From: Clostridium thermosuccinogenes
GTDB lineage: Bacteria; Bacillota; Clostridia; Acetivibrionales; DSM-5807
Length of the DNA stretch: 64,000 nucleotides
Direction: 5' to 3'
NCBI RefSeq assembly: GCF_002896855.1
Contig: NZ_CP021850.1
Coordinates: 2,257,665 to 2,321,664 of the forward strand
Below are positions 1 through 64,000 of the stretch, piece after piece. How positions within the stretch are numbered: the stretch's first letter is position 1; every line of letters starts with the position of its first letter. The notes under the pieces are model-generated. The model saw only the letters and a list, made by a program, of their open reading frames with translations. It ran no database searches and was not told the DNA's origin. Made by a program: the position numbers and the translations under genes.

Positions 1-208
1 TATTATTGCTTTCTTTCCAAACTTATAGTATTCTAGTGATGAACGGCCAGCAAGGGATTTTTGTGGAAACGTCAGGCCTGTTTTATTGATTTTCCGCCGG
101 TTCAAAGGATTGTAGTTTTTCTATCCCTGTACAATTATAGGATTTGCGGAATGTACAAAATATATTTCAGGCATGAACATTGGTGAGTTAGAGAGGTAAG
201 CAGGATTA

Positions 209-1228
209 ATGAAAAAGACTATGTTACAACAAGTTGCGGATTCTTTATCCCTTTCCAGAGTCACGGTCTGGAAGGTGTTAAATAATCGACCGGGTGTCGC
301 TCCTGAAACAGTGCAGCGTGTGCTGGCAGCTATAGAAAAGCTGCAGCAGGAAAATGACTCCGGTACAGCTGGCACTCAATCCCTTGATCCCTATATCAAA
401 AACATAACTCTGGTCGCAGCAAGAGCAAACACATCGGTCTTTTGGACACAGATTGTGGATCAGATAGCCAGCGAGCTTTTGCTGAACAAAGTCAGGTTGA
501 ACTACTTACCCATCGATGTCATGAAGGTGCCATCGTCGGAGCTTTCCAGCATACTGAATGCCGACAAGACGGATGGTATAATAGTTATTAACGTATACGA
601 CGAAAAATTTATTTCCACCTTGAGCAGGATCAGCCTGCCAAAGGTCTTTTTAGACACCATTCCGGGGTTTACTGTCAATGATTTAAACGGAGACCTTGTG
701 CTGCTGGAAGGCGAGAAAACAGTGGAATCCATAACCAGCAATTTAATAAAAAAGGGATGCCGGCGTATCGGCTTTATCGGGGACATCCACTATGCCCAGA
801 CAAACGCAATGCGATGGAAAGGCTTTGTAAACGCCATGGAGCATAACGGTCTTCCCCTGGAAAGCCAATTATGCTTTACAAAGCCCATTGACAAGGATTC
901 TTACCTGGCGGAAATAAGTACCTTTTTGAACGGGTTGAAGGAGCTGCCGGATGCCTTTGTATGTGTCAACGATTATGTGGCCTTTTTGGTTTTGAATCTG
1001 TTGAACGACCGCCGCTATAATTTCTCCGGGAACCCGATACTGACCGGATATGATGATTCCAAGGACTTTTTGCTGGATCAGCACGGCATCACCACTGTGC
1101 ATGTGCAAAACAGTATTTTGGGAAAACGAATGGTAAACCAGCTGCTCTTCCGGATAGAAAATCCGGAAGCTGATTTTGAGGAAATTACAGTCATGCCCAA
1201 GATAGTGTTTCGTACAGCAAACAAGTAA
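209..1228 (+). CDS. LacI-family transcriptional regulator
   Basis: A DNA-binding repressor/activator of the LacI/GalR family (339 aa, normal length). The N-terminal helix-turn-helix is visible at about residues 5-25 (VADSLSLSRVTVWKVLNN) followed by the hinge segment; the remainder has the alternating strand-helix pattern of the periplasmic-binding-protein-like sensor core, including the family-typical GCRRIGFIGD strand near residue 185. The ligand is probably a sugar, by family habit. The start follows GAGAGG and AGGA sequences 5-18 bases upstream. The only metabolic gene on the same strand nearby is the GH130 phosphorylase about 300 bases downstream, which is the obvious candidate target, but no operator was recognised. 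The central CG pair and symmetrical half-sites expected for a LacI operator were not found between the two genes. Confidence 0.93.
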   Translation: MKKTMLQQVADSLSLSRVTVWKVLNNRPGVAPETVQRVLAAIEKLQQENDSGTAGTQSLDPYIKNITLVAARANTSVFWTQIVDQIASELLLNKVRLNYLPIDVMKVPSSELSSILNADKTDGIIVINVYDEKFISTLSRISLPKVFLDTIPGFTVNDLNGDLVLLEGEKTVESITSNLIKKGCRRIGFIGDIHYAQTNAMRWKGFVNAMEHNGLPLESQLCFTKPIDKDSYLAEISTFLNGLKELPDAFVCVNDYVAFLVLNLLNDRRYNFSGNPILTGYDDSKDFLLDQHGITTVHVQNSILGKRMVNQLLFRIENPEADFEEITVMPKIVFRTANK

Positions 1229-1249
1229 TTGATTTTGCCGGTGCAATAA

Positions 1250-1375
1250 CCAATTTGGCAGGCTTATGATAAAAAACCTGTTTCCATATCCCTTCAGCGG
1301 GCTTATGAAATGGACTATAAGCTGATTGAAGCATCTCTGCCGAAATATATTAAGGATATAGACAGCCGGCATTAA
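1250..1375 (+). pseudogene. C-terminal remnant of an unidentified protein
   Basis: In the roughly 300 bases between the LacI gene and the GH130 gene, one plus-strand frame stays open for 41 codons and reads like the hydrophilic C-terminus of a real enzyme (QRAYEMDYKLIEASLPKYI near the end), closing with TAA. There is an in-frame TAA just before it and no start codon with a ribosome binding site, so it looks like the tail of a deleted gene. I cannot name the parent family. The rest of the gap (1376-1528) is AT-rich and presumably carries the GH130 promoter. Confidence 0.4.
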
Positions 1376-1528
1376 ACAGGAAACTCGGTACACTAGCAAG
1401 CATTAAAATTGCTCCGGAATCAGAGCAAAAATTACTAAACAAAAGTTATATGATTTAATGATTTTACTAATCATTATGTTAATAATATTAAATTTAAACA
1501 TAAAATAGAGAAATGAGGAATGAGAACT

Positions 1529-2524
1529 ATGTCAAAAATAATCGGTACACCTTTACCAAACATACCTTGGGAGGATAAGCCGGCAAACTATAATATGCCG
1601 ATATGGCGTTATAGTAAAAATCCAGTGATACATCGTCATGATATGCCCCATGCCAACAGCATTTTCAACAGTGCCGTTGTTCCTTTCAATGGCGGCTTCG
1701 CAGGCGTTTTCCGCTGTGACAGCCGTGGGCTCAGCATGGATTTGTATGCAGGATTCAGCGATGATGGTTTGAATTGGAAAATCAACACGGAACCGATCCA
1801 GTTTATCGGAGCGGATGAGGAAATCCTGAAGAAGGAATACCGCTATGATGCCAGGGTCTGCTTCATTGAAGACCGTTATTATATCACATGGTGCAACGGC
1901 TACCACGGCCCCACCATCGGCATTGGCTATACTTTCGATTTTAAAACCTTCTATCAGCTGGAAAACGCTTTTCTGCCATACAACAGAAATGGTGTGCTTT
2001 TCCCGCGCAAAATCGGAGGTTACTATGGAATGCTCAGCCGTCCCAGTGATACCGGACATACGCCCTTTGGCGACATTTTCTTCTCAAAAAGCCCGGATAT
2101 GGAATTCTGGGGTCACCACCGCTATGTCATGGGCACCTTCCGCGGTGATGCTTCCGCCTGGCAGTCAACTAAAATCGGCGCCGGCCCTACCCCAATAGAA
2201 ACTGATGAAGGATGGCTGCTGATTTATCATGGTGTCATAAACACCTGCAATGGTTTTGTATACCGCATGGGTGCTGCTCTTCTGGATCTGGATGAGCCAT
2301 GGAAGGTAAAATACCGTTCTAAGTTCTATGTCTTAGGACCGGAAGAATTATATGAATGTGTCGGGGATGTTCCCAATGTGGTATTCCCTTGCGCAGCACT
2401 GACCGATGCCGATACCGGTCGTATCGCCATCTACTACGGATGTGCCGACACGGTTACTGGTCTTGCTTTTACAACTGTGGACGACCTGCTGGAATATGTT
2501 AAGAAAAACAATCTTGAATTATGA
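1529..2524 (+). CDS. GH130 family glycoside phosphorylase
   Basis: An inverting phosphorylase/hydrolase of glycoside hydrolase family 130, whose members act mostly on beta-mannosides (for example beta-1,4-mannosyl-glucose or manno-oligosaccharide phosphorolysis). The five-bladed-propeller signature is seen as repeated short strands with [16 protein letters not shown] (about residues 40-55), the [15 protein letters not shown] block (about 108-122) and YHG near residue 235. Length (331 aa) is normal. Start choice: an ATG lies at 1520, but GAGGA at 1515-1519 is directly against it, whereas ATG 1529 has 9 bases of spacing, so 1529 is preferred. No transporter or epimerase lies beside it, so the exact substrate cannot be assigned. 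Control by the upstream LacI protein is likely but inferred. Confidence 0.9.
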
Positions 2525-2676
2525 TATAGCATGTTGCCTTAATTTAGGGTTCTTAACTGATTAAATTTATGATTGCATTTTAAATAAAATTATATTTAAA
2601 CTAAGGCCATACTTAAACTGATATTGTACTAGATTGGGATTATACTTAGTTTAATATTCAGTTGTAACTCTGTATT

Positions 2677-2722
2677 AAAAAACTCCTTCGGCTTTTACAG
2701 CATGAGCCGGAGGAGTTTTAAT
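2677..2722. terminator. Bidirectional intrinsic terminator
   Basis: A near-perfect stem (ACTCCTTCGGCT paired with AGCCGGAGGAGT, loop about 11 nt) flanked by A-runs on the left and T-runs on the right. It sits between two convergent transcription units, GH130 (plus) and the feo operon (minus), and can serve both strands; the minus-strand U-run is the longer one. Confidence 0.8.
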
Positions 2723-2752
2723 ATTATATTTATATTTTCAAATTTTCAAAAT

Positions 2753-2905
2753 TCATTTTTTGGATTCTTCAGCACAGCAGGAGCACCCTTCCGACTTGTA
2801 TGAACATCCGCTGCATTTTCCTGATGCGCTTTTCTTAATATTTTTATATAATATATACACGGCGGCTACTGCCAAAGCTGCTGCTATGGCTATTTCTACG
2901 AACAT
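2753..2905 (-). CDS. FeoB-associated Cys-rich membrane protein
   Basis: A 50-residue protein too small for most gene finders. It begins with a single hydrophobic helix (about residues 2-20, rich in Ala, Val, Ile), then a short basic linker and a Cys-rich tail with CSGCSY and CSCC motifs (five Cys in the last 20 residues). This is the layout of the small FeoB-associated Cys-rich membrane proteins found downstream of feoB in many Clostridia and other anaerobes. The ATG at 2905 follows AAAGGAGGG. It lies 12 bases after the feoB stop, so it is the last gene of feoA-feoB. The role is unproven; iron handling at the transporter mouth or a structural role like that of FeoC are possibilities. Confidence 0.82.
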   Translation of the reverse strand: MFVEIAIAAALAVAAVYILYKNIKKSASGKCSGCSYKSEGCSCCAEESKK

Positions 2906-2917
2906 ATTTTCCCTCCT

Positions 2918-4690
2918 TTAAACTATCCCTAAAATCAAGTTTCCCAAGCTGTATACAATAAATGCAACAACCCAGGCCAGCAGTATTTGATACACGATGG
3001 ACAGGGCCATCATTTTTCCGCCGTATTCTTTTTTAACTGCGGCCACTGTCGATATACAAGGGGTATACAGCAGCACAAACACCAGGAAAGCATAAGCTGA
3101 AAGAGGATTGAAAAATCCCGGCAGTATGCTTTTTAAATCTCCTCCATACAATACGCCCATGGAGCCGACCACCACTTCCTTAGCCACAATTCCGGTAAGA
3201 AGGGATACCGAATTCTGCCAGGTTCCGAACCCCAGCGGTATGAAAATCGGATTTATAGCCTTCCCCAAATATGACAGAAAGCTGTCGTTTATATCTGCAA
3301 GGCCGGAGAAATTAAAGCTGGACAAAAACCATATGATCACCGAAGCTGCGAAAATAACGGTACCCATCTTTTTGAGAAAGCTCTCTCCCTTTCTCCATGT
3401 GTGGATCAGCAGATCCCTCATTTCGGGCATCTTATACTCGGGAAGCTCAATAATGAAAGGCTCTTCGTCCTTTTTAAAGATGGTCTTATCAAAAATCCAG
3501 CCTACGATGAAAGCCATCGCAATACCTAGAAGATACAGTGAAAATATTATCAACGTTTGTTTTCCCGGAAAGAAAACCGATGCCAGCAATACATATACGG
3601 GAAGCTTTGCATTGCAGGACATGAGTGGTACCAATAATGCCGTAAGCTTTCTGTCTTTTTCGCTTTCCAGCGTGCGGGTGGACATTATTCCCGGAACAGA
3701 GCAACCAAATCCCACCATCATTGGGATAAATGCTTTTCCCGAAAGCCCCATGCGCCTCATTATCTTGTCCATCAAAAATGCAGCACGAGCCATATAACCG
3801 CTGTCTTCCAGGAAGGATATGCCCAAAAACAGCGTTAGTATCACAGGTAAAAATACTATAACCGAACCAACGCCTCCCATAATGCCGTCAATGATAAGCG
3901 ATTGGAACCATTCATTGCTGTCGGACAGCAAACTGCCTACCCATGGCACCAGATAATCGTTCACCAGCATGTCCAGCATATCCGAAAGAGGCTGCCCCAC
4001 CCAACTGAAGGTAAACTGGAATATCAAGTACATAACCAGGATAAAAAAAGGATAGGCCAGATATTTATTAAGCACCAGCTTGTCTATCCTTTCGGTGGGT
4101 GTAATTGTATCCCCGCCGGTGGTTCGGGTACACTCCTTCAGTATTTCTTCTATATGTCTGTAAATATCGGCTTCATTATCCAACTGACAATCATTATCAA
4201 TTAAAGACGTAAAAAAATTGCTGTTTTCCAGCACTTCCTTTAACTTATTTATTCCTGTTTTCTTGGTAGCTGAAATTGGTATGACGGTTACCCCTAACCT
4301 TTTGGAAAGCTTATCGCAATCTATCTCAATCCCTTTGGCTTTTGCAACATCCATCATGTTTAACACCAGCACAACAGGCTTGTTAAACTGCCTTAGCTGG
4401 AATGTCAAATACAGGTTCCTGCTCAGGTTGGATGCATCCACAATGTTAATAACCACGTCCACATCATCCCTTTGAAGGAACTCTTTGGATATCTTCTCCT
4501 CATTGGAATATGTATCCATGGCATATATCCCAGGCAGGTCAACAATCTTTACATTTTTTCCGAAAAAACCTTCTTTTTTTTCGATGGTTACTCCCGCCCA
4601 GTTACCTACATATTGGTTTGCACCGGTCAGTGCGTTAAAAAGAGTAGTCTTCCCCACATTAGGATTTCCAAGCAATGCTGCGGTAATCAT
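2918..4690 (-). CDS. feoB: Ferrous iron transport protein B
   Basis: Membrane Fe(II) transporter with an N-terminal G domain. The GTPase motifs are clear: GNPNVGKTT at residues 8-16 (P-loop), VDLPGIYAMD near residue 51 (G3) and NMMD near 111 (G4). A membrane part with two gate-type repeats follows (GGVGSVIVFLPVILTL around 274 and the LLTGIVAKEVVVGSMGVLYG region around 490). At 590 aa it is a short-to-normal clostridial FeoB. It starts one base after the feoA stop, so the two are translationally coupled, and the small Cys-rich gene follows. Expression is probably Fur-controlled from the boxes upstream of feoA. Confidence 0.96.
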   Translation of the reverse strand: MITAALLGNPNVGKTTLFNALTGANQYVGNWAGVTIEKKEGFFGKNVKIVDLPGIYAMDTYSNEEKISKEFLQRDDVDVVINIVDASNLSRNLYLTFQLRQFNKPVVLVLNMMDVAKAKGIEIDCDKLSKRLGVTVIPISATKKTGINKLKEVLENSNFFTSLIDNDCQLDNEADIYRHIEEILKECTRTTGGDTITPTERIDKLVLNKYLAYPFFILVMYLIFQFTFSWVGQPLSDMLDMLVNDYLVPWVGSLLSDSNEWFQSLIIDGIMGGVGSVIVFLPVILTLFLGISFLEDSGYMARAAFLMDKIMRRMGLSGKAFIPMMVGFGCSVPGIMSTRTLESEKDRKLTALLVPLMSCNAKLPVYVLLASVFFPGKQTLIIFSLYLLGIAMAFIVGWIFDKTIFKKDEEPFIIELPEYKMPEMRDLLIHTWRKGESFLKKMGTVIFAASVIIWFLSSFNFSGLADINDSFLSYLGKAINPIFIPLGFGTWQNSVSLLTGIVAKEVVVGSMGVLYGGDLKSILPGFFNPLSAYAFLVFVLLYTPCISTVAAVKKEYGGKMMALSIVYQILLAWVVAFIVYSLGNLILGIV

Positions 4691-4691
4691 T

Positions 4692-4916
4692 TTAGCCCTC
4701 CCTTACTTTGATAAACTCTGCATCTTTTCTTCGAAGGGCGATATCAAAACCTCTAAGCTTGATAATGATCGGATCACCTAAGGGAGCGGACCCTCTCACA
4801 GTAACTCTCGTACCTTCTATATATCCTAATGCCTTAAGCCTTTTTGCCAATTTCGGATTTCCGCCTATAGCATGAATCACAGCACTTTGACCTGTCTTTA
4901 AATCGTTAATTGACAT
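4692..4916 (-). CDS. feoA: Ferrous iron transport protein A
   Basis: A 74-residue SH3-like FeoA protein, the cytosolic partner of FeoB. Visible family features are the opening SINDLKTGQSAVIHAIGG, the central LKALGYIEGTRVTVRGSAPLGDP turn region (read here in two pieces: LKALGYIEG and VRGSAPLGDP) and the closing FDIALRRKDAEFIKV. The length is exactly typical. It is the first gene of the feoA-feoB operon; a GGGGAAAGG Shine-Dalgarno lies just upstream and two Fur-like boxes lie 25-70 bases upstream. Confidence 0.95.
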   Translation of the reverse strand: MSINDLKTGQSAVIHAIGGNPKLAKRLKALGYIEGTRVTVRGSAPLGDPIIIKLRGFDIALRRKDAEFIKVREG

Positions 4917-4940
4917 TATACCTTTCCCCCATATTATTAA

Positions 4941-4987
4941 TAATAATCGTTTTCAATTAAATTCTACCATAATGAGAATCATTGTCA
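4941..4987 (-). promoter_or_regulatory. Two Fur-like boxes upstream of feoA
   Basis: Positions 4969-4987 read ATAATGAGAATCATTGTCA, close to the 19-bp Fur consensus GATAATGATAATCATTATC. A second site at 4941-4955 (TAATAATCGTTTTCA on plus, TGAAAACGATTATTA on minus) matches the 7-1-7 Fur half-site arrangement. Both lie within the expected promoter region of the minus-strand feo operon, so iron-dependent repression is likely. Confidence 0.75.
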
Positions 4988-5162
4988 ATAATATCAATAT
5001 TTTTTAAGAAATATAAATATGACTGCCAGATGAGCGCAAATGCTTTATCCGTAAGCAATAAAAGGCAGGTACCTTATCCACCTGCCTTCGTACAAGTCCT
5101 GTTTTAAACCAAGGAACCTTTTTATAATTTAAGATCGGTACCAGTTGATATCTATACTTTGC
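4988..5162. other. Intergenic between feo promoter and metal ATPase operon
   Basis: This stretch contains no convincing gene. It has an inverted repeat at 5062-5070/5080-5088 (AAGGCAGGT with ACCTGCCTT) whose minus-strand 3' side runs into TTTTATT; this is a plausible weak terminator for the leftward metal ATPase operon. Confidence 0.5.
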
Positions 5163-5267
5163 TTAAATATTTTCAGACAGAGCTTGGCCTATAGCTTCTG
5201 CAGCAATTTTTTTCAAGCAAAGATCCATCCTAAGCCATGTAGCTCCCCTTAAATTTCTTGCATGCAA
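5163..5267 (-). other. Possible 34-codon ORF or gene remnant
   Basis: Just behind the P-type ATPase stop, a minus-strand frame is open from a TTG at 5267 (or an ATG at 5228) to TAA at 5163-5165. The encoded peptide ends with LKKIAAEAIGQALSENI and looks protein-like, but neither start has a Shine-Dalgarno. It may be the C-terminal remnant of a deleted gene or a small unannotated protein. I do not recognise it. Confidence 0.2.
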
Positions 5268-5288
5268 TACTCTAAGTCAAAAGGTTTG

Positions 5289-7133
5289 CTATAGATTTTT
5301 GACATTCAGCGCTCTGAAAGAATTCAGTATCGCAATAACCGTCACTCCTACGTCGGCAAAGATGGCCGCCCACATGGAGGCCAGTCCGAAAGCGCTCAAA
5401 GCGAGGACAGTTATTTTTATTCCTATGGCAAACACTATATTTTGATATGCTATCTTCAGCGTCTTTTTCGAAACCCTAATCGCAGTAGCTATTTTAGACG
5501 GTTCATCCGTCATTATCACCACGTCCGCCGCTTCAATGGCTGCGTCGGATCCCAGCCCGCCCATCGCAATTCCTATGTCCGCCCGGGCCAAAACAGGAGC
5601 ATCGTTGATTCCATCACCGACAAAAGCAATCTTGCCCCTTGCGGATTTCTGTGAAAACAACTCTTCCAGCTTTTCAACCTTGTCGCCGGGCAGCAGTTCA
5701 GCATACACTTTATCTATCCCCAGTTCTTTAGCAACTTTTGCGCCTACATTCCTGTTGTCTCCGGTCAGCATAACCGTTTGCCTTATGTCGGCAGCTTTCA
5801 GCTCCTTAATCGCCTGGGCTGAGTCAGCCTTTATCTCATCGGCAATCAGGATGTAACCGGCATATACATTATCCACTGCGACATGCACCACAGTACCGGC
5901 CAACTCTTCCCTGCTGCAAGGGATATTCATCTTATCCATCAATTTTATATTTCCTGCCAGCACCTTTTTCCCGTCAATGGTAGCGCTGACGCCGTGTCCG
6001 GATATCTCCTCCACCTCCGATATGCGCCGGTTGTCTATTTCTTTTCCATAAGCCCGCTGGAGGGATGCGGAAATCGGATGGTTGGAATAGCTTTCAGCAT
6101 ATGCAGCCAGTTCCAACAGTTGTTCCTCGGAGATCCCTTCTGCATGAATCTCATGCACATTGAACACAGCTTTTGTAAGCGTCCCGGTTTTATCAAAAAC
6201 CATTATTTCAGTCCTGGCCAACGCTTCCAAATAGTTGCCTCCCTTGACCAGAACACCCTTTCTTGATGCTCCGCCTATACCGCCGAAGAAGCTCAGCGGG
6301 ATGGAGATGACAAGAGCACACGGGCAGGATACTACCAGGAAGGACAACGCCCTGTATATCCATTCGCTGAAAGCTGCTCCGTTTATTACAAGGGGAGGAA
6401 CAAAGGCAAGAAAAACAGCAACCAAAACCACCACAGGGGTGTAATATCCCGCAAATTTGGTTATAAACTGTTCCGATTTGGATTTTTTGCTGCTGGCATT
6501 CTCCACCAGATCAAGAATCCTGCTTACGGTGGATTCTTCATACTCCTTGGTAACCTCTGCAGTGATAACCCTGTTTACATTTATACACCCGCTGAGGATG
6601 TCACTTCCCACATCGACTTCCCTGAGAGCGGACTCTCCGGTAAGAGCTGACGTATCCACCATTGAGCTGCCCTCAATAACTCTGGCATCCAGAGGGATTT
6701 TTTCCCCCGCTTTTATTACGATGATGTCCCCGACACGAACTTCATCAGGATCGACTTTGATGAGCTCATCGCCCTTTTTCACATTCGCATAATCCGGGCG
6801 GATGTCCATGAGGCTCGCTATTGACTTTCTTGACTTATCAACAGCATAGTCCTGAAAGAGCTCTCCAAGCTGGTAAAACAGCATAACCGCAACGCCTTCC
6901 GGATATTCGCCGATCAAAAAGGCGCCAATTGTGGCAACGCCCATCAGAAAATTCTCATCGAAAACCTTGCCCCTGATAATATTTCTAGCGGCTTTTCCAA
7001 CCACATCTCCGCCTGCAACAATGTAGCTGGCCGCAAAAAGAGCGATCTGCAACCATTTTATATCTGACCCGACGGCAATTGCCGCAATAAACACCGCCGT
7101 ACCTATAATTATCCGCCAAAGATGCTTTTTCAT
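5289..7133 (-). CDS. Heavy-metal P1B-type ATPase (Cd/Zn type)
   Basis: Metal-exporting ATPase of the ZntA/CadA group (614 aa). Key motifs in order: actuator TALTGESALREVDVG, the metal-site helix CPCALVISIP (Cys-Pro-Cys, typical of Zn/Cd/Pb or Cu exporters), the phosphorylation site DKTGTLT, the nucleotide-domain NHP (HP motif), and the hinge GDGINDAPVLA. There is no N-terminal HMA domain; the HMA module is made by the separate gene immediately upstream (13 bases away). Start choice: an in-frame ATG at 7139 has AGGAG only 2 bases away, while ATG 7133 has 8 bases, so 7133 is used. Control by the ArsR/SmtB protein of this locus is likely because of the operator upstream of the HMA gene. CPC together with the CadC-like sensor favours zinc/cadmium/lead over copper. 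Confidence 0.94.
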   Translation of the reverse strand: MKKHLWRIIIGTAVFIAAIAVGSDIKWLQIALFAASYIVAGGDVVGKAARNIIRGKVFDENFLMGVATIGAFLIGEYPEGVAVMLFYQLGELFQDYAVDKSRKSIASLMDIRPDYANVKKGDELIKVDPDEVRVGDIIVIKAGEKIPLDARVIEGSSMVDTSALTGESALREVDVGSDILSGCINVNRVITAEVTKEYEESTVSRILDLVENASSKKSKSEQFITKFAGYYTPVVVLVAVFLAFVPPLVINGAAFSEWIYRALSFLVVSCPCALVISIPLSFFGGIGGASRKGVLVKGGNYLEALARTEIMVFDKTGTLTKAVFNVHEIHAEGISEEQLLELAAYAESYSNHPISASLQRAYGKEIDNRRISEVEEISGHGVSATIDGKKVLAGNIKLMDKMNIPCSREELAGTVVHVAVDNVYAGYILIADEIKADSAQAIKELKAADIRQTVMLTGDNRNVGAKVAKELGIDKVYAELLPGDKVEKLEELFSQKSARGKIAFVGDGINDAPVLARADIGIAMGGLGSDAAIEAADVVIMTDEPSKIATAIRVSKKTLKIAYQNIVFAIGIKITVLALSAFGLASMWAAIFADVGVTVIAILNSFRALNVKNL

Positions 7134-7146
7134 AGTCATAACTCCT

Positions 7147-7368
7147 TTAAGCTTTTTTCATAACGGTATCCGGCTCAATCTTTTTTATTATCTTTTCTGC
7201 AGCCTGTATAATTTCGGGCATTTTTTCATCTTCTCCATCAATGATGAGCTTTGTAGTTATGAAATTAACGCTGGCTTCCCTCACACCGTCAAGCTCTTTG
7301 ATGGCCTTCTCCATTTTTGCCGCACAATTGGCGCATCCCAAACCTTCCAATATAAATTTCTTTTTCAT
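7147..7368 (-). CDS. Stand-alone HMA-domain metal-binding protein
   Basis: A 73-residue heavy-metal-associated domain, predicted beta-alpha-beta-beta-alpha-beta, with the metal-binding loop GLGCANCAAKM at residues 9-19 (CxxC). It probably hands metal to the P-type ATPase encoded next to it, supplying as a separate chain the domain that is usually fused to the ATPase N-terminus. The C-terminal tail (KIIKKIEPD) is short, so it is not the cut-off start of a larger ATPase. GGGGG lies 10 bases before the ATG. It is the first gene of the two-gene operon. Confidence 0.9.
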   Translation of the reverse strand: MKKKFILEGLGCANCAAKMEKAIKELDGVREASVNFITTKLIIDGEDEKMPEIIQAAEKIIKKIEPDTVMKKA

Positions 7369-7734
7369 AGCTATATATCCCCCTTTATAACCTTTATAAT
7401 TTCTGATTTTGCTTTATATATCTCAATCCCGGTTTTCCGGTCTTTTGAGCGCCTTCCTTTTGTTTTTAATATGATTTATTGAACAAGTGTTCATATATTG
7501 ACTTCTATTAATTTTTATGTCAGCAACTGCTGTAATATTTAAAAAAGTTTATAATATTTAAAAGCTTATAATTTTTAAATGTTCATAATTTTTATATGTT
7601 AAAAATTTTAAAATACTGGAATAAACATACGCAATGCTTAAAATGTTCAAATGTTTTAAATGTCTCAAAAATTTCAAATATTGCTATATATCACTGCACC
7701 ACTATTTCCACTATTCCAATATTTCTCCATTCCC
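7369..7734. other. AT-rich intergenic with degenerate short repeats
   Basis: Apart from the operator at 7480-7493 this gap has no gene. Positions 7553-7616 hold four or five imperfect units of about 16-17 nt (TTATAATATTTAAAAG, TTATAATTTTTAAATG, then more diverged copies), an AT-rich slippage-type repeat. Confidence 0.5.
7480..7493. promoter_or_regulatory. ArsR/SmtB-type operator upstream of HMA-ATPase operon
   Basis: TGAACAAGTGTTCA, an inverted repeat with TGAACA and TGTTCA arms around two bases, lies about 110 bases upstream of the HMA gene. It matches the TGAAYA(n2)TRTTCA operators bound by metal-sensing ArsR/SmtB proteins such as CzrA and SmtB. Related sites lie around the arsR start. Confidence 0.7.
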
Positions 7735-8103
7735 CTATTCCTCGTTTATGTGAATCAGTCCCTGGTCAAATATCTGCCTTACATGCTCATCATCCAAGGA
7801 ATAATATACTATTTTCCCTTCCTTCCGGCTTTTTACCAGATTGGCCTGTTTCAATACCCTTAGCTGGTGGGAAATTGCCGACTGCGTCATGTTGAGCAGC
7901 ACTGCGATATCGCAAACGCACATTTCCGCTTCATCCAAAGCCCAGAGTATTTTGATCCGTGTCGAATCTCCGAACACTTTGAACAACTCCGCCAGGTCAT
8001 AGAGCGTTTCTTCCTGCGGCATTTTGCTTTTCACCTGATTTACGACATCCTCATGGATTACGTCACAGTCGCATCTTTCAATCTGTTCATATTCCTTCGC
8101 CAT
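7735..8103 (-). CDS. ArsR/SmtB-family metal-sensing repressor
   Basis: A winged-helix metal sensor (122 aa). Residues around 47-50 read MCVCDIAVLL, the ELCVCD-like metal-binding box on the recognition-flanking helix, and an N-terminal CDCD near residue 11 supplies further thiols, as in the CadC/CmtR-type sensors for Cd/Pb/Zn. The HTH (MTQSAISHQLRVLKQANLV) and the wing GKIVYYSLDD follow. Start choice: an upstream in-frame ATG at 8127 exists, but ATG 8103 has GAGG 8 bases upstream. Divergent and local operators suggest autoregulation and control of the ATPase operon on the same strand. Confidence 0.93.
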   Translation of the reverse strand: MAKEYEQIERCDCDVIHEDVVNQVKSKMPQEETLYDLAELFKVFGDSTRIKILWALDEAEMCVCDIAVLLNMTQSAISHQLRVLKQANLVKSRKEGKIVYYSLDDEHVRQIFDQGLIHINEE

Positions 8104-8120
8104 TCCATCACCCTCTCCCT

Positions 8121-8142
8121 TGAACACTTGAGCGATTATTCA
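8121..8142. promoter_or_regulatory. Candidate ArsR auto-operator with extended spacer
   Basis: The plus strand shows TGAACA at 8121 and TATTCA ending at 8142, the same half-sites as the 7480 operator but separated by 10 bases instead of 2 (about one more helical turn). It overlaps the arsR leader, so it could serve autoregulation. Confidence 0.4.
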
Positions 8143-8193
8143 TATATTATACTTCCATTATATTCATGCAATAAAAAAATGTCAAGCATTATA

Positions 8194-8207
8194 TGAAAAA
8201 TTGTTCA
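8194..8207. promoter_or_regulatory. Second ArsR-type operator in divergent region
   Basis: TGAAAAATTGTTCA matches the 7480 operator at 12 of 14 positions and lies about 90 bases upstream of arsR, between it and the J-domain gene on the other strand. Confidence 0.5.
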
Positions 8208-8455
8208 AGTGTTTTATTATTAGATATTTTGAAAAGACAGATTTCACTTTACCGGCAGCAAAAGTGGAATTTACTTTTTCAATTGGCCATTTTCATTTTG
8301 ACAAATTTAGTCTCACTGGCAACAAGTTGCTTTATAATGGTATTATTATTAATAAAATCGTGCTGTTGATTTCCAGAACAGTCGGGTAAACTCATTGGAT
8401 TTATTCTTTAATAGAAGTTGCCTGACCTTTGCTTGAGTTGAAAAGGAGGGTTTTT

Positions 8456-8926
8456 ATGCCATGTAATTGGGAAAATGTTGATGAAATAAAGAGAAAGCTC
8501 CGAAGCCTGAAAAAGCTCGAGATCAAAATACGTTCGGCAAACACTTTCGACTATGCAGAGGCAGCCGGAAGGCAACCAAAAATTGACCTTGTATGGGATA
8601 GATTTTTTAACATAAACAATGCTGGCAATTCAAAAGCCAGATACTCTTTGGAAAATATACTTTCTATGAGCAAAGAAGATTTCAAAGATGTCATCAACGA
8701 GTTTTTTTTCAATGTATACTACAAATATTATATGGAAAACGGCATTGTGAACTATAGTTTATATGACCCTGAAATCCTTAAATGGATGGGCCTTCCACCG
8801 CATGCCGGCCTGGATGACATAAAAAAGCGATTCCGCGAGCTGGCTAAAAAGTATCACCCGGACACCGGCGGAGACAGCAGCAAATTTATTGAGCTTATGG
8901 AAAACTATAAAAAGCTTGTGGAGTGA
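8456..8926 (+). CDS. J-domain protein (C-terminal DnaJ domain)
   Basis: A 156-residue protein with a C-terminal J domain: the HPD tripeptide is in LAKKYHPDTGGD near residue 133, with the preceding basic helix (DIKKRFRELAKKY) and the following helix IELMENYKKL. J domains stimulate DnaK ATPase, so this is probably a dedicated DnaK recruiter. The N-terminal 100 residues are hydrophilic and unassigned. Start: ATG 8456 has an AAGGAGGG site 5 bases upstream, better than the in-frame upstream ATG at 8429. The stop overlaps the possible GTG start of the MutS-like gene by 4 bases, so the two are probably co-translated and functionally linked. Confidence 0.88.
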   Translation: MPCNWENVDEIKRKLRSLKKLEIKIRSANTFDYAEAAGRQPKIDLVWDRFFNINNAGNSKARYSLENILSMSKEDFKDVINEFFFNVYYKYYMENGIVNYSLYDPEILKWMGLPPHAGLDDIKKRFRELAKKYHPDTGGDSSKFIELMENYKKLVE

Positions 8927-10782
8927 AACTAAAGATTAAAACTGCTGATAAGGAGACGAAAAACTTGAAAACTTCAAAAGAAGTGTATGAAAATCGTAAA
9001 AATAAGTATGATCGGTTACTTCAAAAGCAAACAAAGGCATCCAATCTTTTAAGCAATCTAAGATTGCTGGTTATGTTGGCAGGTTTTGCTGGAGCGTTGC
9101 TTCTTTACTCGACGCGAAACTATATACTGCTGGCAGGTGTCATGGCTGCCACCCTGATCCTATTTGCTTATCTGGTCATACAACACTCAAAAGTTATTGA
9201 AAACAAGGAATATACCGCCTTACTGTCAAAAATCAATGAAGATTCCATTAAACGCTGCAAAGGAGAGTGGAATGAGTTTCCCGATGATGGTAAAGATTTC
9301 ATGGATGAAAACCATCCCTACTCCGGTGATCTCGATATCTTTGGCCCCGGCTCCCTGTTTCAGTGCATAAATGCTGCCATTACTTATACCGGTCGACGTA
9401 TGCTGTCAGACCTATTGACCCGGCATCCAACAAATGCAGATGATATCCGCAAAAGGCAAGCAGCCATTGAAGAACTGGCAGGAAAAGTAAGCTGGAGACA
9501 GCGGTTTCTGGCAGAAGGGCTTATGGCAGAAACCAAAATGCAGAACCCGGAAAGCCTGATTGCTTGGGTAAATCAGGAAAATCCTTTCTTCAGAAAAGCT
9601 TGGGTTGTTTTCTTGGCAAAACTGCTCCCCTCAGCCACTCTTCTGCTTTTGCTTACAGCCTGGGCAACCGGCATTATACCCTATTATATACCGGCTCTTG
9701 CGTTGGCGGTTCAATATATCCTGTTATCCGTCAAAAAGAAGGAGCGAAACAGCAACTTCCTTCTGGCAAAAAAATACAGCAAGGATATCAAGGTCTATTA
9801 CAATCTGATAAAACGATTGGAAAATCAAAAATTCCGCTCCGAATATCTGAAAAGCATAAAGGGCAGCATGATGAACAGGGAAAGCCAGACTGCCTGCTAT
9901 CAAATGAAAAAGTTGTTTAAAATCGCAGATTCCCTGGATAACAGGAAAAATGCCTTTTATTTTGTTTTCAACATACTGACCCTATGGGATTATCAAAATC
10001 TGATCGCTCTTGAAAGATGGAAAGAAAAGTCAGGTCGGTTTCTAAAATCCTGGATTGAAGCCATCGGCACTGTTGAGGCTTTGTCAAGCCTGTCCATATT
10101 AAGATTTGATAATCCGGAGTGGTCGATGCCGGAAATCACATCCAACCAAAAGCCTGTTTTTGAAGCAAAAGGCATGGGACACCCGCTGCTAGGACGGGAA
10201 CGGGTGAACAACGACGTGCAAATCCTGGAACCCATACATACTCTTCTTATAACCGGTTCTAACATGTCCGGCAAGAGCACTCTGCTTCGGGCCGCCGGTA
10301 TCAACCTCGTTTTGGCTTATGCGGGAGCGCCCGTATGCGCCGGATTTTTCCGGGCTTCATTAATGCATGTCCATAGCTGCATGCGGGTGAGCGACAATCT
10401 GGAGAAAAGCATATCTTCTTTTTATGCTGAGCTTTTGAGAATCAAGTCAATTGTTGCAAAATCCAAAGAAGGTGAAAGTGTATTTTTTCTGCTGGATGAA
10501 ATCTTTAAAGGAACAAATTCCATAGACAGGCATATGGGCGCAAAGGTTCTGATACGGAAGCTATGCAGCACAAAATCAATCGGATTGGTATCCACTCATG
10601 ACCTGGAGCTGTGCGACCTGGAAAAAGAGAATAATGCGGTAAAAAACTACCACTTCCAGGAGTTTTATGAGAATGGCAGAATTTGCTTCGACTACAAGCT
10701 CCGTCCCGGGGCTTCCACTACCCGCAACGCCATATATTTAATGAAGCTGGCTGGCATTGATGTAGAAGATGAACAAATTTAA
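8923..10782 (+). CDS. Membrane-anchored MutS-family ATPase
   Basis: A 619-residue protein with a C-terminal MutS ATPase domain: Walker A in TGSNMSGKSTLLRA (about 443-456), Walker B in FFLLDEIFKGTN (about 520), and the MutS STHDLEL segment (about 563). Unlike mismatch-repair MutS it lacks the mismatch-recognition and connector domains and has two pairs of hydrophobic helices (about residues 47-85 and 230-270), which point to membrane anchoring. Related short membrane MutS homologues exist in Firmicutes, but their role is unknown. Start: the GTG at 8923 overlaps the J-domain stop but has no good Shine-Dalgarno; a TTG at 8965 has AAGGAG with 9-base spacing and may be the real start. Mismatch repair should not be assumed. 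Confidence 0.88.
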   Translation: MKLKIKTADKETKNLKTSKEVYENRKNKYDRLLQKQTKASNLLSNLRLLVMLAGFAGALLLYSTRNYILLAGVMAATLILFAYLVIQHSKVIENKEYTALLSKINEDSIKRCKGEWNEFPDDGKDFMDENHPYSGDLDIFGPGSLFQCINAAITYTGRRMLSDLLTRHPTNADDIRKRQAAIEELAGKVSWRQRFLAEGLMAETKMQNPESLIAWVNQENPFFRKAWVVFLAKLLPSATLLLLLTAWATGIIPYYIPALALAVQYILLSVKKKERNSNFLLAKKYSKDIKVYYNLIKRLENQKFRSEYLKSIKGSMMNRESQTACYQMKKLFKIADSLDNRKNAFYFVFNILTLWDYQNLIALERWKEKSGRFLKSWIEAIGTVEALSSLSILRFDNPEWSMPEITSNQKPVFEAKGMGHPLLGRERVNNDVQILEPIHTLLITGSNMSGKSTLLRAAGINLVLAYAGAPVCAGFFRASLMHVHSCMRVSDNLEKSISSFYAELLRIKSIVAKSKEGESVFFLLDEIFKGTNSIDRHMGAKVLIRKLCSTKSIGLVSTHDLELCDLEKENNAVKNYHFQEFYENGRICFDYKLRPGASTTRNAIYLMKLAGIDVEDEQI

Positions 10783-10818
10783 GTTTATCTAAAGTTTATT
10801 AAGGTACCTCTTATTCCT

Positions 10819-11082
10819 TCACATTTTATAGAGGTACCATTTGCAGGTGGCAACCTCATACTTTAGTTCATATTGCCTCTCCACCCCGTTGATTTCGCTT
10901 TGACAACGGTAAACCATCATTCGATTGCCGGCCAGCTTCTCTTCACTTCTTTCCGAGATACGTCCTATTTTTACAGTAATAAACTCATTATTGTCGTCCT
11001 TTATCTGAAACTTAAAAGGCGTCAAAGTGCCATTTTCCGAAAACCACGCTATCATTTTTATCTGTTTCATATAAACCTTCAT
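10819..11082 (-). CDS. Small hypothetical protein cotranscribed with dinB-like polymerase
   Basis: An 87-residue, soluble, mainly beta-strand protein (opens MKVYMKQIKMIAWF, ends CKWYLYKM) of unknown function. It starts 12 bases after the Y-family polymerase stop with an AGAAGGTGAG site, so it belongs to the same SOS-controlled operon and may have a role in translesion synthesis or polymerase handling; that is inference from position. Its last codons contain one arm of an inverted repeat (GGTACCTC at 10803 and GAGGTACC at 10831) that may help end the convergent transcripts. Confidence 0.72.
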   Translation of the reverse strand: MKVYMKQIKMIAWFSENGTLTPFKFQIKDDNNEFITVKIGRISERSEEKLAGNRMMVYRCQSEINGVERQYELKYEVATCKWYLYKM

Positions 11083-11094
11083 CTATCTCACCTT

Positions 11095-12345
11095 CTAAAG
11101 TATGCTTGTCATCACCGGAAAGTCCTCAACTATGCCGCCCTGGAGCGGTGAAAGCCTGGAGTAAAGGAATCCTGCCCTAAAGACGCTTAGGCTTCCGAAT
11201 TTCATTCTTATGCCATCTATGGCCTTATCTATCTTCCTTTGCTTTTCATAATCCTTTTCCAGCATGGAAAGCTGAACAAAATCATTTCCGCAGAGCTCCG
11301 ATACCCTCACCCCCAAATTCCTTATAGGTTCGCCCTTCCAGGCTTCATCAAAAAGCCTGCATGCCTCTTCATATATGGCGTTTGTACAGTCCGTTGGGAC
11401 AAAAAACTTCCTCTGGTGGGAATAGGACTTAAGCTCGTTGGTCTTTATCGACACCTGTACAAGCCTGCAGCAAAAATTGCCGTGACGCAGCCTCATGCCC
11501 ACCGTTTCCACCAATGACAGCAATACCTTGTGGGCGGTTTCCCGATCCTCCACATCAAAATGGATGGTGCAGCTGTTCCCTATGCCCTTTACATATGGTA
11601 TTTCCCCTTCGGGCTTCACTTCCGAATTCTCAATTCCGTTGGCATAGCACCATAAAACCTCACCCCAGCTTTTAAACTTGTATCTTAGATATTCCACCTC
11701 CGTATTGGCCAGGTCTCCTATGGTATATATCCCCATTTTCATGAGTTTTGCCTCCGTAGCCGCACCAACCATGTACAAGTCCCTGACATTGAGCTTCCAC
11801 ATCTTGAAAGGTATTTCCTCTCTGTAAAGGGTGGTAACAGCATCGGGCTTTTTAAGGTCCGAAGCCATCTTCGCCAGCAGCTTGTTGGTGGATATGCCGA
11901 TGGAAACCGTAAACCCCAGCTCTTTTTTAATCCTGTCCTTAATGTGGTGAGCTACCTTCACAGGATCTCCCAATACTTTTTCCATGCCGGTATAATCCAA
12001 AAATACTTCATCAATTGAAAAAACCTGTATCCTGTCCGAATAATCCTTTAATATTTCCAGCATCGCAGAACTGCACTGCATATAAACATGGTATTCCGGA
12101 GGAATCACCACAAGGGACGGACATTTCCGCAGCGCCTGGACAACAGGCTCACCGGTCTGTATGCCATATTTTTTTGCCGGAATGCTTTTAGCAAGCACAA
12201 TACCATGACGGGTCGCCTGATTTCCCCCTACAATGGATGGTATTTCCCGATAATCAACTGTTCCGCCATGCTGCAGAGCATACACGGTAGACCACGACAA
12301 AAAGGCACTGTTTGCATCCACGTGCATAATAATCCTGTCATTCAT
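11095..12345 (-). CDS. Y-family DNA polymerase (DinB/UmuC type)
   Basis: Translesion DNA polymerase of the Y family (416 aa). The catalytic signatures are MHVDANSAFLSW at the N-terminus (first Asp), YSDRIQVFSIDEVFLDYTGM near residue 100 (SIDE, catalytic Asp-Glu) and SIGISTNKLLAKMASDLKKP (helix-hairpin and fingers, about 150-170). The C-terminal little-finger domain is complete. The start is ATG 12345, preceded by GGGGTGG; the in-frame upstream start at 12363 is unlikely. Expression is SOS-controlled (see the box at 12379-12392). It could be assigned as DNA polymerase IV or as a UmuC-like relative; the clostridial DinB-like group is the best fit. Confidence 0.93.
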   Translation of the reverse strand: MNDRIIMHVDANSAFLSWSTVYALQHGGTVDYREIPSIVGGNQATRHGIVLAKSIPAKKYGIQTGEPVVQALRKCPSLVVIPPEYHVYMQCSSAMLEILKDYSDRIQVFSIDEVFLDYTGMEKVLGDPVKVAHHIKDRIKKELGFTVSIGISTNKLLAKMASDLKKPDAVTTLYREEIPFKMWKLNVRDLYMVGAATEAKLMKMGIYTIGDLANTEVEYLRYKFKSWGEVLWCYANGIENSEVKPEGEIPYVKGIGNSCTIHFDVEDRETAHKVLLSLVETVGMRLRHGNFCCRLVQVSIKTNELKSYSHQRKFFVPTDCTNAIYEEACRLFDEAWKGEPIRNLGVRVSELCGNDFVQLSMLEKDYEKQRKIDKAIDGIRMKFGSLSVFRAGFLYSRLSPLQGGIVEDFPVMTSIL

Positions 12346-12368
12346 AGTTCTTCCACCCCGCACACCCT

Positions 12369-12398
12369 ATTATAATACCGAACAAGTGTTCGTGTAAA
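12369..12398 (-). promoter_or_regulatory. SOS promoter with LexA (DinR) box
   Basis: On the minus strand a -35 TTTACA (12393-12398) and a -10 TATAAT (12369-12374) are separated by 18 bases. The spacer holds a perfect Gram-positive LexA box at 12379-12392, CGAACAAGTGTTCG (consensus CGAACRNRYGTTYG). This places the polymerase gene under direct LexA repression. Confidence 0.9.
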
Positions 12399-12525
12399 TA
12401 CCTATTTTAAATTATGCATAACCGGGTTATTTCATACCATGAAAAAGAAAAACGGATCATCGAACATTTGTTGTTCTGAAGCAAACGGTTTTAGTTTTTT
12501 GATCATACAGGACGTGAGAAAGCAT

Positions 12526-12567
12526 ATAAAAAGGCCTGACTCCGATATTCTTCCGGAATCAGACCTT
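12526..12567 (-). terminator. Intrinsic terminator after oadB
   Basis: An inverted repeat (AAGGCCTGACTCCG at 12531 paired with CCGGAATCAGACCTT ending 12567) whose minus-strand 3' side runs into TTTTTATAT. It lies 100 bases beyond the oadB stop and closes the oadG-oadB transcript before the dinB promoter. The rest of 12399-12665 holds no gene; a second weak LexA-like sequence (CGAACATTTGTT at about 12467) was seen there. Confidence 0.75.
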
Positions 12568-12665
12568 GACTTCGTAATCTTTATTTGACTGGCGAAAGGT
12601 TCAATCTCCCGCCTTTTTCCTACTTAGAGCCCGCGGCTCAAGGCGTTTAGCTTAATTCAAGGCAA

Positions 12666-13796
12666 TTAACCCAATACGCTGAGCAACACGCCGGCCGCGA
12701 CAGCCGAGCCGATAACACCTGCCACATTCGGACCCATAGCATGCATGAGGAGAAAGTTTCCCGGATTGGCTTCCTGGCCGACCTTCTGGGAAACCCTGGC
12801 AGCCATAGGAACGGCTGAAACTCCGGCTGAACCGATAAGAGGATTCACCTTTCCTCCTGTTGCAAAGCACATCAGCTTGCCAAAAAGCACACCGCCGGCA
12901 GTACCGATAGAGAATGCTACAAGCCCCAGAGCAATGATGCCTAAAGTCTTTTTGTCCAGGAAGGCATCCCCTGTTGCCGTTGCACCAACGGAAACTCCAA
13001 GGAAGATGGTGACAATATTCATCAATTCGTTCTGTGCAGTTTTACTTATTCTTTCAACGACACCGCTTTCCCTGAAAAGATTGCCCAGCATCAGCATTCC
13101 CACAAGCGGGGCAGCATCAGGGACTATGAAGGAAACAATTATCGCTACCATGATGGGGAATATGATCTTTTCCGTTTTTGAAACAGGTCTTAACTGTTTC
13201 ATTACTATTTCCCTCTCTTTTTTGGTTGTGAGAAGCTTCATGATAGGCGGCTGTATCAAGGGAACAAGAGCCATATATGAGTATGCAGCAATGGCTATAG
13301 GACCGAGGAGATGAGGAGCGAGCTTGGAAGTAACGAATATGGCCGTCGGTCCGTCAGCTCCACCTATAATGCCTATCGCGCCGGCTTCCTGGGGAGTATA
13401 GCCTAAGGCACTGGCTCCTATGAAGGTTATGAAAATACCCAACTGGGCAGCCGCACCGAGAAGCAAGCTTTTAGGATTTGCAATCAAAGGACCGAAGTCG
13501 GTCATCGCCCCGATGCCAAGGAATATGAGGGGCGGGTATATTCCCATCTTTACTCCCTGATACAGGTAGTAAATGAGTCCACCTTCATCATAAGAGCTCA
13601 AGCCTACCACCGGCAGGTTTGCCAGGAGCATACCGAAGGATATGGGCAAAAGAAGAAGCGGCTCATATTTTCTCACGATTGCCAGGTATATAAGAAAACA
13701 GGCAATGCCGATCATGAGAAAATCCTTCCAGTTGCCCTGAACGAAGCCTGAGTTTAATATCAGATCTTTGACGGTATTAATGAATTCTGAAAGCAT
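12666..13796 (-). CDS. oadB: Na+-translocating decarboxylase beta subunit
   Basis: The membrane subunit of a biotin-dependent sodium-pumping decarboxylase (oxaloacetate, methylmalonyl-CoA or glutaconyl-CoA type), 376 aa. It shows multiple transmembrane helices and the two diagnostic ion-site regions: [20 protein letters not shown] (about 148-167) and the conserved [14 protein letters not shown] and [19 protein letters not shown] segments in the C-terminal half. It couples decarboxylation of carboxybiotin to Na+ export. ATG 13796 is preferred over TTG 13805. Only the gamma-like gene is next to it; the carboxyltransferase alpha subunit and the biotin carrier are not in this window, so which decarboxylase it serves cannot be told here. 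Confidence 0.93.
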
Positions 13797-13916
13797 ATAT
13801 AACAACCATCCTTCTAACTAAATTGTGCAAAGCTTTTTAAACATACTGTACAATTAATGCAAAACAAAAACACTTTCAGGGTATTACATGCAAAGAACAC
13901 CTGCAAGCTTAGATAC

Positions 13917-14291
13917 CTACAGCTTTGCAGCTATCTGCTCCTTTCTGCTGACGGAATTCCATACGGGAGAAATCTGGGGTATGCGCCTGTATGATTTCAC
14001 ATGTATGTTGGATTCGGAACTTCCGCCCATTGCCGCGATTACGGCAGCAGTCAATACAGCTACCAGCTCACTGTCGTCCTTTTGTTCTATGTATGCTGTT
14101 GACTCTTCAACAACATCCTTGTGAGCCTGGGGGGCCGGCATATCATTATCCTTTGTGTTCATTTTGTCTTTGCCGCCCGTCTTTCCGGCGCTTGCAATTT
14201 TTGAAAACAGTGAAATAATAGCCGATAAAAGTATCAATACGATAAAGACAACTACCATTCCCACAATAGTAAGATTAATAGCTAGTTCCAT
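13917..14291 (-). CDS. oadG: OadG-family gamma subunit of Na+-pump decarboxylase
   Basis: A 124-residue protein with one N-terminal membrane helix (about residues 5-30, LTIVGMVVVFIVLILLSAII), a polar, flexible linker (31-75) and a C-terminal segment resembling the OadG tail (VAVLTAAVIAAMGG then RRIPQISPVWNSVSRKEQI). OadG stabilises the decarboxylase complex and binds a metal near the carboxyltransferase. The start is preceded by AAAGGAGGTG. It is 120 bases upstream of oadB in the same direction and behind a strong promoter with a 240-base leader. Confidence 0.88.
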   Translation of the reverse strand: MELAINLTIVGMVVVFIVLILLSAIISLFSKIASAGKTGGKDKMNTKDNDMPAPQAHKDVVEESTAYIEQKDDSELVAVLTAAVIAAMGGSSESNIHVKSYRRIPQISPVWNSVSRKEQIAAKL

Positions 14292-14530
14292 GTGAGCACC
14301 TCCTTTGTCTAATATTATGCTGCGTTCTTAGGAAAAACTTTAACACTTTTACAAATAATTTATGTGCTTTTTCCGTCCTAAACATCACTTAAAATCCTCA
14401 TAGCACATAAATACCAAAATAAAAGCAGGCCACCCAAATAAAGAGTTTCCCACCCTGGAAACAAAATACCTTTGGAATCAAACCCGTGTTTGTCCAACCG
14501 AAGATTGGCAATTATTTAATTTTTAACAAT
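14292..14530 (-). promoter_or_regulatory. Long structured leader of oadG-oadB
   Basis: The transcript from the 14531-14559 promoter has an unusually long 5' leader. It contains a perfect 11-bp inverted repeat (ATTTATGTGCT at 14358-14368 and AGCACATAAAT at 14402-14412, 33-nt loop). I could not match it to a known riboswitch class. Confidence 0.45.
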
Positions 14531-14559
14531 ATTATATCAATTATCTCATAACTATTCAA
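14531..14559 (-). promoter_or_regulatory. Sigma-A-type promoter for oadG-oadB
   Basis: Minus strand: TTGAAT (14554-14559), 17-base spacer, TATAAT (14531-14536). It is correctly oriented for oadG. Confidence 0.7.
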
Positions 14560-14605
14560 CTGAATTTTTGCTATATTTTGCTTATCCAAGGTAATGGCAG
14601 CCTGC

Positions 14606-14633
14606 AAAAAAGCTTACAGATTCGCACTGTAAG
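14606..14633 (-). terminator. Intrinsic terminator after histidine kinase gene
   Basis: The stem GCTTACAG/CTGTAAGC (14612-14619, 14626-14633) with TTTTTT on the minus strand ends the response regulator/kinase operon. The 14634-14881 stretch between this and the kinase stop contains no gene I can support. Confidence 0.75.
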
Positions 14634-14881
14634 CCTCCTCATGTCCTTCATTATTTTTCAAAATACGCGTTTTTGTTTTTATAATTTGACAAAAATCAAC
14701 ATCTTACAAAAAATCAATTCGAATTTCACCATCAAAATTCTGATGCGCTACATATTGGTAATCAGCAGACATGCCTTGTCAAAATCAATTTCCCCTTAAA
14801 GCGTTTTTTGCATTACATTATAGTTAAGGCACCGGCACAATGGGTTAAGTTATTTAATATTATCCTCTCACAGGCTGATGT

Positions 14882-16285
14882 TCAATTATCAGACATGCTC
14901 ATTTTCGGAAGAAAAATTATAAACTCCGTTCCCTCGTTTATTTTGCTCTGAACCAAAATCTTTCCTTTGTGGGCTTCGACTATTGCCTTGGTGATGGTAA
15001 GGCCAATTCCTGCACCTCCGGTCAGCCGGTTTCTTGATTTGTCCGCACGGTAGAAGCGTTCAAAAACATGGGGCAGATCCTCGGGGGGAATTCCTATGCC
15101 ATTGTCTTTAATTCTTATCTCCGTGGCCTCGTTGCCACCTTTGACCGTTATCTCGACCCTTCCTCCCTCCCGGGTATATTTTTGGGCGTTGGATAGAAGG
15201 TTTATAATCACCTGGCTTATTTTATCCTTATCCGCATAGACCGTCTCTTCCTCCCCGGAAAAACTCACGGAAATATCCTTGTTCATGAAGCCGGTTTCAA
15301 AATTCCGGACCAGGTTTCTGATGAGCTCCGAAATATCAAAGCTCGTCCGGGTCAAAACCAGGTTCTCACCTTCATACCTGGCCAGCTTTTCAAGATCCCC
15401 TACCATCCGGTTTATTCTTATGATCTCTTCATGGCAGCTTTTAAGCCTTTCGACATCAGGTTCCCATATCCCGTCAATCATCGCCTCCATATGGCTTTGC
15501 AATGTAGCCAGGGGTGTCCTGAGCTCATGGGCCACGTCTGCTGTGATTCTCTTTCTAATAGACTCCTGATTTTCCAGAGTTTCGGCGAGGTTGTTGACCG
15601 TTTCTGCCAACTGGTCAATTTCCCTCGTATTGGACTTGACAGTGGCTCTGTCACTGTAATATCCCTTTGAAATCATCCGTGCCGTGCTTATTATCCCGGA
15701 AATGGGTGTGCTCAGCCGCTTTGCCATCATTGCACCTATAAAAAGAGAAAGGAAAAAGGAAAATACAGCAACAGCCATCATCAGCCTGTTGACTGTATTT
15801 ATGAAATCAAGGTCGCTATCGCTGAAATAGTAAGGCCCGATATAACCAATCTCAATTTTGCCGATTTCGTTCAGACTGCTAAAAATGGGATATTCATCAA
15901 CCACATAACCGCCCTCCCAGCCTGGATAACGGTTTCTCATGTTTTGAGCCATATGGCTGATTATCTCCTGGCATTTTGAATTATCATGGACTGTCGCATC
16001 CCATATGACCTTTCCGGAGGAATCGGACACCTTGATGATCATTCCCTTTTCCAAAGCGCTGATGCATATGTTTTCTATGGAATCGGTGTTCCATTTCCCA
16101 TCCTCTGTATACTGCCTGCTCACGGAACTTACGATCTCCCTGCTCATGCTCTCCTGGTTTTTTATGATGTAATCCCGGAAATGCTTTTCCAGCAGCAGGT
16201 TCGTGAGGATGCCAGCCAGAAAGACGCATATCAGGGCAACAAAAATATATGAAAGGGACAGACGGGTTCTTAAGCTGTATTTCAC
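14882..16285 (-). CDS. Two-component sensor histidine kinase
   Basis: A membrane-bound histidine kinase (about 467 aa). Two transmembrane helices (about residues 8-30 and 168-190) enclose an extracytoplasmic sensor domain of about 135 residues; then come HAMP (RLSTPISGIISTARMISKGY), the H box ADVAHELRTPLATLQSHMEA, the N box VIINLLSNAQKYTREGG and the G boxes (DNGIGIPPEDLPHVFERFY, GAGIGLTITKAIVEAHKG). The signal is unknown. It directly follows the response-regulator stop; several starts are possible (TTG 16300, GTG 16297/16294, GTG 16285), and 16285 is chosen because GGTGG lies 8 bases upstream. Confidence 0.93.
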   Translation of the reverse strand: MKYSLRTRLSLSYIFVALICVFLAGILTNLLLEKHFRDYIIKNQESMSREIVSSVSRQYTEDGKWNTDSIENICISALEKGMIIKVSDSSGKVIWDATVHDNSKCQEIISHMAQNMRNRYPGWEGGYVVDEYPIFSSLNEIGKIEIGYIGPYYFSDSDLDFINTVNRLMMAVAVFSFFLSLFIGAMMAKRLSTPISGIISTARMISKGYYSDRATVKSNTREIDQLAETVNNLAETLENQESIRKRITADVAHELRTPLATLQSHMEAMIDGIWEPDVERLKSCHEEIIRINRMVGDLEKLARYEGENLVLTRTSFDISELIRNLVRNFETGFMNKDISVSFSGEEETVYADKDKISQVIINLLSNAQKYTREGGRVEITVKGGNEATEIRIKDNGIGIPPEDLPHVFERFYRADKSRNRLTGGAGIGLTITKAIVEAHKGKILVQSKINEGTEFIIFLPKMSMSDN

Positions 16286-16286
16286 C

Positions 16287-17000
16287 TCATTCACCACCAA
16301 ACCGATAGCCTATTCCATGAACCGTCAGAATGTATCGCGGAGCCCGGGGATCCGGTTCAATTTTCTGCCTTATGTTTTTTATATGGGTGTCAATAGTCCG
16401 GTCGTATCCGTCATAATCCTCACCCAGCACCGAATATATCAATTCTTCCCTCGTAAAAACCTTATCGGGATGCTTCGCCATAGTTACCAGCAGCTTGTAT
16501 TCCTTCGGAGTTAAATTTATAGCTTTTCCTTTCCTTTTTACCTCATATTTCTGCGTATTGATGACGATATCGCCATTATTAAAGGACAGTATGTCGGACA
16601 GCGGTGCCGCCGAGTCGGCACTTCTCCGCAGGACAGCATCAATCCTGGCCACCAGCTGCCTGGGGCTGAAAGGTTTGGTCACATAGTCGTCGGCTCCGAT
16701 ATTCAAGCCTCTTAGGATATCCTCCTCGTCAACCTTTGCGGTCAGCATGATTATAGGAACTCTTGATTTTTCCCTTAACTTCCTGCAGATATCCTCGCCC
16801 GCCATATCAGGGAGCATCAGATCCAGCACTATAAGCGAAGGATTTACCTCCTGGAATTTTTCCAGGGCCTGTTTGGCGGTATATGCTTCATATACCGTGT
16901 AACCGCTGTTCTCCAGGTATGATTTTATAACCTGGACAATTTTTACTTCGTCGTCAACCACCAATATATTCTTGTTTTTATTCATCGCTTTGTTTATCAT
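16287..17000 (-). CDS. OmpR/PhoB-type response regulator
   Basis: A 237-residue response regulator: receiver domain with the acidic pocket (VVDDEVK near residue 15), phospho-acceptor Asp in LIVLDLMLPDMAGED (about residue 58), the KPF motif in DYVTKPFSPRQL, and a C-terminal winged helix (LTPKEYKLLVTMAKHPDKVF and the GYDRTIDTHIKNIRQKIEP recognition region). It works with the kinase downstream. The ATG at 17000 has AAGGTAAGGTAGAG upstream. Confidence 0.95.
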   Translation of the reverse strand: MINKAMNKNKNILVVDDEVKIVQVIKSYLENSGYTVYEAYTAKQALEKFQEVNPSLIVLDLMLPDMAGEDICRKLREKSRVPIIMLTAKVDEEDILRGLNIGADDYVTKPFSPRQLVARIDAVLRRSADSAAPLSDILSFNNGDIVINTQKYEVKRKGKAINLTPKEYKLLVTMAKHPDKVFTREELIYSVLGEDYDGYDRTIDTHIKNIRQKIEPDPRAPRYILTVHGIGYRFGGE

Positions 17001-17120
17001 TGATAACTCTACCTTACCTTGTTGATCATGAAACTGTCTTTTAGTATAAAGTATAATTTTATAATTGCTGTCATCTCTTTAGCCCAGCTGCTTTTACTGA
17101 AAGCAAATGCCGGTGGAGCC

Positions 17121-17183
17121 ATCTCATGCCTGCAAAGCGCCACCAGTAATATGAGAATGACATTGGTATTTTCATGTCCACAA
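17121..17183 (+). repeat. Dispersed hairpin element, copy A
   Basis: One of three related intergenic sequences of about 60 nt (others at 31355-31414 and 55840-55902). Shared core: CATGCYTGCAAAGCGC followed by a hairpin with ATGARAAT and ATTTTCAT arms. It lies upstream of the response-regulator operon. Confidence 0.6.
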
Positions 17184-17227
17184 GCTAATACTTCGTAGAA
17201 TTAATTTGCATATTAGCTTGTGTTTTT
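17180..17227 (+). terminator. Hairpin with T-run, plus orientation
   Basis: ACAAGCTAATA (17180-17190) pairs with TATTAGCTTGT (17211-17221), followed by GTTTTT on the plus strand. No plus-strand gene lies upstream, so it may be a structure shared with the adjacent repeat element or protect the region from read-through; orientation is uncertain. Confidence 0.4.
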
Positions 17228-17314
17228 AAAATCATTTTCTCAAAATATCTTATCAGATTATTCTACACATCATATTATAACATTAAAGGCCATCGGAAAT
17301 ATTGGCATTTTACA

Positions 17315-17461
17315 GCGAGTTTTTTCCTGCCCATTGCAAGTTATCATCCGCTTATAGCAAGTTTTCCCCTGCTCATAACAAGTTATCACCTGCTTATAAC
17401 AATTTTTCCCTTGTTCATAACCAGTTTTCACCCGCTTATAACGTGTTATTTCCTGCTTATG
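17315..17461. repeat. Seven-unit 21-nt tandem array with 42-nt higher-order period
   Basis: Units begin at 17315, 17336, 17357, 17378, 17399, 17420 and 17441, each exactly 21 nt, of the form (A/G)CAAGTT-TC-CCTGCTTATA. Odd and even units alternate (GTTTTCCCCTGCTCATA versus GTTATCACCTGCTTATA), so the true period is 42 nt. The last unit runs into the 3' end of the DCC-motif gene. There are no unique spacers, so this is not a CRISPR array. Confidence 0.9.
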
Positions 17462-17577
17462 TTGCTCTGCCGGTTTAGACTGCAGCAGTCGGGTACATTT
17501 TTTCCATAAGCTTCTTCATTTTCCTTTGCGAGCTTTTCCAGAAAAGCTTTTATAGCCTTTTTCAGTCGTTTAAGCAT
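17446..17577 (-). CDS. Small DCC-motif putative metal-binding protein
   Basis: A 43-residue protein: a strongly basic amphipathic helix (MLKRLKKAIKAFLEKLAKEN) followed by a short tail with the paired cysteines PDCCSLNRQ. It resembles the clostridial 'LDCC motif' family of putative metal-binding miniproteins, which have the same basic helix and a terminal (L/P)DCC motif. The start at 17577 is preceded by GGGGGTG and GAGG; a longer reading from 17631 is possible but lacks such a site. It follows the DUF2318 gene by about 60 bases, in the same direction, which supports a metal- or thiol-related role. Its last six codons are made by a unit of the 21-nt repeat array. Confidence 0.72.
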   Translation of the reverse strand: MLKRLKKAIKAFLEKLAKENEEAYGKNVPDCCSLNRQSNISRK

Positions 17578-17636
17578 AAACCTCGCACCCCCGCTTTTAT
17601 TAAAATCCAGCTCTTTCAAATTTAAGAGCAAAGGCT

Positions 17637-18158
17637 TTATCTTTTCCAGTTGGCAAACAGGTCTTTGGCTGCTTCAAAAATTTCAGCCTGAATAACAATA
17701 TTAGTCCCATCATCAGTCTTGTATTCTTCCGTGATAGGTACTGGATTGCAGCCTCCTGCAATTATCTCCACCTGATCGGCCTGGAATCTGTTGCCGCAGT
17801 TCTGGCATACCAGCACCTTTCCTTCCTGCTTGTAATAACCTCTTCCGGAGCTGTAACATACCTGACAGGTGTTGAAGGCTGTTCTAATTGTACCGTCATC
17901 GGCTTTTATAGCCAGAACCTCCATTTTGGTTTTGCCTAACTTATAGGGATAAAACTTTGCAACCTCCGTAACCTCACTTTTCAAAATTGTCAAATCCCCA
18001 CCGGAATTCACGGCATTGCTTTTGCTTCCGGTATTAGCTTTTATCGCGATGATGGCAATAATCAATAAAATAGCTGCCACCCCCGATGCGGTGAAGATTC
18101 TCCTTTTTGATTTTTGTGCTGCCTGAGCTTTTTTAATTTGCTGACTTGATTTTCCCAT
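17637..18158 (-). CDS. DUF2318-type membrane-anchored CxxC protein
   Basis: A 173-residue protein with one N-terminal membrane helix (about 22-42) and an extracytoplasmic domain holding two Cys pairs: NTCQVCYSSGRGYYK (about 98-112) and VCQNCGNRFQ (about 119-128). This is the DUF2318 signature, a domain associated with Fe-S/heme-like or iron-transport membrane proteins; some family members are attached to FTR1-type iron systems. The ATG at 18158 has AAGGTGG 7 bases upstream (GTG 18161 is the alternative). It is followed by the DCC-motif miniprotein gene. Confidence 0.86.
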   Translation of the reverse strand: MGKSSQQIKKAQAAQKSKRRIFTASGVAAILLIIAIIAIKANTGSKSNAVNSGGDLTILKSEVTEVAKFYPYKLGKTKMEVLAIKADDGTIRTAFNTCQVCYSSGRGYYKQEGKVLVCQNCGNRFQADQVEIIAGGCNPVPITEEYKTDDGTNIVIQAEIFEAAKDLFANWKR

Positions 18159-18502
18159 CACGATACCACCTTCATTTTATTTTTAGAATACAAGGCCGAT
18201 GGCCGGCTTGTTTCAAGGATACTGTAATCTCAATTTCCAAGCGGTTTTTCAATGTGAACTTTCGCTTACCGGAAATCTTCCACAGTGTTTGTCTTTGAAT
18301 TTTACCACAGGATTGTGGAGATTTTATGAAGAAACCTTGGATATATCCTGGATTATCTTGCATCCGGCTTGTAGGAAATAGGCGCAAACTTATTGATGAA
18401 ATCTGTCCGTCTTTTTGCTATATTTATAAAATGTATGTATATATTATATTTTTGCAAACGTAACTTATTTTTTAATAACATATTTTACTGGATAAAGGAA
18501 TG
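18159..18502. other. Divergent promoter region, DUF2318 / LysR
   Basis: No gene is supported in this gap. It contains the motif AATAACATATTTT at 18474-18486, 17 bases before the lysR start, which recurs upstream of fumC. Confidence 0.55.
18474..18486 (+). promoter_or_regulatory. Candidate LysR auto-regulatory site
   Basis: AATAACATATTTT, identical to the first of three 21-bp-phased repeats upstream of fumC (19636-19648). Shared presence next to the regulator gene and its likely target suggests a binding site for the LysR protein. Confidence 0.5.
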
Positions 18503-19435
18503 ATGGCTATTAATATCATGCATTTGAAATATGCGGTGGAGGTTGAAAAAACCCGCTCAATAAGCAAAGCCGCACAAAATCTGTTAATGGGGCAGCCTAA
18601 TTTAAGCCGTGCCATTAAAGACCTGGAAGAATCCCTGGGAGTCACCCTGTTCAAGCGCACTTCCCGGGGTATACTGCTGACGCCGCAGGGAGAAGAATTC
18701 ATACAGCATGCAAAAAAAATCCTTGCCCAGATTGATAAGGTGGAAGCCTTATTCAAAGACAGGAAAATCGACAGGCAGGGATTTGCCATATCTGTTCCCC
18801 GGGCCAGTTACATATCCTGCGCTTTTACGGAGTTTGCCAAGGGCATCGGCAGCAATAAGCCGGTAGAGCTGATATATAATGAGACCAATTCCATGAGCGC
18901 CATAGAAAATATATTGGAGGAGGATTACAACCTTGCCGTTATACGCTATCAGAAGCAATTTGAGCAATATTTCAAGGCCCTTCTTCATGAAAAGGGCCTC
19001 GATTCCGAAGTGATCCTGGAATTCTCCTATCTGGTGCTCATGTCGAAGCGCCATCCCCTTGCCGGGAAGGATGAACTAAAGCCTTCGGATTTGAGGGAAT
19101 GCATTGAGATCGCCCATGCTGATCCCATTGTGTCTTCCATGTCTCCTATAGATGCAAAGAAAGCAGAGCTGTCCGATTTGTCGGACAAGCATATTTTTGC
19201 TTTTGAGAGGGAAACCCAATTTGATCTATTGAGCAACGTTCCCAATACCTTTATGTGGGTATCCCCTGTTCCTCAGCGCCTTCTGGAGCAGTACGGACTG
19301 GTTCAGAAAAAGTGCGGTGCCAACAGGAAAAAGTACAAGGATGTGCTGGTCTACAAAAAAGGCTACCATTTCAGCGAAATGGACAAGAAATTCATAAGCT
19401 GCCTGAATGATATCAAAAGCCGGATTACGACCTGA
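18503..19435 (+). CDS. LysR-family transcriptional regulator
   Basis: A LysR-type regulator (310 aa, normal). The N-terminal winged HTH is clear (LKYAVEVEKTRSISKAAQNL, then QPNLSRAIKDLEESLGVTLF), followed by the linker helix (HAKKILAQIDKVEALF) and a co-inducer-binding domain of normal length. Two in-frame ATGs (18500, 18503) follow AAAGGA; 18503 gives better spacing, and an ATG at 18518 is a further option. It sits directly upstream of the fumC-hdr-flx-frd genes in the same direction, separated by a terminator, and probably senses a metabolite of that pathway such as a C4-dicarboxylate; this is inferred from position and the shared upstream motif. Confidence 0.93.
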   Translation: MAINIMHLKYAVEVEKTRSISKAAQNLLMGQPNLSRAIKDLEESLGVTLFKRTSRGILLTPQGEEFIQHAKKILAQIDKVEALFKDRKIDRQGFAISVPRASYISCAFTEFAKGIGSNKPVELIYNETNSMSAIENILEEDYNLAVIRYQKQFEQYFKALLHEKGLDSEVILEFSYLVLMSKRHPLAGKDELKPSDLRECIEIAHADPIVSSMSPIDAKKAELSDLSDKHIFAFERETQFDLLSNVPNTFMWVSPVPQRLLEQYGLVQKKCGANRKKYKDVLVYKKGYHFSEMDKKFISCLNDIKSRITT

Positions 19436-19565
19436 AAACATATCAAGCCTTTAATAAAGACCGTTATCAAAACAGATAAAATGCATAGATACGGTTCTAC
19501 TGCAGCGCAGCCCGCAATATGCCGCGGTTGAGCCGAAGGGATATTCTGAAGAATTACAGCATTAT

Positions 19566-19603
19566 AGGTATGCCGATAAAGATATATCGGTATGCCTTTT
19601 TTA
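19566..19603 (+). terminator. Intrinsic terminator after lysR
   Basis: A 13-bp perfect stem (AGGTATGCCGATA with TATCGGTATGCCT) and six-base loop, followed by a T-run. It isolates lysR from the fumC transcript. Confidence 0.85.
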
Positions 19604-19635
19604 TATTTCACAAAACACATAAGGATTGTTAAAAT

Positions 19636-19690
19636 AATAACATATTTTGTGAATAAAATAACATACTTTGTTAAAATAATAACCCCATTT
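19636..19690 (+). promoter_or_regulatory. Three 21-bp-phased repeats upstream of fumC
   Basis: AATAACATATTTT at 19636, AATAACATACTTT at 19657 and AATAACCCCATTT at 19678 begin exactly 21 bases apart, that is on the same face of the helix two turns apart. They lie 90-140 bases upstream of the fumC start, where LysR proteins normally bind. Confidence 0.65.
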
Positions 19691-19777
19691 ATGCCATTTT
19701 TTATTAAACTATGAAATTGATACTGACGGCATAAACCGGTAAACGAAAATGCAATTATCGTGAAGGAGGCAACAGCT

Positions 19778-21142
19778 ATGCAATATCGTGTGGAAAGAGA
19801 TTCTATGGGCGAAATGCAGGTGCCTGCGGACAGGTACTGGGGAGCACAAACCCAGAGAAGCTTTCAGAATTTCAGAATCGGCGTGGAAAAAATGCCGCTG
19901 GAAATCGTTCATGCCTTCGGAATACTTAAGAAGGCTGCCGCCATTGCAAACTATAATTTAGGAAAACTCAGCGAAGAAAAGAAAATTGCTATAGAAAAGG
20001 CCTGTGACGAGGTTATCTCAGGCAAACTGGACGACCACTTCCCTCTTGTCGTCTGGCAGACGGGCAGTGGCACACAATCCAATATGAATGCCAATGAAGT
20101 TATAGCCAACCGTGGGAATGAAATCTGCGGCAAAAAGCTGCTCCATCCCAATGACGATGTAAACATGTCCCAAAGCTCTAACGACACATTTCCGACAGCT
20201 ATGCATATTGCAGCCGCCATCGGAATTGAAGACAGCCTCTTCCCTGCCATGGACAAACTGATTGCAACCTTAAAGCGGCTGGAAGAGGAAAATGAAGGTA
20301 TTGTAAAAAGCGGACGCACTCATTTGCAGGATGCTACACCCATCAAATTCTCTCAGGAAATCAGCGGATGGCGCAATATGATCGAAAAAGCAAGGGCGAT
20401 GCTGGAAGCTGCCCTGCCGGGATTAAAGGAGCTGGCCCTCGGTGGTACCGCAGTAGGTACGGGCCTTAACGCGCCAAAGGGCTTTGCCGAAGAGGTCGCG
20501 AAGGTCGTAAGCAGCCTTACCGGCAAAAATTTTAAAACCGCAGAAAACAAGTTCCACGCCCTCACCTCGAAGGATGAAATAGTATTTGCCCACGGAGCTT
20601 TGAAAGCCCTTGCCGCAAACCTTATGAAGATCGCCAATGATATCCGTTGGCTTGCCAGCGGTCCCCGCAACGGCCTCGGTGAAATACAAATCCCCGAGAA
20701 TGAACCCGGCAGCTCCATAATGCCCGGCAAGGTGAACCCTACGCAATGCGAAGCCATCACAATGGTTGCGGTACAAGTTATCGCCAATGATGTGGCAGTT
20801 GGCATGGCTGCGTCCCAGGGAAATTTCGAGCTCAACGTATTCATGCCCGTGTGCATATATAATTTTCTTCAGTCGGTTAGGCTCCTTTCCGATGGAATCA
20901 ACTCCTTCAACGATAATTGCGTTGTGGGCATCAAAGCCAACAAGGAGAAAATGAGGCACAATCTGCATAACTCTCTCATGCTTGTTACTGCCCTCAACCC
21001 GCACATAGGCTATGACAATGCGGCAAAAGTGGCAAAGAAAGCATACCAGGAGAATATTTCCCTGAAAGAAGCTTGTGTTGCTCTGGGCTTTCTCACCGCT
21101 GAAAAGTTCGACGAGGTGTTCAAGCCTGAGCAGATGGTATGA
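19778..21142 (+). CDS. fumC: Class II fumarate hydratase
   Basis: Oxygen-stable, cofactor-free fumarase that interconverts malate and fumarate (454 aa, typical). Active-site signatures: [13 protein letters not shown] (about 95-107), [13 protein letters not shown] (about 134-146), and the superfamily loop [16 protein letters not shown] (about 314-329). ATG 19778 is chosen because AAGGAGG lies 8 bases upstream; an in-frame ATG at 19760 is upstream of that site. It is the first gene of the fumarate/Hdr gene train and would supply fumarate from malate to the reductase encoded at the end. Use of the class II rather than the Fe-S class I enzyme in an anaerobe is noteworthy. Confidence 0.96.
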
Positions 21143-21180
21143 AACAGCCACTATAAAGCACATTGTTCTAGTGTTTCCGT

Positions 21181-21219
21181 CGGCTGATAACTCTAATCAA
21201 AGCAATCGAGAATCAGCCG
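21181..21219 (+). promoter_or_regulatory. Intercistronic hairpin between fumC and hdrB
   Basis: CGGCTGAT (21181-21188) pairs with ATCAGCCG (21212-21219), with an inner CTC/GAG pair. There is no U-run, so it is more likely an RNA-processing or stability element than a terminator; it could set different fumC and hdr levels. Confidence 0.55.
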
Positions 21220-21266
21220 GTAACGACAAATCGATTCATACGAAAATAAAATGTGAGGAATGAGAT

Positions 21267-22049
21267 ATGATCTACAGTTATTATCCAGGATGTACTCTTA
21301 AAACAAAGGCAAAAGATCTGGATGAATATGCAAGAAAATCGGCAGAAGTACTGGGAATCAACCTGGAAGAGCTTCCCGACTGGCAGTGCTGCGGTGCGGT
21401 TTATCCCCTTGCGCAGGATGAGATTGCCACAAGGCTTTCGTCCGTCCGTGCTCTGGCATCCGCCGGAAGTCTCGGCCGGGATTTGGTTACCCTCTGTTCC
21501 GCCTGCCACCATGTGATAAAAAGAGTCAACAATGACATGAAGACCAACCAAGACATAAGGATGAAGGTCAACAATTATTTGGAACCGGACAAGGAATACG
21601 CGGGAGAAACCAAGGTCATCCACTTTCTGGAACTCCTGCGGGATGTTGTCGGATTTGATGAGCTTAAAAAGAAAGTGGTAAATCCTTTGACCGGGAGAAA
21701 GATCGGAGCATATTACGGATGCCTGCTGCTTAGGCCGGGGAATGAAATGCAGTTTGACAATCCCGAGAACCCGGTAATTATGGAAAATTTCATCCGCTCC
21801 ATCGGAGCCACTCCTGTTGTCTATCCCTATCGCAACGAATGCTGCGGAGGCTATGTATCAATAACCGAAAAGAGCCTTTCGCAAAAGAAATGCAATACCA
21901 TCGTCTCATCGGCTGCTGAAAAGGGTGCTGATGAAATCATAACCGCATGTCCGCTTTGCATGTACAATCTTGATACCAACAGCACGGAGCGGAAATTGCC
22001 GGTGCGTTATTTCACCGAGCTTCTTGCCGAAGCGCTGGGTGTTAAGTAA
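21267..22049 (+). CDS. hdrB: HdrB-type heterodisulfide reductase subunit
   Basis: HdrB homologue (260 aa) with two CCG domains that in characterised enzymes bind noncubane [4Fe-4S] clusters for disulfide chemistry. First domain: PGCTLKTKAK at residue 5, QCCGAVY at about 47, CSACHH at about 77. Second: YGCLLLRPG at about 153, ECCGGYV at about 192, CPLCMYNL at about 230. All the cysteines expected for the CX(n)CCGX(n)CXXC pattern are present, so the site looks functional. It is 15 bases upstream of hdrC and part of the HdrABC-Flx module; the bacterial electron acceptor of such HdrB proteins is often unknown (DsrC in sulfate reducers). No DsrC gene is present here. Confidence 0.93.
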   Translation: MIYSYYPGCTLKTKAKDLDEYARKSAEVLGINLEELPDWQCCGAVYPLAQDEIATRLSSVRALASAGSLGRDLVTLCSACHHVIKRVNNDMKTNQDIRMKVNNYLEPDKEYAGETKVIHFLELLRDVVGFDELKKKVVNPLTGRKIGAYYGCLLLRPGNEMQFDNPENPVIMENFIRSIGATPVVYPYRNECCGGYVSITEKSLSQKKCNTIVSSAAEKGADEIITACPLCMYNLDTNSTERKLPVRYFTELLAEALGVK

Positions 22050-22063
22050 AGGAGGGATCAACA

Positions 22064-22456
22064 GTGCAAGCAGCAGAAAGAGAAATAGCCGAAAATATCA
22101 TCCGAATCAGCGGCGTAAATCCCAGGAAATGCATGAAATGCGGAAAATGCTCCGGCACATGCCCGGCATTTAATGATATGGATATACATCCCCATCAATT
22201 CGTCTCCATGGTGGAGAAAGGAAAAATAAAAGAGCTGATGAAGTCCAAGTCAATCTGGACATGTCTTTCATGTTTCGCCTGTGTGGAGCGCTGTCCAAGA
22301 AATGTGGAGCCTGTGAAGCTGATTGAAGCCGCAAGGCTCTCCGTAATACGCAGGCAAGGAGAAAACCATCTGAAAGCCGACGAAATACCCGCCTTGCTGG
22401 ATGAAAACATACCTCAGCAGGCAATCGTCAGTGCCTTCAGAAAATACAGCAAATAA
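22064..22456 (+). CDS. hdrC: HdrC-type iron-sulfur subunit
   Basis: HdrC homologue (130 aa) with two ferredoxin-type [4Fe-4S] motifs: CMKCGKCSGTCPAF (about 24-37) and CLSCFACVERCPRN (about 66-79). It passes electrons between HdrA and HdrB. The GTG start at 22064 is supported by AAAGGAGGG 8 bases upstream. The gene follows hdrB closely and precedes hdrA by 27 bases. Confidence 0.93.
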   Translation: MQAAEREIAENIIRISGVNPRKCMKCGKCSGTCPAFNDMDIHPHQFVSMVEKGKIKELMKSKSIWTCLSCFACVERCPRNVEPVKLIEAARLSVIRRQGENHLKADEIPALLDENIPQQAIVSAFRKYSK

Positions 22457-22483
22457 CCAACACATCAGAATGGAAGTGAGTTA

Positions 22484-24469
22484 ATGCAAAAAATAGGCGT
22501 ATTTGTATGCTGGTGCGGAAGCAACATTGCTGCAACGGTTGACGTAAAAGCAGTGGCAGAAGCCGTCAAGCATGAACCCGGCGTTGTTTATTCCTTCGAT
22601 TATCAATACATGTGCTCCGAAGGCGGTCAGTCAAAAATCCGCCAGGCCATACTGGACTATGGACTTACCGGCATTGTGGTTTGCTCCTGCTCCCCCAGGA
22701 TGCACGAGCAGACCTTTAGAAAGGCAGCCGCCTCAGCGGGATTAAACCCATATATGGTGGAGATAGCCAACATCCGGGAGCATTGTTCCTGGATCCATAA
22801 AAATAAAGACGAAGCAACGGAGAAAGCAATCATCCTTGCCAGAACTGCTATCGCAAAGCTAAACCTGAACAAGCCTCTAGTGGCAGGAGAAAGTTCTGTT
22901 ACAAAGCGTGCGCTGGTCATAGGCGGCGGAATTGCAGGAATACAATCTGCGTTGGACATCGCTGAAGCCGGTTATGAAGTAGATATTGTGGAGAAATCCC
23001 CTACCATAGGCGGCAGGATGGCGCAACTGGACAAAACCTTTCCGACCCTCGACTGTGCAGCCTGCATCCTTACCCCCAAGATGGTGGATGCCGCATCCAG
23101 CGATAAGATAAACCTCTATACTTACAGTGAGATAGAAGCCGTTTCAGGCTTTGTCGGAAACTTTTCCGTCAAGATAAGGAAGAAGGCCCGCAGCATAAAA
23201 ACCGAGCTTTGCAGCGGCTGCGGAGTGTGCACGGAAAAATGTCCTTCAAAAAAAGCTAAAAGCGAATTCAATATGGGGCTTTGCAACAGGACTGCGATCT
23301 ATATACCCTTTGCCCAGGCAATCCCGAATGTTCCTGTGATTGACCGGGAGCAATGCATTAAATTCAAGACGGGCAAATGCGGTTTGTGCCAGAAAAGCTG
23401 CCCTGCCGGAGCCATTGACTTTACTCAGCAGGATGAGATCGTCGAAAGGCAGTACGGTGCGATTGTCGTCGCCACCGGTTTTAAACCGATTTCCCTCGAG
23501 AATTTCGATGAGTTCTCCTATTCCCTGTCTCCGGATGTGGTAACCTCTTTGGAATTTGAGCGCATAATGAACGCAGCAGGCCCCACAAAAGGCCAGCTGC
23601 TCAGGCCATCGGACAATAACCATCCCCACACCATCGTTTTTGTACAGTGTGTGGGTTCAAGAGATACGTCGGGATGCGGCAAGCCATACTGCTCAAAGAT
23701 TTGCTGCATGTACACCGCAAAGCATGCGATGCTTGTAAGGGAAAAATATCCCGATACCGAAGTTCATGTATTCTACATCGATGTCAGGACACCGGGCAAG
23801 AATTTTGATGAATTCTATCGCCGTGCCGCGGAAGAATACGGCGTTAATTATATAAAAGGAATGGTCGGCAAGATTGCAGAGAAAAACGGAAAGTTGATGG
23901 TTCAGGGTTCGGACCTTCTTGCCAATGAGCAGATTGTGATAGAAGCGGATATGGTGGTGCTGGCAACGGCCATTGAACCCGATGAAACCGCAAAGAGCCT
24001 TGCCACAATGCTTACTGCAAGCATTGATACCAACAATTTCTTCACCGAAGCCCATCCGAAGCTGAGGCCGGTGGAAAGTCCGACAGCGGGAGTTTACCTT
24101 TCCGGTGTGTGCCAGGGCCCCAAGGATATCCCTGAAACTGTGGCACAGGCAACAGCAGCCGCCGCCAAGGTTATAGGACTTCTTTCCAAAGACAAGCTCC
24201 TCAGCAACCCCTGCGTGGCCGGGTCCGATGAAATGCTGTGCAACGGCTGCTCAGGCTGCGAAAAGGTTTGTCCCTACGGCGCTATTTCTTACATAGATAA
24301 GGAATTTAAAGCCGCAGGAAAGGTCGAAGTGCGCAGGGTTGCAAAGGTAAACGAGGCTATCTGCCAGGGGTGCGGTGCATGTACCGTAACCTGCCCGTCA
24401 GGAGCAATGGATTTGAAAGGCTTTACCAACAGACAGATCATGGCGGAGGTGGATGCAATATGCCGATAA
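22484..24469 (+). CDS. hdrA: HdrA-type FAD-containing bifurcation subunit
   Basis: HdrA homologue (661 aa), the FAD subunit where electron bifurcation takes place in characterised Hdr complexes. Features in order: N-terminal Cys-rich strand (FVCWCGSNIAATVD), FAD Rossmann site GGGIAGIQSALDIAEAGYEV at about 145-164, the HdrA hallmark TLDCAACILTPKMVDA at about 190, an inserted two-cluster ferredoxin domain (CSGCGVCTEKCPSKK; CGLCQKSCPAGAIDF), and a C-terminal two-cluster domain (CNGCSGCEKVCPYGAISY; CQGCGACTVTCPSGAMDL). The full set suggests a bifurcating-type HdrA. It overlaps flxD by 10 bases. Confidence 0.94.
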   Translation: MQKIGVFVCWCGSNIAATVDVKAVAEAVKHEPGVVYSFDYQYMCSEGGQSKIRQAILDYGLTGIVVCSCSPRMHEQTFRKAAASAGLNPYMVEIANIREHCSWIHKNKDEATEKAIILARTAIAKLNLNKPLVAGESSVTKRALVIGGGIAGIQSALDIAEAGYEVDIVEKSPTIGGRMAQLDKTFPTLDCAACILTPKMVDAASSDKINLYTYSEIEAVSGFVGNFSVKIRKKARSIKTELCSGCGVCTEKCPSKKAKSEFNMGLCNRTAIYIPFAQAIPNVPVIDREQCIKFKTGKCGLCQKSCPAGAIDFTQQDEIVERQYGAIVVATGFKPISLENFDEFSYSLSPDVVTSLEFERIMNAAGPTKGQLLRPSDNNHPHTIVFVQCVGSRDTSGCGKPYCSKICCMYTAKHAMLVREKYPDTEVHVFYIDVRTPGKNFDEFYRRAAEEYGVNYIKGMVGKIAEKNGKLMVQGSDLLANEQIVIEADMVVLATAIEPDETAKSLATMLTASIDTNNFFTEAHPKLRPVESPTAGVYLSGVCQGPKDIPETVAQATAAAAKVIGLLSKDKLLSNPCVAGSDEMLCNGCSGCEKVCPYGAISYIDKEFKAAGKVEVRRVAKVNEAICQGCGACTVTCPSGAMDLKGFTNRQIMAEVDAICR

Positions 24470-24918
24470 ATAAAAGCAAAAATGGAGAGTTTAAGCCCTT
24501 GATCGTAGCATTTTGCTGCAACTGGTGCAGTTATGCCGGCGCAGACCTGGCAGGAACGAGCAGGCTGTCCTACCCTGCTGAAGTAAAAATCATAAGGGTC
24601 CCCTGCTCCTGCCGGGTCAACCCGATGTTTGTTCTTCGGGCGTTCCAGAGAGGTGCCGATGGAGTTATAATATGCGGCTGCCATCCGGGAGACTGCCACT
24701 ATTCGACAGGCAACTATTATGCAAGAAGAAGAATGACTCTGCTTTTCAGCATGCTGGACTATCTTGGAATTGAAAGGGGCCGGACAAGGGTCGAATGGGT
24801 TTCAGCAGCGGAAGGTGTCAAGTTTTCTACCGTAATGAACGAATTTTCAAAGACCATTCACGATCTGGGTGAAAATAAAAAGTTGGGGGATCTGCGATGC
24901 AAAGAATTTTTGGATTGA
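24460..24918 (+). CDS. flxD: MvhD/FlxD-type iron-sulfur subunit
   Basis: A 152-residue protein of the MvhD/FlpD family, which links HdrA to an electron donor (hydrogenase, formate dehydrogenase or a Flx module). The [2Fe-2S] cysteines are FCCNWCSYAGAD (about 19-30), PCSCRVNP (about 50) and CGCHPGDCHY (about 71-80). ATG 24460 has GGAGGTGG upstream and overlaps the hdrA stop by 10 bases; an earlier reading inside hdrA has no ribosome site. The absence of hydrogenase genes and the presence of the downstream FlxABC-type genes indicate NADH as donor. Confidence 0.93.
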   Translation: MPINKSKNGEFKPLIVAFCCNWCSYAGADLAGTSRLSYPAEVKIIRVPCSCRVNPMFVLRAFQRGADGVIICGCHPGDCHYSTGNYYARRRMTLLFSMLDYLGIERGRTRVEWVSAAEGVKFSTVMNEFSKTIHDLGENKKLGDLRCKEFLD

Positions 24919-25925
24919 TAAAGGATAAAGCCGAAAAGCTGCTTGCCGGCGGAACCGTCAACAGAATTATCGGCTGGACCGGCGGCGAGTTTTTTTACGA
25001 CCCCACTCCCGCGGTTTTTAAAAGTAAGGAAGAGCTGGAAGGCTTGGTATATAACAGCTTCTGTGCCAGCAATTTAAGCAAATATCTTATAAGTGAAAGC
25101 AAAAAGGACGGTAAAATATTAGCGCTGCTCAAGCCCTGCGACACCTACGGCTTTAATCAGCTGGTCAAGGAACACAGGATAAAGAAAGACAATGTTTATG
25201 TCCTCGGCATTGAATGCAGCGGAATGATAGATATAAATAAAATCAGGGATTTGGGCATCAAAGGCATCACAGGGATTTCCGAAGAGGATGACAGCCTCGT
25301 GATACAGACTATTTACGGAGAAAAAAGCTGCCGGCGCAGCGATGTATTGCTGGAAAAGTGCCTCTGCTGCAAAGGGAAACAGCATATGGCTTATGATGAG
25401 CTGGTCTGTGCCGATAAGCCTACTGATGGTTCCTGTCAGGACACCCTGGAAGCATCGGCGAAGCCGTCCGAATCTACGACCGACCGTTTTGAAATGGTGA
25501 AAAAGCTGGAAGCCATGAGTCCTGAGGAACGTTATTCCTTCTGGCGGAACGAGCTTTCAAAATGCATACGCTGCAACGCGTGCAGAAATATATGTCCGTC
25601 ATGCTCATGCGTAAAGTGCGTATTCGATAACGATGCCTCCGGCATTGCCAGCAAAGCCAACACCGACGCTTTTGAGGAAAACCTGTTTCATATAATCCGT
25701 GCATTCCACGTTGCAGGACGCTGCACCGATTGCGGTGAATGCTCAAGGGTCTGCCCTCAGCATATTCCCCTGCACCTTTTAAACCGTAAAATCATAAAGG
25801 ATATAAACGAGCTTTACGGTGAATATCAGGCCGGAAAAGATGCGGAATCCCGCGGACCCCTTACGGACTTTGCAATGGACGACCCGGAACCGGGTATTGT
25901 TGCGGAAAGAGGAGGAGATCATTGA
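24897..25925 (+). CDS. flxC: FlxC-type 4Fe-4S subunit
   Basis: A 342-residue iron-sulfur protein. The N-terminal two thirds resemble the FrhB/FdhB-type fold with LLKPCDTYGFNQLV (about 80-93) and CLCCKGKQ (about 159); the C-terminal third carries two ferredoxin motifs, CIRCNACRNICPSC (about 222-235) and CTDCGECSRVCPQH (about 276-289). It belongs to the FlxABCD part of the Hdr-Flx complex and presumably relays electrons between the NADH-oxidising flavoprotein and FlxD/HdrA. It overlaps flxD by 22 bases and flxB by one base; GGGGG lies 7 bases before the ATG. The FlxB/FlxC naming follows gene order and is less certain than the family. Confidence 0.82.
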   Translation: MQRIFGLIKDKAEKLLAGGTVNRIIGWTGGEFFYDPTPAVFKSKEELEGLVYNSFCASNLSKYLISESKKDGKILALLKPCDTYGFNQLVKEHRIKKDNVYVLGIECSGMIDINKIRDLGIKGITGISEEDDSLVIQTIYGEKSCRRSDVLLEKCLCCKGKQHMAYDELVCADKPTDGSCQDTLEASAKPSESTTDRFEMVKKLEAMSPEERYSFWRNELSKCIRCNACRNICPSCSCVKCVFDNDASGIASKANTDAFEENLFHIIRAFHVAGRCTDCGECSRVCPQHIPLHLLNRKIIKDINELYGEYQAGKDAESRGPLTDFAMDDPEPGIVAERGGDH

Positions 25926-26992
25926 TGTATAAGATACCGGTAAACCATTTGACACAGCTTTTTTCCTTGATTTCCGGCGACAGGGCTTTGTATGCGCCAA
26001 TAGAAAAAAACGGCCAGGTAAGGTTCGGCAGGTGGTCCGAAAGTGAAAAAGTCAGCCTTGACAAGCTGAATACCATAAGGTCGGCAAAGGATTTTTTCTT
26101 CCCCCAGAGTGAAAATCTCGTCGCTTTTAAAACTGAGGGAAAGAAAATTACAATTATTGAAAATAGAGATGATAGTGAAGCTTTTATATTATTCGGTGTC
26201 CGCGCCTGTGATGCTGCCAGCTTCGATATTTTGGACAGGGTTTTCCTGTCGGAGCCGGTGGACACATATTATAAAGCGAGACGGGACAATGGCATTGTGA
26301 TCACCCTTGCCTGCAGCGAGCCGGAAGAGACATGCTTCTGCAATGTTTTTGGTATCGATGCGGCCAATCCTGCCGGCGATATTGCCACCTGGATCGTAGA
26401 CGATGTGCTCTACTGGAAGGCTGTCACTGCTAAAGGCGATGCCTTCACCGAAACTGTAAAAGGATTGATTGAAAAGGCAGGCTCCTCCGAAAACCTGTTT
26501 GAAGCCGCCGGTTCCCCGGAGGAAGAAAAGCTGAAAAAATATAAAGAGAATGTGAAAAAAATCATGGATAGCCTTCCCCTGCATGACTTGAGTCTTGAAG
26601 GATTTAACGGCGAAGCCCTGAACGATAAGTTCAATTCACCCAAATGGAAGGATCTTTCGGAAGCATGCCTCGGCTGCGGCACATGCACCTTTGTATGTCC
26701 CACATGCCAGTGCTATGATATCCGGGATTACGATACCGGACATGGAATTCAGAGATTCCGCTGCTGGGATTCCTGCATGTATTCCGATTTTACAAAAATG
26801 GCTCACGGCAATCCAAGAACAAGCCAACTGGAAAGATTCAGGCAGAGGTTTATGCACAAGCTGATTTACTTCCCTGCCAACAACGACGGCGTATACTCCT
26901 GTGTTGGATGCGGAAGATGCATTGCCGGATGCCCGGTTTCGATGAATATTGTAAAAGTTGTTAAAGCTATGGGGGTGGATAAAAATGTATAA
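25925..26992 (+). CDS. flxB: FlxB-type (AsrA-like) 4Fe-4S subunit
   Basis: A 355-residue protein similar in layout to AsrA, the iron-sulfur subunit of anaerobic sulfite reductase: an N-terminal domain with FGVRACDAASFDILD (about 96-110), a Cys-containing ACSEPEETCFC segment (about 136-146), then two C-terminal ferredoxin motifs CLGCGTCTFVCPTC (about 250-263) and CVGCGRCIAGCPVS (about 332-345). With the AsrB-like flavoprotein downstream it forms an NADH-dehydrogenase module. ATG 25925 follows GGAGGAG and overlaps the flxC stop (TGATG). No AsrC (siroheme subunit) is present, so sulfite reduction is not implied. Confidence 0.86.
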   Translation: MYKIPVNHLTQLFSLISGDRALYAPIEKNGQVRFGRWSESEKVSLDKLNTIRSAKDFFFPQSENLVAFKTEGKKITIIENRDDSEAFILFGVRACDAASFDILDRVFLSEPVDTYYKARRDNGIVITLACSEPEETCFCNVFGIDAANPAGDIATWIVDDVLYWKAVTAKGDAFTETVKGLIEKAGSSENLFEAAGSPEEEKLKKYKENVKKIMDSLPLHDLSLEGFNGEALNDKFNSPKWKDLSEACLGCGTCTFVCPTCQCYDIRDYDTGHGIQRFRCWDSCMYSDFTKMAHGNPRTSQLERFRQRFMHKLIYFPANNDGVYSCVGCGRCIAGCPVSMNIVKVVKAMGVDKNV

Positions 26993-27830
26993 CCGTGAAC
27001 AAGGCATAAACGAAGCCCTTATTCCAAAACTCGGTGTTGTCACCGATATAAGAGTTGATACACCCGATGTCAAAACCTTCCGGGTAAACGCCCTGGACGG
27101 AGGTGTATGCTTTAAGCATATTCCCGGCCAGTGTGCCATGCTTTCCATACCGGGAGTTGGTGAAGCGATGTTTTCGATTACATCCTCCCCTACCAACACT
27201 GAATACATGGAATTCAGCATTAAAAAATGCGGATGCCTTACCGAATGGCTGCATCATATGGATGTAGGACAGCAGATCACAATCCGGGGGCCTTACGGAA
27301 ACGGCTTTCCTGTGGATACGGAATTTAAAGGCAGGGATTTGCTGTTCATTGCAGGCGGTATAGGCCTTGCCCCTCTCAGATCCGTTATCAATTATGTAAG
27401 GCATTACAGAGGTAATTACGGCCATATCGACATTGTATACGGATCAAGAAGCAAGGAAGATCTGGTGGATTATGAAGAGATCATGAATGAGTGGTCAAAA
27501 GAACAGGATACCAACGTCTATCTGACAATTGACCGGGAACAGCCTGGCTGGGACGGCCATGTGGGCTTTGTGCCTAATTATGTTAAGGAATTGAATTTCG
27601 ATACAAATAAAACAGTGATTATTTGCGGGCCGCCTATCATGATCAAGTTTACCCTGGCTGGCCTACAGGAGCTGGGATTTGAAAAGACCCAGGTTTATAC
27701 CACGATGGAACTCAAGATGAAATGCGGCATCGGAAAATGTGGACGCTGCAATATAGGTTCAAAATATGTGTGCAAGGACGGCCCGGTTTTCCGCTGCGAC
27801 CAGCTGGATGAACTGCCGAACGAGTATTGA
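26985..27830 (+). CDS. flxA: FlxA-type NAD(P)H-binding flavoprotein
   Basis: A 281-residue FAD/NAD(P)H reductase of the ferredoxin-NADP reductase superfamily (AsrB/PyrK-like). The FAD-binding part includes MFSITSSPTN (about 61-70), the NAD(P) domain begins with LFIAGGIGLAPLRSVINYV (about 122-140) and ends with VIICGPPIMI (about 211), and the C-terminus has a [2Fe-2S] motif (MKCGIGKCGRCNIG and CKDGPVF, about 244-265). It is the predicted NADH entry point of the Hdr-Flx complex. ATG 26985 follows GGGGGTGG and overlaps flxB by 8 bases. Confidence 0.92.
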   Translation: MYNREQGINEALIPKLGVVTDIRVDTPDVKTFRVNALDGGVCFKHIPGQCAMLSIPGVGEAMFSITSSPTNTEYMEFSIKKCGCLTEWLHHMDVGQQITIRGPYGNGFPVDTEFKGRDLLFIAGGIGLAPLRSVINYVRHYRGNYGHIDIVYGSRSKEDLVDYEEIMNEWSKEQDTNVYLTIDREQPGWDGHVGFVPNYVKELNFDTNKTVIICGPPIMIKFTLAGLQELGFEKTQVYTTMELKMKCGIGKCGRCNIGSKYVCKDGPVFRCDQLDELPNEY

Positions 27831-27852
27831 TTGGGAAGTGAGGATACGGATT

Positions 27853-28527
27853 ATGGAACAAATGGTTAATGTGTTTTTGATGGGCAAAAAATATTCAGTC
27901 CCGGCAAATCTTACAATTATGGGAGCAATGGAATATGCAGGATATCAGCTCATCCGCGGCTGTGGATGCCGTAACGGGTTTTGCGGTGCCTGTGCTACAA
28001 TATATAGGATAAAAGACGACCGGGAACTCAAAGTCTGTCTGGCATGCCAGACCAAGGTTCAGGAAAATATGTATATTGCCACGCTGCCGTTTTTCCCTCT
28101 GGTGAAGCAGATATACAACATAAATGAAATCAGGCCTACAGAGCAAATAATGATGCAGCTTTATCCGGAGATATACAGGTGTATCGGCTGTAATGCCTGC
28201 ACCAAAAGCTGCACCCAGGAGCTTAATGTAATGCAGTATATTGCATTTGCCCAGCGTGGTGAATATGAGAAGTGTGCGGAAGAGTCCTTTGACTGTGTAA
28301 TGTGTGGAGTCTGCTCCTCCCGCTGCCCTGCAGGAATATCCCATCCACAGGTGGCACTGCTGGCAAGAAGGCTTACCGGCAAATATTTAAGGCCCGGCTC
28401 GGAGCATTTGGAAAAAAGGATTTGCGAAATCGAAAACGGAGATTTCAAGGAATTGCTGGAAGGGCTAATGCAGAAGCCTGTGGAGGAACTTAAGGAACTA
28501 TATAACAACAGAGAAATTGAGAAATAG
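27853..28527 (+). CDS. Fumarate reductase-like iron-sulfur subunit
   Basis: A 224-residue FrdB/SdhB-like subunit. The N-terminal plant-ferredoxin-type domain has CGCRNGFCGAC with Cys at 37, 39, 44 and 47 and a second pair at 62 and 65 ([2Fe-2S]). The C-terminal domain has CIGCNACTKSCTQ (about 112-124) and CVMCGVCSSRCPAG (about 149-162), two full four-Cys motifs. Classical FrdB has a [3Fe-4S] centre next to the quinone site; here the last motif is complete, so two [4Fe-4S] clusters are expected, consistent with a soluble, quinone-independent enzyme. No membrane anchor genes accompany it. It could also be classed with TfrB or GlpC-like proteins. The start has GTGAGG upstream. Confidence 0.87.
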   Translation: MEQMVNVFLMGKKYSVPANLTIMGAMEYAGYQLIRGCGCRNGFCGACATIYRIKDDRELKVCLACQTKVQENMYIATLPFFPLVKQIYNINEIRPTEQIMMQLYPEIYRCIGCNACTKSCTQELNVMQYIAFAQRGEYEKCAEESFDCVMCGVCSSRCPAGISHPQVALLARRLTGKYLRPGSEHLEKRICEIENGDFKELLEGLMQKPVEELKELYNNREIEK

Positions 28528-28539
28528 GGAGGGCTGATA

Positions 28540-30141
28540 ATGTATACACAGGAAATGCTTGATTCTATCAGAAAAGTTGAAGCAACAAGACAGGAAAGAC
28601 TTGGTCATGAACCAAGAAGGATGACCGAAAGCGAAAAAAACGAGTTATTATATAAATATCATCCCGATTACAGGCAGGACAACTTCTCTGTTTTAAAAAT
28701 CGGCCCTAACAAGGGAGACAAAGTGCCTGACGAACTGGCCGATCTGCTTCAGGGCAACAGCCGTATAAAGGATGAGGAGATAGATCTTTCCAAAGTGGAC
28801 TATGATGTTGATGTATTGGTTATAGGTGGTGGCGGCGCCGGTGCATCGGCTGCTATCGAAGCGCACGAAGGCGGCGCTAATGTAATGATTGTCACAAAGC
28901 TCCGCATAGGCGATGCCAACACCATGATGGCAGAAGGCGGAATACAGGCTGCCGACAAGGAAAACGACTCCCCTGCCATCCACTATCTTGATGCCCTGGG
29001 AGGCGGTCACTATGCCAACAAGCCTGAACTGCTCTACAAACTTGTGACGGAAGCTCCCTCGGCGATCAAATGGCTGAATGATCTGGGGGTTATGTTTGAT
29101 AAAGCTCCCGACGGCACTATGATAACCACCCATGGCGGCGGAACTTCCCGCAAGCGGATGCATGCGGCAAAAGACTATTCCGGGGCGGAAATCATGCGTG
29201 TTTTGAGGGATGAGGTTATAAACCGCGGCATTCCGGTGATTGACTTCACCTCAGCGGTGGAGCTTATCCTTGACGATGAAGGAAAGGCCGCGGGAGCTGT
29301 TTTAATGAATATGGAAACCAAGGAATATATGGTGGCAAGGGCCAAGACGGTCATAATCGCAACGGGCGGTGCGGGTCGTTTGCATTACCAGGGCTTCCCC
29401 ACCTCCAACCATTACGGAGCAACGGCAGACGGCCTCATTCTGGGTTACCGCGCCGGAGCAAAGCTCCTCTATGCGGATACGCTTCAGTACCATCCGACGG
29501 GAGCTGCTTACCCCGAGCAGATTTTCGGAGCTCTGGTGACCGAAAAGGTCCGCTCTCTCGGTGCCATGCTGGTAAATGTCAATGGAGAAGCCTTTATGCA
29601 TCCCCTGGAGACCCGTGATGTTTCAGCAGCCTCTATTATCAGGGAATGTGACGACAGAAAAAAGGGTGTATCCACACCTTCCGGTTCCGGCGTATGGCTT
29701 GACACTCCCATGATTGAGATCATTCATGGTGAAGGTACGATAGAAAAAAGAATTCCGGGCATGCTTCGCATGTATTCAAAATATGGAATTGATATAAGAA
29801 AAGTACCTATTCTCGTATATCCGACACTGCACTACCAGAACGGTGGTCTGGAGATAAACGCTGAATGTCTTACTACCGTTGAAAATCTCTATGCTGCCGG
29901 AGAAGTAGCCGGAGGTATCCACGGCAGAAACCGTCTCATGGGTAACTCCCTCCTGGATGTAATTGTATTCGGACGGAACGCCGGTAAAAATGCCGCAAAG
30001 AGATGCAAAGAAGTAAAGTTGGGCCGACTCACCCTTGACCATGTAAGCAGGTTTTCAAAAGAAATGGAAGCCGCAGGGATAAAAAGCAGCTGTATTTCTC
30101 CCAAACTATTGCCGATATATACTCGTAGGCACGATAAATAA
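28540..30141 (+). CDS. Soluble fumarate reductase-like flavoprotein subunit
   Basis: A 533-residue FAD enzyme of the succinate dehydrogenase/fumarate reductase family. After an 88-residue N-terminal extension comes the FAD site GGGGAGAS (96-103). Catalytic equivalents are all present: H318 in YHPTG, R359 in ETRDVS, H431 in TLHYQNGG and R465 in GRNRLMGNS. The residue equivalent to the covalent-flavin His of FrdA/SdhA is Asn127 (ANTMMAEGGI), so FAD should be non-covalent. The C-terminal capping domain is much shorter than in E. coli FrdA. It is the last gene of the train, 12 bases after the iron-sulfur subunit. Fumarate is the likely substrate given fumC upstream; other alpha,beta-unsaturated acids cannot be excluded from sequence alone. 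Confidence 0.88.
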   Translation: MYTQEMLDSIRKVEATRQERLGHEPRRMTESEKNELLYKYHPDYRQDNFSVLKIGPNKGDKVPDELADLLQGNSRIKDEEIDLSKVDYDVDVLVIGGGGAGASAAIEAHEGGANVMIVTKLRIGDANTMMAEGGIQAADKENDSPAIHYLDALGGGHYANKPELLYKLVTEAPSAIKWLNDLGVMFDKAPDGTMITTHGGGTSRKRMHAAKDYSGAEIMRVLRDEVINRGIPVIDFTSAVELILDDEGKAAGAVLMNMETKEYMVARAKTVIIATGGAGRLHYQGFPTSNHYGATADGLILGYRAGAKLLYADTLQYHPTGAAYPEQIFGALVTEKVRSLGAMLVNVNGEAFMHPLETRDVSAASIIRECDDRKKGVSTPSGSGVWLDTPMIEIIHGEGTIEKRIPGMLRMYSKYGIDIRKVPILVYPTLHYQNGGLEINAECLTTVENLYAAGEVAGGIHGRNRLMGNSLLDVIVFGRNAGKNAAKRCKEVKLGRLTLDHVSRFSKEMEAAGIKSSCISPKLLPIYTRRHDK

Positions 30142-30192
30142 TACTGGCGATAAGCTGCAGCTTCGCCCATCATTTTAGAAAGGAGGACTCTG

Positions 30193-30228
30193 ATGCCAAA
30201 TTCAATTTCATGGGCTTTGGCCTTCTGA
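30193..30228 (+). other. Possible 11-codon leader ORF
   Basis: An ATG with a strong AAAGGAGG site 6 bases upstream opens an 11-codon frame ending TGA, just before the PQ-loop gene, which itself has a poor ribosome site. It could be a translational leader or a decayed start. Confidence 0.2.
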
Positions 30229-30255
30229 AATTGCGGCTGGCATCGGAAATTTGAC

Positions 30256-30537
30256 ATGAATGAATTAGCCAGTGTTTTGGAAACTTTAATGATAGTGAGC
30301 TTCGGAATCTCATGGCCGCTTTCCATAATAAGGTCATACCGTTCCCGCTCAACTAAAGGAAAAAGCCTGTTTTTTATGTGCTTTATATTCTTCGGATATA
30401 TCTGCGGGATTGCATCAAAATGCATTTCCGGCACATATAATCTGGCTTTCTGGTTTTACTTCCCCAATGTCATCATGGTAGGGACAGATATTTGTCTTTA
30501 TTTCAGAAACAAGAGAATTGAAGCATCCAATAAATAA
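30256..30537 (+). CDS. Small PQ-loop/SemiSWEET-like membrane protein
   Basis: A 93-residue protein with three predicted membrane helices (about 5-20, 36-55, 62-80). The segment FGISWPLSIIRSYRSRSTKG has the Pro and basic loop of PQ-loop/SemiSWEET half-transporters, and GYICGIASKCISG is the second conserved turn; similar proteins are common but uncharacterised in Firmicutes. SemiSWEETs transport sugars as dimers; transport here is only inferred. The ATG at 30256 lacks a good Shine-Dalgarno. Confidence 0.75.
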   Translation: MNELASVLETLMIVSFGISWPLSIIRSYRSRSTKGKSLFFMCFIFFGYICGIASKCISGTYNLAFWFYFPNVIMVGTDICLYFRNKRIEASNK

Positions 30538-30660
30538 CCATATAAAATGTTTTGCAGATATTCTTCCCCCTTATCATGCAAAACTCAACTATAGAATGGA
30601 TACAGTAAATTAGACATAAAAATATTGGAAGCTTTAATCTTATAGAATTTTCCTTATCAC

Positions 30661-30726
30661 AAAGTTCCCCCGGCGATGGATTTTGCTCCTGGAAGCACAG
30701 CATACCCCCCTTGCCGGGGGAACTTT
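30661..30726. repeat. Perfect 14-bp GC-rich inverted repeat
   Basis: AAAGTTCCCCCGGC (30661-30674) and GCCGGGGGAACTTT (30713-30726) with a 38-nt loop, between convergent genes. There is no U-run on either strand; it may still end both transcripts or be part of a small RNA. Confidence 0.65.
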
Positions 30727-30783
30727 CATTTGATGGAAAACTCAAAGGGAAATTTACCAATAAACTAGACTTATGAGCTTTAA

Positions 30784-31209
30784 TTACCTGTTTATGAGAA
30801 AAAGCCCTATGATGCACAATATTGATCCCAGTATCTTGTTCAATCCAAAGTCTTCCTTAAAAAACATTACTCCTATGGGAATAAGAATCAATGCCAGGAT
30901 AATATTGGCTACCAATGACCCTACGCTTATATTCCATCCTGCTCTATATACCAGCATGTAGCCCAACTCCAGTCCGACAATTGAGATGGCAAGCACAATG
31001 CTCGTCCAGTTTAACCCCTTGAAGGATTGAAAAAAGCCTGCCTCTGTCTTGTAAAAATGGGATGCAGCAAAGGTCAGAATTGCAGCAGTCACATAGGTAG
31101 TAAATAATGCCGTAAAAGGATTGGCATTATTTGGCGTGGATTTCTGGCATATATGATACAGAACATTTGATGCTACAACAATTACTATTGAAAACACATA
31201 CATAAACAT
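30784..31209 (-). CDS. Small EamA-domain (DMT) transporter
   Basis: A 141-residue membrane protein with four or five helices making a single EamA unit, including the C-terminal signature GSLVANIILALILIPIGVMF and the closing GSILCIIGLFLINR. It corresponds to half of the usual ten-helix DMT exporter and probably works as a dimer, as SMR-type transporters do. Start: ATG 31209 has AGGAGG 9 bases upstream; a longer frame to 31326 encodes hydrophobic residues but no ribosome site. The substrate is unknown. Confidence 0.82.
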   Translation of the reverse strand: MFMYVFSIVIVVASNVLYHICQKSTPNNANPFTALFTTYVTAAILTFAASHFYKTEAGFFQSFKGLNWTSIVLAISIVGLELGYMLVYRAGWNISVGSLVANIILALILIPIGVMFFKEDFGLNKILGSILCIIGLFLINR

Positions 31210-31354
31210 GAATATTAGCCTCCTATTTTTTGCGCATATTGTCTTAACCACTACAAGTAGTATAAATATAAATGGGAATAAAAGCAAATGCAGCTTGCCT
31301 GAATTGAGCTCAGGCAAAGCATGCATTATCCTGCCCTTATACCTATATAGATCA

Positions 31355-31414
31355 ACATGAAAATAAAAATGTTATTTTCATTATTGGATGCGCTTTGCAA
31401 GCATGAGTGGTTAT
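31355..31414 (-). repeat. Dispersed hairpin element, copy B
   Basis: Minus-strand copy of the element at 17121 and 55840. It has the most perfect hairpin: ATGAAAATAA and TTATTTTCAT arms around five bases (31357-31381), preceded on the same strand by CATGCTTGCAAAGCGC. It lies in the 31210-31513 gap, which otherwise holds nothing I can identify. Confidence 0.65.
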
Positions 31415-31513
31415 ACTAATTATTATCCTGACAAATGAAATGCCCCATTCGTTTTAATCAGCTTTGTCCCATGCATTTCATGTTTATGTTTAGGCCTTTA
31501 AAATAAATATCTG

Positions 31514-32452
31514 CTATCCTTCAAGCCCCTTTGAGATCAAAAACTCAGCCACCTCTTCAGCCGTAGGCAGAGAAGGCTGAGCTCCTTTCCTGCTGACGCA
31601 TAATGCACCTACGGCATTGGCATATTTAATCGCCTCTCTTATATCGCCGGATTGCATCATTTTTAATGTCATGGCAGCAGTGAAGGAATCTCCTGCAGCG
31701 GTTGAATCCACTGCTTTTACCTTATAGGCCGGGAAAATTTCATATTCTCCGTCTTTATACAAAAGCGCTCCCTTGTCACCCCTTTTGATGACAACATACG
31801 ATGCTTCAGTCAATTCTGCCAGCGCCTTTGCAGCTCTGACCGCACCCTCGGCATTATCTGCCTGCATACCTGTCAAAGCGGCAGCTTCACTCTCATTAGG
31901 GCTTATGACGTGGATGCCTTTTAGCCTGGAGAGATCAATTCTTACCGCCGGTCCTGCGTCCAAAACGACAGGAATGCCTTTCGCCGAAGCCTTTTCAAAG
32001 GCATAATATACTATGTCCAGGGGGATTTCCAGCTGCAACATTAGCGCATCATAGGATTTCTCCAGAGCATTGTCCACATCCTCCTTTGTAATACGGCTAT
32101 TGGCTCCCGGGAAGACGATAATCCGGTTATCACCGTTGGATTCCACGGGTATGGCTGCAAGCCCTGTCTGACTGGTATTGTCCTTTATAATAAAAGATGT
32201 GTCCACACCATTGTCCTTCAGATTGCGCAATAATACTTCTCCGTTAGCATCGTCGCCGACACGGCCGCAAAAAGTGACCTTTCCGTTAAGCCTTGCCGCG
32301 GCAACAGCCTGATTTGCGCCTTTTCCTCCGGGAATATAGGAATATTCATACCCCAGCACGGTTTCACCTGTCAGGGGAACTCTTTCAATATTCATAACCA
32401 GGTCCATGTTGATGCTTCCGATGACCAGTATTTTTACTTGACCCTCCATCAT
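31514..32452 (-). CDS. rbsK: Ribokinase
   Basis: A PfkB-family sugar kinase (312 aa). Family signatures: VIGSINMDLVMNIERVP at the N-terminus, GGKGANQAVAAARL at about 42-55 (substrate site), and DSTAAGDSFTAAMTLK at about 249-264 with the catalytic Asp in AAGDS. It phosphorylates ribose to ribose-5-phosphate. It follows the nucleoside hydrolase gene by 66 bases, giving a two-gene unit that frees ribose from nucleosides and phosphorylates it. AAGGATT lies before the paired ATGs at 32452/32449. Confidence 0.92.
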   Translation of the reverse strand: MMEGQVKILVIGSINMDLVMNIERVPLTGETVLGYEYSYIPGGKGANQAVAAARLNGKVTFCGRVGDDANGEVLLRNLKDNGVDTSFIIKDNTSQTGLAAIPVESNGDNRIIVFPGANSRITKEDVDNALEKSYDALMLQLEIPLDIVYYAFEKASAKGIPVVLDAGPAVRIDLSRLKGIHVISPNESEAAALTGMQADNAEGAVRAAKALAELTEASYVVIKRGDKGALLYKDGEYEIFPAYKVKAVDSTAAGDSFTAAMTLKMMQSGDIREAIKYANAVGALCVSRKGAQPSLPTAEEVAEFLISKGLEG

Positions 32453-32518
32453 AATCCTTCCCTTCCCCAGTATCTTGCATCAATGCCGAAAAAGCAGGAC
32501 GCACAGCTGTATGATTTT

Positions 32519-33433
32519 TTAATTCGCAATCTTTCTAAACAGATCTGCAAATATGGGATCTCTATATATAAAGTACGCACTTCTGATAAAATGCCGGGAT
32601 TGGTCGAAGCTCCAGGTATTATGGTCTGTAATGATCGGACTGTGAACCAGGTGAGTGGGAACCCAGCCAGGATTTATCAGCCATGCGATGGTTGAAATAT
32701 CCCAGATAACCTTTGACCATGCAAAGGGGTCGTTTGTATAGCTCCTGACTATACTTGTAAGGTAAGTGCCAATTTCACTTTTACCATCTATGTACTGTTC
32801 CAGCTCGGAAATTGTCGTCAATAAATGGGTGGTGACACCGGCGCATGGAATTTGCACCAACGGCACTCCGCTGTCAAAGACGATGCGGGCAGATAATATA
32901 TCCTGGGACAAGTTGAACTCCGTAGCATTGTCCCAAAATAACGCGTTTCCTCCCAGCCATACGACAACTATTTTTCTTATGATGTCCGGCTCAATCAGCA
33001 TGGCGGAAGCGATATTGGTAATAGCGCCGATTGCGACTACATAGAGGGGATCATCATCATCGGATTTCATTGCCCGGTTGATCAAATCCCTGACCGCATC
33101 ACTCTCTTCCGGCTTTTCAATATTCTTGAGATAATCGGTGGAGCCTTTAAAAGCAAAATTGTTTGCATCAACCTTCAACATACCGAGGATTTTCAGGATT
33201 TCAGTATAGCTTAATTCCATACCCTCTTTAGGACTTGTGGATCTTTCGTTATAAAAGGGTGCTGCATATACCGCTTCAAGATCTATCTTTTCCTTTGATT
33301 TAAGAGCATAGGTCAGGGCGAACTGGTCGTCCACTTCATTATATGTATCCGTGTCCAGCACCATTCTCACCTTTCCGGCTGGTGGTTCCAGCCTTTTCAA
33401 TAATAATTGGGCAGAAAGCTTCGGAAATTGCAT
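32519..33433 (-). CDS. Nucleoside hydrolase (IunH family)
   Basis: A 304-residue inosine/uridine-preferring nucleoside hydrolase. The N-terminal Ca-binding cluster is VLDTDTYNEVDDQFAL at about 22-37 (DTDxxxDD), and the family-typical GGNALFWDNATEFNL is at about 160-174 (with Asn and Glu at the active site). It cleaves the N-glycosidic bond of nucleosides, yielding base and ribose for the ribokinase downstream. The ATG has AGGAGGG upstream. The base preference cannot be told from sequence alone. Confidence 0.91.
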   Translation of the reverse strand: MQFPKLSAQLLLKRLEPPAGKVRMVLDTDTYNEVDDQFALTYALKSKEKIDLEAVYAAPFYNERSTSPKEGMELSYTEILKILGMLKVDANNFAFKGSTDYLKNIEKPEESDAVRDLINRAMKSDDDDPLYVVAIGAITNIASAMLIEPDIIRKIVVVWLGGNALFWDNATEFNLSQDILSARIVFDSGVPLVQIPCAGVTTHLLTTISELEQYIDGKSEIGTYLTSIVRSYTNDPFAWSKVIWDISTIAWLINPGWVPTHLVHSPIITDHNTWSFDQSRHFIRSAYFIYRDPIFADLFRKIAN

Positions 33434-33507
33434 GCAAATCCCTCCTAGATAAAGCCTGTGATTATAAGGCTTGTTTGATTAAAATCATCTATGAACAACA
33501 TTATATA

Positions 33508-33810
33508 TGATTAACATTTATTTGTGGTTAACATTGTTTGCGATTATTACACATAATTGCTGCGTAGGATTAACATCATTTGCGATTAACATTATTTATG
33601 ATCAAAACATTACTTGTGATTATCATTGCTTTCTGTTATCAGTATTTGTGATTGCTGTCCATTTATGATTATTATTGTGAATACTTATTGTTATGATTAC
33701 CATTGTTGCCTTTACCATCATTTGCGATTACTATTGATTGCAACTTCCAGTGTTTATGCATTATTATGATTATCACTGCCTGTTATTTATATTGCTCATG
33801 ATCAGAACGG
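33508..33810. repeat. Degenerate 15-18-nt tandem array
   Basis: About 15 imperfect copies of GATTAACATTATTTGT (examples: GATTAACATTTATTTGTG at 33509, GATTAACATCATTTGC at 33569, GATTAACATTATTTAT at 33585, GATTATCATTGCTTTCT at 33618, GATTATCACTGCCTGTT near 33768). Unit length drifts and some units are doubled. It fills the gap between the nucleoside hydrolase promoter and the ABC transporter stop. It is not CRISPR: there are no unique spacers. Confidence 0.8.
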
Positions 33811-33888
33811 CTGCCGTCATAGCATGTATGCCAGCAGCCGGTATTATTTTTCTGACTTTATATATGAAGCAATACACGGTCCTCCCTG

Positions 33889-35835
33889 CTAGTCCAGTTC
33901 AACCGCCCCCGTGTAGAGCTGATAGTATCTTCCGCGCATTGCCAGGAGTTCCTCATGGGTACCCTGCTCTACAATCTCACCTTGTTCCAGCACGATGATC
34001 ATGTTGGAATTCCGCACGGTGGAAAGCCTATGGGCGATTACAAAGGTAGTCCTGTCTTTCATCAGCCTATCCATTCCCTGCTCGATATGCTTTTCCGTCC
34101 TTGTGTCAACAGAGCTGGTGGCTTCATCGAGTATCAGGATAGGAGCTTTCGAAATGGCCGCCCGCGCAATATTCAAAAGCTGGCGCTGACCCTGGCTCAG
34201 GTTGGCGCCGTCCCCTTCCAGAACCGTGTCATATCCCTCCGACAATCTTTCTATAAAGGAATGGGCATTGGCTATCTTGGCAGCGGCTATTACCTCCTCA
34301 TCGGTGGCATCAAGCCGTCCGTAGCGGATATTCTCCCTCACCGTTCCGGAAAACAGATGGGTATCCTGGAGCACCATAGCTATATTGCCTCTCAATGACT
34401 CCTTCTTGATTTTTTTGATATCTATGCCGTCAATCAATATCTGTCCTTCCTCTATTTCATAAAACCTGTTGATGAGGTTGGTTATGGTCGTCTTGCCTGC
34501 ACCGGTAGAACCGACAAAGGCGATTTTCTGGCCGGGTTTTGCCGTCACGTTGATGCGCTTCAGTACGGTCTTATCAGGGGTATAGCCGAAAGTCACATCC
34601 TTCAGCACCACCTCACCTTTTATCGGTACAGCACCCTGTTTTGGATGTGCCTCGGAGCATATCTCCACCGCATCCTCCGGATCTGGCGCTTCAGGTGCCT
34701 CATCCATCACATCAAACACTCTTTCTGCTCCCGCCAGAGCCGCGAAAATGGTATTCACCAGCATGGACAATTCATTGATAGGCCTTGAAAACTGCCTGGA
34801 ATAATTGGTAAATATCGTGAGCCCTCCGATATCAAAATTTGCAGTAAGACACAGGATACCACCGATGGTTGCAGATATTGCATAGCTTACCTGGCTTAAA
34901 TTGCCCATAACAGGTCCCATGATACCGCCGAAAAACTGTGCCTTAAACTGCTTGCCCCGCAGGTCATCGCTTAATAATTCGAATTCTTCCATAGCCGTAT
35001 CTTCATGGTTGAAGACCTTTATAACCTTCTGTCCGGTTATTGACTCCTCGATGTACCCATTGACAGCAGCCAGAGCCTGCTGCTGACCTATATAATATTT
35101 GCGGCTTTGCTTGCCGATAAATCCGCCTACATATATCAATGCCGGCACTGTCAGAATGGTAATTATTGCCAGAATCCAGTTGGTGACAAACATCAGTACG
35201 ATTGTGCCTATCAGGGTGACAACGCCGGAAAATATCTGGGACAGCGTATTATTAAGCATCATGCCCACTGAATCCAAGTCGTTGGTAAAACGGCTCATGA
35301 TTTCACCATGGGTATGGGTATCATGAAATTTCACCGGGAGCTTCTGAATTTTGCCGAACAAGTCTTCCCTGATCTTAACCAGCGCATTCTGGGATACTCC
35401 TATCATAATTCTCTGCTGCAGGTAGGTACATATGGTACCAACAGCGTAAATGCCTGCCATCACCAGGATGCCCATCACAAGATTCATCAACTTCTCTTCT
35501 GCGGACTTGGCCGGATCTACCAGATTGTTGATTACAGGACGCAAAATATAGCCGCCTCCCAAGCCAGCCAGAGAACTGCCCAGTACACAGGCAAAAACAA
35601 ATGGTATTTTTATCTTATCCCGGCCGATATATGCAAACAATCTTCTGATTACTCCGAATGCGTTTTTAGGTTTTCCGCCGCCCATGGCGCCATGAAAGCG
35701 TCCCGGCCCTCCAGGACCTCCCGGCCTTCGCCCCCTAGGTCCCGGTCCTCCCGGACCAAAAGACGGGCCTCCTGCGTTCTTGCCTCCATACCTGCGCAGC
35801 AATGCCTCTTTTCTTTCCTCGCTAATACGACCCAT
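33889..35835 (-). CDS. Multidrug-type ABC half-transporter (second subunit)
   Basis: A 648-residue fused permease/ATPase (ABCB/MdlB type). The N-terminal 60 residues form an unusual Gly/Pro/Arg-rich tail (FGPGGPGPRGRRPGGPGGPG), then six transmembrane helices and the nucleotide-binding domain: Walker A GSTGAGKTTITNLINRFY (about 436), Q-loop VLQDTHLFSGTV, signature LSQGQRQLLNIARA (about 541), Walker B ILILDEATSSVDTRT. With the 585-residue partner it probably makes a heterodimeric exporter; the start overlaps the partner stop by one base (TAATG). Confidence 0.94.
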   Translation of the reverse strand: MGRISEERKEALLRRYGGKNAGGPSFGPGGPGPRGRRPGGPGGPGRFHGAMGGGKPKNAFGVIRRLFAYIGRDKIKIPFVFACVLGSSLAGLGGGYILRPVINNLVDPAKSAEEKLMNLVMGILVMAGIYAVGTICTYLQQRIMIGVSQNALVKIREDLFGKIQKLPVKFHDTHTHGEIMSRFTNDLDSVGMMLNNTLSQIFSGVVTLIGTIVLMFVTNWILAIITILTVPALIYVGGFIGKQSRKYYIGQQQALAAVNGYIEESITGQKVIKVFNHEDTAMEEFELLSDDLRGKQFKAQFFGGIMGPVMGNLSQVSYAISATIGGILCLTANFDIGGLTIFTNYSRQFSRPINELSMLVNTIFAALAGAERVFDVMDEAPEAPDPEDAVEICSEAHPKQGAVPIKGEVVLKDVTFGYTPDKTVLKRINVTAKPGQKIAFVGSTGAGKTTITNLINRFYEIEEGQILIDGIDIKKIKKESLRGNIAMVLQDTHLFSGTVRENIRYGRLDATDEEVIAAAKIANAHSFIERLSEGYDTVLEGDGANLSQGQRQLLNIARAAISKAPILILDEATSSVDTRTEKHIEQGMDRLMKDRTTFVIAHRLSTVRNSNMIIVLEQGEIVEQGTHEELLAMRGRYYQLYTGAVELD

Positions 35836-37592
35836 TATGCCGTCACCTCCTTGTTCATTTGGGGATGCTCCTTATCCATCTGCGAATAGTAAATCTCCTT
35901 ATATGCTTCACAATCTCTCATTAATTCTTCATGGGTGCCTATTCCGGTGATCTTTCCGTCATCAATCACCACGATTTTGTCTGCCTCTATCACAGAAGAA
36001 ATTCTCTGGGCAATGATGATTTTCGTCGTGTTCTTCAATTCATTTCTCAGGCTTTCCCTGATTTTTGCCTCTGTTGCCGTGTCCACTGCGCTGGTGCTGT
36101 CATCCAGAATTAAGATTTTAGGCCTTTTCAGCAGCGCCCTGGCAATGCACAATCTCTGCTTTTGTCCGCCGGAAACGTTGGTACCACCTTGGCCCAACTC
36201 AGTTTCATATCCATCTTTAAAGGATGAGATAAATCCATGGGCCTGCGCGCTCTCCGCAAACTTGCATACCAATTCGTCATCCGCGTCTTCATTTCCCCAT
36301 TTGAGGTTTTCCTTAATTGTGCCGGAAAAAAGGACATTTTTCTGGAGCACTATGCCGACTCCGTCCCTGAGATTCTTCAAGGAGTAATCCTTCACATTCA
36401 CATCGTCCACCAGCACTTCCCCCTGGTCTGCATCGTACAGCCTGGGAATAAGCTGTACAAGACTGGACTTGCCGGAACCTGTTGACCCGATGATTCCCAC
36501 CGTCTCTCCAGGGTTTATTACCAGATTAATGTTTTCAAGAACCCATTTTGCGTTATTTTTGTAGTATTTAAAGCACACGTTTCTGAATTCAACCTTGCCA
36601 TGGGCTACAGTCAAATCCTTTCTGGAAGCATGTTCATCCGTAAGGTCGATATCTGTGTTGAAAACCTCATTAATACGCTTTATCGATGCCAGCACTCTGG
36701 AGCTGTTCAGAATAATCATGGAAACCATCATCAAAGACATCAAAATCTGGACCACATAATTCACAAATGCGGTAAGAATTCCTGTGGTCATGCTTCCCGC
36801 TATAACCTGCCTGCCGCCAAACCATACAACAGCTAAGGTTGTGACATTCATAGCCAAGGTTACCACTGGGATGGCAAAAATGACTACCTTCAGTGCGTGG
36901 ATTGTACTGTCCTTCAAGTCCGTGTTTGCCCTCTTGAATTTCTCCTCCTCATACTTCTCCCGTATAAAGGATTTGACAACCCGGATATTCGTCAGATTCT
37001 CCTGGGTGGCGGTATTTAATGCGTCCAGCTTCTTCTGCATGGCTTCAAAGCGAGGAAATCCGGTCTTTATTATGCAGTAGATGGTGAATGCCAATATGGG
37101 AATGATGCACATTATAACCGTTGCCAGCTTGGGATTCAATGAAAAGGCCATAATTAGCGCACCGATAAACATGCCCGGAGCCCTCAAAGCCATCCTCAGC
37201 ATCATCTGGATCATATCCTGTATCATGGTTACGTCGTTGGTCAACCGTGTGACCAAAGAGCCTGTGCTATATCGGTCAATATTGGCAAAGGAAAACTTCT
37301 GAATTTTGTTGAAAAGGTCCTTCCTTAAATCGTTGGCAAATCCTGAGGATGCCTTGATGGCAAAAAAAGCACCTCCGGTACCTCCCGCCATCATGATGAA
37401 CGCTGTTATCACCATTGCCACACCCATCATGATTATATAAGAAATGCTCCTGCCTCCATTTACTCCTTTATCGATGATATTGCTGAGCAGGAGCGGCATG
37501 ACTACCTCACCTATAACCTCAACAATCATAAGAACGGGTCCTATGATAAATGCGGGAAGATATGGTTTAACATATTTCCAATATCTTTTCAT
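35835..37592 (-). CDS. Multidrug-type ABC half-transporter (first subunit)
   Basis: A 585-residue ABC half-transporter with six membrane helices and an intact ATPase: Walker A GSTGSGKSSLVQLIPRLY (about 370), Q-loop VLQKNVLFSGTIKENL, signature VSGGQKQRLCIARALL (about 475) and Walker B ILILDDSTSAVDTAT. The residue after Walker B is Asp rather than the usual catalytic Glu (LDD versus LDE in the partner), the typical sign of a degenerate site in heterodimeric exporters such as BmrCD or TM287/288. It follows the marR gene by 77 bases and is likely under its control. Confidence 0.94.
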   Translation of the reverse strand: MKRYWKYVKPYLPAFIIGPVLMIVEVIGEVVMPLLLSNIIDKGVNGGRSISYIIMMGVAMVITAFIMMAGGTGGAFFAIKASSGFANDLRKDLFNKIQKFSFANIDRYSTGSLVTRLTNDVTMIQDMIQMMLRMALRAPGMFIGALIMAFSLNPKLATVIMCIIPILAFTIYCIIKTGFPRFEAMQKKLDALNTATQENLTNIRVVKSFIREKYEEEKFKRANTDLKDSTIHALKVVIFAIPVVTLAMNVTTLAVVWFGGRQVIAGSMTTGILTAFVNYVVQILMSLMMVSMIILNSSRVLASIKRINEVFNTDIDLTDEHASRKDLTVAHGKVEFRNVCFKYYKNNAKWVLENINLVINPGETVGIIGSTGSGKSSLVQLIPRLYDADQGEVLVDDVNVKDYSLKNLRDGVGIVLQKNVLFSGTIKENLKWGNEDADDELVCKFAESAQAHGFISSFKDGYETELGQGGTNVSGGQKQRLCIARALLKRPKILILDDSTSAVDTATEAKIRESLRNELKNTTKIIIAQRISSVIEADKIVVIDDGKITGIGTHEELMRDCEAYKEIYYSQMDKEHPQMNKEVTA

Positions 37593-37669
37593 AAATTTTT
37601 AACTCCTTCAAACCTAAAACTTAATATGATGCTTAATTAACTCACTATTTAACTTGTTTTATATAATTT

Positions 37670-38131
37670 TCATTTTATTTCTTCTTCCATCCTGGCCAAA
37701 TTAGAGTCCAGCTTTCGCAGCAAGGAAGACAAGGTAGATAACTCTTTTTCGGTAAACCCGTCAAAGAGCTTCTGATCCACCGACTCAAAGATTTGCTTGC
37801 TCTGTTCCACTACTTTATTTCCTTTTTCAGTGATGATAATCTGATTGAGCCGGTTATCCTCCTCGTCCATGATTTTCTTGATATATCCCCCTTTTTCAAG
37901 TTTTTTCAGGGAAACCGCTATTGTCGCCGTCGATACCTCCATCGACTCGGCAAGCTCTTTTTGCGAGGCGTACCGGTTATGGGAGATTTTCATCAGCAAA
38001 TGGTGCTGAGCTTGGTAAACCCCTGTCTCCTGGAGATAATGCTGCATGACTTTCCTGTGTTTTATCACCAAACCAATCATCAGTTGTACGGTTTCTTTAA
38101 TAAGGTTTCGGTTAATCTGGTTAGGTACCAT
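37670..38131 (-). CDS. MarR-family regulator
   Basis: A 153-residue winged-helix regulator of the MarR family (HTH in ASQKELAESMEVSTATIAVS, about 60-79; wing DEEDNRLNQIIITEKG, about 95-110). It is the first gene of a unit with the two ABC half-transporters and probably represses them until a drug-like ligand binds. ATG 38131 has GGTGG 10 bases upstream; GTG 38149 is the alternative. Confidence 0.9.
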   Translation of the reverse strand: MVPNQINRNLIKETVQLMIGLVIKHRKVMQHYLQETGVYQAQHHLLMKISHNRYASQKELAESMEVSTATIAVSLKKLEKGGYIKKIMDEEDNRLNQIIITEKGNKVVEQSKQIFESVDQKLFDGFTEKELSTLSSLLRKLDSNLARMEEEIK

Positions 38132-38175
38132 TTCCTTCCTTCTCACCACCTTTTAGCACATTTCATTAGTTGGTT

Positions 38176-38210
38176 TATAGTTAACATTATAATTATTAAC
38201 TAGTTAACTA
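38176..38210. promoter_or_regulatory. MarR-type palindromic operator region
   Basis: Three copies of a TAGTTAAC/GTTAACTA-type half-site lie within 35 bases (TAGTTAAC at 38178, then TTAACTAGTTAACTA ending 38210), forming overlapping palindromes about 45-80 bases upstream of marR. Autoregulation is likely. Confidence 0.6.
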
Positions 38211-38327
38211 TTCCTTAATATATCACTTCTTTTCCTATGATGTCAATAGCCAGTTTTCATGGAATCTTTCATAAAAAAGTAAAGGGGTTCGGCAAACCGC
38301 AGTTTCCCGCCCCCCGATTCGCAAGTA

Positions 38328-39194
38328 TTATTTGACTTGAGGATATTTATCCATGAAAATTCTGTTTGCAGCCTGGAGCTTATCAAAATACTCTCTATAG
38401 GAATTGCTCAATATTTTCATATTCTCAACAAATATATCATAGTAGCCGTTCTCTTGAAGGAATTGGGACAGCAATTGCCGCATTTCATAAGCCGGTGTTT
38501 TTTTGAATTCATCCGAATTTCTATATTTCAGATATTCATCAATGGATTGCTTGTTCCTTTCCAGATACTCATCGGTATTATTTACAGCCTCCATAATTGC
38601 TGAATTGAGTTTTTCCATTGCCTGCTCCGACTGCTCGAAAAATTGACACAGATATTCTTCCACCTCTTTCGGGAATTCTATTTTTTGAATTCCGTCCAGA
38701 TAGTCAATAATTTTATTGTACGCCTCTTGTTTTTCATCGGTATCAATCTGTCCGTCAAGGAACTGCCCGAAGTGCAGGCATAAATACATTCCATAGACGC
38801 CTGGGAAAGCTTGAAGCAGCCTTTCCTTAATTGTAAAATGCTTTTCAATGTTATCTTCAACATAGGCAGCCGTCTGGTCAATATCATAATCTTTCATCAA
38901 CTGCTCCAGACATTTTTTCTTGGCCAGGGATTTCTCCACTTCCAAATCAGCCTTGTATTTGCATTTTGCCAGGGCAGCTCTTTTGTTATTGCTGGCCAGA
39001 ATATCCTTGATATCGCCAACACTGATGCCTAATTTTCTTAGCACACTGATTTCCTTTAATGCAGCAACATCATCATCGCTGTAATTGCGATATCCGTTGT
39101 CTTCAACCGCCGGAGAAATCAACCCTTGTTCTTCGTAATATTCAACAGCCTTCTTCGTCAGTTTGCATTCTTTGCAGACATCTTTAATAAACAT
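38328..39194 (-). CDS. MerR-family regulator with long effector domain
   Basis: A 288-residue MerR-type activator. The winged HTH is at the N-terminus (LTKKAVEYYEEQGLISPA, then GYRNYSDDDVAALKEISVLR), followed by the dimer helix and an about 190-residue C-terminal effector domain that is acidic and helical. The effector domain resembles the drug-binding C-terminal domains of long MerR proteins in a general way, but I cannot name it. ATG 39194 has GAGG 8 bases upstream; the frame extends to 39224. Its own promoter has the stretched spacer typical of MerR targets. Confidence 0.88.
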   Translation of the reverse strand: MFIKDVCKECKLTKKAVEYYEEQGLISPAVEDNGYRNYSDDDVAALKEISVLRKLGISVGDIKDILASNNKRAALAKCKYKADLEVEKSLAKKKCLEQLMKDYDIDQTAAYVEDNIEKHFTIKERLLQAFPGVYGMYLCLHFGQFLDGQIDTDEKQEAYNKIIDYLDGIQKIEFPKEVEEYLCQFFEQSEQAMEKLNSAIMEAVNNTDEYLERNKQSIDEYLKYRNSDEFKKTPAYEMRQLLSQFLQENGYYDIFVENMKILSNSYREYFDKLQAANRIFMDKYPQVK

Positions 39195-39212
39195 TTCCAT
39201 CACCTCGAAATT

Positions 39213-39243
39213 ATCATAGACCAACCCCCAAGGCGCTAGTCAA
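39213..39243 (-). promoter_or_regulatory. MerR-type promoter with 19-bp spacer
   Basis: TTGACT (-35, 39238-39243) and TATGAT (-10, 39213-39218) are 19 bases apart, two more than optimal, with an imperfect dyad across the spacer (7 of 10 paired positions). This is the standard architecture of promoters twisted into activity by MerR proteins. Confidence 0.75.
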
Positions 39244-39395
39244 TACCTATTTGCACGAAATTCATGACGGGTTTTCTCCGGCAGCATCCCCTAAGTTAAA
39301 TGGCTGCACCTTCATGATTTTACTTCCAAGTTATTTAGTTTTTATAAAGCTCATGCTTTTCTTTGTACATTACCGAATCAGTCAAGCCCATGTTA

Positions 39396-40028
39396 TTATT
39401 TATTCTTTCTTAACACAAAATAACATTGATTATCTACGTATTCCATTCCTCTGCTTGTATTTTTCATATCCCTTTTTGATTTTCCATGCTTGTTATATAT
39501 TTCGGTGTGATTTTTACTGGCATTTTTATCGATTACGTATTTTCTGCCCCTTTTATAGACGATCGCATCCAGAATTGCCATAGAATCTCCCAACGCGTCT
39601 TCCGCATCCCTATGATGATTATTGGTCAAAATAATCCCACCGGGCTTTACATACTTTATGCATGATTTCGAAATTTCACCGGCATATAACGAAATCAGCA
39701 AATCGTAGTTTTCTTCCCTTACTGGCAGCGGTTTGGTATAATCTCCATGAATAAACTGAATATATGCAGATTGCTTATATTTTTTATTGCTGTTTACAAA
39801 TTCCAAAATACTTCGCGCATCATTAAAGAACTCCTCTGCAGCTGCGCTTTTGTCTACATATATGACATGCGGGAAGTAAAAGGAAGGGGTTATATGTATC
39901 GAGCAGCCCGGATATAAGACAGTACTGCAGTCATATGTCCTTTTTAATGCCTCAAACAGCCCTGCTCTGTCAAAATTCATATCTGTGTAAAATCTTTTGT
40001 AAGAGTCAACATTCCTATCGCTGTTCAT
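39396..40028 (-). CDS. Putative SAM-dependent methyltransferase-like protein
   Basis: A 210-residue protein with a Rossmann-type methyltransferase layout: motif I region TVLYPGCSIHITPSF (about 36-50, a degenerate version of the usual GxGxG), acidic strand end VIYVDKS (about 55), FIHGDYTKPL (about 92) and YDLLISLYAGEI followed by VKPGGIILTNN (about 128-138), the motif often seen in methyltransferases. The degenerate motif I makes catalysis uncertain. GGAGG lies 5 bases before the ATG. Confidence 0.65.
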   Translation of the reverse strand: MNSDRNVDSYKRFYTDMNFDRAGLFEALKRTYDCSTVLYPGCSIHITPSFYFPHVIYVDKSAAAEEFFNDARSILEFVNSNKKYKQSAYIQFIHGDYTKPLPVREENYDLLISLYAGEISKSCIKYVKPGGIILTNNHHRDAEDALGDSMAILDAIVYKRGRKYVIDKNASKNHTEIYNKHGKSKRDMKNTSRGMEYVDNQCYFVLRKNK

Positions 40029-40119
40029 GCAAGCCTCCGCACTTAAACTTTACTCAAACGTCCTCTTCATCCTATCTTTTGCTGTTGTTTCAGACAGCGT
40101 TCAGAGCCTTTAAGGCATC

Positions 40120-40980
40120 TTACAAATCAAAGCTTACAATACGATCTACTTTGTCCACTTCCTTGGGCAGCCTCCTTGCTATATCGTCTACAAATTCTTT
40201 AGAAAGGTTTAAAAGCTCCATTGTTTTGTCCAGATAGATAAAATTCTTATTGTTTCCTAACAACCTCTCGTAATAGTTGGTGCTTATAGCATCTGCCAAG
40301 TGCAATATCCTGATTTCATTATTAGTATTGCTGTTTATGAATGGAGTATGATGATACTTGACTATATCCTTGATTTCCTCCGGCAATCCCCACTCATCGC
40401 ACAGCCACATTCCGATTTCCATATGTGTCAGTCCGCTTAATACAATCTTTTCTGCTGCCACCTGATGCAATCCTTTTAACTGCAGTGAAAAAATTTTATC
40501 CAGGTGTTCCGGCAAGCATATATCTAAAACTGTCACACCAATGTCATGTATTAATCCATATGTAAACATTTTATCCTTATCACACAAGCCGGTTTCGACT
40601 GCAATCATGTGACCGGCGATGGAAGTGCCGATGCAATGCTTCCAGTATGCTCTATTATTAAATATTTTAGTTCTTCCATCCTTATTTGATAATAATAATC
40701 GGGTTATGAACATGATGGCAATGGTCCTGACATTTTTTGCGCCCAAATATAGAACTGCGTCTTTCAAGGTCAATATTTCACGGTTTAACTTCGTACCATA
40801 GTTTAAGACTTGTATTAAAATTGCTTCTAACCTGGGAAGACTGGATATCTTCTCAATGCATTCATTCATGTCAAATTCACTGGGTTCCAACAGCATGTTC
40901 AAAGTTTCGCCAAATGCCTTTGGTATTTGGGGTAGGTAATTTGACTCCTTGATTAGCTTAATAATTGGATGATTTTGCAT
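40120..40980 (-). CDS. HDOD-domain protein
   Basis: A 286-residue protein consisting of a single HDOD domain (a relative of HD hydrolases without the full metal site). Supporting segments: LPQIPKAFGETLNMLL at the N-terminus, LKDAVLYLGAKNVRTIAIM (about 75-93), HCIGTSIAGHMIAVETGL and FTYGLIHDIGVTVLD (about 134-148), and DIVKYHHTPF. HDOD proteins act in signalling, often with GGDEF/EAL proteins; the two c-di-GMP genes are directly upstream on the same strand. A hairpin over its ribosome binding site suggests translational control. Confidence 0.88.
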   Translation of the reverse strand: MQNHPIIKLIKESNYLPQIPKAFGETLNMLLEPSEFDMNECIEKISSLPRLEAILIQVLNYGTKLNREILTLKDAVLYLGAKNVRTIAIMFITRLLLSNKDGRTKIFNNRAYWKHCIGTSIAGHMIAVETGLCDKDKMFTYGLIHDIGVTVLDICLPEHLDKIFSLQLKGLHQVAAEKIVLSGLTHMEIGMWLCDEWGLPEEIKDIVKYHHTPFINSNTNNEIRILHLADAISTNYYERLLGNNKNFIYLDKTMELLNLSKEFVDDIARRLPKEVDKVDRIVSFDL

Positions 40981-40988
40981 TGTAATCC

Positions 40989-41012
40989 CCCTCTCAGAAA
41001 TTCTGAGCAGGG
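40989..41012 (-). promoter_or_regulatory. Hairpin overlapping HDOD gene ribosome binding site
   Basis: CTCAGAA A TTCTGAG (40993-41007), extended by CCCT/AGGG with one bulged base, is centred about 20 bases before the start codon, and its base includes part of the GAGAGGGGG Shine-Dalgarno. It could hide the ribosome site or be an operator. Confidence 0.45.
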
Positions 41013-41151
41013 AAATCGTGCTTAAACCAATGGTCGTGGAAGAAATACAAGTAACAAATCTCCAGTTCTGCTTTCAATACTCCTGGTGATTTTCCTGCTC
41101 GTATAATTATTTTATATAGTTAAAGACAGTATTCCGACTGTCTTATAACCC

Positions 41152-42033
41152 TTATTGAACCACCTTATTGCGGCCTTGCTTTTTGGCTTCGTATAACTTG
41201 CTGTCTGCCAGCTTTATTAAGTCATCAGATTCCAATGTGGTATCCTTGACAGTAACCAGGCCAAAGGAAGCCGTCACCTTTATTAATATATCATCAGCTT
41301 TTACTGTCATATTTTCAACTTCTTTTCTTATTCTCTCCACTATCTTGCCGGCCTGTTTATCATTTACATTATGTAAACATATTAAAAACTCATCCCCACC
41401 GTACCGTGCTATCCAATCAGTTTCATTTCTAATGGATTCAATCATAACATCACTGAACTTTTTAATGACAAGGTCACCCACATAGTGGCCGTATGTATCA
41501 TTTATGCTTTTGAAGTCATCGATATCCACCATGACAATAGTCAGATATTGGTTGCTTTCATTGCTGCGAGCTATTTCAACAGGAAGCATTTTATTCATGT
41601 ATCTTCTGTTGTATAAGTTGGTGAAGGAATCTTTCAGCAAAATACTGTTTATGTCGTTGGTAATATTCCTTATCTCATGCTCATTTTCCCTGTCAACCGT
41701 TTCAAAAAGCAGATTTCCAGTAACATCCTTAAGCAATTCTATGACCATTGCCTTTCCTTGTATTTTTACAGGTGTTGCAAAAAATATGTGCATCTTTTCC
41801 ATGTCATACTGTATCTTTACAAAAGTTTTATTTTCTTTTAAAGCCTTTTCGGCAATACATTCCTTGCACATCTCACTGGTTTCCCAAAATGCGTAACAGT
41901 CAATATTTCGGTATATTAACTTATCTTCCTCAAGGGTGATTGACTTCCTGGCTATCGGGTCAACAACCCGTATAATATCAAACACCTTTTCATAGGGCTC
42001 TGTCACTTGCTTAAATATATCATATTCAGTCAT
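41152..42033 (-). CDS. GGDEF diguanylate cyclase
   Basis: A 293-residue protein: an N-terminal sensory part with a Cys-containing segment (CYAFWETSEMCKECIAEKAL, about 47-66, three Cys) and a C-terminal GGDEF domain. The catalytic loop is RYGGDEFLICL (about 211-221), so c-di-GMP synthesis is expected. The inhibitory I-site, normally RxxD five residues before GGDEF, reads NETD here, so product inhibition is probably lost. It lies 68 bases after the dual GGDEF-EAL gene, in the same direction. Confidence 0.92.
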   Translation of the reverse strand: MTEYDIFKQVTEPYEKVFDIIRVVDPIARKSITLEEDKLIYRNIDCYAFWETSEMCKECIAEKALKENKTFVKIQYDMEKMHIFFATPVKIQGKAMVIELLKDVTGNLLFETVDRENEHEIRNITNDINSILLKDSFTNLYNRRYMNKMLPVEIARSNESNQYLTIVMVDIDDFKSINDTYGHYVGDLVIKKFSDVMIESIRNETDWIARYGGDEFLICLHNVNDKQAGKIVERIRKEVENMTVKADDILIKVTASFGLVTVKDTTLESDDLIKLADSKLYEAKKQGRNKVVQ

Positions 42034-42101
42034 ATGTTACGTATCTTCTCTCCTTTAACTCTGAGTCCTGGTTTGCGTTACAGCCTTTAATTATCTTTTT
42101 A

Positions 42102-44183
42102 TTATGTATGCAATAGACTATCTATTTCTTCCGGCGGCAGCGGTCTGCTCACCAGGTATCCTTGCCCCAACTGGCATCCGGCTTCTTTTAAATATAACAA
42201 TTGCTCACTGGTTTCAATTCCCTCTGCCACCACGGTTAAATTCAAGCTTTTCGCCATCGCTATTATAGATTTAACCAGGTTTTGCTTTTTTGAAACATTA
42301 AGCAGGCCGTCAATAAATATCTTGTCTATTTTCAACTTGTCCAACTCAAAAAGATCAATCTGCCCAAGGGAAGAAAAACCCGTACCAAAATCGTCCATGG
42401 AGAATTTAATGCCGTACTTTTTCAGCCCCTTAAGGTTCTTGACAATCGTTGCCAGGTCGCCGGAAGATACTCTTTCAGTTATTTCCAATTCGATGTTATC
42501 GGGTTTGACATTATTTTTTTCTATAATTTCCATAACTCTTTTGCAAAACTCTGCGTGTTCCAACTGCTCTACCGAAATATTAACCGCTATAGGAAAGATA
42601 CCGTAACCTTTTTGCTTCCAAAGGTTGATTTGCTTGCATACCTGTTCCAGCACCCATTCTCCAATGTATTTAATATGTCCGGTTTTTTCTGCCAGAGGTA
42701 TGAATACATCCGGGGATACCCTGCCAAAAACAGGATTATCCCATCGCAGCAGCGCTTCCGCTCCTACAATATTCTTAGGATTTCCCACATCAAATATCGG
42801 CTGATAATAAACTGACATCTCTGAGTTGGATATTGCCATTGTCAAAAGGTTGGCCATCCGAAATCTCTCTTCAATTTCGCGGGAAATGTCCTCGGAATAA
42901 AAGAATATTCTCTTTTCTGACCGGCCATTTTTCTTATACAGAGCCGTTTCTGCATATCTTATCAAGGTTTCCGCATCCCTGCCGTCATCGGGAAACCTGC
43001 TGATTCCAATATTAGTTTCAATATTCAATACCGTATTTTCTATCATAAATGGCTGCCTGATGCTCTCCAGCAGCTTTTCCGCCAAGTTGACCACATCCGT
43101 TTCCTCGCCAATGGATTTTGACAGAATCACAAACTCATCTCCGCTATATCTGGATAAAATACTATTATCCTTTATTACCAGCAGCAATCGCTTTGAAATT
43201 TCAATCAATAGCTTGTCCCCGATATGATGCCCCAGAGAGCTATTGATTTCCCTAAAGCCTTCTATATCTATAAAAATGACTGAAAATCGCTCATTGTCCT
43301 TGCGGGTTTTAATATGCTTGTCCACAAGCTGCAGAAAGTGCCCACGGTTGTACAATCCTGTCAAAAGGTCTTTTTGCTGCAGTTCAGCCATTCTTCTGTC
43401 AATTTTCTTCTTTTCCGAAAGATCTTTGAAAATGCCGACATAATGGGTGGTTTTATTTTCTTCATCCTTTATGCTGCTTATGGTCAGCCATTCAGAGTAG
43501 AGTTCTCCGTTTTCAGCTTTGTTCCATATCTCTCCGCTCCATGTGCCCTTATTCTTCACTTGCTCCCACATTTCATTATAAAAGTGTTGATCCTGAATCC
43601 CTGACTTCAGTATGTTCATTTTCCTGCCCTTTACTTCCGGCAAGGAATAACCGGTTATTTTATTAAAAGCAGTATTTATCCATTGGATATGACCGTCGGT
43701 ATCGGTAATTACCACGCCTTCTGAAGTATTCTCCAGGATTTTTTTAAATACCGGCATTAAATCCTTGTTAAGATAATCTTTTTCGGTAAGCTGTCCTTTC
43801 AACTGTTCCGTCTCGTTGATATCTGTCATGACGGCGTAGAGAGTTCCGTTTTCATTAACAATTCTTATATCAGCCGGAAAGTCATTTCCGTCCTTTCTTT
43901 TATGCATCCATCTGAAGGATATCTTGTCTTCACTGCCAAGAGCGTTTTTGAAAATCTTCTCACCTTTATCAATTGAAGAACTTCCGTCCGGTTGTTTCTC
44001 AGGCGACAATTCATACAGCCTTCTGCCTATGATCTCTTTTTTGCTCTCATAACCAAATATCTTTACGGCAGCGTTATTGCAATCAATTACGACCGTGTCC
44101 CTTATAACATAAAGGGCACACGGAAACAGATCCAGCAAATTTTCATGTCTGTTCTTATGGCTTTTATATGTTTTTGTCACCAT
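42102..44183 (-). CDS. PAS-PAS-GGDEF-EAL c-di-GMP signalling protein
   Basis: A 693-residue protein with two PAS domains (about 12-125 and 145-265), a GGDEF domain with the variant loop RYSGDEFVIL (about 345) and a C-terminal EAL domain (about 435-693). The EAL residues needed for phosphodiesterase action are present: AEALLRW (EAL), IELEITE, DDFGTGFSSL, KIDKIFIDG and EGIET. It therefore probably degrades c-di-GMP, with the GGDEF part regulatory or weakly active. No membrane helices are seen. It heads the signalling gene row. Confidence 0.92.
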   Translation of the reverse strand: MVTKTYKSHKNRHENLLDLFPCALYVIRDTVVIDCNNAAVKIFGYESKKEIIGRRLYELSPEKQPDGSSSIDKGEKIFKNALGSEDKISFRWMHKRKDGNDFPADIRIVNENGTLYAVMTDINETEQLKGQLTEKDYLNKDLMPVFKKILENTSEGVVITDTDGHIQWINTAFNKITGYSLPEVKGRKMNILKSGIQDQHFYNEMWEQVKNKGTWSGEIWNKAENGELYSEWLTISSIKDEENKTTHYVGIFKDLSEKKKIDRRMAELQQKDLLTGLYNRGHFLQLVDKHIKTRKDNERFSVIFIDIEGFREINSSLGHHIGDKLLIEISKRLLLVIKDNSILSRYSGDEFVILSKSIGEETDVVNLAEKLLESIRQPFMIENTVLNIETNIGISRFPDDGRDAETLIRYAETALYKKNGRSEKRIFFYSEDISREIEERFRMANLLTMAISNSEMSVYYQPIFDVGNPKNIVGAEALLRWDNPVFGRVSPDVFIPLAEKTGHIKYIGEWVLEQVCKQINLWKQKGYGIFPIAVNISVEQLEHAEFCKRVMEIIEKNNVKPDNIELEITERVSSGDLATIVKNLKGLKKYGIKFSMDDFGTGFSSLGQIDLFELDKLKIDKIFIDGLLNVSKKQNLVKSIIAMAKSLNLTVVAEGIETSEQLLYLKEAGCQLGQGYLVSRPLPPEEIDSLLHT

Positions 44184-44511
44184 GTTTTCTCCCCGAACAT
44201 ATTATATAGTTTTATTATATCATTTTCCCTCAATTTAAATAATTGAAACTCGTTCAGAGAAGCAATTCTACATAATTCATTAAGTCATAATGCTTTAGAT
44301 GGCCAAGACAATTTCTCCGGCCTTCCAAATTGGATTTTTCTTTCATATAGTGGAATTCATCTGGCGCATCCACCTGCCCATGCATCTTATATAGCTTAGG
44401 AATGAATTCAGCTAAAATGGATGTATTGATTGCTGTATGCCTTGAATCCTTTTGGAACAACAATCATCCATTTCAATCAGCTGGTTTCAAACCAATTTTA
44501 TATAGGAAAAT
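44184..44511. other. Intergenic upstream of the c-di-GMP genes
   Basis: Apart from promoter sequence for the gene starting at 44183, a 69-codon minus frame (44254-44463) is open but lacks a ribosome site and family resemblance; I do not call it a gene. Confidence 0.4.
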
Positions 44512-44577
44512 AAAAAAGGCTAAATCGTACGCACGCCAGCCGCGGACATTTAGCCTATCCACCCGTGAAAGTACGGG
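44512..44577 (-). terminator. Double-hairpin terminator
   Basis: Read on the minus strand: a small hairpin CCCGTACTTTCACGGG, then a long stem closing with GGCTAAAT/ATTTAGCC (44518-44525, 44548-44555) with an inner GC-rich arm, then TTTTTTATT. It ends the transcript of the membrane protein gene at 44624. Confidence 0.75.
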
Positions 44578-44623
44578 AGCATGATTTCACTGTTATTGAA
44601 GTCATCAGCAATTAATTGTTAAA

Positions 44624-45076
44624 TCATTCACTAATATTTTTACCTTTTATGCTTTTATATAGATTTAGGGCTATATTGGCCGGAAATAAACGCTGCTCAA
44701 ACAAAAGGACAATTGATAGGCCAGCTCCAAGCAATCCAATAATAAAATACAAGACATGCAAAAAAGCAACCGCCCTTAGCATTACACATTGAACGACAAT
44801 CCATATGACTAATGCCCAACTAAAAACACTACTTATATATCCCTGGAATTTTGATTTGGCCCGCAGTGTAAAAGCACTGATGATATTCCCAAGTCCAATT
44901 ACAGTAAACAGAATAATACCAGGAATAAGGTAATCATCAAAAGGTGTATTTTTCAATGGGTCTAACGGCATTCCCAGCGGCGCCTTAGGATAAATAATTG
45001 CGGCTGATCCGCCAAACAGGGCTCCTATTCCCACAAATATATGCAAAACAAACAGCGCACGGTATATTCCCTTCAT
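44624..45076 (-). CDS. Hypothetical four-helix membrane protein
   Basis: A 150-residue protein with four predicted membrane helices (about 6-28, 50-70, 82-102, 104-128) and a short basic C-terminus. The loop after helix 1 (YPKAPLGMPLDPLKNTPF) is Pro-rich. I do not recognise a named family; it resembles small uncharacterised membrane proteins. It is preceded by GGAGGAT and followed by a strong double-hairpin terminator. Confidence 0.75.
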   Translation of the reverse strand: MKGIYRALFVLHIFVGIGALFGGSAAIIYPKAPLGMPLDPLKNTPFDDYLIPGIILFTVIGLGNIISAFTLRAKSKFQGYISSVFSWALVIWIVVQCVMLRAVAFLHVLYFIIGLLGAGLSIVLLFEQRLFPANIALNLYKSIKGKNISE

Positions 45077-45141
45077 TTTAATATAATCCTCCTTCCCGAC
45101 AGATTATAGCTTTTAGTAATGCCTCTCTTAACTCTGCATTC

Positions 45142-45363
45142 TCAATTATTTCTCTCAAACTGTATTCCTTTTTCAAGACAAGTTTCTATCGCCTTTTTCA
45201 TGCTATTTGCGAGTTCTGCGGTCTCTTTTTCCAGGCCTTGCCACTTATCAATGCACTCTCCAAGATAGGCTTTTTTAGCCATTTCAAGCAAGTTGGCTTG
45301 ATCTTCAGGAAGACGAGGTATTGCCCATTCTGCGGCCACATCCTTTGAAGAAATTTCACACAA
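45142..45363 (-). CDS. Possible small protein behind methyltransferase
   Basis: A 73-codon frame starting with TTG at 45363, one base after the methyltransferase stop. The peptide is hydrophilic and helical (LPEDQANLLEMAKKAYLGEC) and reads like coding sequence, but there is no Shine-Dalgarno. It may be a remnant of a C-terminal domain separated from its parent gene by mutation, or a coupled small protein. The function is unknown. Confidence 0.4.
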   Translation of the reverse strand: MCEISSKDVAAEWAIPRLPEDQANLLEMAKKAYLGECIDKWQGLEKETAELANSMKKAIETCLEKGIQFERNN

Positions 45364-45364
45364 G

Positions 45365-46033
45365 TCACTTTTGCCAAACCAGCAAATAGCGCCAAAAAAG
45401 CTTACGCTTAACCTTTGCCGTCGGGATATGTTTGTTTACCAATGACCTTATTTCATCCATCGTCATATATGTATCATGCCTGCCATGCCTTTCCCAAACT
45501 TCTTTTGCATGCTCATCGTCTTTATTAAGCCTGCCATTTTTTAATAAATTCATTATTATGTTAGGGAGAAAGGCACTTCCCCATATGATATAATCGCTTA
45601 AGGATTTTGCTTTCACAAGGTCCAATATAATGAGTCTGCCGCCTTTTTTAAGCTTATCCTTGGCAAAATTCAAAAGCCATTCATAAGGCAGATGGTGTGC
45701 TGTGGCCGTTGATATAATTACATCAAGGCTGTTGTCTTCAAACCCCATGTCGAGAATGTTTCCGCAAATATACTCAATATTCTTATTGGAATGCAAAGCC
45801 TTTGCCTTTTCAATCATCTTATCGGCAAGGTCAACTGCAATTACCCTTTTAGCTTTCCGGGACAGCATAAAGGAGAGTTCCCCTTTGCCGCATCCGATGT
45901 CAAGGCAAGTTTCTGCATTATGTGGTATAAGCTTTATTAGTTGATTGAAATAGCAATTATTGTGATTCCATTTTGGTTCATCAAGCTCCGATATTTCGTT
46001 GAAATCAGCTTTTACAACATTATAATCTTCCAT
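45365..46033 (-). CDS. Class I SAM-dependent methyltransferase
   Basis: A 222-residue methyltransferase of the ubiE/methyltransferase-11 type. SAM-site motifs: CLDIGCGKGELSFML (about 42-56, motif I), VIAVDLADKMIEKA (about 64), and the post-I DNSLDVIISTATAHHLPYEW (about 97-116); motif III is KKGGRLIILDLV (about 128). The substrate cannot be told. Confidence 0.9.
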   Translation of the reverse strand: MEDYNVVKADFNEISELDEPKWNHNNCYFNQLIKLIPHNAETCLDIGCGKGELSFMLSRKAKRVIAVDLADKMIEKAKALHSNKNIEYICGNILDMGFEDNSLDVIISTATAHHLPYEWLLNFAKDKLKKGGRLIILDLVKAKSLSDYIIWGSAFLPNIIMNLLKNGRLNKDDEHAKEVWERHGRHDTYMTMDEIRSLVNKHIPTAKVKRKLFWRYLLVWQK

Positions 46034-46117
46034 TTTCTTCCCTCACAAAATTTTATTTCGCCATCTCGCCATCTTTAGTTTCCTCACATTTTATTTACCA
46101 TTACAGGATGCTCTTAA

Positions 46118-46645
46118 CTATGATCTATGATGCTCCAGTTCATTGCCATCAGCATCATAAATATGATATTCATTGCCTTTGAAATCTCCATCCCCAACAG
46201 CATATACCATGTCCATATCTGATGAACTGAACCTTACCCCTTCTATGTTGTTCCATACCACTTTATCTACAGAATCATCATAGATGATTCCAAAGTAAAC
46301 CCATTTTTTCCCTTTGTCATAAGTTGAGCCATACAGTCCTACCCTCAGGTCTTCGTGGTAAGGTGCTAATTCTGCATTAACATCAACAATCCTATATCCG
46401 GCAATCTTCTTTTCCGCAACTGCACAGTTCACATTACCTCTGCCATTATAATAAAAGAGCAAGCTTTTGTTTTGATTTATGTCGACTTGTTCAATGAGTG
46501 CACAATACATAAGTATGCTATCTTGTTTGCCCATATACCCTTTTTCCAGGGCGGCCAAAGGTGTCTTAGGCTGCTTGTACCAAGCTGCAAATATTAACCC
46601 ACATAAAAGGAATGCTATAGCTGCAATCAGTTTTATTCTTTTCAT
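46118..46645 (-). CDS. Secreted or membrane-anchored hypothetical protein
   Basis: A 175-residue protein with an N-terminal signal/anchor helix (RIKLIAAIAFLLCGLIFAAW, residues 3-22) and a soluble domain rich in Tyr and Asp, with strands such as KKWVYFGIIYDDSV and a C-terminal YHIYDADGNELEHH. A Cys in the hydrophobic stretch is not in a clear lipobox. I do not recognise the family. Confidence 0.75.
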   Translation of the reverse strand: MKRIKLIAAIAFLLCGLIFAAWYKQPKTPLAALEKGYMGKQDSILMYCALIEQVDINQNKSLLFYYNGRGNVNCAVAEKKIAGYRIVDVNAELAPYHEDLRVGLYGSTYDKGKKWVYFGIIYDDSVDKVVWNNIEGVRFSSSDMDMVYAVGDGDFKGNEYHIYDADGNELEHHRS

Positions 46646-46983
46646 TTGACAATCCTCCCATAATAAAACCCTTAAATACTTATCTTAAGTACTTATATCA
46701 TGCTTTTCTTCAAATCCATACCAAATATCATTATTTTACACTAAAGAACCTGAAAAATCATCTACTTTTCCTCATCTCTCTCTTATATTTTATATTCTAT
46801 GTTCTCATTCCCGTATCTTGAAATATAGGTACGCTTTAAATGCCCGACGTGATACTTTAAGTTTAACAGAATAAGGTTCTGCAAGTAACAATATCCCTCC
46901 AACTCCGGTGGTGGCAAGGAACCTGTTGTCATAGAAAAGGTTTTGCCACTTCCGCACCCTACCCAAGGCATGATTGCTCATGT
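46646..46983. other. Intergenic, nothing convincing
   Basis: Two overlapping 60-codon minus frames lie here (46783-46971, 46805-46996), one containing a GCGSGKTFS stretch that superficially resembles a P-loop, but the context around it is not NTPase-like. I see no supported gene. Confidence 0.4.
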
Positions 46984-48746
46984 TTAGCGGTACCATTGCT
47001 CCTGTGAGGTATATAACCTTTTATATTCGCCATTCTTATTTATTAAGCTGTCATGGGTGCCGATTTCGCATATCTGCCCATCCTTCATTACGATAATTTT
47101 GTCGGCGAATTTGCAAAGACCGACCCTGTGAGATATTATAACAGCTGTCTTATCCCTAGCTATTTCAATGAATTGCTTTAATATTTCCGTTTCAACAACA
47201 GGGTCCAGTGCGCTGGTAGGTTCGTCCAGGATTACAAATGCACTGTCTGAAACGCACGCTCTCGCAATCGCCACACGCTGCCATTGCCCCCCGGACAGAT
47301 CAACGCCGTCGTCTTCCAGCTTGCCTAAATTGGTATCGATACCTTTAGGCATCTTGTTCAACACTTCTGTCGCCAATCCTTTATTGACAGCATCCAATAT
47401 AGCTTTATCATCCTTTAGCTTATCAATATCTCCAAAAGCAATGTTTTCTCTTAATGTTAATGAATAGCTTGAGTAATCCTGAAAAACAACACTATAGATC
47501 CGTTTTAATTGGGAGAATGGTATATCGTCCAAATTGATGCCGTTTATTGTGATTTTTCCGCTATCAGGCTTATAAAGTTTGCAAAGCAGTTTGATAATCG
47601 TGGACTTACCGGCCCCATTTTCCCCAACTATGGCAACTCTCTGCCTGGGAGATATTTCAAAAGGCACACCTTTTAGGACGGGTTTTATTTGTTTTTGGAT
47701 ATGTGAAATGCACATTGTCAAATACGATATGCGGTTTAATAATATCAATGGATTTTTCTTTTTCGTCAATTTCAGGCAATGACAAGAAAGTATGATAGTG
47801 TTTTATCTCTAAATATTGCTGGGATAAGCTTGAAAAATTCCTTGACAATGTTTCACTCAACCCCAAAACCGTTGCCGCAGACCCAATCACTGCCACAAAT
47901 ATTCCAATGCTTACAGCTTGATGATAAATTGACCATATGAGGGAGAAGACTACGAAACCAGCCTATAATATTATCAGCAACGCACTTATCGCAAAATACT
48001 TCTGGGAACGGATAGTAGTTTTTACACGCTCATCAAGCACCTTTTTGTTCGTTTTTTCCATTTGGACAATATGTAATCAATCGCACTGAATATTTTCAAC
48101 TCAAACAGGGATGTCTTTGAATTCAATAAGCCGCTTAAATACTCTAAACGGCGCTCTTGCTCTGATTGTGAATTAAACAGGGTGTTCATCATATCCATGG
48201 CTTTAAAGTCCAACCACAAAATGAGCATGAGTATTAGTATGAACGCCAAAGAAAACCCTACCGACACTTGAGCAAATATTATGGTCGTTCCCAATATTGT
48301 AATTATCAGAGTGATTATATTTATTGTGGTAAGAAAAATATTAAGGATTTTTCATGGGGTGCGCCGCCCATCCGATTAATTGTATCCGCTACTTCTTTAT
48401 CCTCAAAGCATTGATATTCCAGTCTTCTAAATTTATCAACAACAGTGGAAGTGAGGTTTTTATTTATATTTCTCTTTAATGAAATATTTAATATATTATC
48501 AAAAAATCCATTGCCGGCATCAAATAATAACGAAACAAGCAGTAAAGACATAAATAAGGCAACGCGCCATATATCAGCGGTTCCCTTCACATATGATTCA
48601 ATGCTGTTTATGAGGTTTTGTGTGAAAAATATACTTAGTGGAGTCAAAACCGCCGCCAATATGCTTTGCAAAATTTTAATGCCGGCGGGGATTTTCGCAT
48701 TCATAAAAATGATTTTTATTGAGCTTAATGCTTGCTTTAACAACGT
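46984..48746 (-). pseudogene. Frameshifted ABC transporter (permease-ATPase)
   Basis: The remains of one ABC half-transporter, broken into four reading frames. The membrane part begins near 48746 (TTG with GGAAGGGTG upstream; hydrophobic helices KILQSILAAVLTPLSIFF). Frameshifts occur near 48345 (one base missing in an A-run, after NRMGGAPHE), near 48070 (one base missing in an A-run, after SKWKK) and near 47685 (one extra A, after YPKTNK); a TAG also interrupts the frame near 47964. The ATPase domain (46984-47769) is intact: GENGAGKSTIIKLLCKLY, VDLSGGQWQRVAIARA, VILDEPTSALDP. All indels are in homopolymers, so sequencing error is possible, but four lesions in one gene make decay more likely. 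A structured leader lies upstream. Confidence 0.85.
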
Positions 48747-48809
48747 TCTTTCACCCTTCCACAAAATACAGATTTTCCCACAGAGCATCCTCCGGTTGAT
48801 TTTAAACAT

Positions 48810-48930
48810 AAAAACCCCGCAGAATTACTCTCAAGAGTGACTCCGAAGGGTTATAACCATTCGTGCAGGACTTTCATGGTCCCTGTGCTGCTCACACATT
48901 AGTGCTTAAGCACACTCACTTTTTTGGTAT
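48810..48930 (-). promoter_or_regulatory. Structured leader with attenuator-like terminator
   Basis: On the minus strand, upstream of the broken ABC gene: a palindrome GTGCTTAAGCAC (48901-48913 region), a hairpin CAGGGAC/GTCCTG around CATGAAA, and then a terminator stem (AACCC..GGGGTT, inner ACTCT/AGAGT) followed by TTTTT at 48810-48814. The U-run ends just before an ATG at 48809, so the true start is downstream. The layout is that of a transcription-attenuated leader; I could not match it to a known riboswitch. Confidence 0.6.
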
Positions 48931-49001
48931 TATTTCATATGTTTCCCAGGTTGTCAATGCTGATTTAAACTTTTAATCCTCAAGCTGGGAACTCTCAACC
49001 A

Positions 49002-49466
49002 TTACTTCCTAGCCTTTCCCGTCAAATGCTCAATTTCAATTTTAATGACCTTTGCTTTGGTGCTGTCCTTCTTTATGTATTCCATACCCTTTTCCATAAA
49101 CTCGCTGGAATACTTCTGAATGAGTGCGATCAATGCGTCCTCCTTTTCCTTATCATGCACTTCTGTTGCACGTCCAAACGCAATCGCACTTTCATACTTA
49201 TAGCTGAACTTTTCAGGTATTGGTTCAGTATTGCCCACTACACAAAAGGAAACCCTATTATTAAATTTGATGTTATCGAGCTTACACCCTTCGCCGGCGC
49301 AATGAAAATAGATTTTTCCTTCACTGTATACATAGTTCAGCGGAACCCCATAGGCATATCCATTTTCACCCACTGTAGATAACACTCCGAATTTACCTTT
49401 CTCCAGCAAATCAACAGCCTGCTCGTTATCAATACTCCTGTCTTTTCTCCTCATTTCCTTGAACAT
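49002..49466 (-). CDS. Pyridoxamine 5'-phosphate oxidase-family protein
   Basis: A 154-residue FMN-binding split-barrel protein of the NimA-like PNPOx group. Typical elements are FGVLSTVGENGYAYGVPLNY (about 25-44), KIYFHCAGEGCKLDNI (about 51-66, with the flavin-site His/Cys segment) and RVSFCVVG (about 71). Such proteins can reduce or bind nitro-aromatic and other small molecules. ATG 49466 follows AAGGAGAG. The gene is adjacent to the APH-like kinase but no operon is certain. Confidence 0.88.
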   Translation of the reverse strand: MFKEMRRKDRSIDNEQAVDLLEKGKFGVLSTVGENGYAYGVPLNYVYSEGKIYFHCAGEGCKLDNIKFNNRVSFCVVGNTEPIPEKFSYKYESAIAFGRATEVHDKEKEDALIALIQKYSSEFMEKGMEYIKKDSTKAKVIKIEIEHLTGKARK

Positions 49467-49516
49467 ACCATCTCTCTCCTTGTCCATTGTTTTATATCGC
49501 TCGCATTTGCCATGCT

Positions 49517-50314
49517 TTAAAAGAACTCATCCAATAATTTATAATACTCTATTTTTGAGTAATCTATTTTATCCATGCCGTATTCCTTGAATAGAAGCGG
49601 AATCCATTTTTCACCAAAATTATATGCCAGGCTTCTGGCAACCAGGGCAATATCCTGGTATCTGTCGGCAATTCCTCCTCTGCCCCAGTCAATAAAGCCG
49701 CCTATATCTCCGTTATTTATTATAATATTAGGCAGGCAATAATCACCATGGGTAAAAACAAGGTCCTCCTCGGCAGGCTTTGTAGCTATCAACTCCTGAA
49801 ACAAGTCAATGGCTTTCCTTCCTTTACGGATGTCGTCAAAATCATCTTCGTCCACAAGCCCATTAACCGTTCTATACTCAGCCTCTTTCAACTTTATACT
49901 CAACCTCTGGTCAAAAGGGCAGTCTTTTATGTCTACACTATGTATCATTCTTAATCCTTTTGCCAACAATCGAACCAATTTAGGCAAATCGCTTTCAAAA
50001 GAAGGGGCGCAGGAATGGATTCCTTTAACTTCAGTCATCAGAAAATATTCATATTCGCTGTCATGGATGAATAATAATACCTTTGGTACCGGAAGCTTCC
50101 CTTCCAACCATTTCAGAAGATCAACCTCCCTTTCCATGCTCAAGTTCAGTTTCCTGGGCATTATTTTAAGATACCTGTTTTGTCCCGACTCATCTGACAG
50201 CATATAAGTGTACGCACCGGACTCGCCAATTGTTACCTGCTTCCATTTGCTCTTTTCCACCTTAATTCTTAACTCCTCAGGGAGTGCCTCTAAATCCCAT
50301 TTCTTATTATCCAT
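49517..50314 (-). CDS. APH(3')-type aminoglycoside phosphotransferase-like kinase
   Basis: A 265-residue small-molecule kinase of the APH(3') group. The catalytic loop is VFTHGDYCLPNIII (about 186-199; Asp of HGD and the following Asn), the metal-binding segment is GGFIDWGRGGIADRYQDIAL (about 207-226), and the C-terminus YGMDKIDYSKIEYYKLLDEFF-type tail matches APH(3') enzymes. Function as an antibiotic-resistance enzyme is plausible but environmental homologues often have unknown substrates. The ATG at 50314 is preferred to GTG 50329. Confidence 0.88.
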   Translation of the reverse strand: MDNKKWDLEALPEELRIKVEKSKWKQVTIGESGAYTYMLSDESGQNRYLKIMPRKLNLSMEREVDLLKWLEGKLPVPKVLLFIHDSEYEYFLMTEVKGIHSCAPSFESDLPKLVRLLAKGLRMIHSVDIKDCPFDQRLSIKLKEAEYRTVNGLVDEDDFDDIRKGRKAIDLFQELIATKPAEEDLVFTHGDYCLPNIIINNGDIGGFIDWGRGGIADRYQDIALVARSLAYNFGEKWIPLLFKEYGMDKIDYSKIEYYKLLDEFF

Positions 50315-50458
50315 TTGCTTACCACTCACTTCCTTGTAAGTTTATATGTTACTCTTACCCGAAGGGCCTATAACGATTCTTCTTTAACCTGTCCCCATCT
50401 TTTGCCTTTGTTCTCCATCATTAATCCTTCGAAATATCCAGTCAATTTTTTGCTAAAT

Positions 50459-51574
50459 CTACTTAAGCTTAATCCAATGTATTCGCCTTTCTTTCCTAAA
50501 TCCTGCCTTTAATGCGAGATTCATAGACTTTATATTATCTTCCTCGATATGCACAAAGGGCAGCTCACCAATTTGCAGCAACCTTCTTATCATTGCAACG
50601 GTTACATCCGTCCCATAACCTTTCCTTCTATACTCTAACAAGACATTCAGGAAACCTATGGCACCATCATCATGGGTGATAGCCCATGCCACCAATTTCC
50701 CATCCTCATAAATTCCAAGAGCAATCCCGTTTTTTATCCTGTCTTCAATATACTCAATGGATATATACTCTTTATATTTGGAGTTTTCGTATATATATGG
50801 GGCGTCAGCAATTGATAAATCAACAACATTGGACATTATATGCGGCAATGGCATATTTTCATCATAAACCAGTTTCATGCTGGTAAGCCTGGACCTTATT
50901 TCCCTATCCTTCACGATATATGGAAGCATCCAGTCCTCAAGCACTGCAAAGCATTTATCCTCTTCATCCAATCCCTCAATCAGTTGAAGGAACTCTTCTT
51001 TGGAGTTGCTGCTTATGTAAACCCAATTCTCATCGCTTTTTCCTCTGACGAGCACTGAATCTCCAGCATCATCAAAAGTTTGAACAGGGTAGTTTTTTAT
51101 GAAGTTGATTATATTGATGTTTCTTATTCTGTCTTTTTCGAGTAGTCTTAATGTCTTGCTGCTCAAAAATTCCAACACTTTACTATGCAGTTTTGGCTGT
51201 ATATCTGCATAGGTAAGGTTATCAGGCATCGCTGTCAATAAAGTAATTTCGCATATTTCACTCTCCGGCAAAGGCCCTATTTCAGCAACCTTTGCATAAA
51301 ACAATCTCCCGAAGGTAGTTGTCCCACTTATGGTAACAGAGTAGTCGCATATGGGATCAACTTCGTATTTTACCGCACCTGTTTCCTCAAATAACTCCCT
51401 TGATGCAGTTACATTAATATCTTCCTTCTCTTCCCTGTGCCCACCCGGTATTTCCCACGTGTTCCTGTCCTTATGCCTCACAAATATCCATTTACCTTTG
51501 TAAGCGGCGCAAATAACTGCAAAATTGAACTTTTCATTGCTTATTTCGCCTAAACTGTAAAAATCTATTTTCAT
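50459..51574 (-). CDS. Nudix hydrolase-GNAT acetyltransferase fusion
   Basis: A 371-residue two-domain protein. The N-terminal Nudix domain has a complete Nudix box: GGHREEKEDINVTASRELFE then ETGA (about 44-67; pattern Gx5Ex7REUXEExGU). After a linker of about 70 residues comes a C-terminal GNAT acetyltransferase domain (about 215-371) with acetyl-CoA-binding RRKGYGTDVTVAMIRRLL and the C-terminal NIKSMNLALKAGFRKE. The combination is uncommon; the substrate is unknown. ATG 51574 has GGAG 7 bases upstream. Confidence 0.86.
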   Translation of the reverse strand: MKIDFYSLGEISNEKFNFAVICAAYKGKWIFVRHKDRNTWEIPGGHREEKEDINVTASRELFEETGAVKYEVDPICDYSVTISGTTTFGRLFYAKVAEIGPLPESEICEITLLTAMPDNLTYADIQPKLHSKVLEFLSSKTLRLLEKDRIRNINIINFIKNYPVQTFDDAGDSVLVRGKSDENWVYISSNSKEEFLQLIEGLDEEDKCFAVLEDWMLPYIVKDREIRSRLTSMKLVYDENMPLPHIMSNVVDLSIADAPYIYENSKYKEYISIEYIEDRIKNGIALGIYEDGKLVAWAITHDDGAIGFLNVLLEYRRKGYGTDVTVAMIRRLLQIGELPFVHIEEDNIKSMNLALKAGFRKERRIHWIKLK

Positions 51575-51729
51575 AATCATGCTCCGATTTTTTTAGTTTT
51601 TCTTATTGTAGCGTCTTCGCTATAAAACCGGTTTGAATTCGGCCGATTGAAGTGGTAAAATCTGGATGATAGCATTGAAAAGGTATACCAGCAGCGGTTA
51701 TTGATTATGGTAAAAAACTCACCTACAAA

Positions 51730-52464
51730 CTATAATCCAAGTCTACTTCCGTTAACTTTCAGCCACTTCCGGCATTCGCTGTAGTTTGGCTGAATTGACT
51801 CTACAAGGCTCCAGAAGTCCTTTGAGTGGTTCATAACTTTCAGATGGCACAGTTCATGCACAACTACGTAATCAATTACATGGAGAGGTGTCATAATCAA
51901 TCTCCAGTTTAAATTTATATTTCCCTTTTTACTGCAACTTCCCCACCGGGTTTTCTGATTTTTTATCATCACCCTGCACGGAGCTACCTTGAGCTGCAAA
52001 GAATACTTGTCAATTCTTTCTTTAGCAACTTCAGCAAAACGCTGCCTGTACCATTTCATAATTGCTTCTTTTATTGCCTGTTTCCTGGATTCCCCAGATA
52101 ATCCCCGAGATATGTACACTGTCATGGTATCTTCCTGCATAAGCACTTTTGCCTTGCCCGAATCCTTTTCCACCACTTCAAGGGTATATTCCTCACCGAG
52201 ATACAGGAATTTTTCGCCGCTGACAAATTGCCTGGGTACTATGTTTGAATTCCTTTCTATGGCTTCATTTACTTTTTTAATAATCCAGCCTGCCTTTTCC
52301 TGCACTATTTCTCTAATCTGTTTTTCACTGATACGCAAAGGAGCAGATACCTTTACCTCACCATTCATATCAACAGTTATTCCTATCGTTTTCCGCCTGG
52401 TTTTAACTACAGTATAGGCAACCTTATTATCCTCGATTTCAACAAAATATTTTTTACTTTTCAT
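51730..52464 (-). CDS. YgjP/WLM-type zinc metallopeptidase (DUF45)
   Basis: A 244-residue protein with the YgjP-like metallopeptidase domain. The zinc site is VVHELCHLKVMNHSKDFW (about 201-218; HExxH variant HELCH, third ligand in NHS-x-x-FW). The preceding RWGSCSKKGNINLNWRLI (about 173-190) is the family signature. It is cytosolic, of unknown substrate. A weaker upstream TTG start (52485) is possible. Confidence 0.9.
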   Translation of the reverse strand: MKSKKYFVEIEDNKVAYTVVKTRRKTIGITVDMNGEVKVSAPLRISEKQIREIVQEKAGWIIKKVNEAIERNSNIVPRQFVSGEKFLYLGEEYTLEVVEKDSGKAKVLMQEDTMTVYISRGLSGESRKQAIKEAIMKWYRQRFAEVAKERIDKYSLQLKVAPCRVMIKNQKTRWGSCSKKGNINLNWRLIMTPLHVIDYVVVHELCHLKVMNHSKDFWSLVESIQPNYSECRKWLKVNGSRLGL

Positions 52465-52621
52465 GTCTTCACTCGCTTGTTTCAAAATTATATGCAGGAT
52501 TTATAACATCTGCTATTTCCATGGTATCATGAATGTCTATAAATTTCATCCATAGGTTTGCAAGCCGGAACCTATTCATCCGGTGTTGACCTGTTAAAAG
52601 TAATGGTATATTCCCATTGAT

Positions 52622-52723
52622 TTATAAGCTCTTTAAGCTATTCATAAATTCTTCAAGACTGTTGGTTTCCTCAGCCTTTCTCCTGCTTATCAGACTTCCT
52701 GCCCCGTGAGGCACTGAGTATTT
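52622..52723 (-). pseudogene. C-terminal remnant of an rtcB-like RNA ligase gene
   Basis: A 33-codon open stretch on the minus strand reads YSVPHGAGSLISRRKAEE and ends with TAA at 52622. HGAG followed by SR matches the guanylylation-site region of RtcB ligases (SSPHGAGR-x-SR). There is a stop codon just upstream and no start, so this is a fragment of a deleted gene. Confidence 0.5.
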
Positions 52724-52765
52724 TCATTTATTCTGAACTTTAATTATAAATTGCTATTCCTTAAA

Positions 52766-53053
52766 TTACAGCCTTTCTACGCTGCCTATCTCCATTAATT
52801 TATATGTTAACTCAAAATGGGTTTCGGCTTTGGAGTTTTTTAAAATATTATTTGCCCATTGGGATAGCTGTCGTTCCCTTGTGCAAATAAAGGATTTTAT
52901 ATTCCAATTGTATTCAGTAGCATAGTTTATAGATTTTACACCCTCAACAAAAAACTCATTATACTTTGCTCTCTTTTCCCTATTTCTTTTTAATACTTCA
53001 AAGCGTTGGAAATCATTATTTTCAGAAAATATTCTCTTGATTTTGGGTTTCAT
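52766..53053 (-). pseudogene. Truncated TrmH/SpoU-like RNA methyltransferase
   Basis: A 95-codon ORF with the N-terminal substrate-binding domain of TrmH-family 2'-O-methyltransferases (RFEVLKRNREKRAKYNEFFV, EGVKSINYATEYNW) and nothing of the SAM-binding knot that should follow. The frame ends in GSVERL and a stop, directly before the rtcB-like remnant. It is most easily explained by a deletion that removed most of both genes. Confidence 0.7.
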
Positions 53054-53187
53054 TTTGCTTTATCCTCATTTGAGTCTTTCTATATGAAATTTACTAATAA
53101 ACCCATCTTGCTAAAATATTATACATCAGCATAATACAATTGTGTATTTATTTACGACTACCTATTAGAGAAGGTAAATACATTAAC

Positions 53188-53230
53188 GAAAAAATGAGTA
53201 ATCCCCTCTCTCAAATAGAGGATTACTCAT
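53188..53230 (-). terminator. Intrinsic terminator after GH3 gene
   Basis: ATGAGTAATC/GATTACTCAT stem (53194-53203, 53221-53230) with TTTTTT on the minus strand, shortly after the GH3 stop. Confidence 0.85.
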
Positions 53231-53247
53231 CCATCTTTTACTGCTCA

Positions 53248-55539
53248 TTATCCATTGAGCTTTTCATTTAGTTTTTGAATCAATTCATTCATCTTTTCCT
53301 CAGTGAATGCACCTCTGCTAAAGTTAACTATAGCGCGAAGCGGCGTGTATCTCATAATTGCCATCATAATTGGATCCATCGGTTTTTCCTGATCCTGCGG
53401 CACGCTAATTACAGAATTTTCCTGTGTTGCTCTGCTCATAAATTCCTTGATTACAGGGGCAAGATTTGGATCCGAAAGCAAGTCGCCCATCAGCGTATTC
53501 CTGTGCACCGGCTTCCTAACAGTAACTGTGGATTTTACAACTATTTTTTCTTTAAGGACAATGTCCCTCGATGACTTTCCGATTAAAATCTCAAACTCGC
53601 CGGTCTCTACATGCCAGTCTTTTATATCTGTATTGTAATAGGCAAAGGCTCTCTTGTCCAACTCAAATACCACAGTCTTCTCCTCGCCTGGCTTTAGCTC
53701 TACCTTTTCAAATCCCTTCAGCTCTTTTTCCGGCCTTATAACTGAGCTTTCCACATCTCTTACATAAAGCTGCACCACCTCTTTACCTGTCATGTCGCCG
53801 ATATTCTTAACTTTTACACTGACTGTTACCGTTTCGGTATCCAGCATTTCCTTCTTGTTAATATTAAGGTCGCTGTATTCAAATGCAGTATAGCTCAGCC
53901 CATATCCAAAGGGAAACAGTGGCTCTATGTTCTTCTTGTCATAGTACCTATAACCCACAAATGCGCCTTCCCTGTATTCCACCCTGTCGCCTTCTCCTGG
54001 GAAATTCAAATACGAAGGATTATGGCTTAATTCTTTAGGGAAGGTCTCAGCCAGCTTGCCGCTGGGATTTGCGTCTCCAAACAGCAGATCAGCAACAGCT
54101 CCGCCCATGGCTTGACCTGCCAAGTAAGCCTCCAGCACTCCCTTTACTTTGTCAATCCAAGACATCTCTATTGGTGAACCGTTGCTGAGCACTACTACCA
54201 CATTGGGCTGTACTTGCGCTATCGCCTCGATAAGGGCACAGTGGCTCTCCGGCATCCTCATGTGCTGACGATCATATCCTTCCGATTCATAATGATCAGG
54301 AAGTCCTGCAAATATCACAGCCACATCTGCCTGCACAGCCGCTTTCTTTGCTTCCTCCAAAAGCCCTTCATTCGTTTCATCCTTTTCAAGACTGTAGCCC
54401 TGGGCATATGTAACATTAACATTGTCTCCTGCTGATTTCCTTATCTCCTCATAAACATCATCCAGTATTGTGGGATTCACATGGGAGCTTCCACCGCCCT
54501 GATACCTGGGCCGTTTTGCAAACTCGCCAATTATCGCAACTGTTCCCTGTTTTTTAAGCGGCAGGATATTATCCTCGTTTTTCAAGAGTACCATGCACTC
54601 TCTTGCCACTTCCCTGGCCAATTGATGATGGGCATGCTTATCATATGCAGCATTTTCTTTCCTGTTATCCACTACTTTAAAAATGATATTGAGTATTCTC
54701 TCAACAGCTCTGTCCAGTACCTCTTCAGGCAGTATGCCATTTTTTACAGCCTCTACTATTTTGCCATCACCTACTCCAAAACTGGAGGGCATCTCGAGGT
54801 CAAGCCCTGCCTCCAAACCCTTAACCCGTTCATTGACAGCGCCCCAGTCGGATACCACAAAACCTTCAAAGCCCCATTCATCCCTCAATATTTCTGTCAA
54901 CAGATTTTTATTCTCCGACGCATATTCACCGTTTATTTTGTTATATGAACACATGACTGTCCAGGGCTTACCCTTTTTCACTGCCCCTTCAAAGCTGGAT
55001 AGGTAGATCTCGCGCAGGGTCCTCTCATCCACTATGACATCAACGCTCATTCTGCGATGCTCCTGATTGTTGGCGGCAAAGTGTTTAAGAGAAGTGCCCA
55101 CTCCCTGGCTCTGCACCCCTTTTATATGACTGGCTGCCATTTCGGAAGAAAGATACGGATCCTCTGAAAAGTATTCAAAATTTCGGCCGCAAAGGGGAGA
55201 ACGCTTGATATTAGCTCCCGGTCCAAGGAGAACGGATACTCCTTCCGCTTGACACTCTTCGCCCAAGGCGGTGCCCACCTTCTCCACCAATTCACGGTTC
55301 CATGAGCTTGCCAAACCTGCAGCCGTAGGAAAGCAAGTGGCCGGCACGCTGTCATGAATACCAACATGGTCTCCTTTCTGTTCCTGTTTTCTAAGCCCAT
55401 GAGGCCCATCAGTCACCATAATGGACGGGACGCCAAGGCGCTCAACGCCTTTTAGATGCCAAAAATCCAAGCCTGAGCACATACCCGCCTTTTCTTCCAA
55501 AGTCATCTGTGAGATTAATTTTTTGATATCCCTTTGCAT
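53248..55539 (-). CDS. GH3 family beta-glucosidase-like enzyme
   Basis: A 763-residue glycoside hydrolase family 3 protein. N-terminal TIM-barrel domain: [10 protein letters not shown] (about 44), [10 protein letters not shown] (about 118), the nucleophile in [10 protein letters not shown] (about 226-235, Asp in SDW). A second alpha/beta-sandwich domain has [11 protein letters not shown] (about 346) and [10 protein letters not shown] (about 554), and a C-terminal fibronectin-like domain (about 570-660) is present. It is cytosolic (no signal peptide), so it would cleave imported beta-glucosides or related oligosaccharides. GGGAGG lies upstream of the ATG. Confidence 0.93.
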
Positions 55540-55931
55540 ACTTCAACCTCCCATTATTTGTTTATTATTGTTGAAAAGCCTTATATAATTATTAAATTCA
55601 TCTCGTTGTGCTGCACGAAATCTTACATGTAGTAGAAATATTATGATAATCACCATGGCTATTAATATCTCAGCAAAGAGCTACTGTCTGGGGTAATTAC
55701 TCAAACACATACTCTTTGACTTTTGAAAATCTAAAGCATGAATTATGATTTAAGCGATATTTGAGCGTTATATTGATAGGTAACAATATCAAACTGGAGT
55801 TTTCATTATCAATATTTACTTTTAAGCAAAGCTATTACAACCAATCATGCTTGCAAAGCGCAACCAATAATGAAAATAACATTCATATTTTTGTGTCAAC
55901 AAAATAATAACAGCGAAATCCTGTATTTATA
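55540..55931. other. Intergenic with dispersed element copy C
   Basis: No gene is supported in this 390-base gap. It has GH3 promoter sequence at the left end and the dispersed hairpin element at the right. Confidence 0.5.
55840..55902 (+). repeat. Dispersed hairpin element, copy C
   Basis: Third copy of the element at 17121 and 31355. Core CATGCTTGCAAAGCGCAACC, then ATGAAAATA/TATTTTTGT arms. It lies just downstream of the CocE-type gene on the opposite strand sense. Confidence 0.65.
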
Positions 55932-57629
55932 TTATATTATGGGCAATTGAATTGAAGAATCATATTTACCACCAGTATGCAATATTTGATTAGCTATTTT
56001 AGTCTTATCATGAGTTGACCATATACCTTTGTAATTGGAATGAATTGCATATTGAGGAAAATCGGAGGATGAAATATCTATGCGAATTCTTGAACCTGCA
56101 CTAATCTTCCAGGTAATAGGTAGGGTCTTAATGTTTATCTCTTCTATATCTCCAGGCACATATGATATTCTCTTTGGTGAATTATTTCTATAAGCCATTG
56201 TGGTAATGCCGGTTCTAAGATTATATGCATCCCCATTAGGAAAAACTTCCATAATTTTAGCTGTAAAACACGTATCTTCGCAGTCGGAGCTTACAAAAAG
56301 TTTGACATTAATATTGCCAACCACCAGAATATCCTCAGTCAGCACATCGGATACAAAACTTATAACATCGTCTCTATATCCCGGCTTCTCCTGTAGTAAA
56401 CTTCCCCTTCTTTCAGCAGACACGAAGATTGTCTCTCCCCCATTGGTAAACACGGGATTCAGCGGATCATATTGGTATTTTATTGTTTTCGCAACATCAG
56501 ATTTTTCATGAGATAAAACATAAGCATCAAATTCAGAATGTCTATTGGTGGTTAAATACAGAGTTTTTATTGCATTAGGCTGTATTGGCCAGCTCTCCCA
56601 CTGACCCCAGATATCATCGCCAATTATGTAGGTTTTTATCTCCGGTTCAGGTAATATGTTTTTCCTCAAAATTTTATCAAACCAATTAAACATATCTGAA
56701 TTTAGATTAAAATATGCACTCTTACTTTTATGTCCGGGAATAGAGGGTTTAAAGTCATGATCCCATCCTCCCACGATTAATCTGCTGTATTTTTTTGTAT
56801 CATTACTTAATTTCTCATAACCTAAAACCGTACCCTCCAAATGATGATCAAACCAACCTCCGACAATGCATATAGGTATATTTATCTTTTCAGGTATCTC
56901 TCTTAATTTACCCCAAAATCCCCTTTGCCAGTACTCACAGTCATAGTCAGTATGGGTAATCCAATCCCTGTACCAGCCTAATTTGATTCCCCATAAGTCT
57001 TCATCCACCTTTATATGAGGACGATATAGGCATGCTTTTATATAATCTGTTTTAAAATCGTCGGTGATATGCTTGCCTGCATTTGTCATTGCCCACCCTG
57101 TTAAAATATCATGTCTAAATAGACCATCTTTATATGCAGATAGATAGCGGTCAACACCATAGTGACACAGATATAAAGCCTTAACTTTTTCAGGCAATTT
57201 ATCTGCAATTATCCAACCCGTCAACGCCATGTAGGAAACACCGTGAATCCCTATTGATGCACACCAGCTTTGCTGTGCCAACCAATTCACACTATCAATA
57301 CCGTCATTGGGTTCATTGATATTCGGCTCCCATGTACCTTCTGACCCTACTGTACCCCGGCAGAACTGAAAAACATATATGAATCCTCTTTTAGCATATT
57401 CCTCTCCATGAGCTTTGAAAAATTCATACATAGGATAAGGGGTTCTCACAAATAGAACCGGCCATGACCCCTCGCCTTTGGGAGAGCATATTACTGTCCT
57501 CAATTTAGTCCCATCCCTCATGGGAACCATAACCTCTTTTATATCATCCATTTCATAAGTAGCTGGATATACATCCTGTCTATAGCTGCTTCTAACGAAA
57601 TCTATCATCTCAGTGGTTTTATCACACAA
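55932..57629 (-). CDS. CocE/NonD family (X-Pro dipeptidyl-peptidase S15-like) hydrolase
   Basis: A 565-residue alpha/beta hydrolase of the CocE/NonD (S15-type) family. Nucleophile Ser is in GIHGVSYMALTG (about 129-140); acid and base regions are CIVGGWFDHHLEG (about 247-259) and VGGWDHDFKPS (about 280-290). The C-terminal jelly-roll domain (about 380-565) closes with SAGSRIRIDISSSDFPQY. The starting codon is TTG with GGGGGGTG 8 bases upstream. It forms a unit with the AtuA pair and the MBL hydrolase; the substrate of this group is unknown. Confidence 0.87.
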   Translation of the reverse strand: MCDKTTEMIDFVRSSYRQDVYPATYEMDDIKEVMVPMRDGTKLRTVICSPKGEGSWPVLFVRTPYPMYEFFKAHGEEYAKRGFIYVFQFCRGTVGSEGTWEPNINEPNDGIDSVNWLAQQSWCASIGIHGVSYMALTGWIIADKLPEKVKALYLCHYGVDRYLSAYKDGLFRHDILTGWAMTNAGKHITDDFKTDYIKACLYRPHIKVDEDLWGIKLGWYRDWITHTDYDCEYWQRGFWGKLREIPEKINIPICIVGGWFDHHLEGTVLGYEKLSNDTKKYSRLIVGGWDHDFKPSIPGHKSKSAYFNLNSDMFNWFDKILRKNILPEPEIKTYIIGDDIWGQWESWPIQPNAIKTLYLTTNRHSEFDAYVLSHEKSDVAKTIKYQYDPLNPVFTNGGETIFVSAERRGSLLQEKPGYRDDVISFVSDVLTEDILVVGNINVKLFVSSDCEDTCFTAKIMEVFPNGDAYNLRTGITTMAYRNNSPKRISYVPGDIEEINIKTLPITWKISAGSRIRIDISSSDFPQYAIHSNYKGIWSTHDKTKIANQILHTGGKYDSSIQLPII

Positions 57630-57658
57630 AATTATACACCCCCCAATAGGAAGTTCTC

Positions 57659-57973
57659 CTAATCTTTTTCATATTCAATTTCCATTTCCAATAATGCTGA
57701 GCTTAGACTCTTTCCATGTGCATCCAAAGCAAGGGTTCTTGTAACTCCTCCTCCCAATGCCTTTTCCAATACAAAATTTAGAGCGCCTAACTTAGGCAGT
57801 TCATATCTCTTTACATCTCCTTCAATTATTTCAGAAAACCAGTTTTTTACTTTTTCGGCAGTTACCTGTTTTTCAATTATCTTATAATCTTCCATATTGT
57901 ATACAATTAGGGATATATTTGAAATATTGCCTTTGTCTCCAGCTCTCGAATGAGCAATATGCCTAAGCTTCAC
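57659..57973 (-). CDS. AtuA C-terminal domain protein
   Basis: A 104-residue protein matching the C-terminal domain of AtuA (acyclic terpene utilization) as a separate chain: KLRHIAHSRAGDKGNISNIS at the start and LPKLGALNFVLEKALGGG with VTRTLALDAHGKSL at the end. In many bacteria the large AtuA-type protein and this domain are made by adjacent genes. The start is GTG; GAGGAGG lies upstream and overlaps the AtuA stop region (3-base gap). Confidence 0.88.
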   Translation of the reverse strand: MKLRHIAHSRAGDKGNISNISLIVYNMEDYKIIEKQVTAEKVKNWFSEIIEGDVKRYELPKLGALNFVLEKALGGGVTRTLALDAHGKSLSSALLEMEIEYEKD

Positions 57974-57976
57974 TTT

Positions 57977-59332
57977 TTATGCCTCCTCATATAGGACATC
58001 AATTTTTATGTCCCGGCGCTGGATAAAGATAGATGCAATGGATACAATATCTCTAACATACTTTCTTGCTCCCCCGCCACCTGCTGGGCCATTCAAATAA
58101 AGTGATTCTACTTCATTCCCAACTATTTCAGCATCAGTTTTACAGCTCGTCCTGGCCGCCACCCTGAGCCTTACTTCTGGAAAATCATTCTTTCCATGAG
58201 CCAGATACATGCCCAGTGTATCCTGATAAAGGGAGTTCAAACCTATATAGTCAATTCTGAGCTCATCCAAGGGCACTTTAAGATATTCCAGCCTTTTTTT
58301 AATGATTTCTCCTGCTAATCGTGCTCTTTCCAAAGCTCCCGGGCCACCGTAACTTATCTCCCCTTCCCCGATGTAGCAATCCTTGTATCCGATGCTCACC
58401 TTATATAGTCCATTTCCTTTCCTTCCCGTAGCTCCTTGAACCAGCACCTTATTTTTGGCAATTTCTTTTACTTCTACCTGAGAATAATCAGCAATTCCAT
58501 CAGGAGTTATATAGCTTGATGGATTATGTATTTCATATAATATTTGTTCTTTACAGATAGATGGAGTAACCATTCCTCCTGTCCCTTCAAGCTTGGTTAC
58601 AACAATTTCTCCTTCCTTGCTGATCTCAGCAATAGGAAATCCTATATTCCATAATTCCGGAACATCCTTGTAGCCAGGATCTGCAAAGTAACCTCCCGTT
58701 ATTTGGGATGAACACTCCAGCAGGTGGCCTGCAAGTATTCCTTTGCCTATCAGGTCATAACAATCCTTTGCCCATCCAAACTCATACATAATGGGTCCCA
58801 AAAATAAAGACGGATCTGCGATTCTGCCTCCAATAACAATATCAGCACCATGCTGCAAGGCCTCTACAATTCCATCAGCTCCAATATACGCGTTGGCAGA
58901 TATTATTTTTGGGTATATAGTCGATAGCTTTTCACCTGTCTCCAATAAAGGATAATTCAAATATTTGTCAATACAATCTAAAATATCATCTCCTATGATG
59001 ACAGCAATTTTTAAACCTTTTATCCCCATATCTGAAGCCATTCTTTTAATGACCCTTGCAGCTGCAATTGGGTTAGCAGCACCCATGTTGGTTATAATCT
59101 TCACCTTATTCCTGAAACACGCCGGTAAAACTTTTTCCATTCTATATTCCAATAAATCGTTATATCCTTTGTCAGGGTCTTCAAGCTTCTGTAGCTGAGC
59201 CAGAGCTATGGTTCTTTCTGCTAAGCATTCAAATACTATATAATCTAAATTTCCATATTCAATCAGATCAAGAGCAGGCTCTATTCTATCTCCCGCATAG
59301 CCTGCACCTGACCCAATTCTTATAGTCTCCAA
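57977..59332 (-). CDS. AtuA-family protein (DUF1446)
   Basis: A 451-residue protein of the AtuA/DUF1446 family, first known from the acyclic terpene utilization cluster of Pseudomonas; the biochemical activity is still poorly defined. Supportive segments: IRIGSGAGYAGDRIEPAL (start), YIVFECLAERTIALAQLQ (about 31-48), TNMGAANPIAAARVIKRMA (about 80-98), ADIVIGGRIADPSLFLGP (about 160-177) and LNGPAGGGGARKYVRDIVS near the end. TTG start with GGAGG 7 bases upstream. It pairs with the C-terminal-domain gene. Confidence 0.9.
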   Translation of the reverse strand: METIRIGSGAGYAGDRIEPALDLIEYGNLDYIVFECLAERTIALAQLQKLEDPDKGYNDLLEYRMEKVLPACFRNKVKIITNMGAANPIAAARVIKRMASDMGIKGLKIAVIIGDDILDCIDKYLNYPLLETGEKLSTIYPKIISANAYIGADGIVEALQHGADIVIGGRIADPSLFLGPIMYEFGWAKDCYDLIGKGILAGHLLECSSQITGGYFADPGYKDVPELWNIGFPIAEISKEGEIVVTKLEGTGGMVTPSICKEQILYEIHNPSSYITPDGIADYSQVEVKEIAKNKVLVQGATGRKGNGLYKVSIGYKDCYIGEGEISYGGPGALERARLAGEIIKKRLEYLKVPLDELRIDYIGLNSLYQDTLGMYLAHGKNDFPEVRLRVAARTSCKTDAEIVGNEVESLYLNGPAGGGGARKYVRDIVSIASIFIQRRDIKIDVLYEEA

Positions 59333-59508
59333 AAAAATACCTCCAGATGTTGATTATTTCTATCTAAGACTTAACATTGCAAGCTATCTATGTGTTTGAA
59401 AACGCATAGACAGCCCATAAAACTACCATGAACCCATCACTGTTGGATGATAAAGCCGCAATGTGTATGTAGACTACAATAGAAGATCAAGTTTAAATAA
59501 TTATATTA

Positions 59509-60339
59509 CTATTTGGATTTTTCATAAATGAAAGATGCCTTTTTATATTGTGCACGCTCTAAAACACCATGCTTTCCAAACACACCATCCGGTACAGAAG
59601 GTGGAAAACCAAATCCGGCCAGATCTGGCATTATATTAGCTCGATCTTCCAAAATGGCTTCTGAAAGCCCAATAAAGTCATCCAGATAGGATGGATGCAA
59701 CTGCGGTCCATTATGGGCAGGATAGATGGTATCGAACTCTTCAGCCCGTTTTTTCAGTTTCCGCATGTTTTGTAAATGTGATGACACTACCTCTTTATAG
59801 GGCAATGGCTGATTCCGTACAAATAATAGTACCTGACCTGCTTCCAGTTCATCACCTGTATACAATGCTCTATTATCCCTATCCAACAGGGCTATACTGC
59901 TTTCATGGTGAGCTGGTATTTCAATGACTTCCACCTTGCGCTGGCCCAAATCAAATACATGCCCCTCCCTGACCGTATTTACTTTGTAGTCTGGATATGG
60001 TCTGCTGTTGTGAATCTGTTGCATTTCATCGGTAAATGCCTTTTTCATAGTTTTTTCAGCACCTGGTCCTGCATAAACTGTATCCCACCATGGATTGCCC
60101 CCAGTGTGATCATAATGCCCATGGGAATTGACCACGATTATAGGCTTGTCAGTGATTTCCTCTACAAATGCACGTATATTTCCGACCCCATATGCTGTAT
60201 CAAACAGCAATGCCTGCTCCGTGCCTATCATAAGATAACAATGCACATTGCCAAAGGATATGGTGTATGTTCCTGGTGCTGTCATCCACTTGCCGTAAAT
60301 GAAACCTTGCTCATTGATGTTCTCATTTCTAAAATTCAT
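59509..60339 (-). CDS. MBL-fold metallo-hydrolase
   Basis: A 276-residue metallo-beta-lactamase-fold hydrolase. Metal site: VVNSHGHYDHTGGNPWWD (about 70-87; HxHxDH), second-site residues in YTGDELEAGQ (about 158) and YPAHNGPQLHPSYL (about 200). Such proteins hydrolyse thioesters, lactones or similar bonds; with the CocE-type and AtuA-type genes this might be a small-molecule catabolic module. ATG 60339 has AAAGGAG upstream. Confidence 0.9.
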   Translation of the reverse strand: MNFRNENINEQGFIYGKWMTAPGTYTISFGNVHCYLMIGTEQALLFDTAYGVGNIRAFVEEITDKPIIVVNSHGHYDHTGGNPWWDTVYAGPGAEKTMKKAFTDEMQQIHNSRPYPDYKVNTVREGHVFDLGQRKVEVIEIPAHHESSIALLDRDNRALYTGDELEAGQVLLFVRNQPLPYKEVVSSHLQNMRKLKKRAEEFDTIYPAHNGPQLHPSYLDDFIGLSEAILEDRANIMPDLAGFGFPPSVPDGVFGKHGVLERAQYKKASFIYEKSK

Positions 60340-60429
60340 GGTTTTGCTCCTTTCTACTGTTATTTTGTAATAAAATTGATATGCATTATATATAAGGGTT
60401 TTCAATGTCATAATCGTCGTTCCGTTTAA

Positions 60430-60857
60430 TCAAGTCATGGATGGATATGCTTCCTTTACCTTGGCAAGCAGTTGGGTGATCTGGTTGTAACTGCTATAGC
60501 CGTCGGTTGTCAAAGAGAAATCATCAACGCTGTAGACAAGCTCATCAAAAAATATCTTTCCTTACTATAAGCCCATTAGCATAAGCTCGCTCTTTCAACA
60601 GAGATTTGCTCAAAATAAGTTCCCCATGTCACGGGTATTAAATTTACAGTCATATTCAAATCTTTAGAAGCCAATTCATTCACGGCCTGGTTATCTTTAC
60701 TTTGATTGGGGCTTTTCTGTGCTAGGCAATGCAAATAATTTACTTGATAAGGCTCTTCATCAAAATTAGTACTTGCATCAGTAGTCTGACTGCTTTTTGA
60801 ATCAGTTTTACTAACAAAAATGAAACTGATTTTTTTGCATTTCATTCTCGCTTCCAT
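60430..60857 (-). pseudogene. Remnant of an ABC solute-binding protein gene
   Basis: Two stretches are recognisable on the minus strand. The first (60576-60857) carries the N-terminus with LNMTVNLIPVTWGTYFEQIS, a typical sugar-binding lipoprotein segment, then stops; the second (60430-60575) carries YSSYNQITQLLAKVKEAYPS and ends with TGA at 60430. Together they represent the two ends of an internally deleted extracellular solute-binding protein gene (DUF3502-like type). The signal peptide is damaged. Confidence 0.65.
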
Positions 60858-60881
60858 CCAAAACAGTAAAAAATCAAATAT

Positions 60882-60908
60882 AACGTTCTACTTAGTAAAA
60901 CGTTCTAC
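60882..60908. promoter_or_regulatory. Candidate LacI operators
   Basis: AACGTTCTAC occurs at 60882-60891 and again at 60899-60908, 17 bases apart; the second forms TAGTA-AACGTT-TAC dyad symmetry around a central CG, as in LacI operators. A looser copy in the other direction is at about 60970-60980. They lie 25-50 bases upstream of the decayed transporter gene and about 185-210 bases before the LacI gene. Confidence 0.5.
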
Positions 60909-61090
60909 GTATTTTAGTATATCAATAATATACTGTTATTGTCAATAATTAGAAGTAAAATTCCGATTAGTAGAAATGTTTGCATTGGTGTGTAATATAC
61001 TTCCTTGCCTTTTCTGACGATAGTAACTATAATTACTGTATTACAAGCATTTAATTATGCCTGCAGGTTGCTTTGAATGGAGGTTTAATA

Positions 61091-62119
61091 TTGGCTACTA
61101 TAAAGGATATTGCTAAGCATGCGGGAGTGTCTCCAAGTACTGTGTCCATTGTACTTAACGGGCAAGCTGATGTAAGAAAAATATCAGCAAAAACTCAAAA
61201 GAAAGTATGGGCTGCCATAAGGGCTCTTGAGTACCAACCCAACATACCAGCACGGCGTTTGCGTGGAGATTCCCAGTCTAAAACCTTGGTTATTGCTGTT
61301 TTCTGGGCTTCGGATTTCAGAGCTCATATGGTATTGCGCTTTCTACGAGGCTTACAGGATGAAATTTTGCAATCAAATCGTGAATGTGAAATCATTATTC
61401 ATCCATATAAAAACAATGAATTATGCAACATTACATCTTTGCGATCAATGAATATGTATAATGCTGCTATTATTTGCAATGCTTCTTCAAAAGATCTGGA
61501 ATATTTAGAAAGCTGTAACTTTAACATACCCATTATCCTTTATAATCGGCACTCCCAAAAATACTGCACTGTGAATGTGGATGACGTCAAACTAGGCAGT
61601 ATACCAGCTCAGGTGTTTGCGTCCCGAGGCCATCGAAAAGCGGCCATTATTACCTCTCAACCCGTTTTTTCAGGTATGGAGGTGCGTATTGAAAGTTTTA
61701 TATCTACTGCTACCAAACATAATTTAGAAATTGTAGACGTCATTTATGAAGATAATTCTATGCCGGGAGGATTTTCAGCAGCAAAACGGTTGCTTGATCT
61801 TGAAGTTAAACCCGATTGTCTGTTTTGTGCTTCAGATGCTATGGCCATTGGAGCATTGCGCTGCGTACATAAATCAGGTATCATTATTCCTGACGATCTG
61901 GAATTGATTAGTATAGGAAATGGCGACATGGATCTTGAGGAATATGCTACTACATCTCTCTCAGTAGTTCACCTGCCTATGGAGAAGATGGCCGAAACCT
62001 GTCTTAGATTAGTCTTTGATGTACTTAACCATAGAATAGAACCTCCTCACTCCATTGAGCTACCTGTTCACTACATAGCGCGGGAAAGCTGCGGCGAAAT
62101 GAATATTGACGAAGGATAA
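61091..62119 (+). CDS. LacI-family transcriptional regulator (second)
   Basis: A 342-residue LacI/GalR regulator. The HTH is ATIKDIAKHAGVSPSTVSIV (residues 2-21) with VLNGQADVRKIS following, then the sugar-binding core. The start is the TTG at 61091 with GGAGG 7 bases upstream; an upstream TTG (61073) overlaps that ribosome site and is less likely. Divergent from the MBL/AtuA/CocE/GH3 gene row, which it may control through the 60882-60908 sites. Confidence 0.92.
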   Translation: MATIKDIAKHAGVSPSTVSIVLNGQADVRKISAKTQKKVWAAIRALEYQPNIPARRLRGDSQSKTLVIAVFWASDFRAHMVLRFLRGLQDEILQSNRECEIIIHPYKNNELCNITSLRSMNMYNAAIICNASSKDLEYLESCNFNIPIILYNRHSQKYCTVNVDDVKLGSIPAQVFASRGHRKAAIITSQPVFSGMEVRIESFISTATKHNLEIVDVIYEDNSMPGGFSAAKRLLDLEVKPDCLFCASDAMAIGALRCVHKSGIIIPDDLELISIGNGDMDLEEYATTSLSVVHLPMEKMAETCLRLVFDVLNHRIEPPHSIELPVHYIARESCGEMNIDEG

Positions 62120-62187
62120 GGGAAAGTAACGCATAGACCAAAAATCTATTTAATATGCAGCAAAATCTATGCAGAAAAATCATCCGA

Positions 62188-62481
62188 TTAAGCTCTACGC
62201 CTATTTTCCGGATTTTTAGCCAAAAGCAAATATATAACTCCCAAAATCGCTAACACTGCAAAAACAATCGTAAACCAAGGAGAAGAGGTTCTTTCTGCCA
62301 AGTAAACTGCCGTTGGTCCATCTGCGCCACCTATAATTCCCACTGAAACCGAATTGGTCACATCATTAATAAATTTGTGAGACAGATATAATGGCAATAT
62401 ATAAGTAAGAAAAACGCTGATAACCGCTACCAAAGCGCATATAACAGTCAATAGCTTAATTACCTTGTTAAAATTGATCAT
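62188..62481 (-). CDS. Miniature OadB-like membrane protein
   Basis: A 97-residue protein with two membrane helices (about 10-30 and 70-89) around a segment [20 protein letters not shown] (about 46-65), the ion-binding signature of the beta subunit of Na+-pumping decarboxylases, also seen in the full-length oadB at 12666. It lacks all other OadB helices but has a GAGGTG ribosome site and an intact frame, so it does not look like debris. Stand-alone proteins of this kind occur in Clostridia, mostly misannotated as OadB fragments. The function is unknown. Confidence 0.82.
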   Translation of the reverse strand: MINFNKVIKLLTVICALVAVISVFLTYILPLYLSHKFINDVTNSVSVGIIGGADGPTAVYLAERTSSPWFTIVFAVLAILGVIYLLLAKNPENRRRA

Positions 62482-62897
62482 TTTTCTTCACCTCAATATA
62501 ATTATTTATTAAATCATAATGCTGAAAATCGATGTTTTAATACTTTTTTCAATGAATTCATTTTTGCCGGTACGTTGCAGCTTATAAAAATATCATTTGA
62601 GTATCAAGCATTTCATGATTTTGTTACCGCTTACTACAAATTTACAAATATGTATTTTTATTTTATTACGCAATATATTTGACAATACCTCTTCATTATT
62701 TTAACATGAATTTTATGAGTGTACAAAGATAATATCAAAATACCTATTGTATCCAAACACTGCCCTGATTAGTGTGAAAAAGCAATGAAACTCATTTTAG
62801 TACTGATGGTAGGAATAATGAGAAACATTACCTGTATAATTAACACGCATAATTCTATCACAATGAAACTTTATATAAATATCTCTTTTCTATATCA
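62482..62897. other. AT-rich intergenic, nothing identified
   Basis: 416 bases with no supported gene or RNA; the left end carries promoter sequence for the OadB-like gene. Confidence 0.4.
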
Positions 62898-63959
62898 CTA
62901 CCTAATGCTTTGCAGACCGGATTTCATAGCTAAATACCTAAGAAACGGATTATACATAGCAGGGGATTTCATGTTTTTAATAAGTAAATTTAATTTAATA
63001 CCCTTTACTTTCTGCTCATACCTTTCCAAAAATCCATCTATGCCCACCTCAAGGCTTTGAGCCAAGTATAAGGAGCTTTTCAATGCGTAGCTGATTCCTT
63101 CCGCAGAGCTGGGACTGATTGCGCCTGCATCCTCTCCCACTAGAGCTATACAATCCCTTCCGGTATAAAACTGTGATAATCTCTTTGGCCTATAGATATG
63201 TGCTCCTTCTGTTTTTACTTTGCTATCAAAATTAAAGCCTAACTTTGCCAGCTTTGCTTTCAACCTGTTATACCTTTCCCAAGGGCCGTCTTTGGGGCTA
63301 AGGGCAGACCCTAATAAGAGATATTTCTCCTTGGGTATGATCCAGGAGTAGAAATCGCTTATTTCCTCATCAAAAATCGCTGTGAAATAAGGTACGGTAT
63401 TTGAGCATTCAAACCATTCCTGAATTGCAATGTATTGTTTAGGAGTGCTTATGCCTTTGTCCAAATTCCTTCTTATCTTTGAGAGAGCCCCATCAGCACC
63501 TACAATAATCCTTGTCTTTGCAGACATCTCTCGTCCGTTATGCGAATATCTTACTTCATATCCTCCCGGTATTTCAGTAAAGCTTCTAAAAAAGGAGTTA
63601 AACTTTTTGTCAACACTGGTGGGAATAATGGAAACCATCCATTTATCAAATTTTTCCCTATCCATATTGTAATAGAATCTCTGGTACAGCCTTTCCAGGT
63701 TGTTGGTTAAATCAATAGTTCTCACAGCAAAAAGCTGCGGGTTGACCAAAATATCCTTTGGTATGCCTAAGCCCAGCTTCGCAATCATTTTCTGAGCATC
63801 CGGGGCCAATAGTCCCCCGCAGCATTTGATTGCATGGTTTTGGGGATTTTCATTTTCCAGATCGCGTTTATCAATCAATAAAACCTTATACTTGCTTCCT
63901 ATTAAACGTGCCAGGTTGGACCCCGCCGGGCCTGCACCCACAATGACAATATCATACAT
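62898..63959 (-). CDS. Geranylgeranyl reductase-family FAD oxidoreductase
   Basis: A 353-residue FAD-dependent oxidoreductase of the geranylgeranyl-reductase/CbrA-like group. FAD-binding: MYDIVIVGAGPAGSNLARLI (residues 1-20), the GxGxxG with the following LLIDKRD; a second conserved piece IIVGADGALSKIRRNL (about 151-166); and ALVGEDAGAISPSSAEGISY (about 271-290), the GD motif with the ribityl-binding Asp. Such enzymes reduce prenyl double bonds or other hydrophobic substrates; which one is not clear here. The last gene of the window, complete on the minus strand. Confidence 0.9.
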   Translation of the reverse strand: MYDIVIVGAGPAGSNLARLIGSKYKVLLIDKRDLENENPQNHAIKCCGGLLAPDAQKMIAKLGLGIPKDILVNPQLFAVRTIDLTNNLERLYQRFYYNMDREKFDKWMVSIIPTSVDKKFNSFFRSFTEIPGGYEVRYSHNGREMSAKTRIIVGADGALSKIRRNLDKGISTPKQYIAIQEWFECSNTVPYFTAIFDEEISDFYSWIIPKEKYLLLGSALSPKDGPWERYNRLKAKLAKLGFNFDSKVKTEGAHIYRPKRLSQFYTGRDCIALVGEDAGAISPSSAEGISYALKSSLYLAQSLEVGIDGFLERYEQKVKGIKLNLLIKNMKSPAMYNPFLRYLAMKSGLQSIR

Positions 63960-64000
63960 ATATCTACCTCATAAGCTTTGAAACATTTTTAGCTTCCTTT

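Follow-up and report, generated by a model that had tools for sequence, protein, structure and literature searches.

The window analysed here, a 64,000-nucleotide stretch of the Clostridium thermosuccinogenes genome, contains a coding sequence for 97 residues on the minus strand (62188-62481), taken from the list of open reading frames with an ATG start and preceded by a ribosome-binding site, GAGGTG, which was read from the sequence 7 nt 5' of the ATG (62489-62494, minus). Hydropathy places one transmembrane (TM) segment at about residues 8-30 (62392-62460, minus) and a second at about residues 68-88 (62218-62280, minus), the latter followed by a basic tail. An AlphaFold model (mean pLDDT 60.5), whose low confidence made it unfit for a fold search, has corresponding helices at 4-43 and 68-89 with the motif between them disordered. 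That loop, predicted from hydropathy to be extracytoplasmic, holds the segment which we call the module (residues 44-64; 62290-62352, minus), its boundaries being set by a profile of all carriers described below. The core of the module is GGADGPT (residues 51-57; 62311-62331, minus), and the 11-residue signature of OadB, the beta subunit of sodium-pump decarboxylases, is intact at residues 48-58. The original prediction was of an intact, two-helix gene with its own ribosome site about 49 kb from a full-length oadB; the reading frame, GAGGTG and both TM segments were all found, and the distance was measured as 48.4 kb.

The full-length oadB (12666-13805, minus; PF03977, E 3e-166; solved relative 6iva/6iww) is the window's second module-containing gene and is adjoined by an oadG-like gamma subunit gene (13917-14291, minus; PF04277). 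There is no alpha subunit gene adjacent to this pair, the sole PYC_OADA-domain protein of the genome being encoded approximately 0.6 Mb away (L233, G000:C1:1667841). The same genome encodes a second full-length OadB in which GAADGPT replaces GGADGPT (L036, G000:C1:1954836, plus), and a 350-residue protein with GGASGPT as its module, which belongs to an unrelated carrier cluster (L038, G000:C1:2695786, minus). The gene for the 97-residue protein is not linked to oad genes; its neighbours are a convergent gene for a LacI-type regulator (61073-62119, plus) and, upstream, one for an FAD-binding protein (62898-63959, minus), neither of which recurs in relatives. No RNA family was found by an Rfam scan of 62000-63000, PADLOC gave no defence match, and PHROGs returned a weak match to one family of unknown function and nothing else.

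The likeness to OadB is confined to the module. A profile-profile alignment (hhalign) of the 97-residue family with OadB covered 37 columns at E=1.3e-13, and this fell to E=0.41 when the module was masked. Residues 44-64 match the tip of the H1 hairpin of OadB (PF03977, TIGR01109; 6iva, 6iww), including the aspartate equivalent to Asp203, but unlike OadB the protein has neither scaffold nor core domain and its TM segments are not detectably homologous. In the solved pump, Asp203 of H1 acts with Ser382 and Asn412 of other elements in Na+ binding (PMC7274780); equivalents of these two residues and the H2 hairpin are absent from the 97-residue protein, which has two TM segments and does not resemble this portion of OadB. 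Because the alignment vanishes once the module is masked, and with Ser382 and Asn412 absent, a miniature OadB is not supported. The ion-channel or pump role previously suggested for such a protein fared no better, as there is no detectable similarity to OadB beyond the approximately 21-residue module and the same module occurs in lipoproteins, rhodanese-like, PepSY and other proteins unable to form an ion path; an ion-site role for the 97-residue protein is possible but has little support. The OadG-related small subunits (TIGR01195, NF040909) are also small membrane proteins and are tied by name to sodium-pump decarboxylases, but OadG gave no match for the 97-residue protein.

Relatives of the protein were sought in 391 Clostridia genomes. 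Matches at E<=1e-9 were found in 14, of which three were set aside as OadB-sized frames or interrupted OadB, leaving 11 genomes with family members. These are spread over several GTDB families, and most copies are without frameshift; copies in Lutispora (L004) and in one further genome (G054) are frameshifted, and the other main copies read through. Outside the module, comparison of the window gene with a relative (L001) gave a dN of 0.35 and a dS of 1.13, and within the family dN is lower than dS both inside and outside the module. The earlier view that the gene is not decaying is therefore upheld, the proposed check for purifying selection having returned a dN/dS well below 1, and these comparisons support a gene that is intact and under selection. 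Decay of a fragment from a duplicated oadB would account for the frameshifted copies in Lutispora and G054, but with most copies intact across families, dN below dS and no OadB homology beyond the module, we regard it as extremely improbable. Members recovered by similarity, and not by the motif, keep DGPT though GGA drifts, as in SSDGPT (L078) and IDGPDGPT (L225).

An intact paralogue, 60% identical, is present in the same genome (G000:C1:613550). It lies in a segment (L102, G000:C1:605600-621600) which encodes an actin-like partition protein, a CHC2-type primase and SpoVS, and in which the gene for a 171-186 residue protein of unknown kind precedes the 97-residue-type gene. The segment, common to Clostridium sp. 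N3C, C. homopropionicum, Lutispora, G278 and G054, is probably a mobile element. Apart from this mobile-element subgroup, the check for linkage that had been proposed found no conserved neighbour gene in relatives, and plasmid and phage collections held no match to the 97-residue protein.

The module is by no means restricted to this family. The motif pattern was present in 275 of the 391 Clostridia genomes against 2 for a reversed control pattern, and is thus not a product of chance. We distinguished 154 GGADGPT contexts, 79 in OadB and 75 elsewhere, four of the latter looking like chance. The 69 non-OadB carrier proteins form 35 clusters which are mutually unrelated once the motif is masked, and in which the module is found at N-termini, at C-termini or in loops. 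Their domains include rhodanese, Big_14, Cu_amine_oxidN1, SBP_bac_3 with SLH, HAAS, PlsY (glycerol-3-phosphate acyltransferase), LspA (signal peptidase II), PPIC rotamase, PAP2 and PepSY, alongside mini single-helix proteins and free-standing carriers of 48-60 residues; OAD_beta aligns to the module segment of these proteins and to little else. As several singleton carriers come from metagenome assemblies with uncertain start codons, the pattern should be taken from the whole set and not from PlsY or LspA. Genes neighbouring the carriers do not account for them, there being no recurrent neighbour except PadR beside the HAAS carriers and the mobile-element set. A 23-residue module gave no match on plasmids, while in IMG/VR there were 11 matching stretches in 2.9 million contigs, some by chance; with so few matches, the module is not a phage trait. 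Outside Clostridia it is known from single loci (Prevotella, L029).

Around GGADGPT, the residue information of the carriers rises at position -7 and drops after +13, whereas OadB is conserved further out. The 97-residue protein follows the carriers, being conserved from -7 to +13 and unrelated to OadB in the remainder. By sequence comparison it is shown to be one carrier of a portable module of approximately 21 residues equivalent to the H1-hairpin tip of OadB, and we hold this reading, with a portable module under selection and no miniature OadB, to be very probable. Most loci were gathered by an exact motif pattern, which makes the seven core residues invariant by construction; carriers and OadB also have in common the upstream context EA[AG]S.

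Third codon positions in the module are near-random and carry little information while the residues are conserved, thus indicating selection on the peptide. This bears on a further explanation, in which a mobile DNA mini-element inserts in frame into many genes and has no function at the peptide level, as the broad scatter over unrelated genes and the presence of one 97-residue subfamily on a mobile element might suggest. Besides the codon pattern, the loci have no similarity beyond the module and orthologous carriers keep the motif though otherwise diverged, so that such an element appears very improbable. Nor are the carriers recent copies: their codons match the resident OadB at 0.41 and foreign OadBs of similar GC at 0.35 (p 0.015), a value near the foreign level with a small excess such as shared codon usage would give, and recent copying from the resident OadB was ruled out on this basis. 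When the aspartate codon was opened to codons starting with C, G or T, one non-Asp residue appeared among approximately 150 matches listed. Relatives of two clusters without TM segments swap the aspartate for cysteine or serine (GGACGPT, GGSCGPT, GGASGPT) or have an eroded motif, and these variants weaken the case for a Na+ site as the universal function of the module.

Most copies of the module are predicted to lie outside the cell, close to the membrane. Hydropathy and charge rules place it after a signal or TM segment, after a lipobox, between TM segments or before one in 61 of 71 carriers, the predicted classes being 10 lipoproteins, 26 loops between TM segments, 11 N-termini before a TM segment and 14 positions after a signal or TM segment. 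Charge bias mostly agrees with an outside location, and the predicted distance to the next TM segment is often 12-14 residues. In the 10 lipoprotein carriers GGADGPT sits 6-10 residues from the cysteine; three lipoproteins with a rhodanese domain have the module directly after the lipid cysteine (L173, L184 and L186). In the three ABC-permease-like carriers (L008, L015, L021) the module is far past the last called TM segment. Two carrier clusters, of about 220 and 340 residues, have neither TM segment nor signal and look cytosolic, and an outer-face position as a universal rule was rejected on their account.

The mini carriers, with a short motif, one TM segment and a basic tail, are in this respect like the LPXTG and PGF-CTERM sorting signals, and one of them (L033) exceeds the TIGR01167 cut-off. 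Unlike those signals, however, the module lacks LPXTG and can also occupy an N-terminus, follow a lipobox or lie between two TM segments; in the 97-residue protein there is no LPXTG and no NCBIfam anchor match above cut-off. A small exported protein carries three tandem modules (GGADGPTQIYT) at a spacing of 26 residues (L169:1476-1772, minus; also L180). This arrangement, together with the free-standing carriers, is what would be expected if the module were an extracellular peptide, released or multivalent, serving as a signal, ligand or adhesive epitope and supplied by diverse precursors. That reading is unlikely, since in many carriers the module lies between two TM segments or tethers a folded domain, and no processing site is evident.

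The occurrence of carriers follows that of OadB. Comparison of two tables showed the motif in none of 99 sampled genomes (of the 391) without an OAD_beta match, and carriers without a full-length OadB were confined to two incomplete genomes, G071 (75%) and G220 (80%). Among high-quality genomes, carriers were present in at least 24 of 224 with OadB and in none of 94 without (Fisher p 2.5e-4, relatedness ignored), 24 being a lower bound since part of the OadB-containing genomes was inspected. The co-occurrence could reflect a functional link, or else derivation of the module from OadB. It is also in keeping with the original prediction, taken as a protein that modulates or assists the OadB pump and in which the H1 tip would sense sodium or bind the pump; nearly all intact modules retain the Na+-binding aspartate of OadB, and the module of the window protein lies between two TM helices. 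However, the module is also present in lipoproteins with soluble domains and in secreted proteins, the Na+ sites of OadB also require Ser382 and Asn412 (PMC7274780), and the window family has no linkage to oad genes and TM segments unlike those of OadB; we therefore think a pump modulator improbable. Ion binding is possible for the TM carriers, yet it fails to explain the rhodanese or PepSY lipoproteins, and the module alone would provide no ion path.

A linear recognition peptide outside the membrane is the most economical account, and we offer it with modest confidence. The two TM helices of the 97-residue protein would expose the module on an extracytoplasmic loop, approximately 13 residues from the second helix, and a common partner at the outer surface of the membrane may recognise it or dock on it; this putative partner would in turn be tied, functionally or historically, to cells with the OadB sodium pump. 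As neither a partner protein nor a recurrent neighbour was found, this mechanism is an inference and should be considered with caution. Taken as a whole, a portable module with the H1-tip sequence of OadB serving as an outer-surface recognition or docking peptide, with a functional or historical tie to OadB, is the best explanation that we have, though held at somewhat less than even confidence, and the docking mechanism in particular is a little more tentative. A wider proposal, that in OadB-bearing Clostridia a segment from the core of a sodium pump has turned into a general outer-surface docking or signalling tag, and that its partner connects the pump or its energy state with lipoproteins, small membrane proteins and signalling proteins, is possible but doubtful. 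It could instead be supposed that unrelated proteins arrived independently at a stable hairpin or turn and have no partner in common, and a generic hairpin would presumably be served by an Asp-Gly-Pro turn between hydrophobic residues; with at least seven common residues and EA[AG]S, identical to OadB, in 35 clusters, the likeness goes far beyond what such a hairpin needs, and convergence is less likely still than a pump modulator or a released peptide.

To our knowledge, no named system is built on such a portable module. In the literature searched, which had most subscription journals outside its scope, GGADGPT and its substrings were not found and PF03977 was mentioned only in two papers, on transporter-fold evolution. 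The portable-module phenomenon looks undescribed, and the 97-residue protein represents one carrier family of it. The peptide, long taken for a sodium-site signature, is under selection in dozens of proteins unable to pump ions. The carriers come from gut and anaerobic Clostridia and are mostly predicted to face outwards; were the docking tag true, many gut anaerobes would have an undescribed recognition system at their surface.

There is also a consequence for annotation, whatever the mechanism. The 97-residue protein scores 37.5 bits against Pfam OAD_beta (PF03977; gathering score 31.6), as against 32.1 bits for NCBIfam TIGR01109 with its cut-off of 190.6, and the Pfam threshold is passed at 35-37 bits by matches over little beyond the module (the window protein and L023, L053 and L194). 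Since a module-sized match suffices, proteins can be misnamed sodium-pump subunits, and annotations need correction. Elsewhere in the window (57977-60411, minus), the gene for an AtuA-type acyclic terpene utilisation protein adjoins that for a hydrolase of the metallo-beta-lactamase fold.
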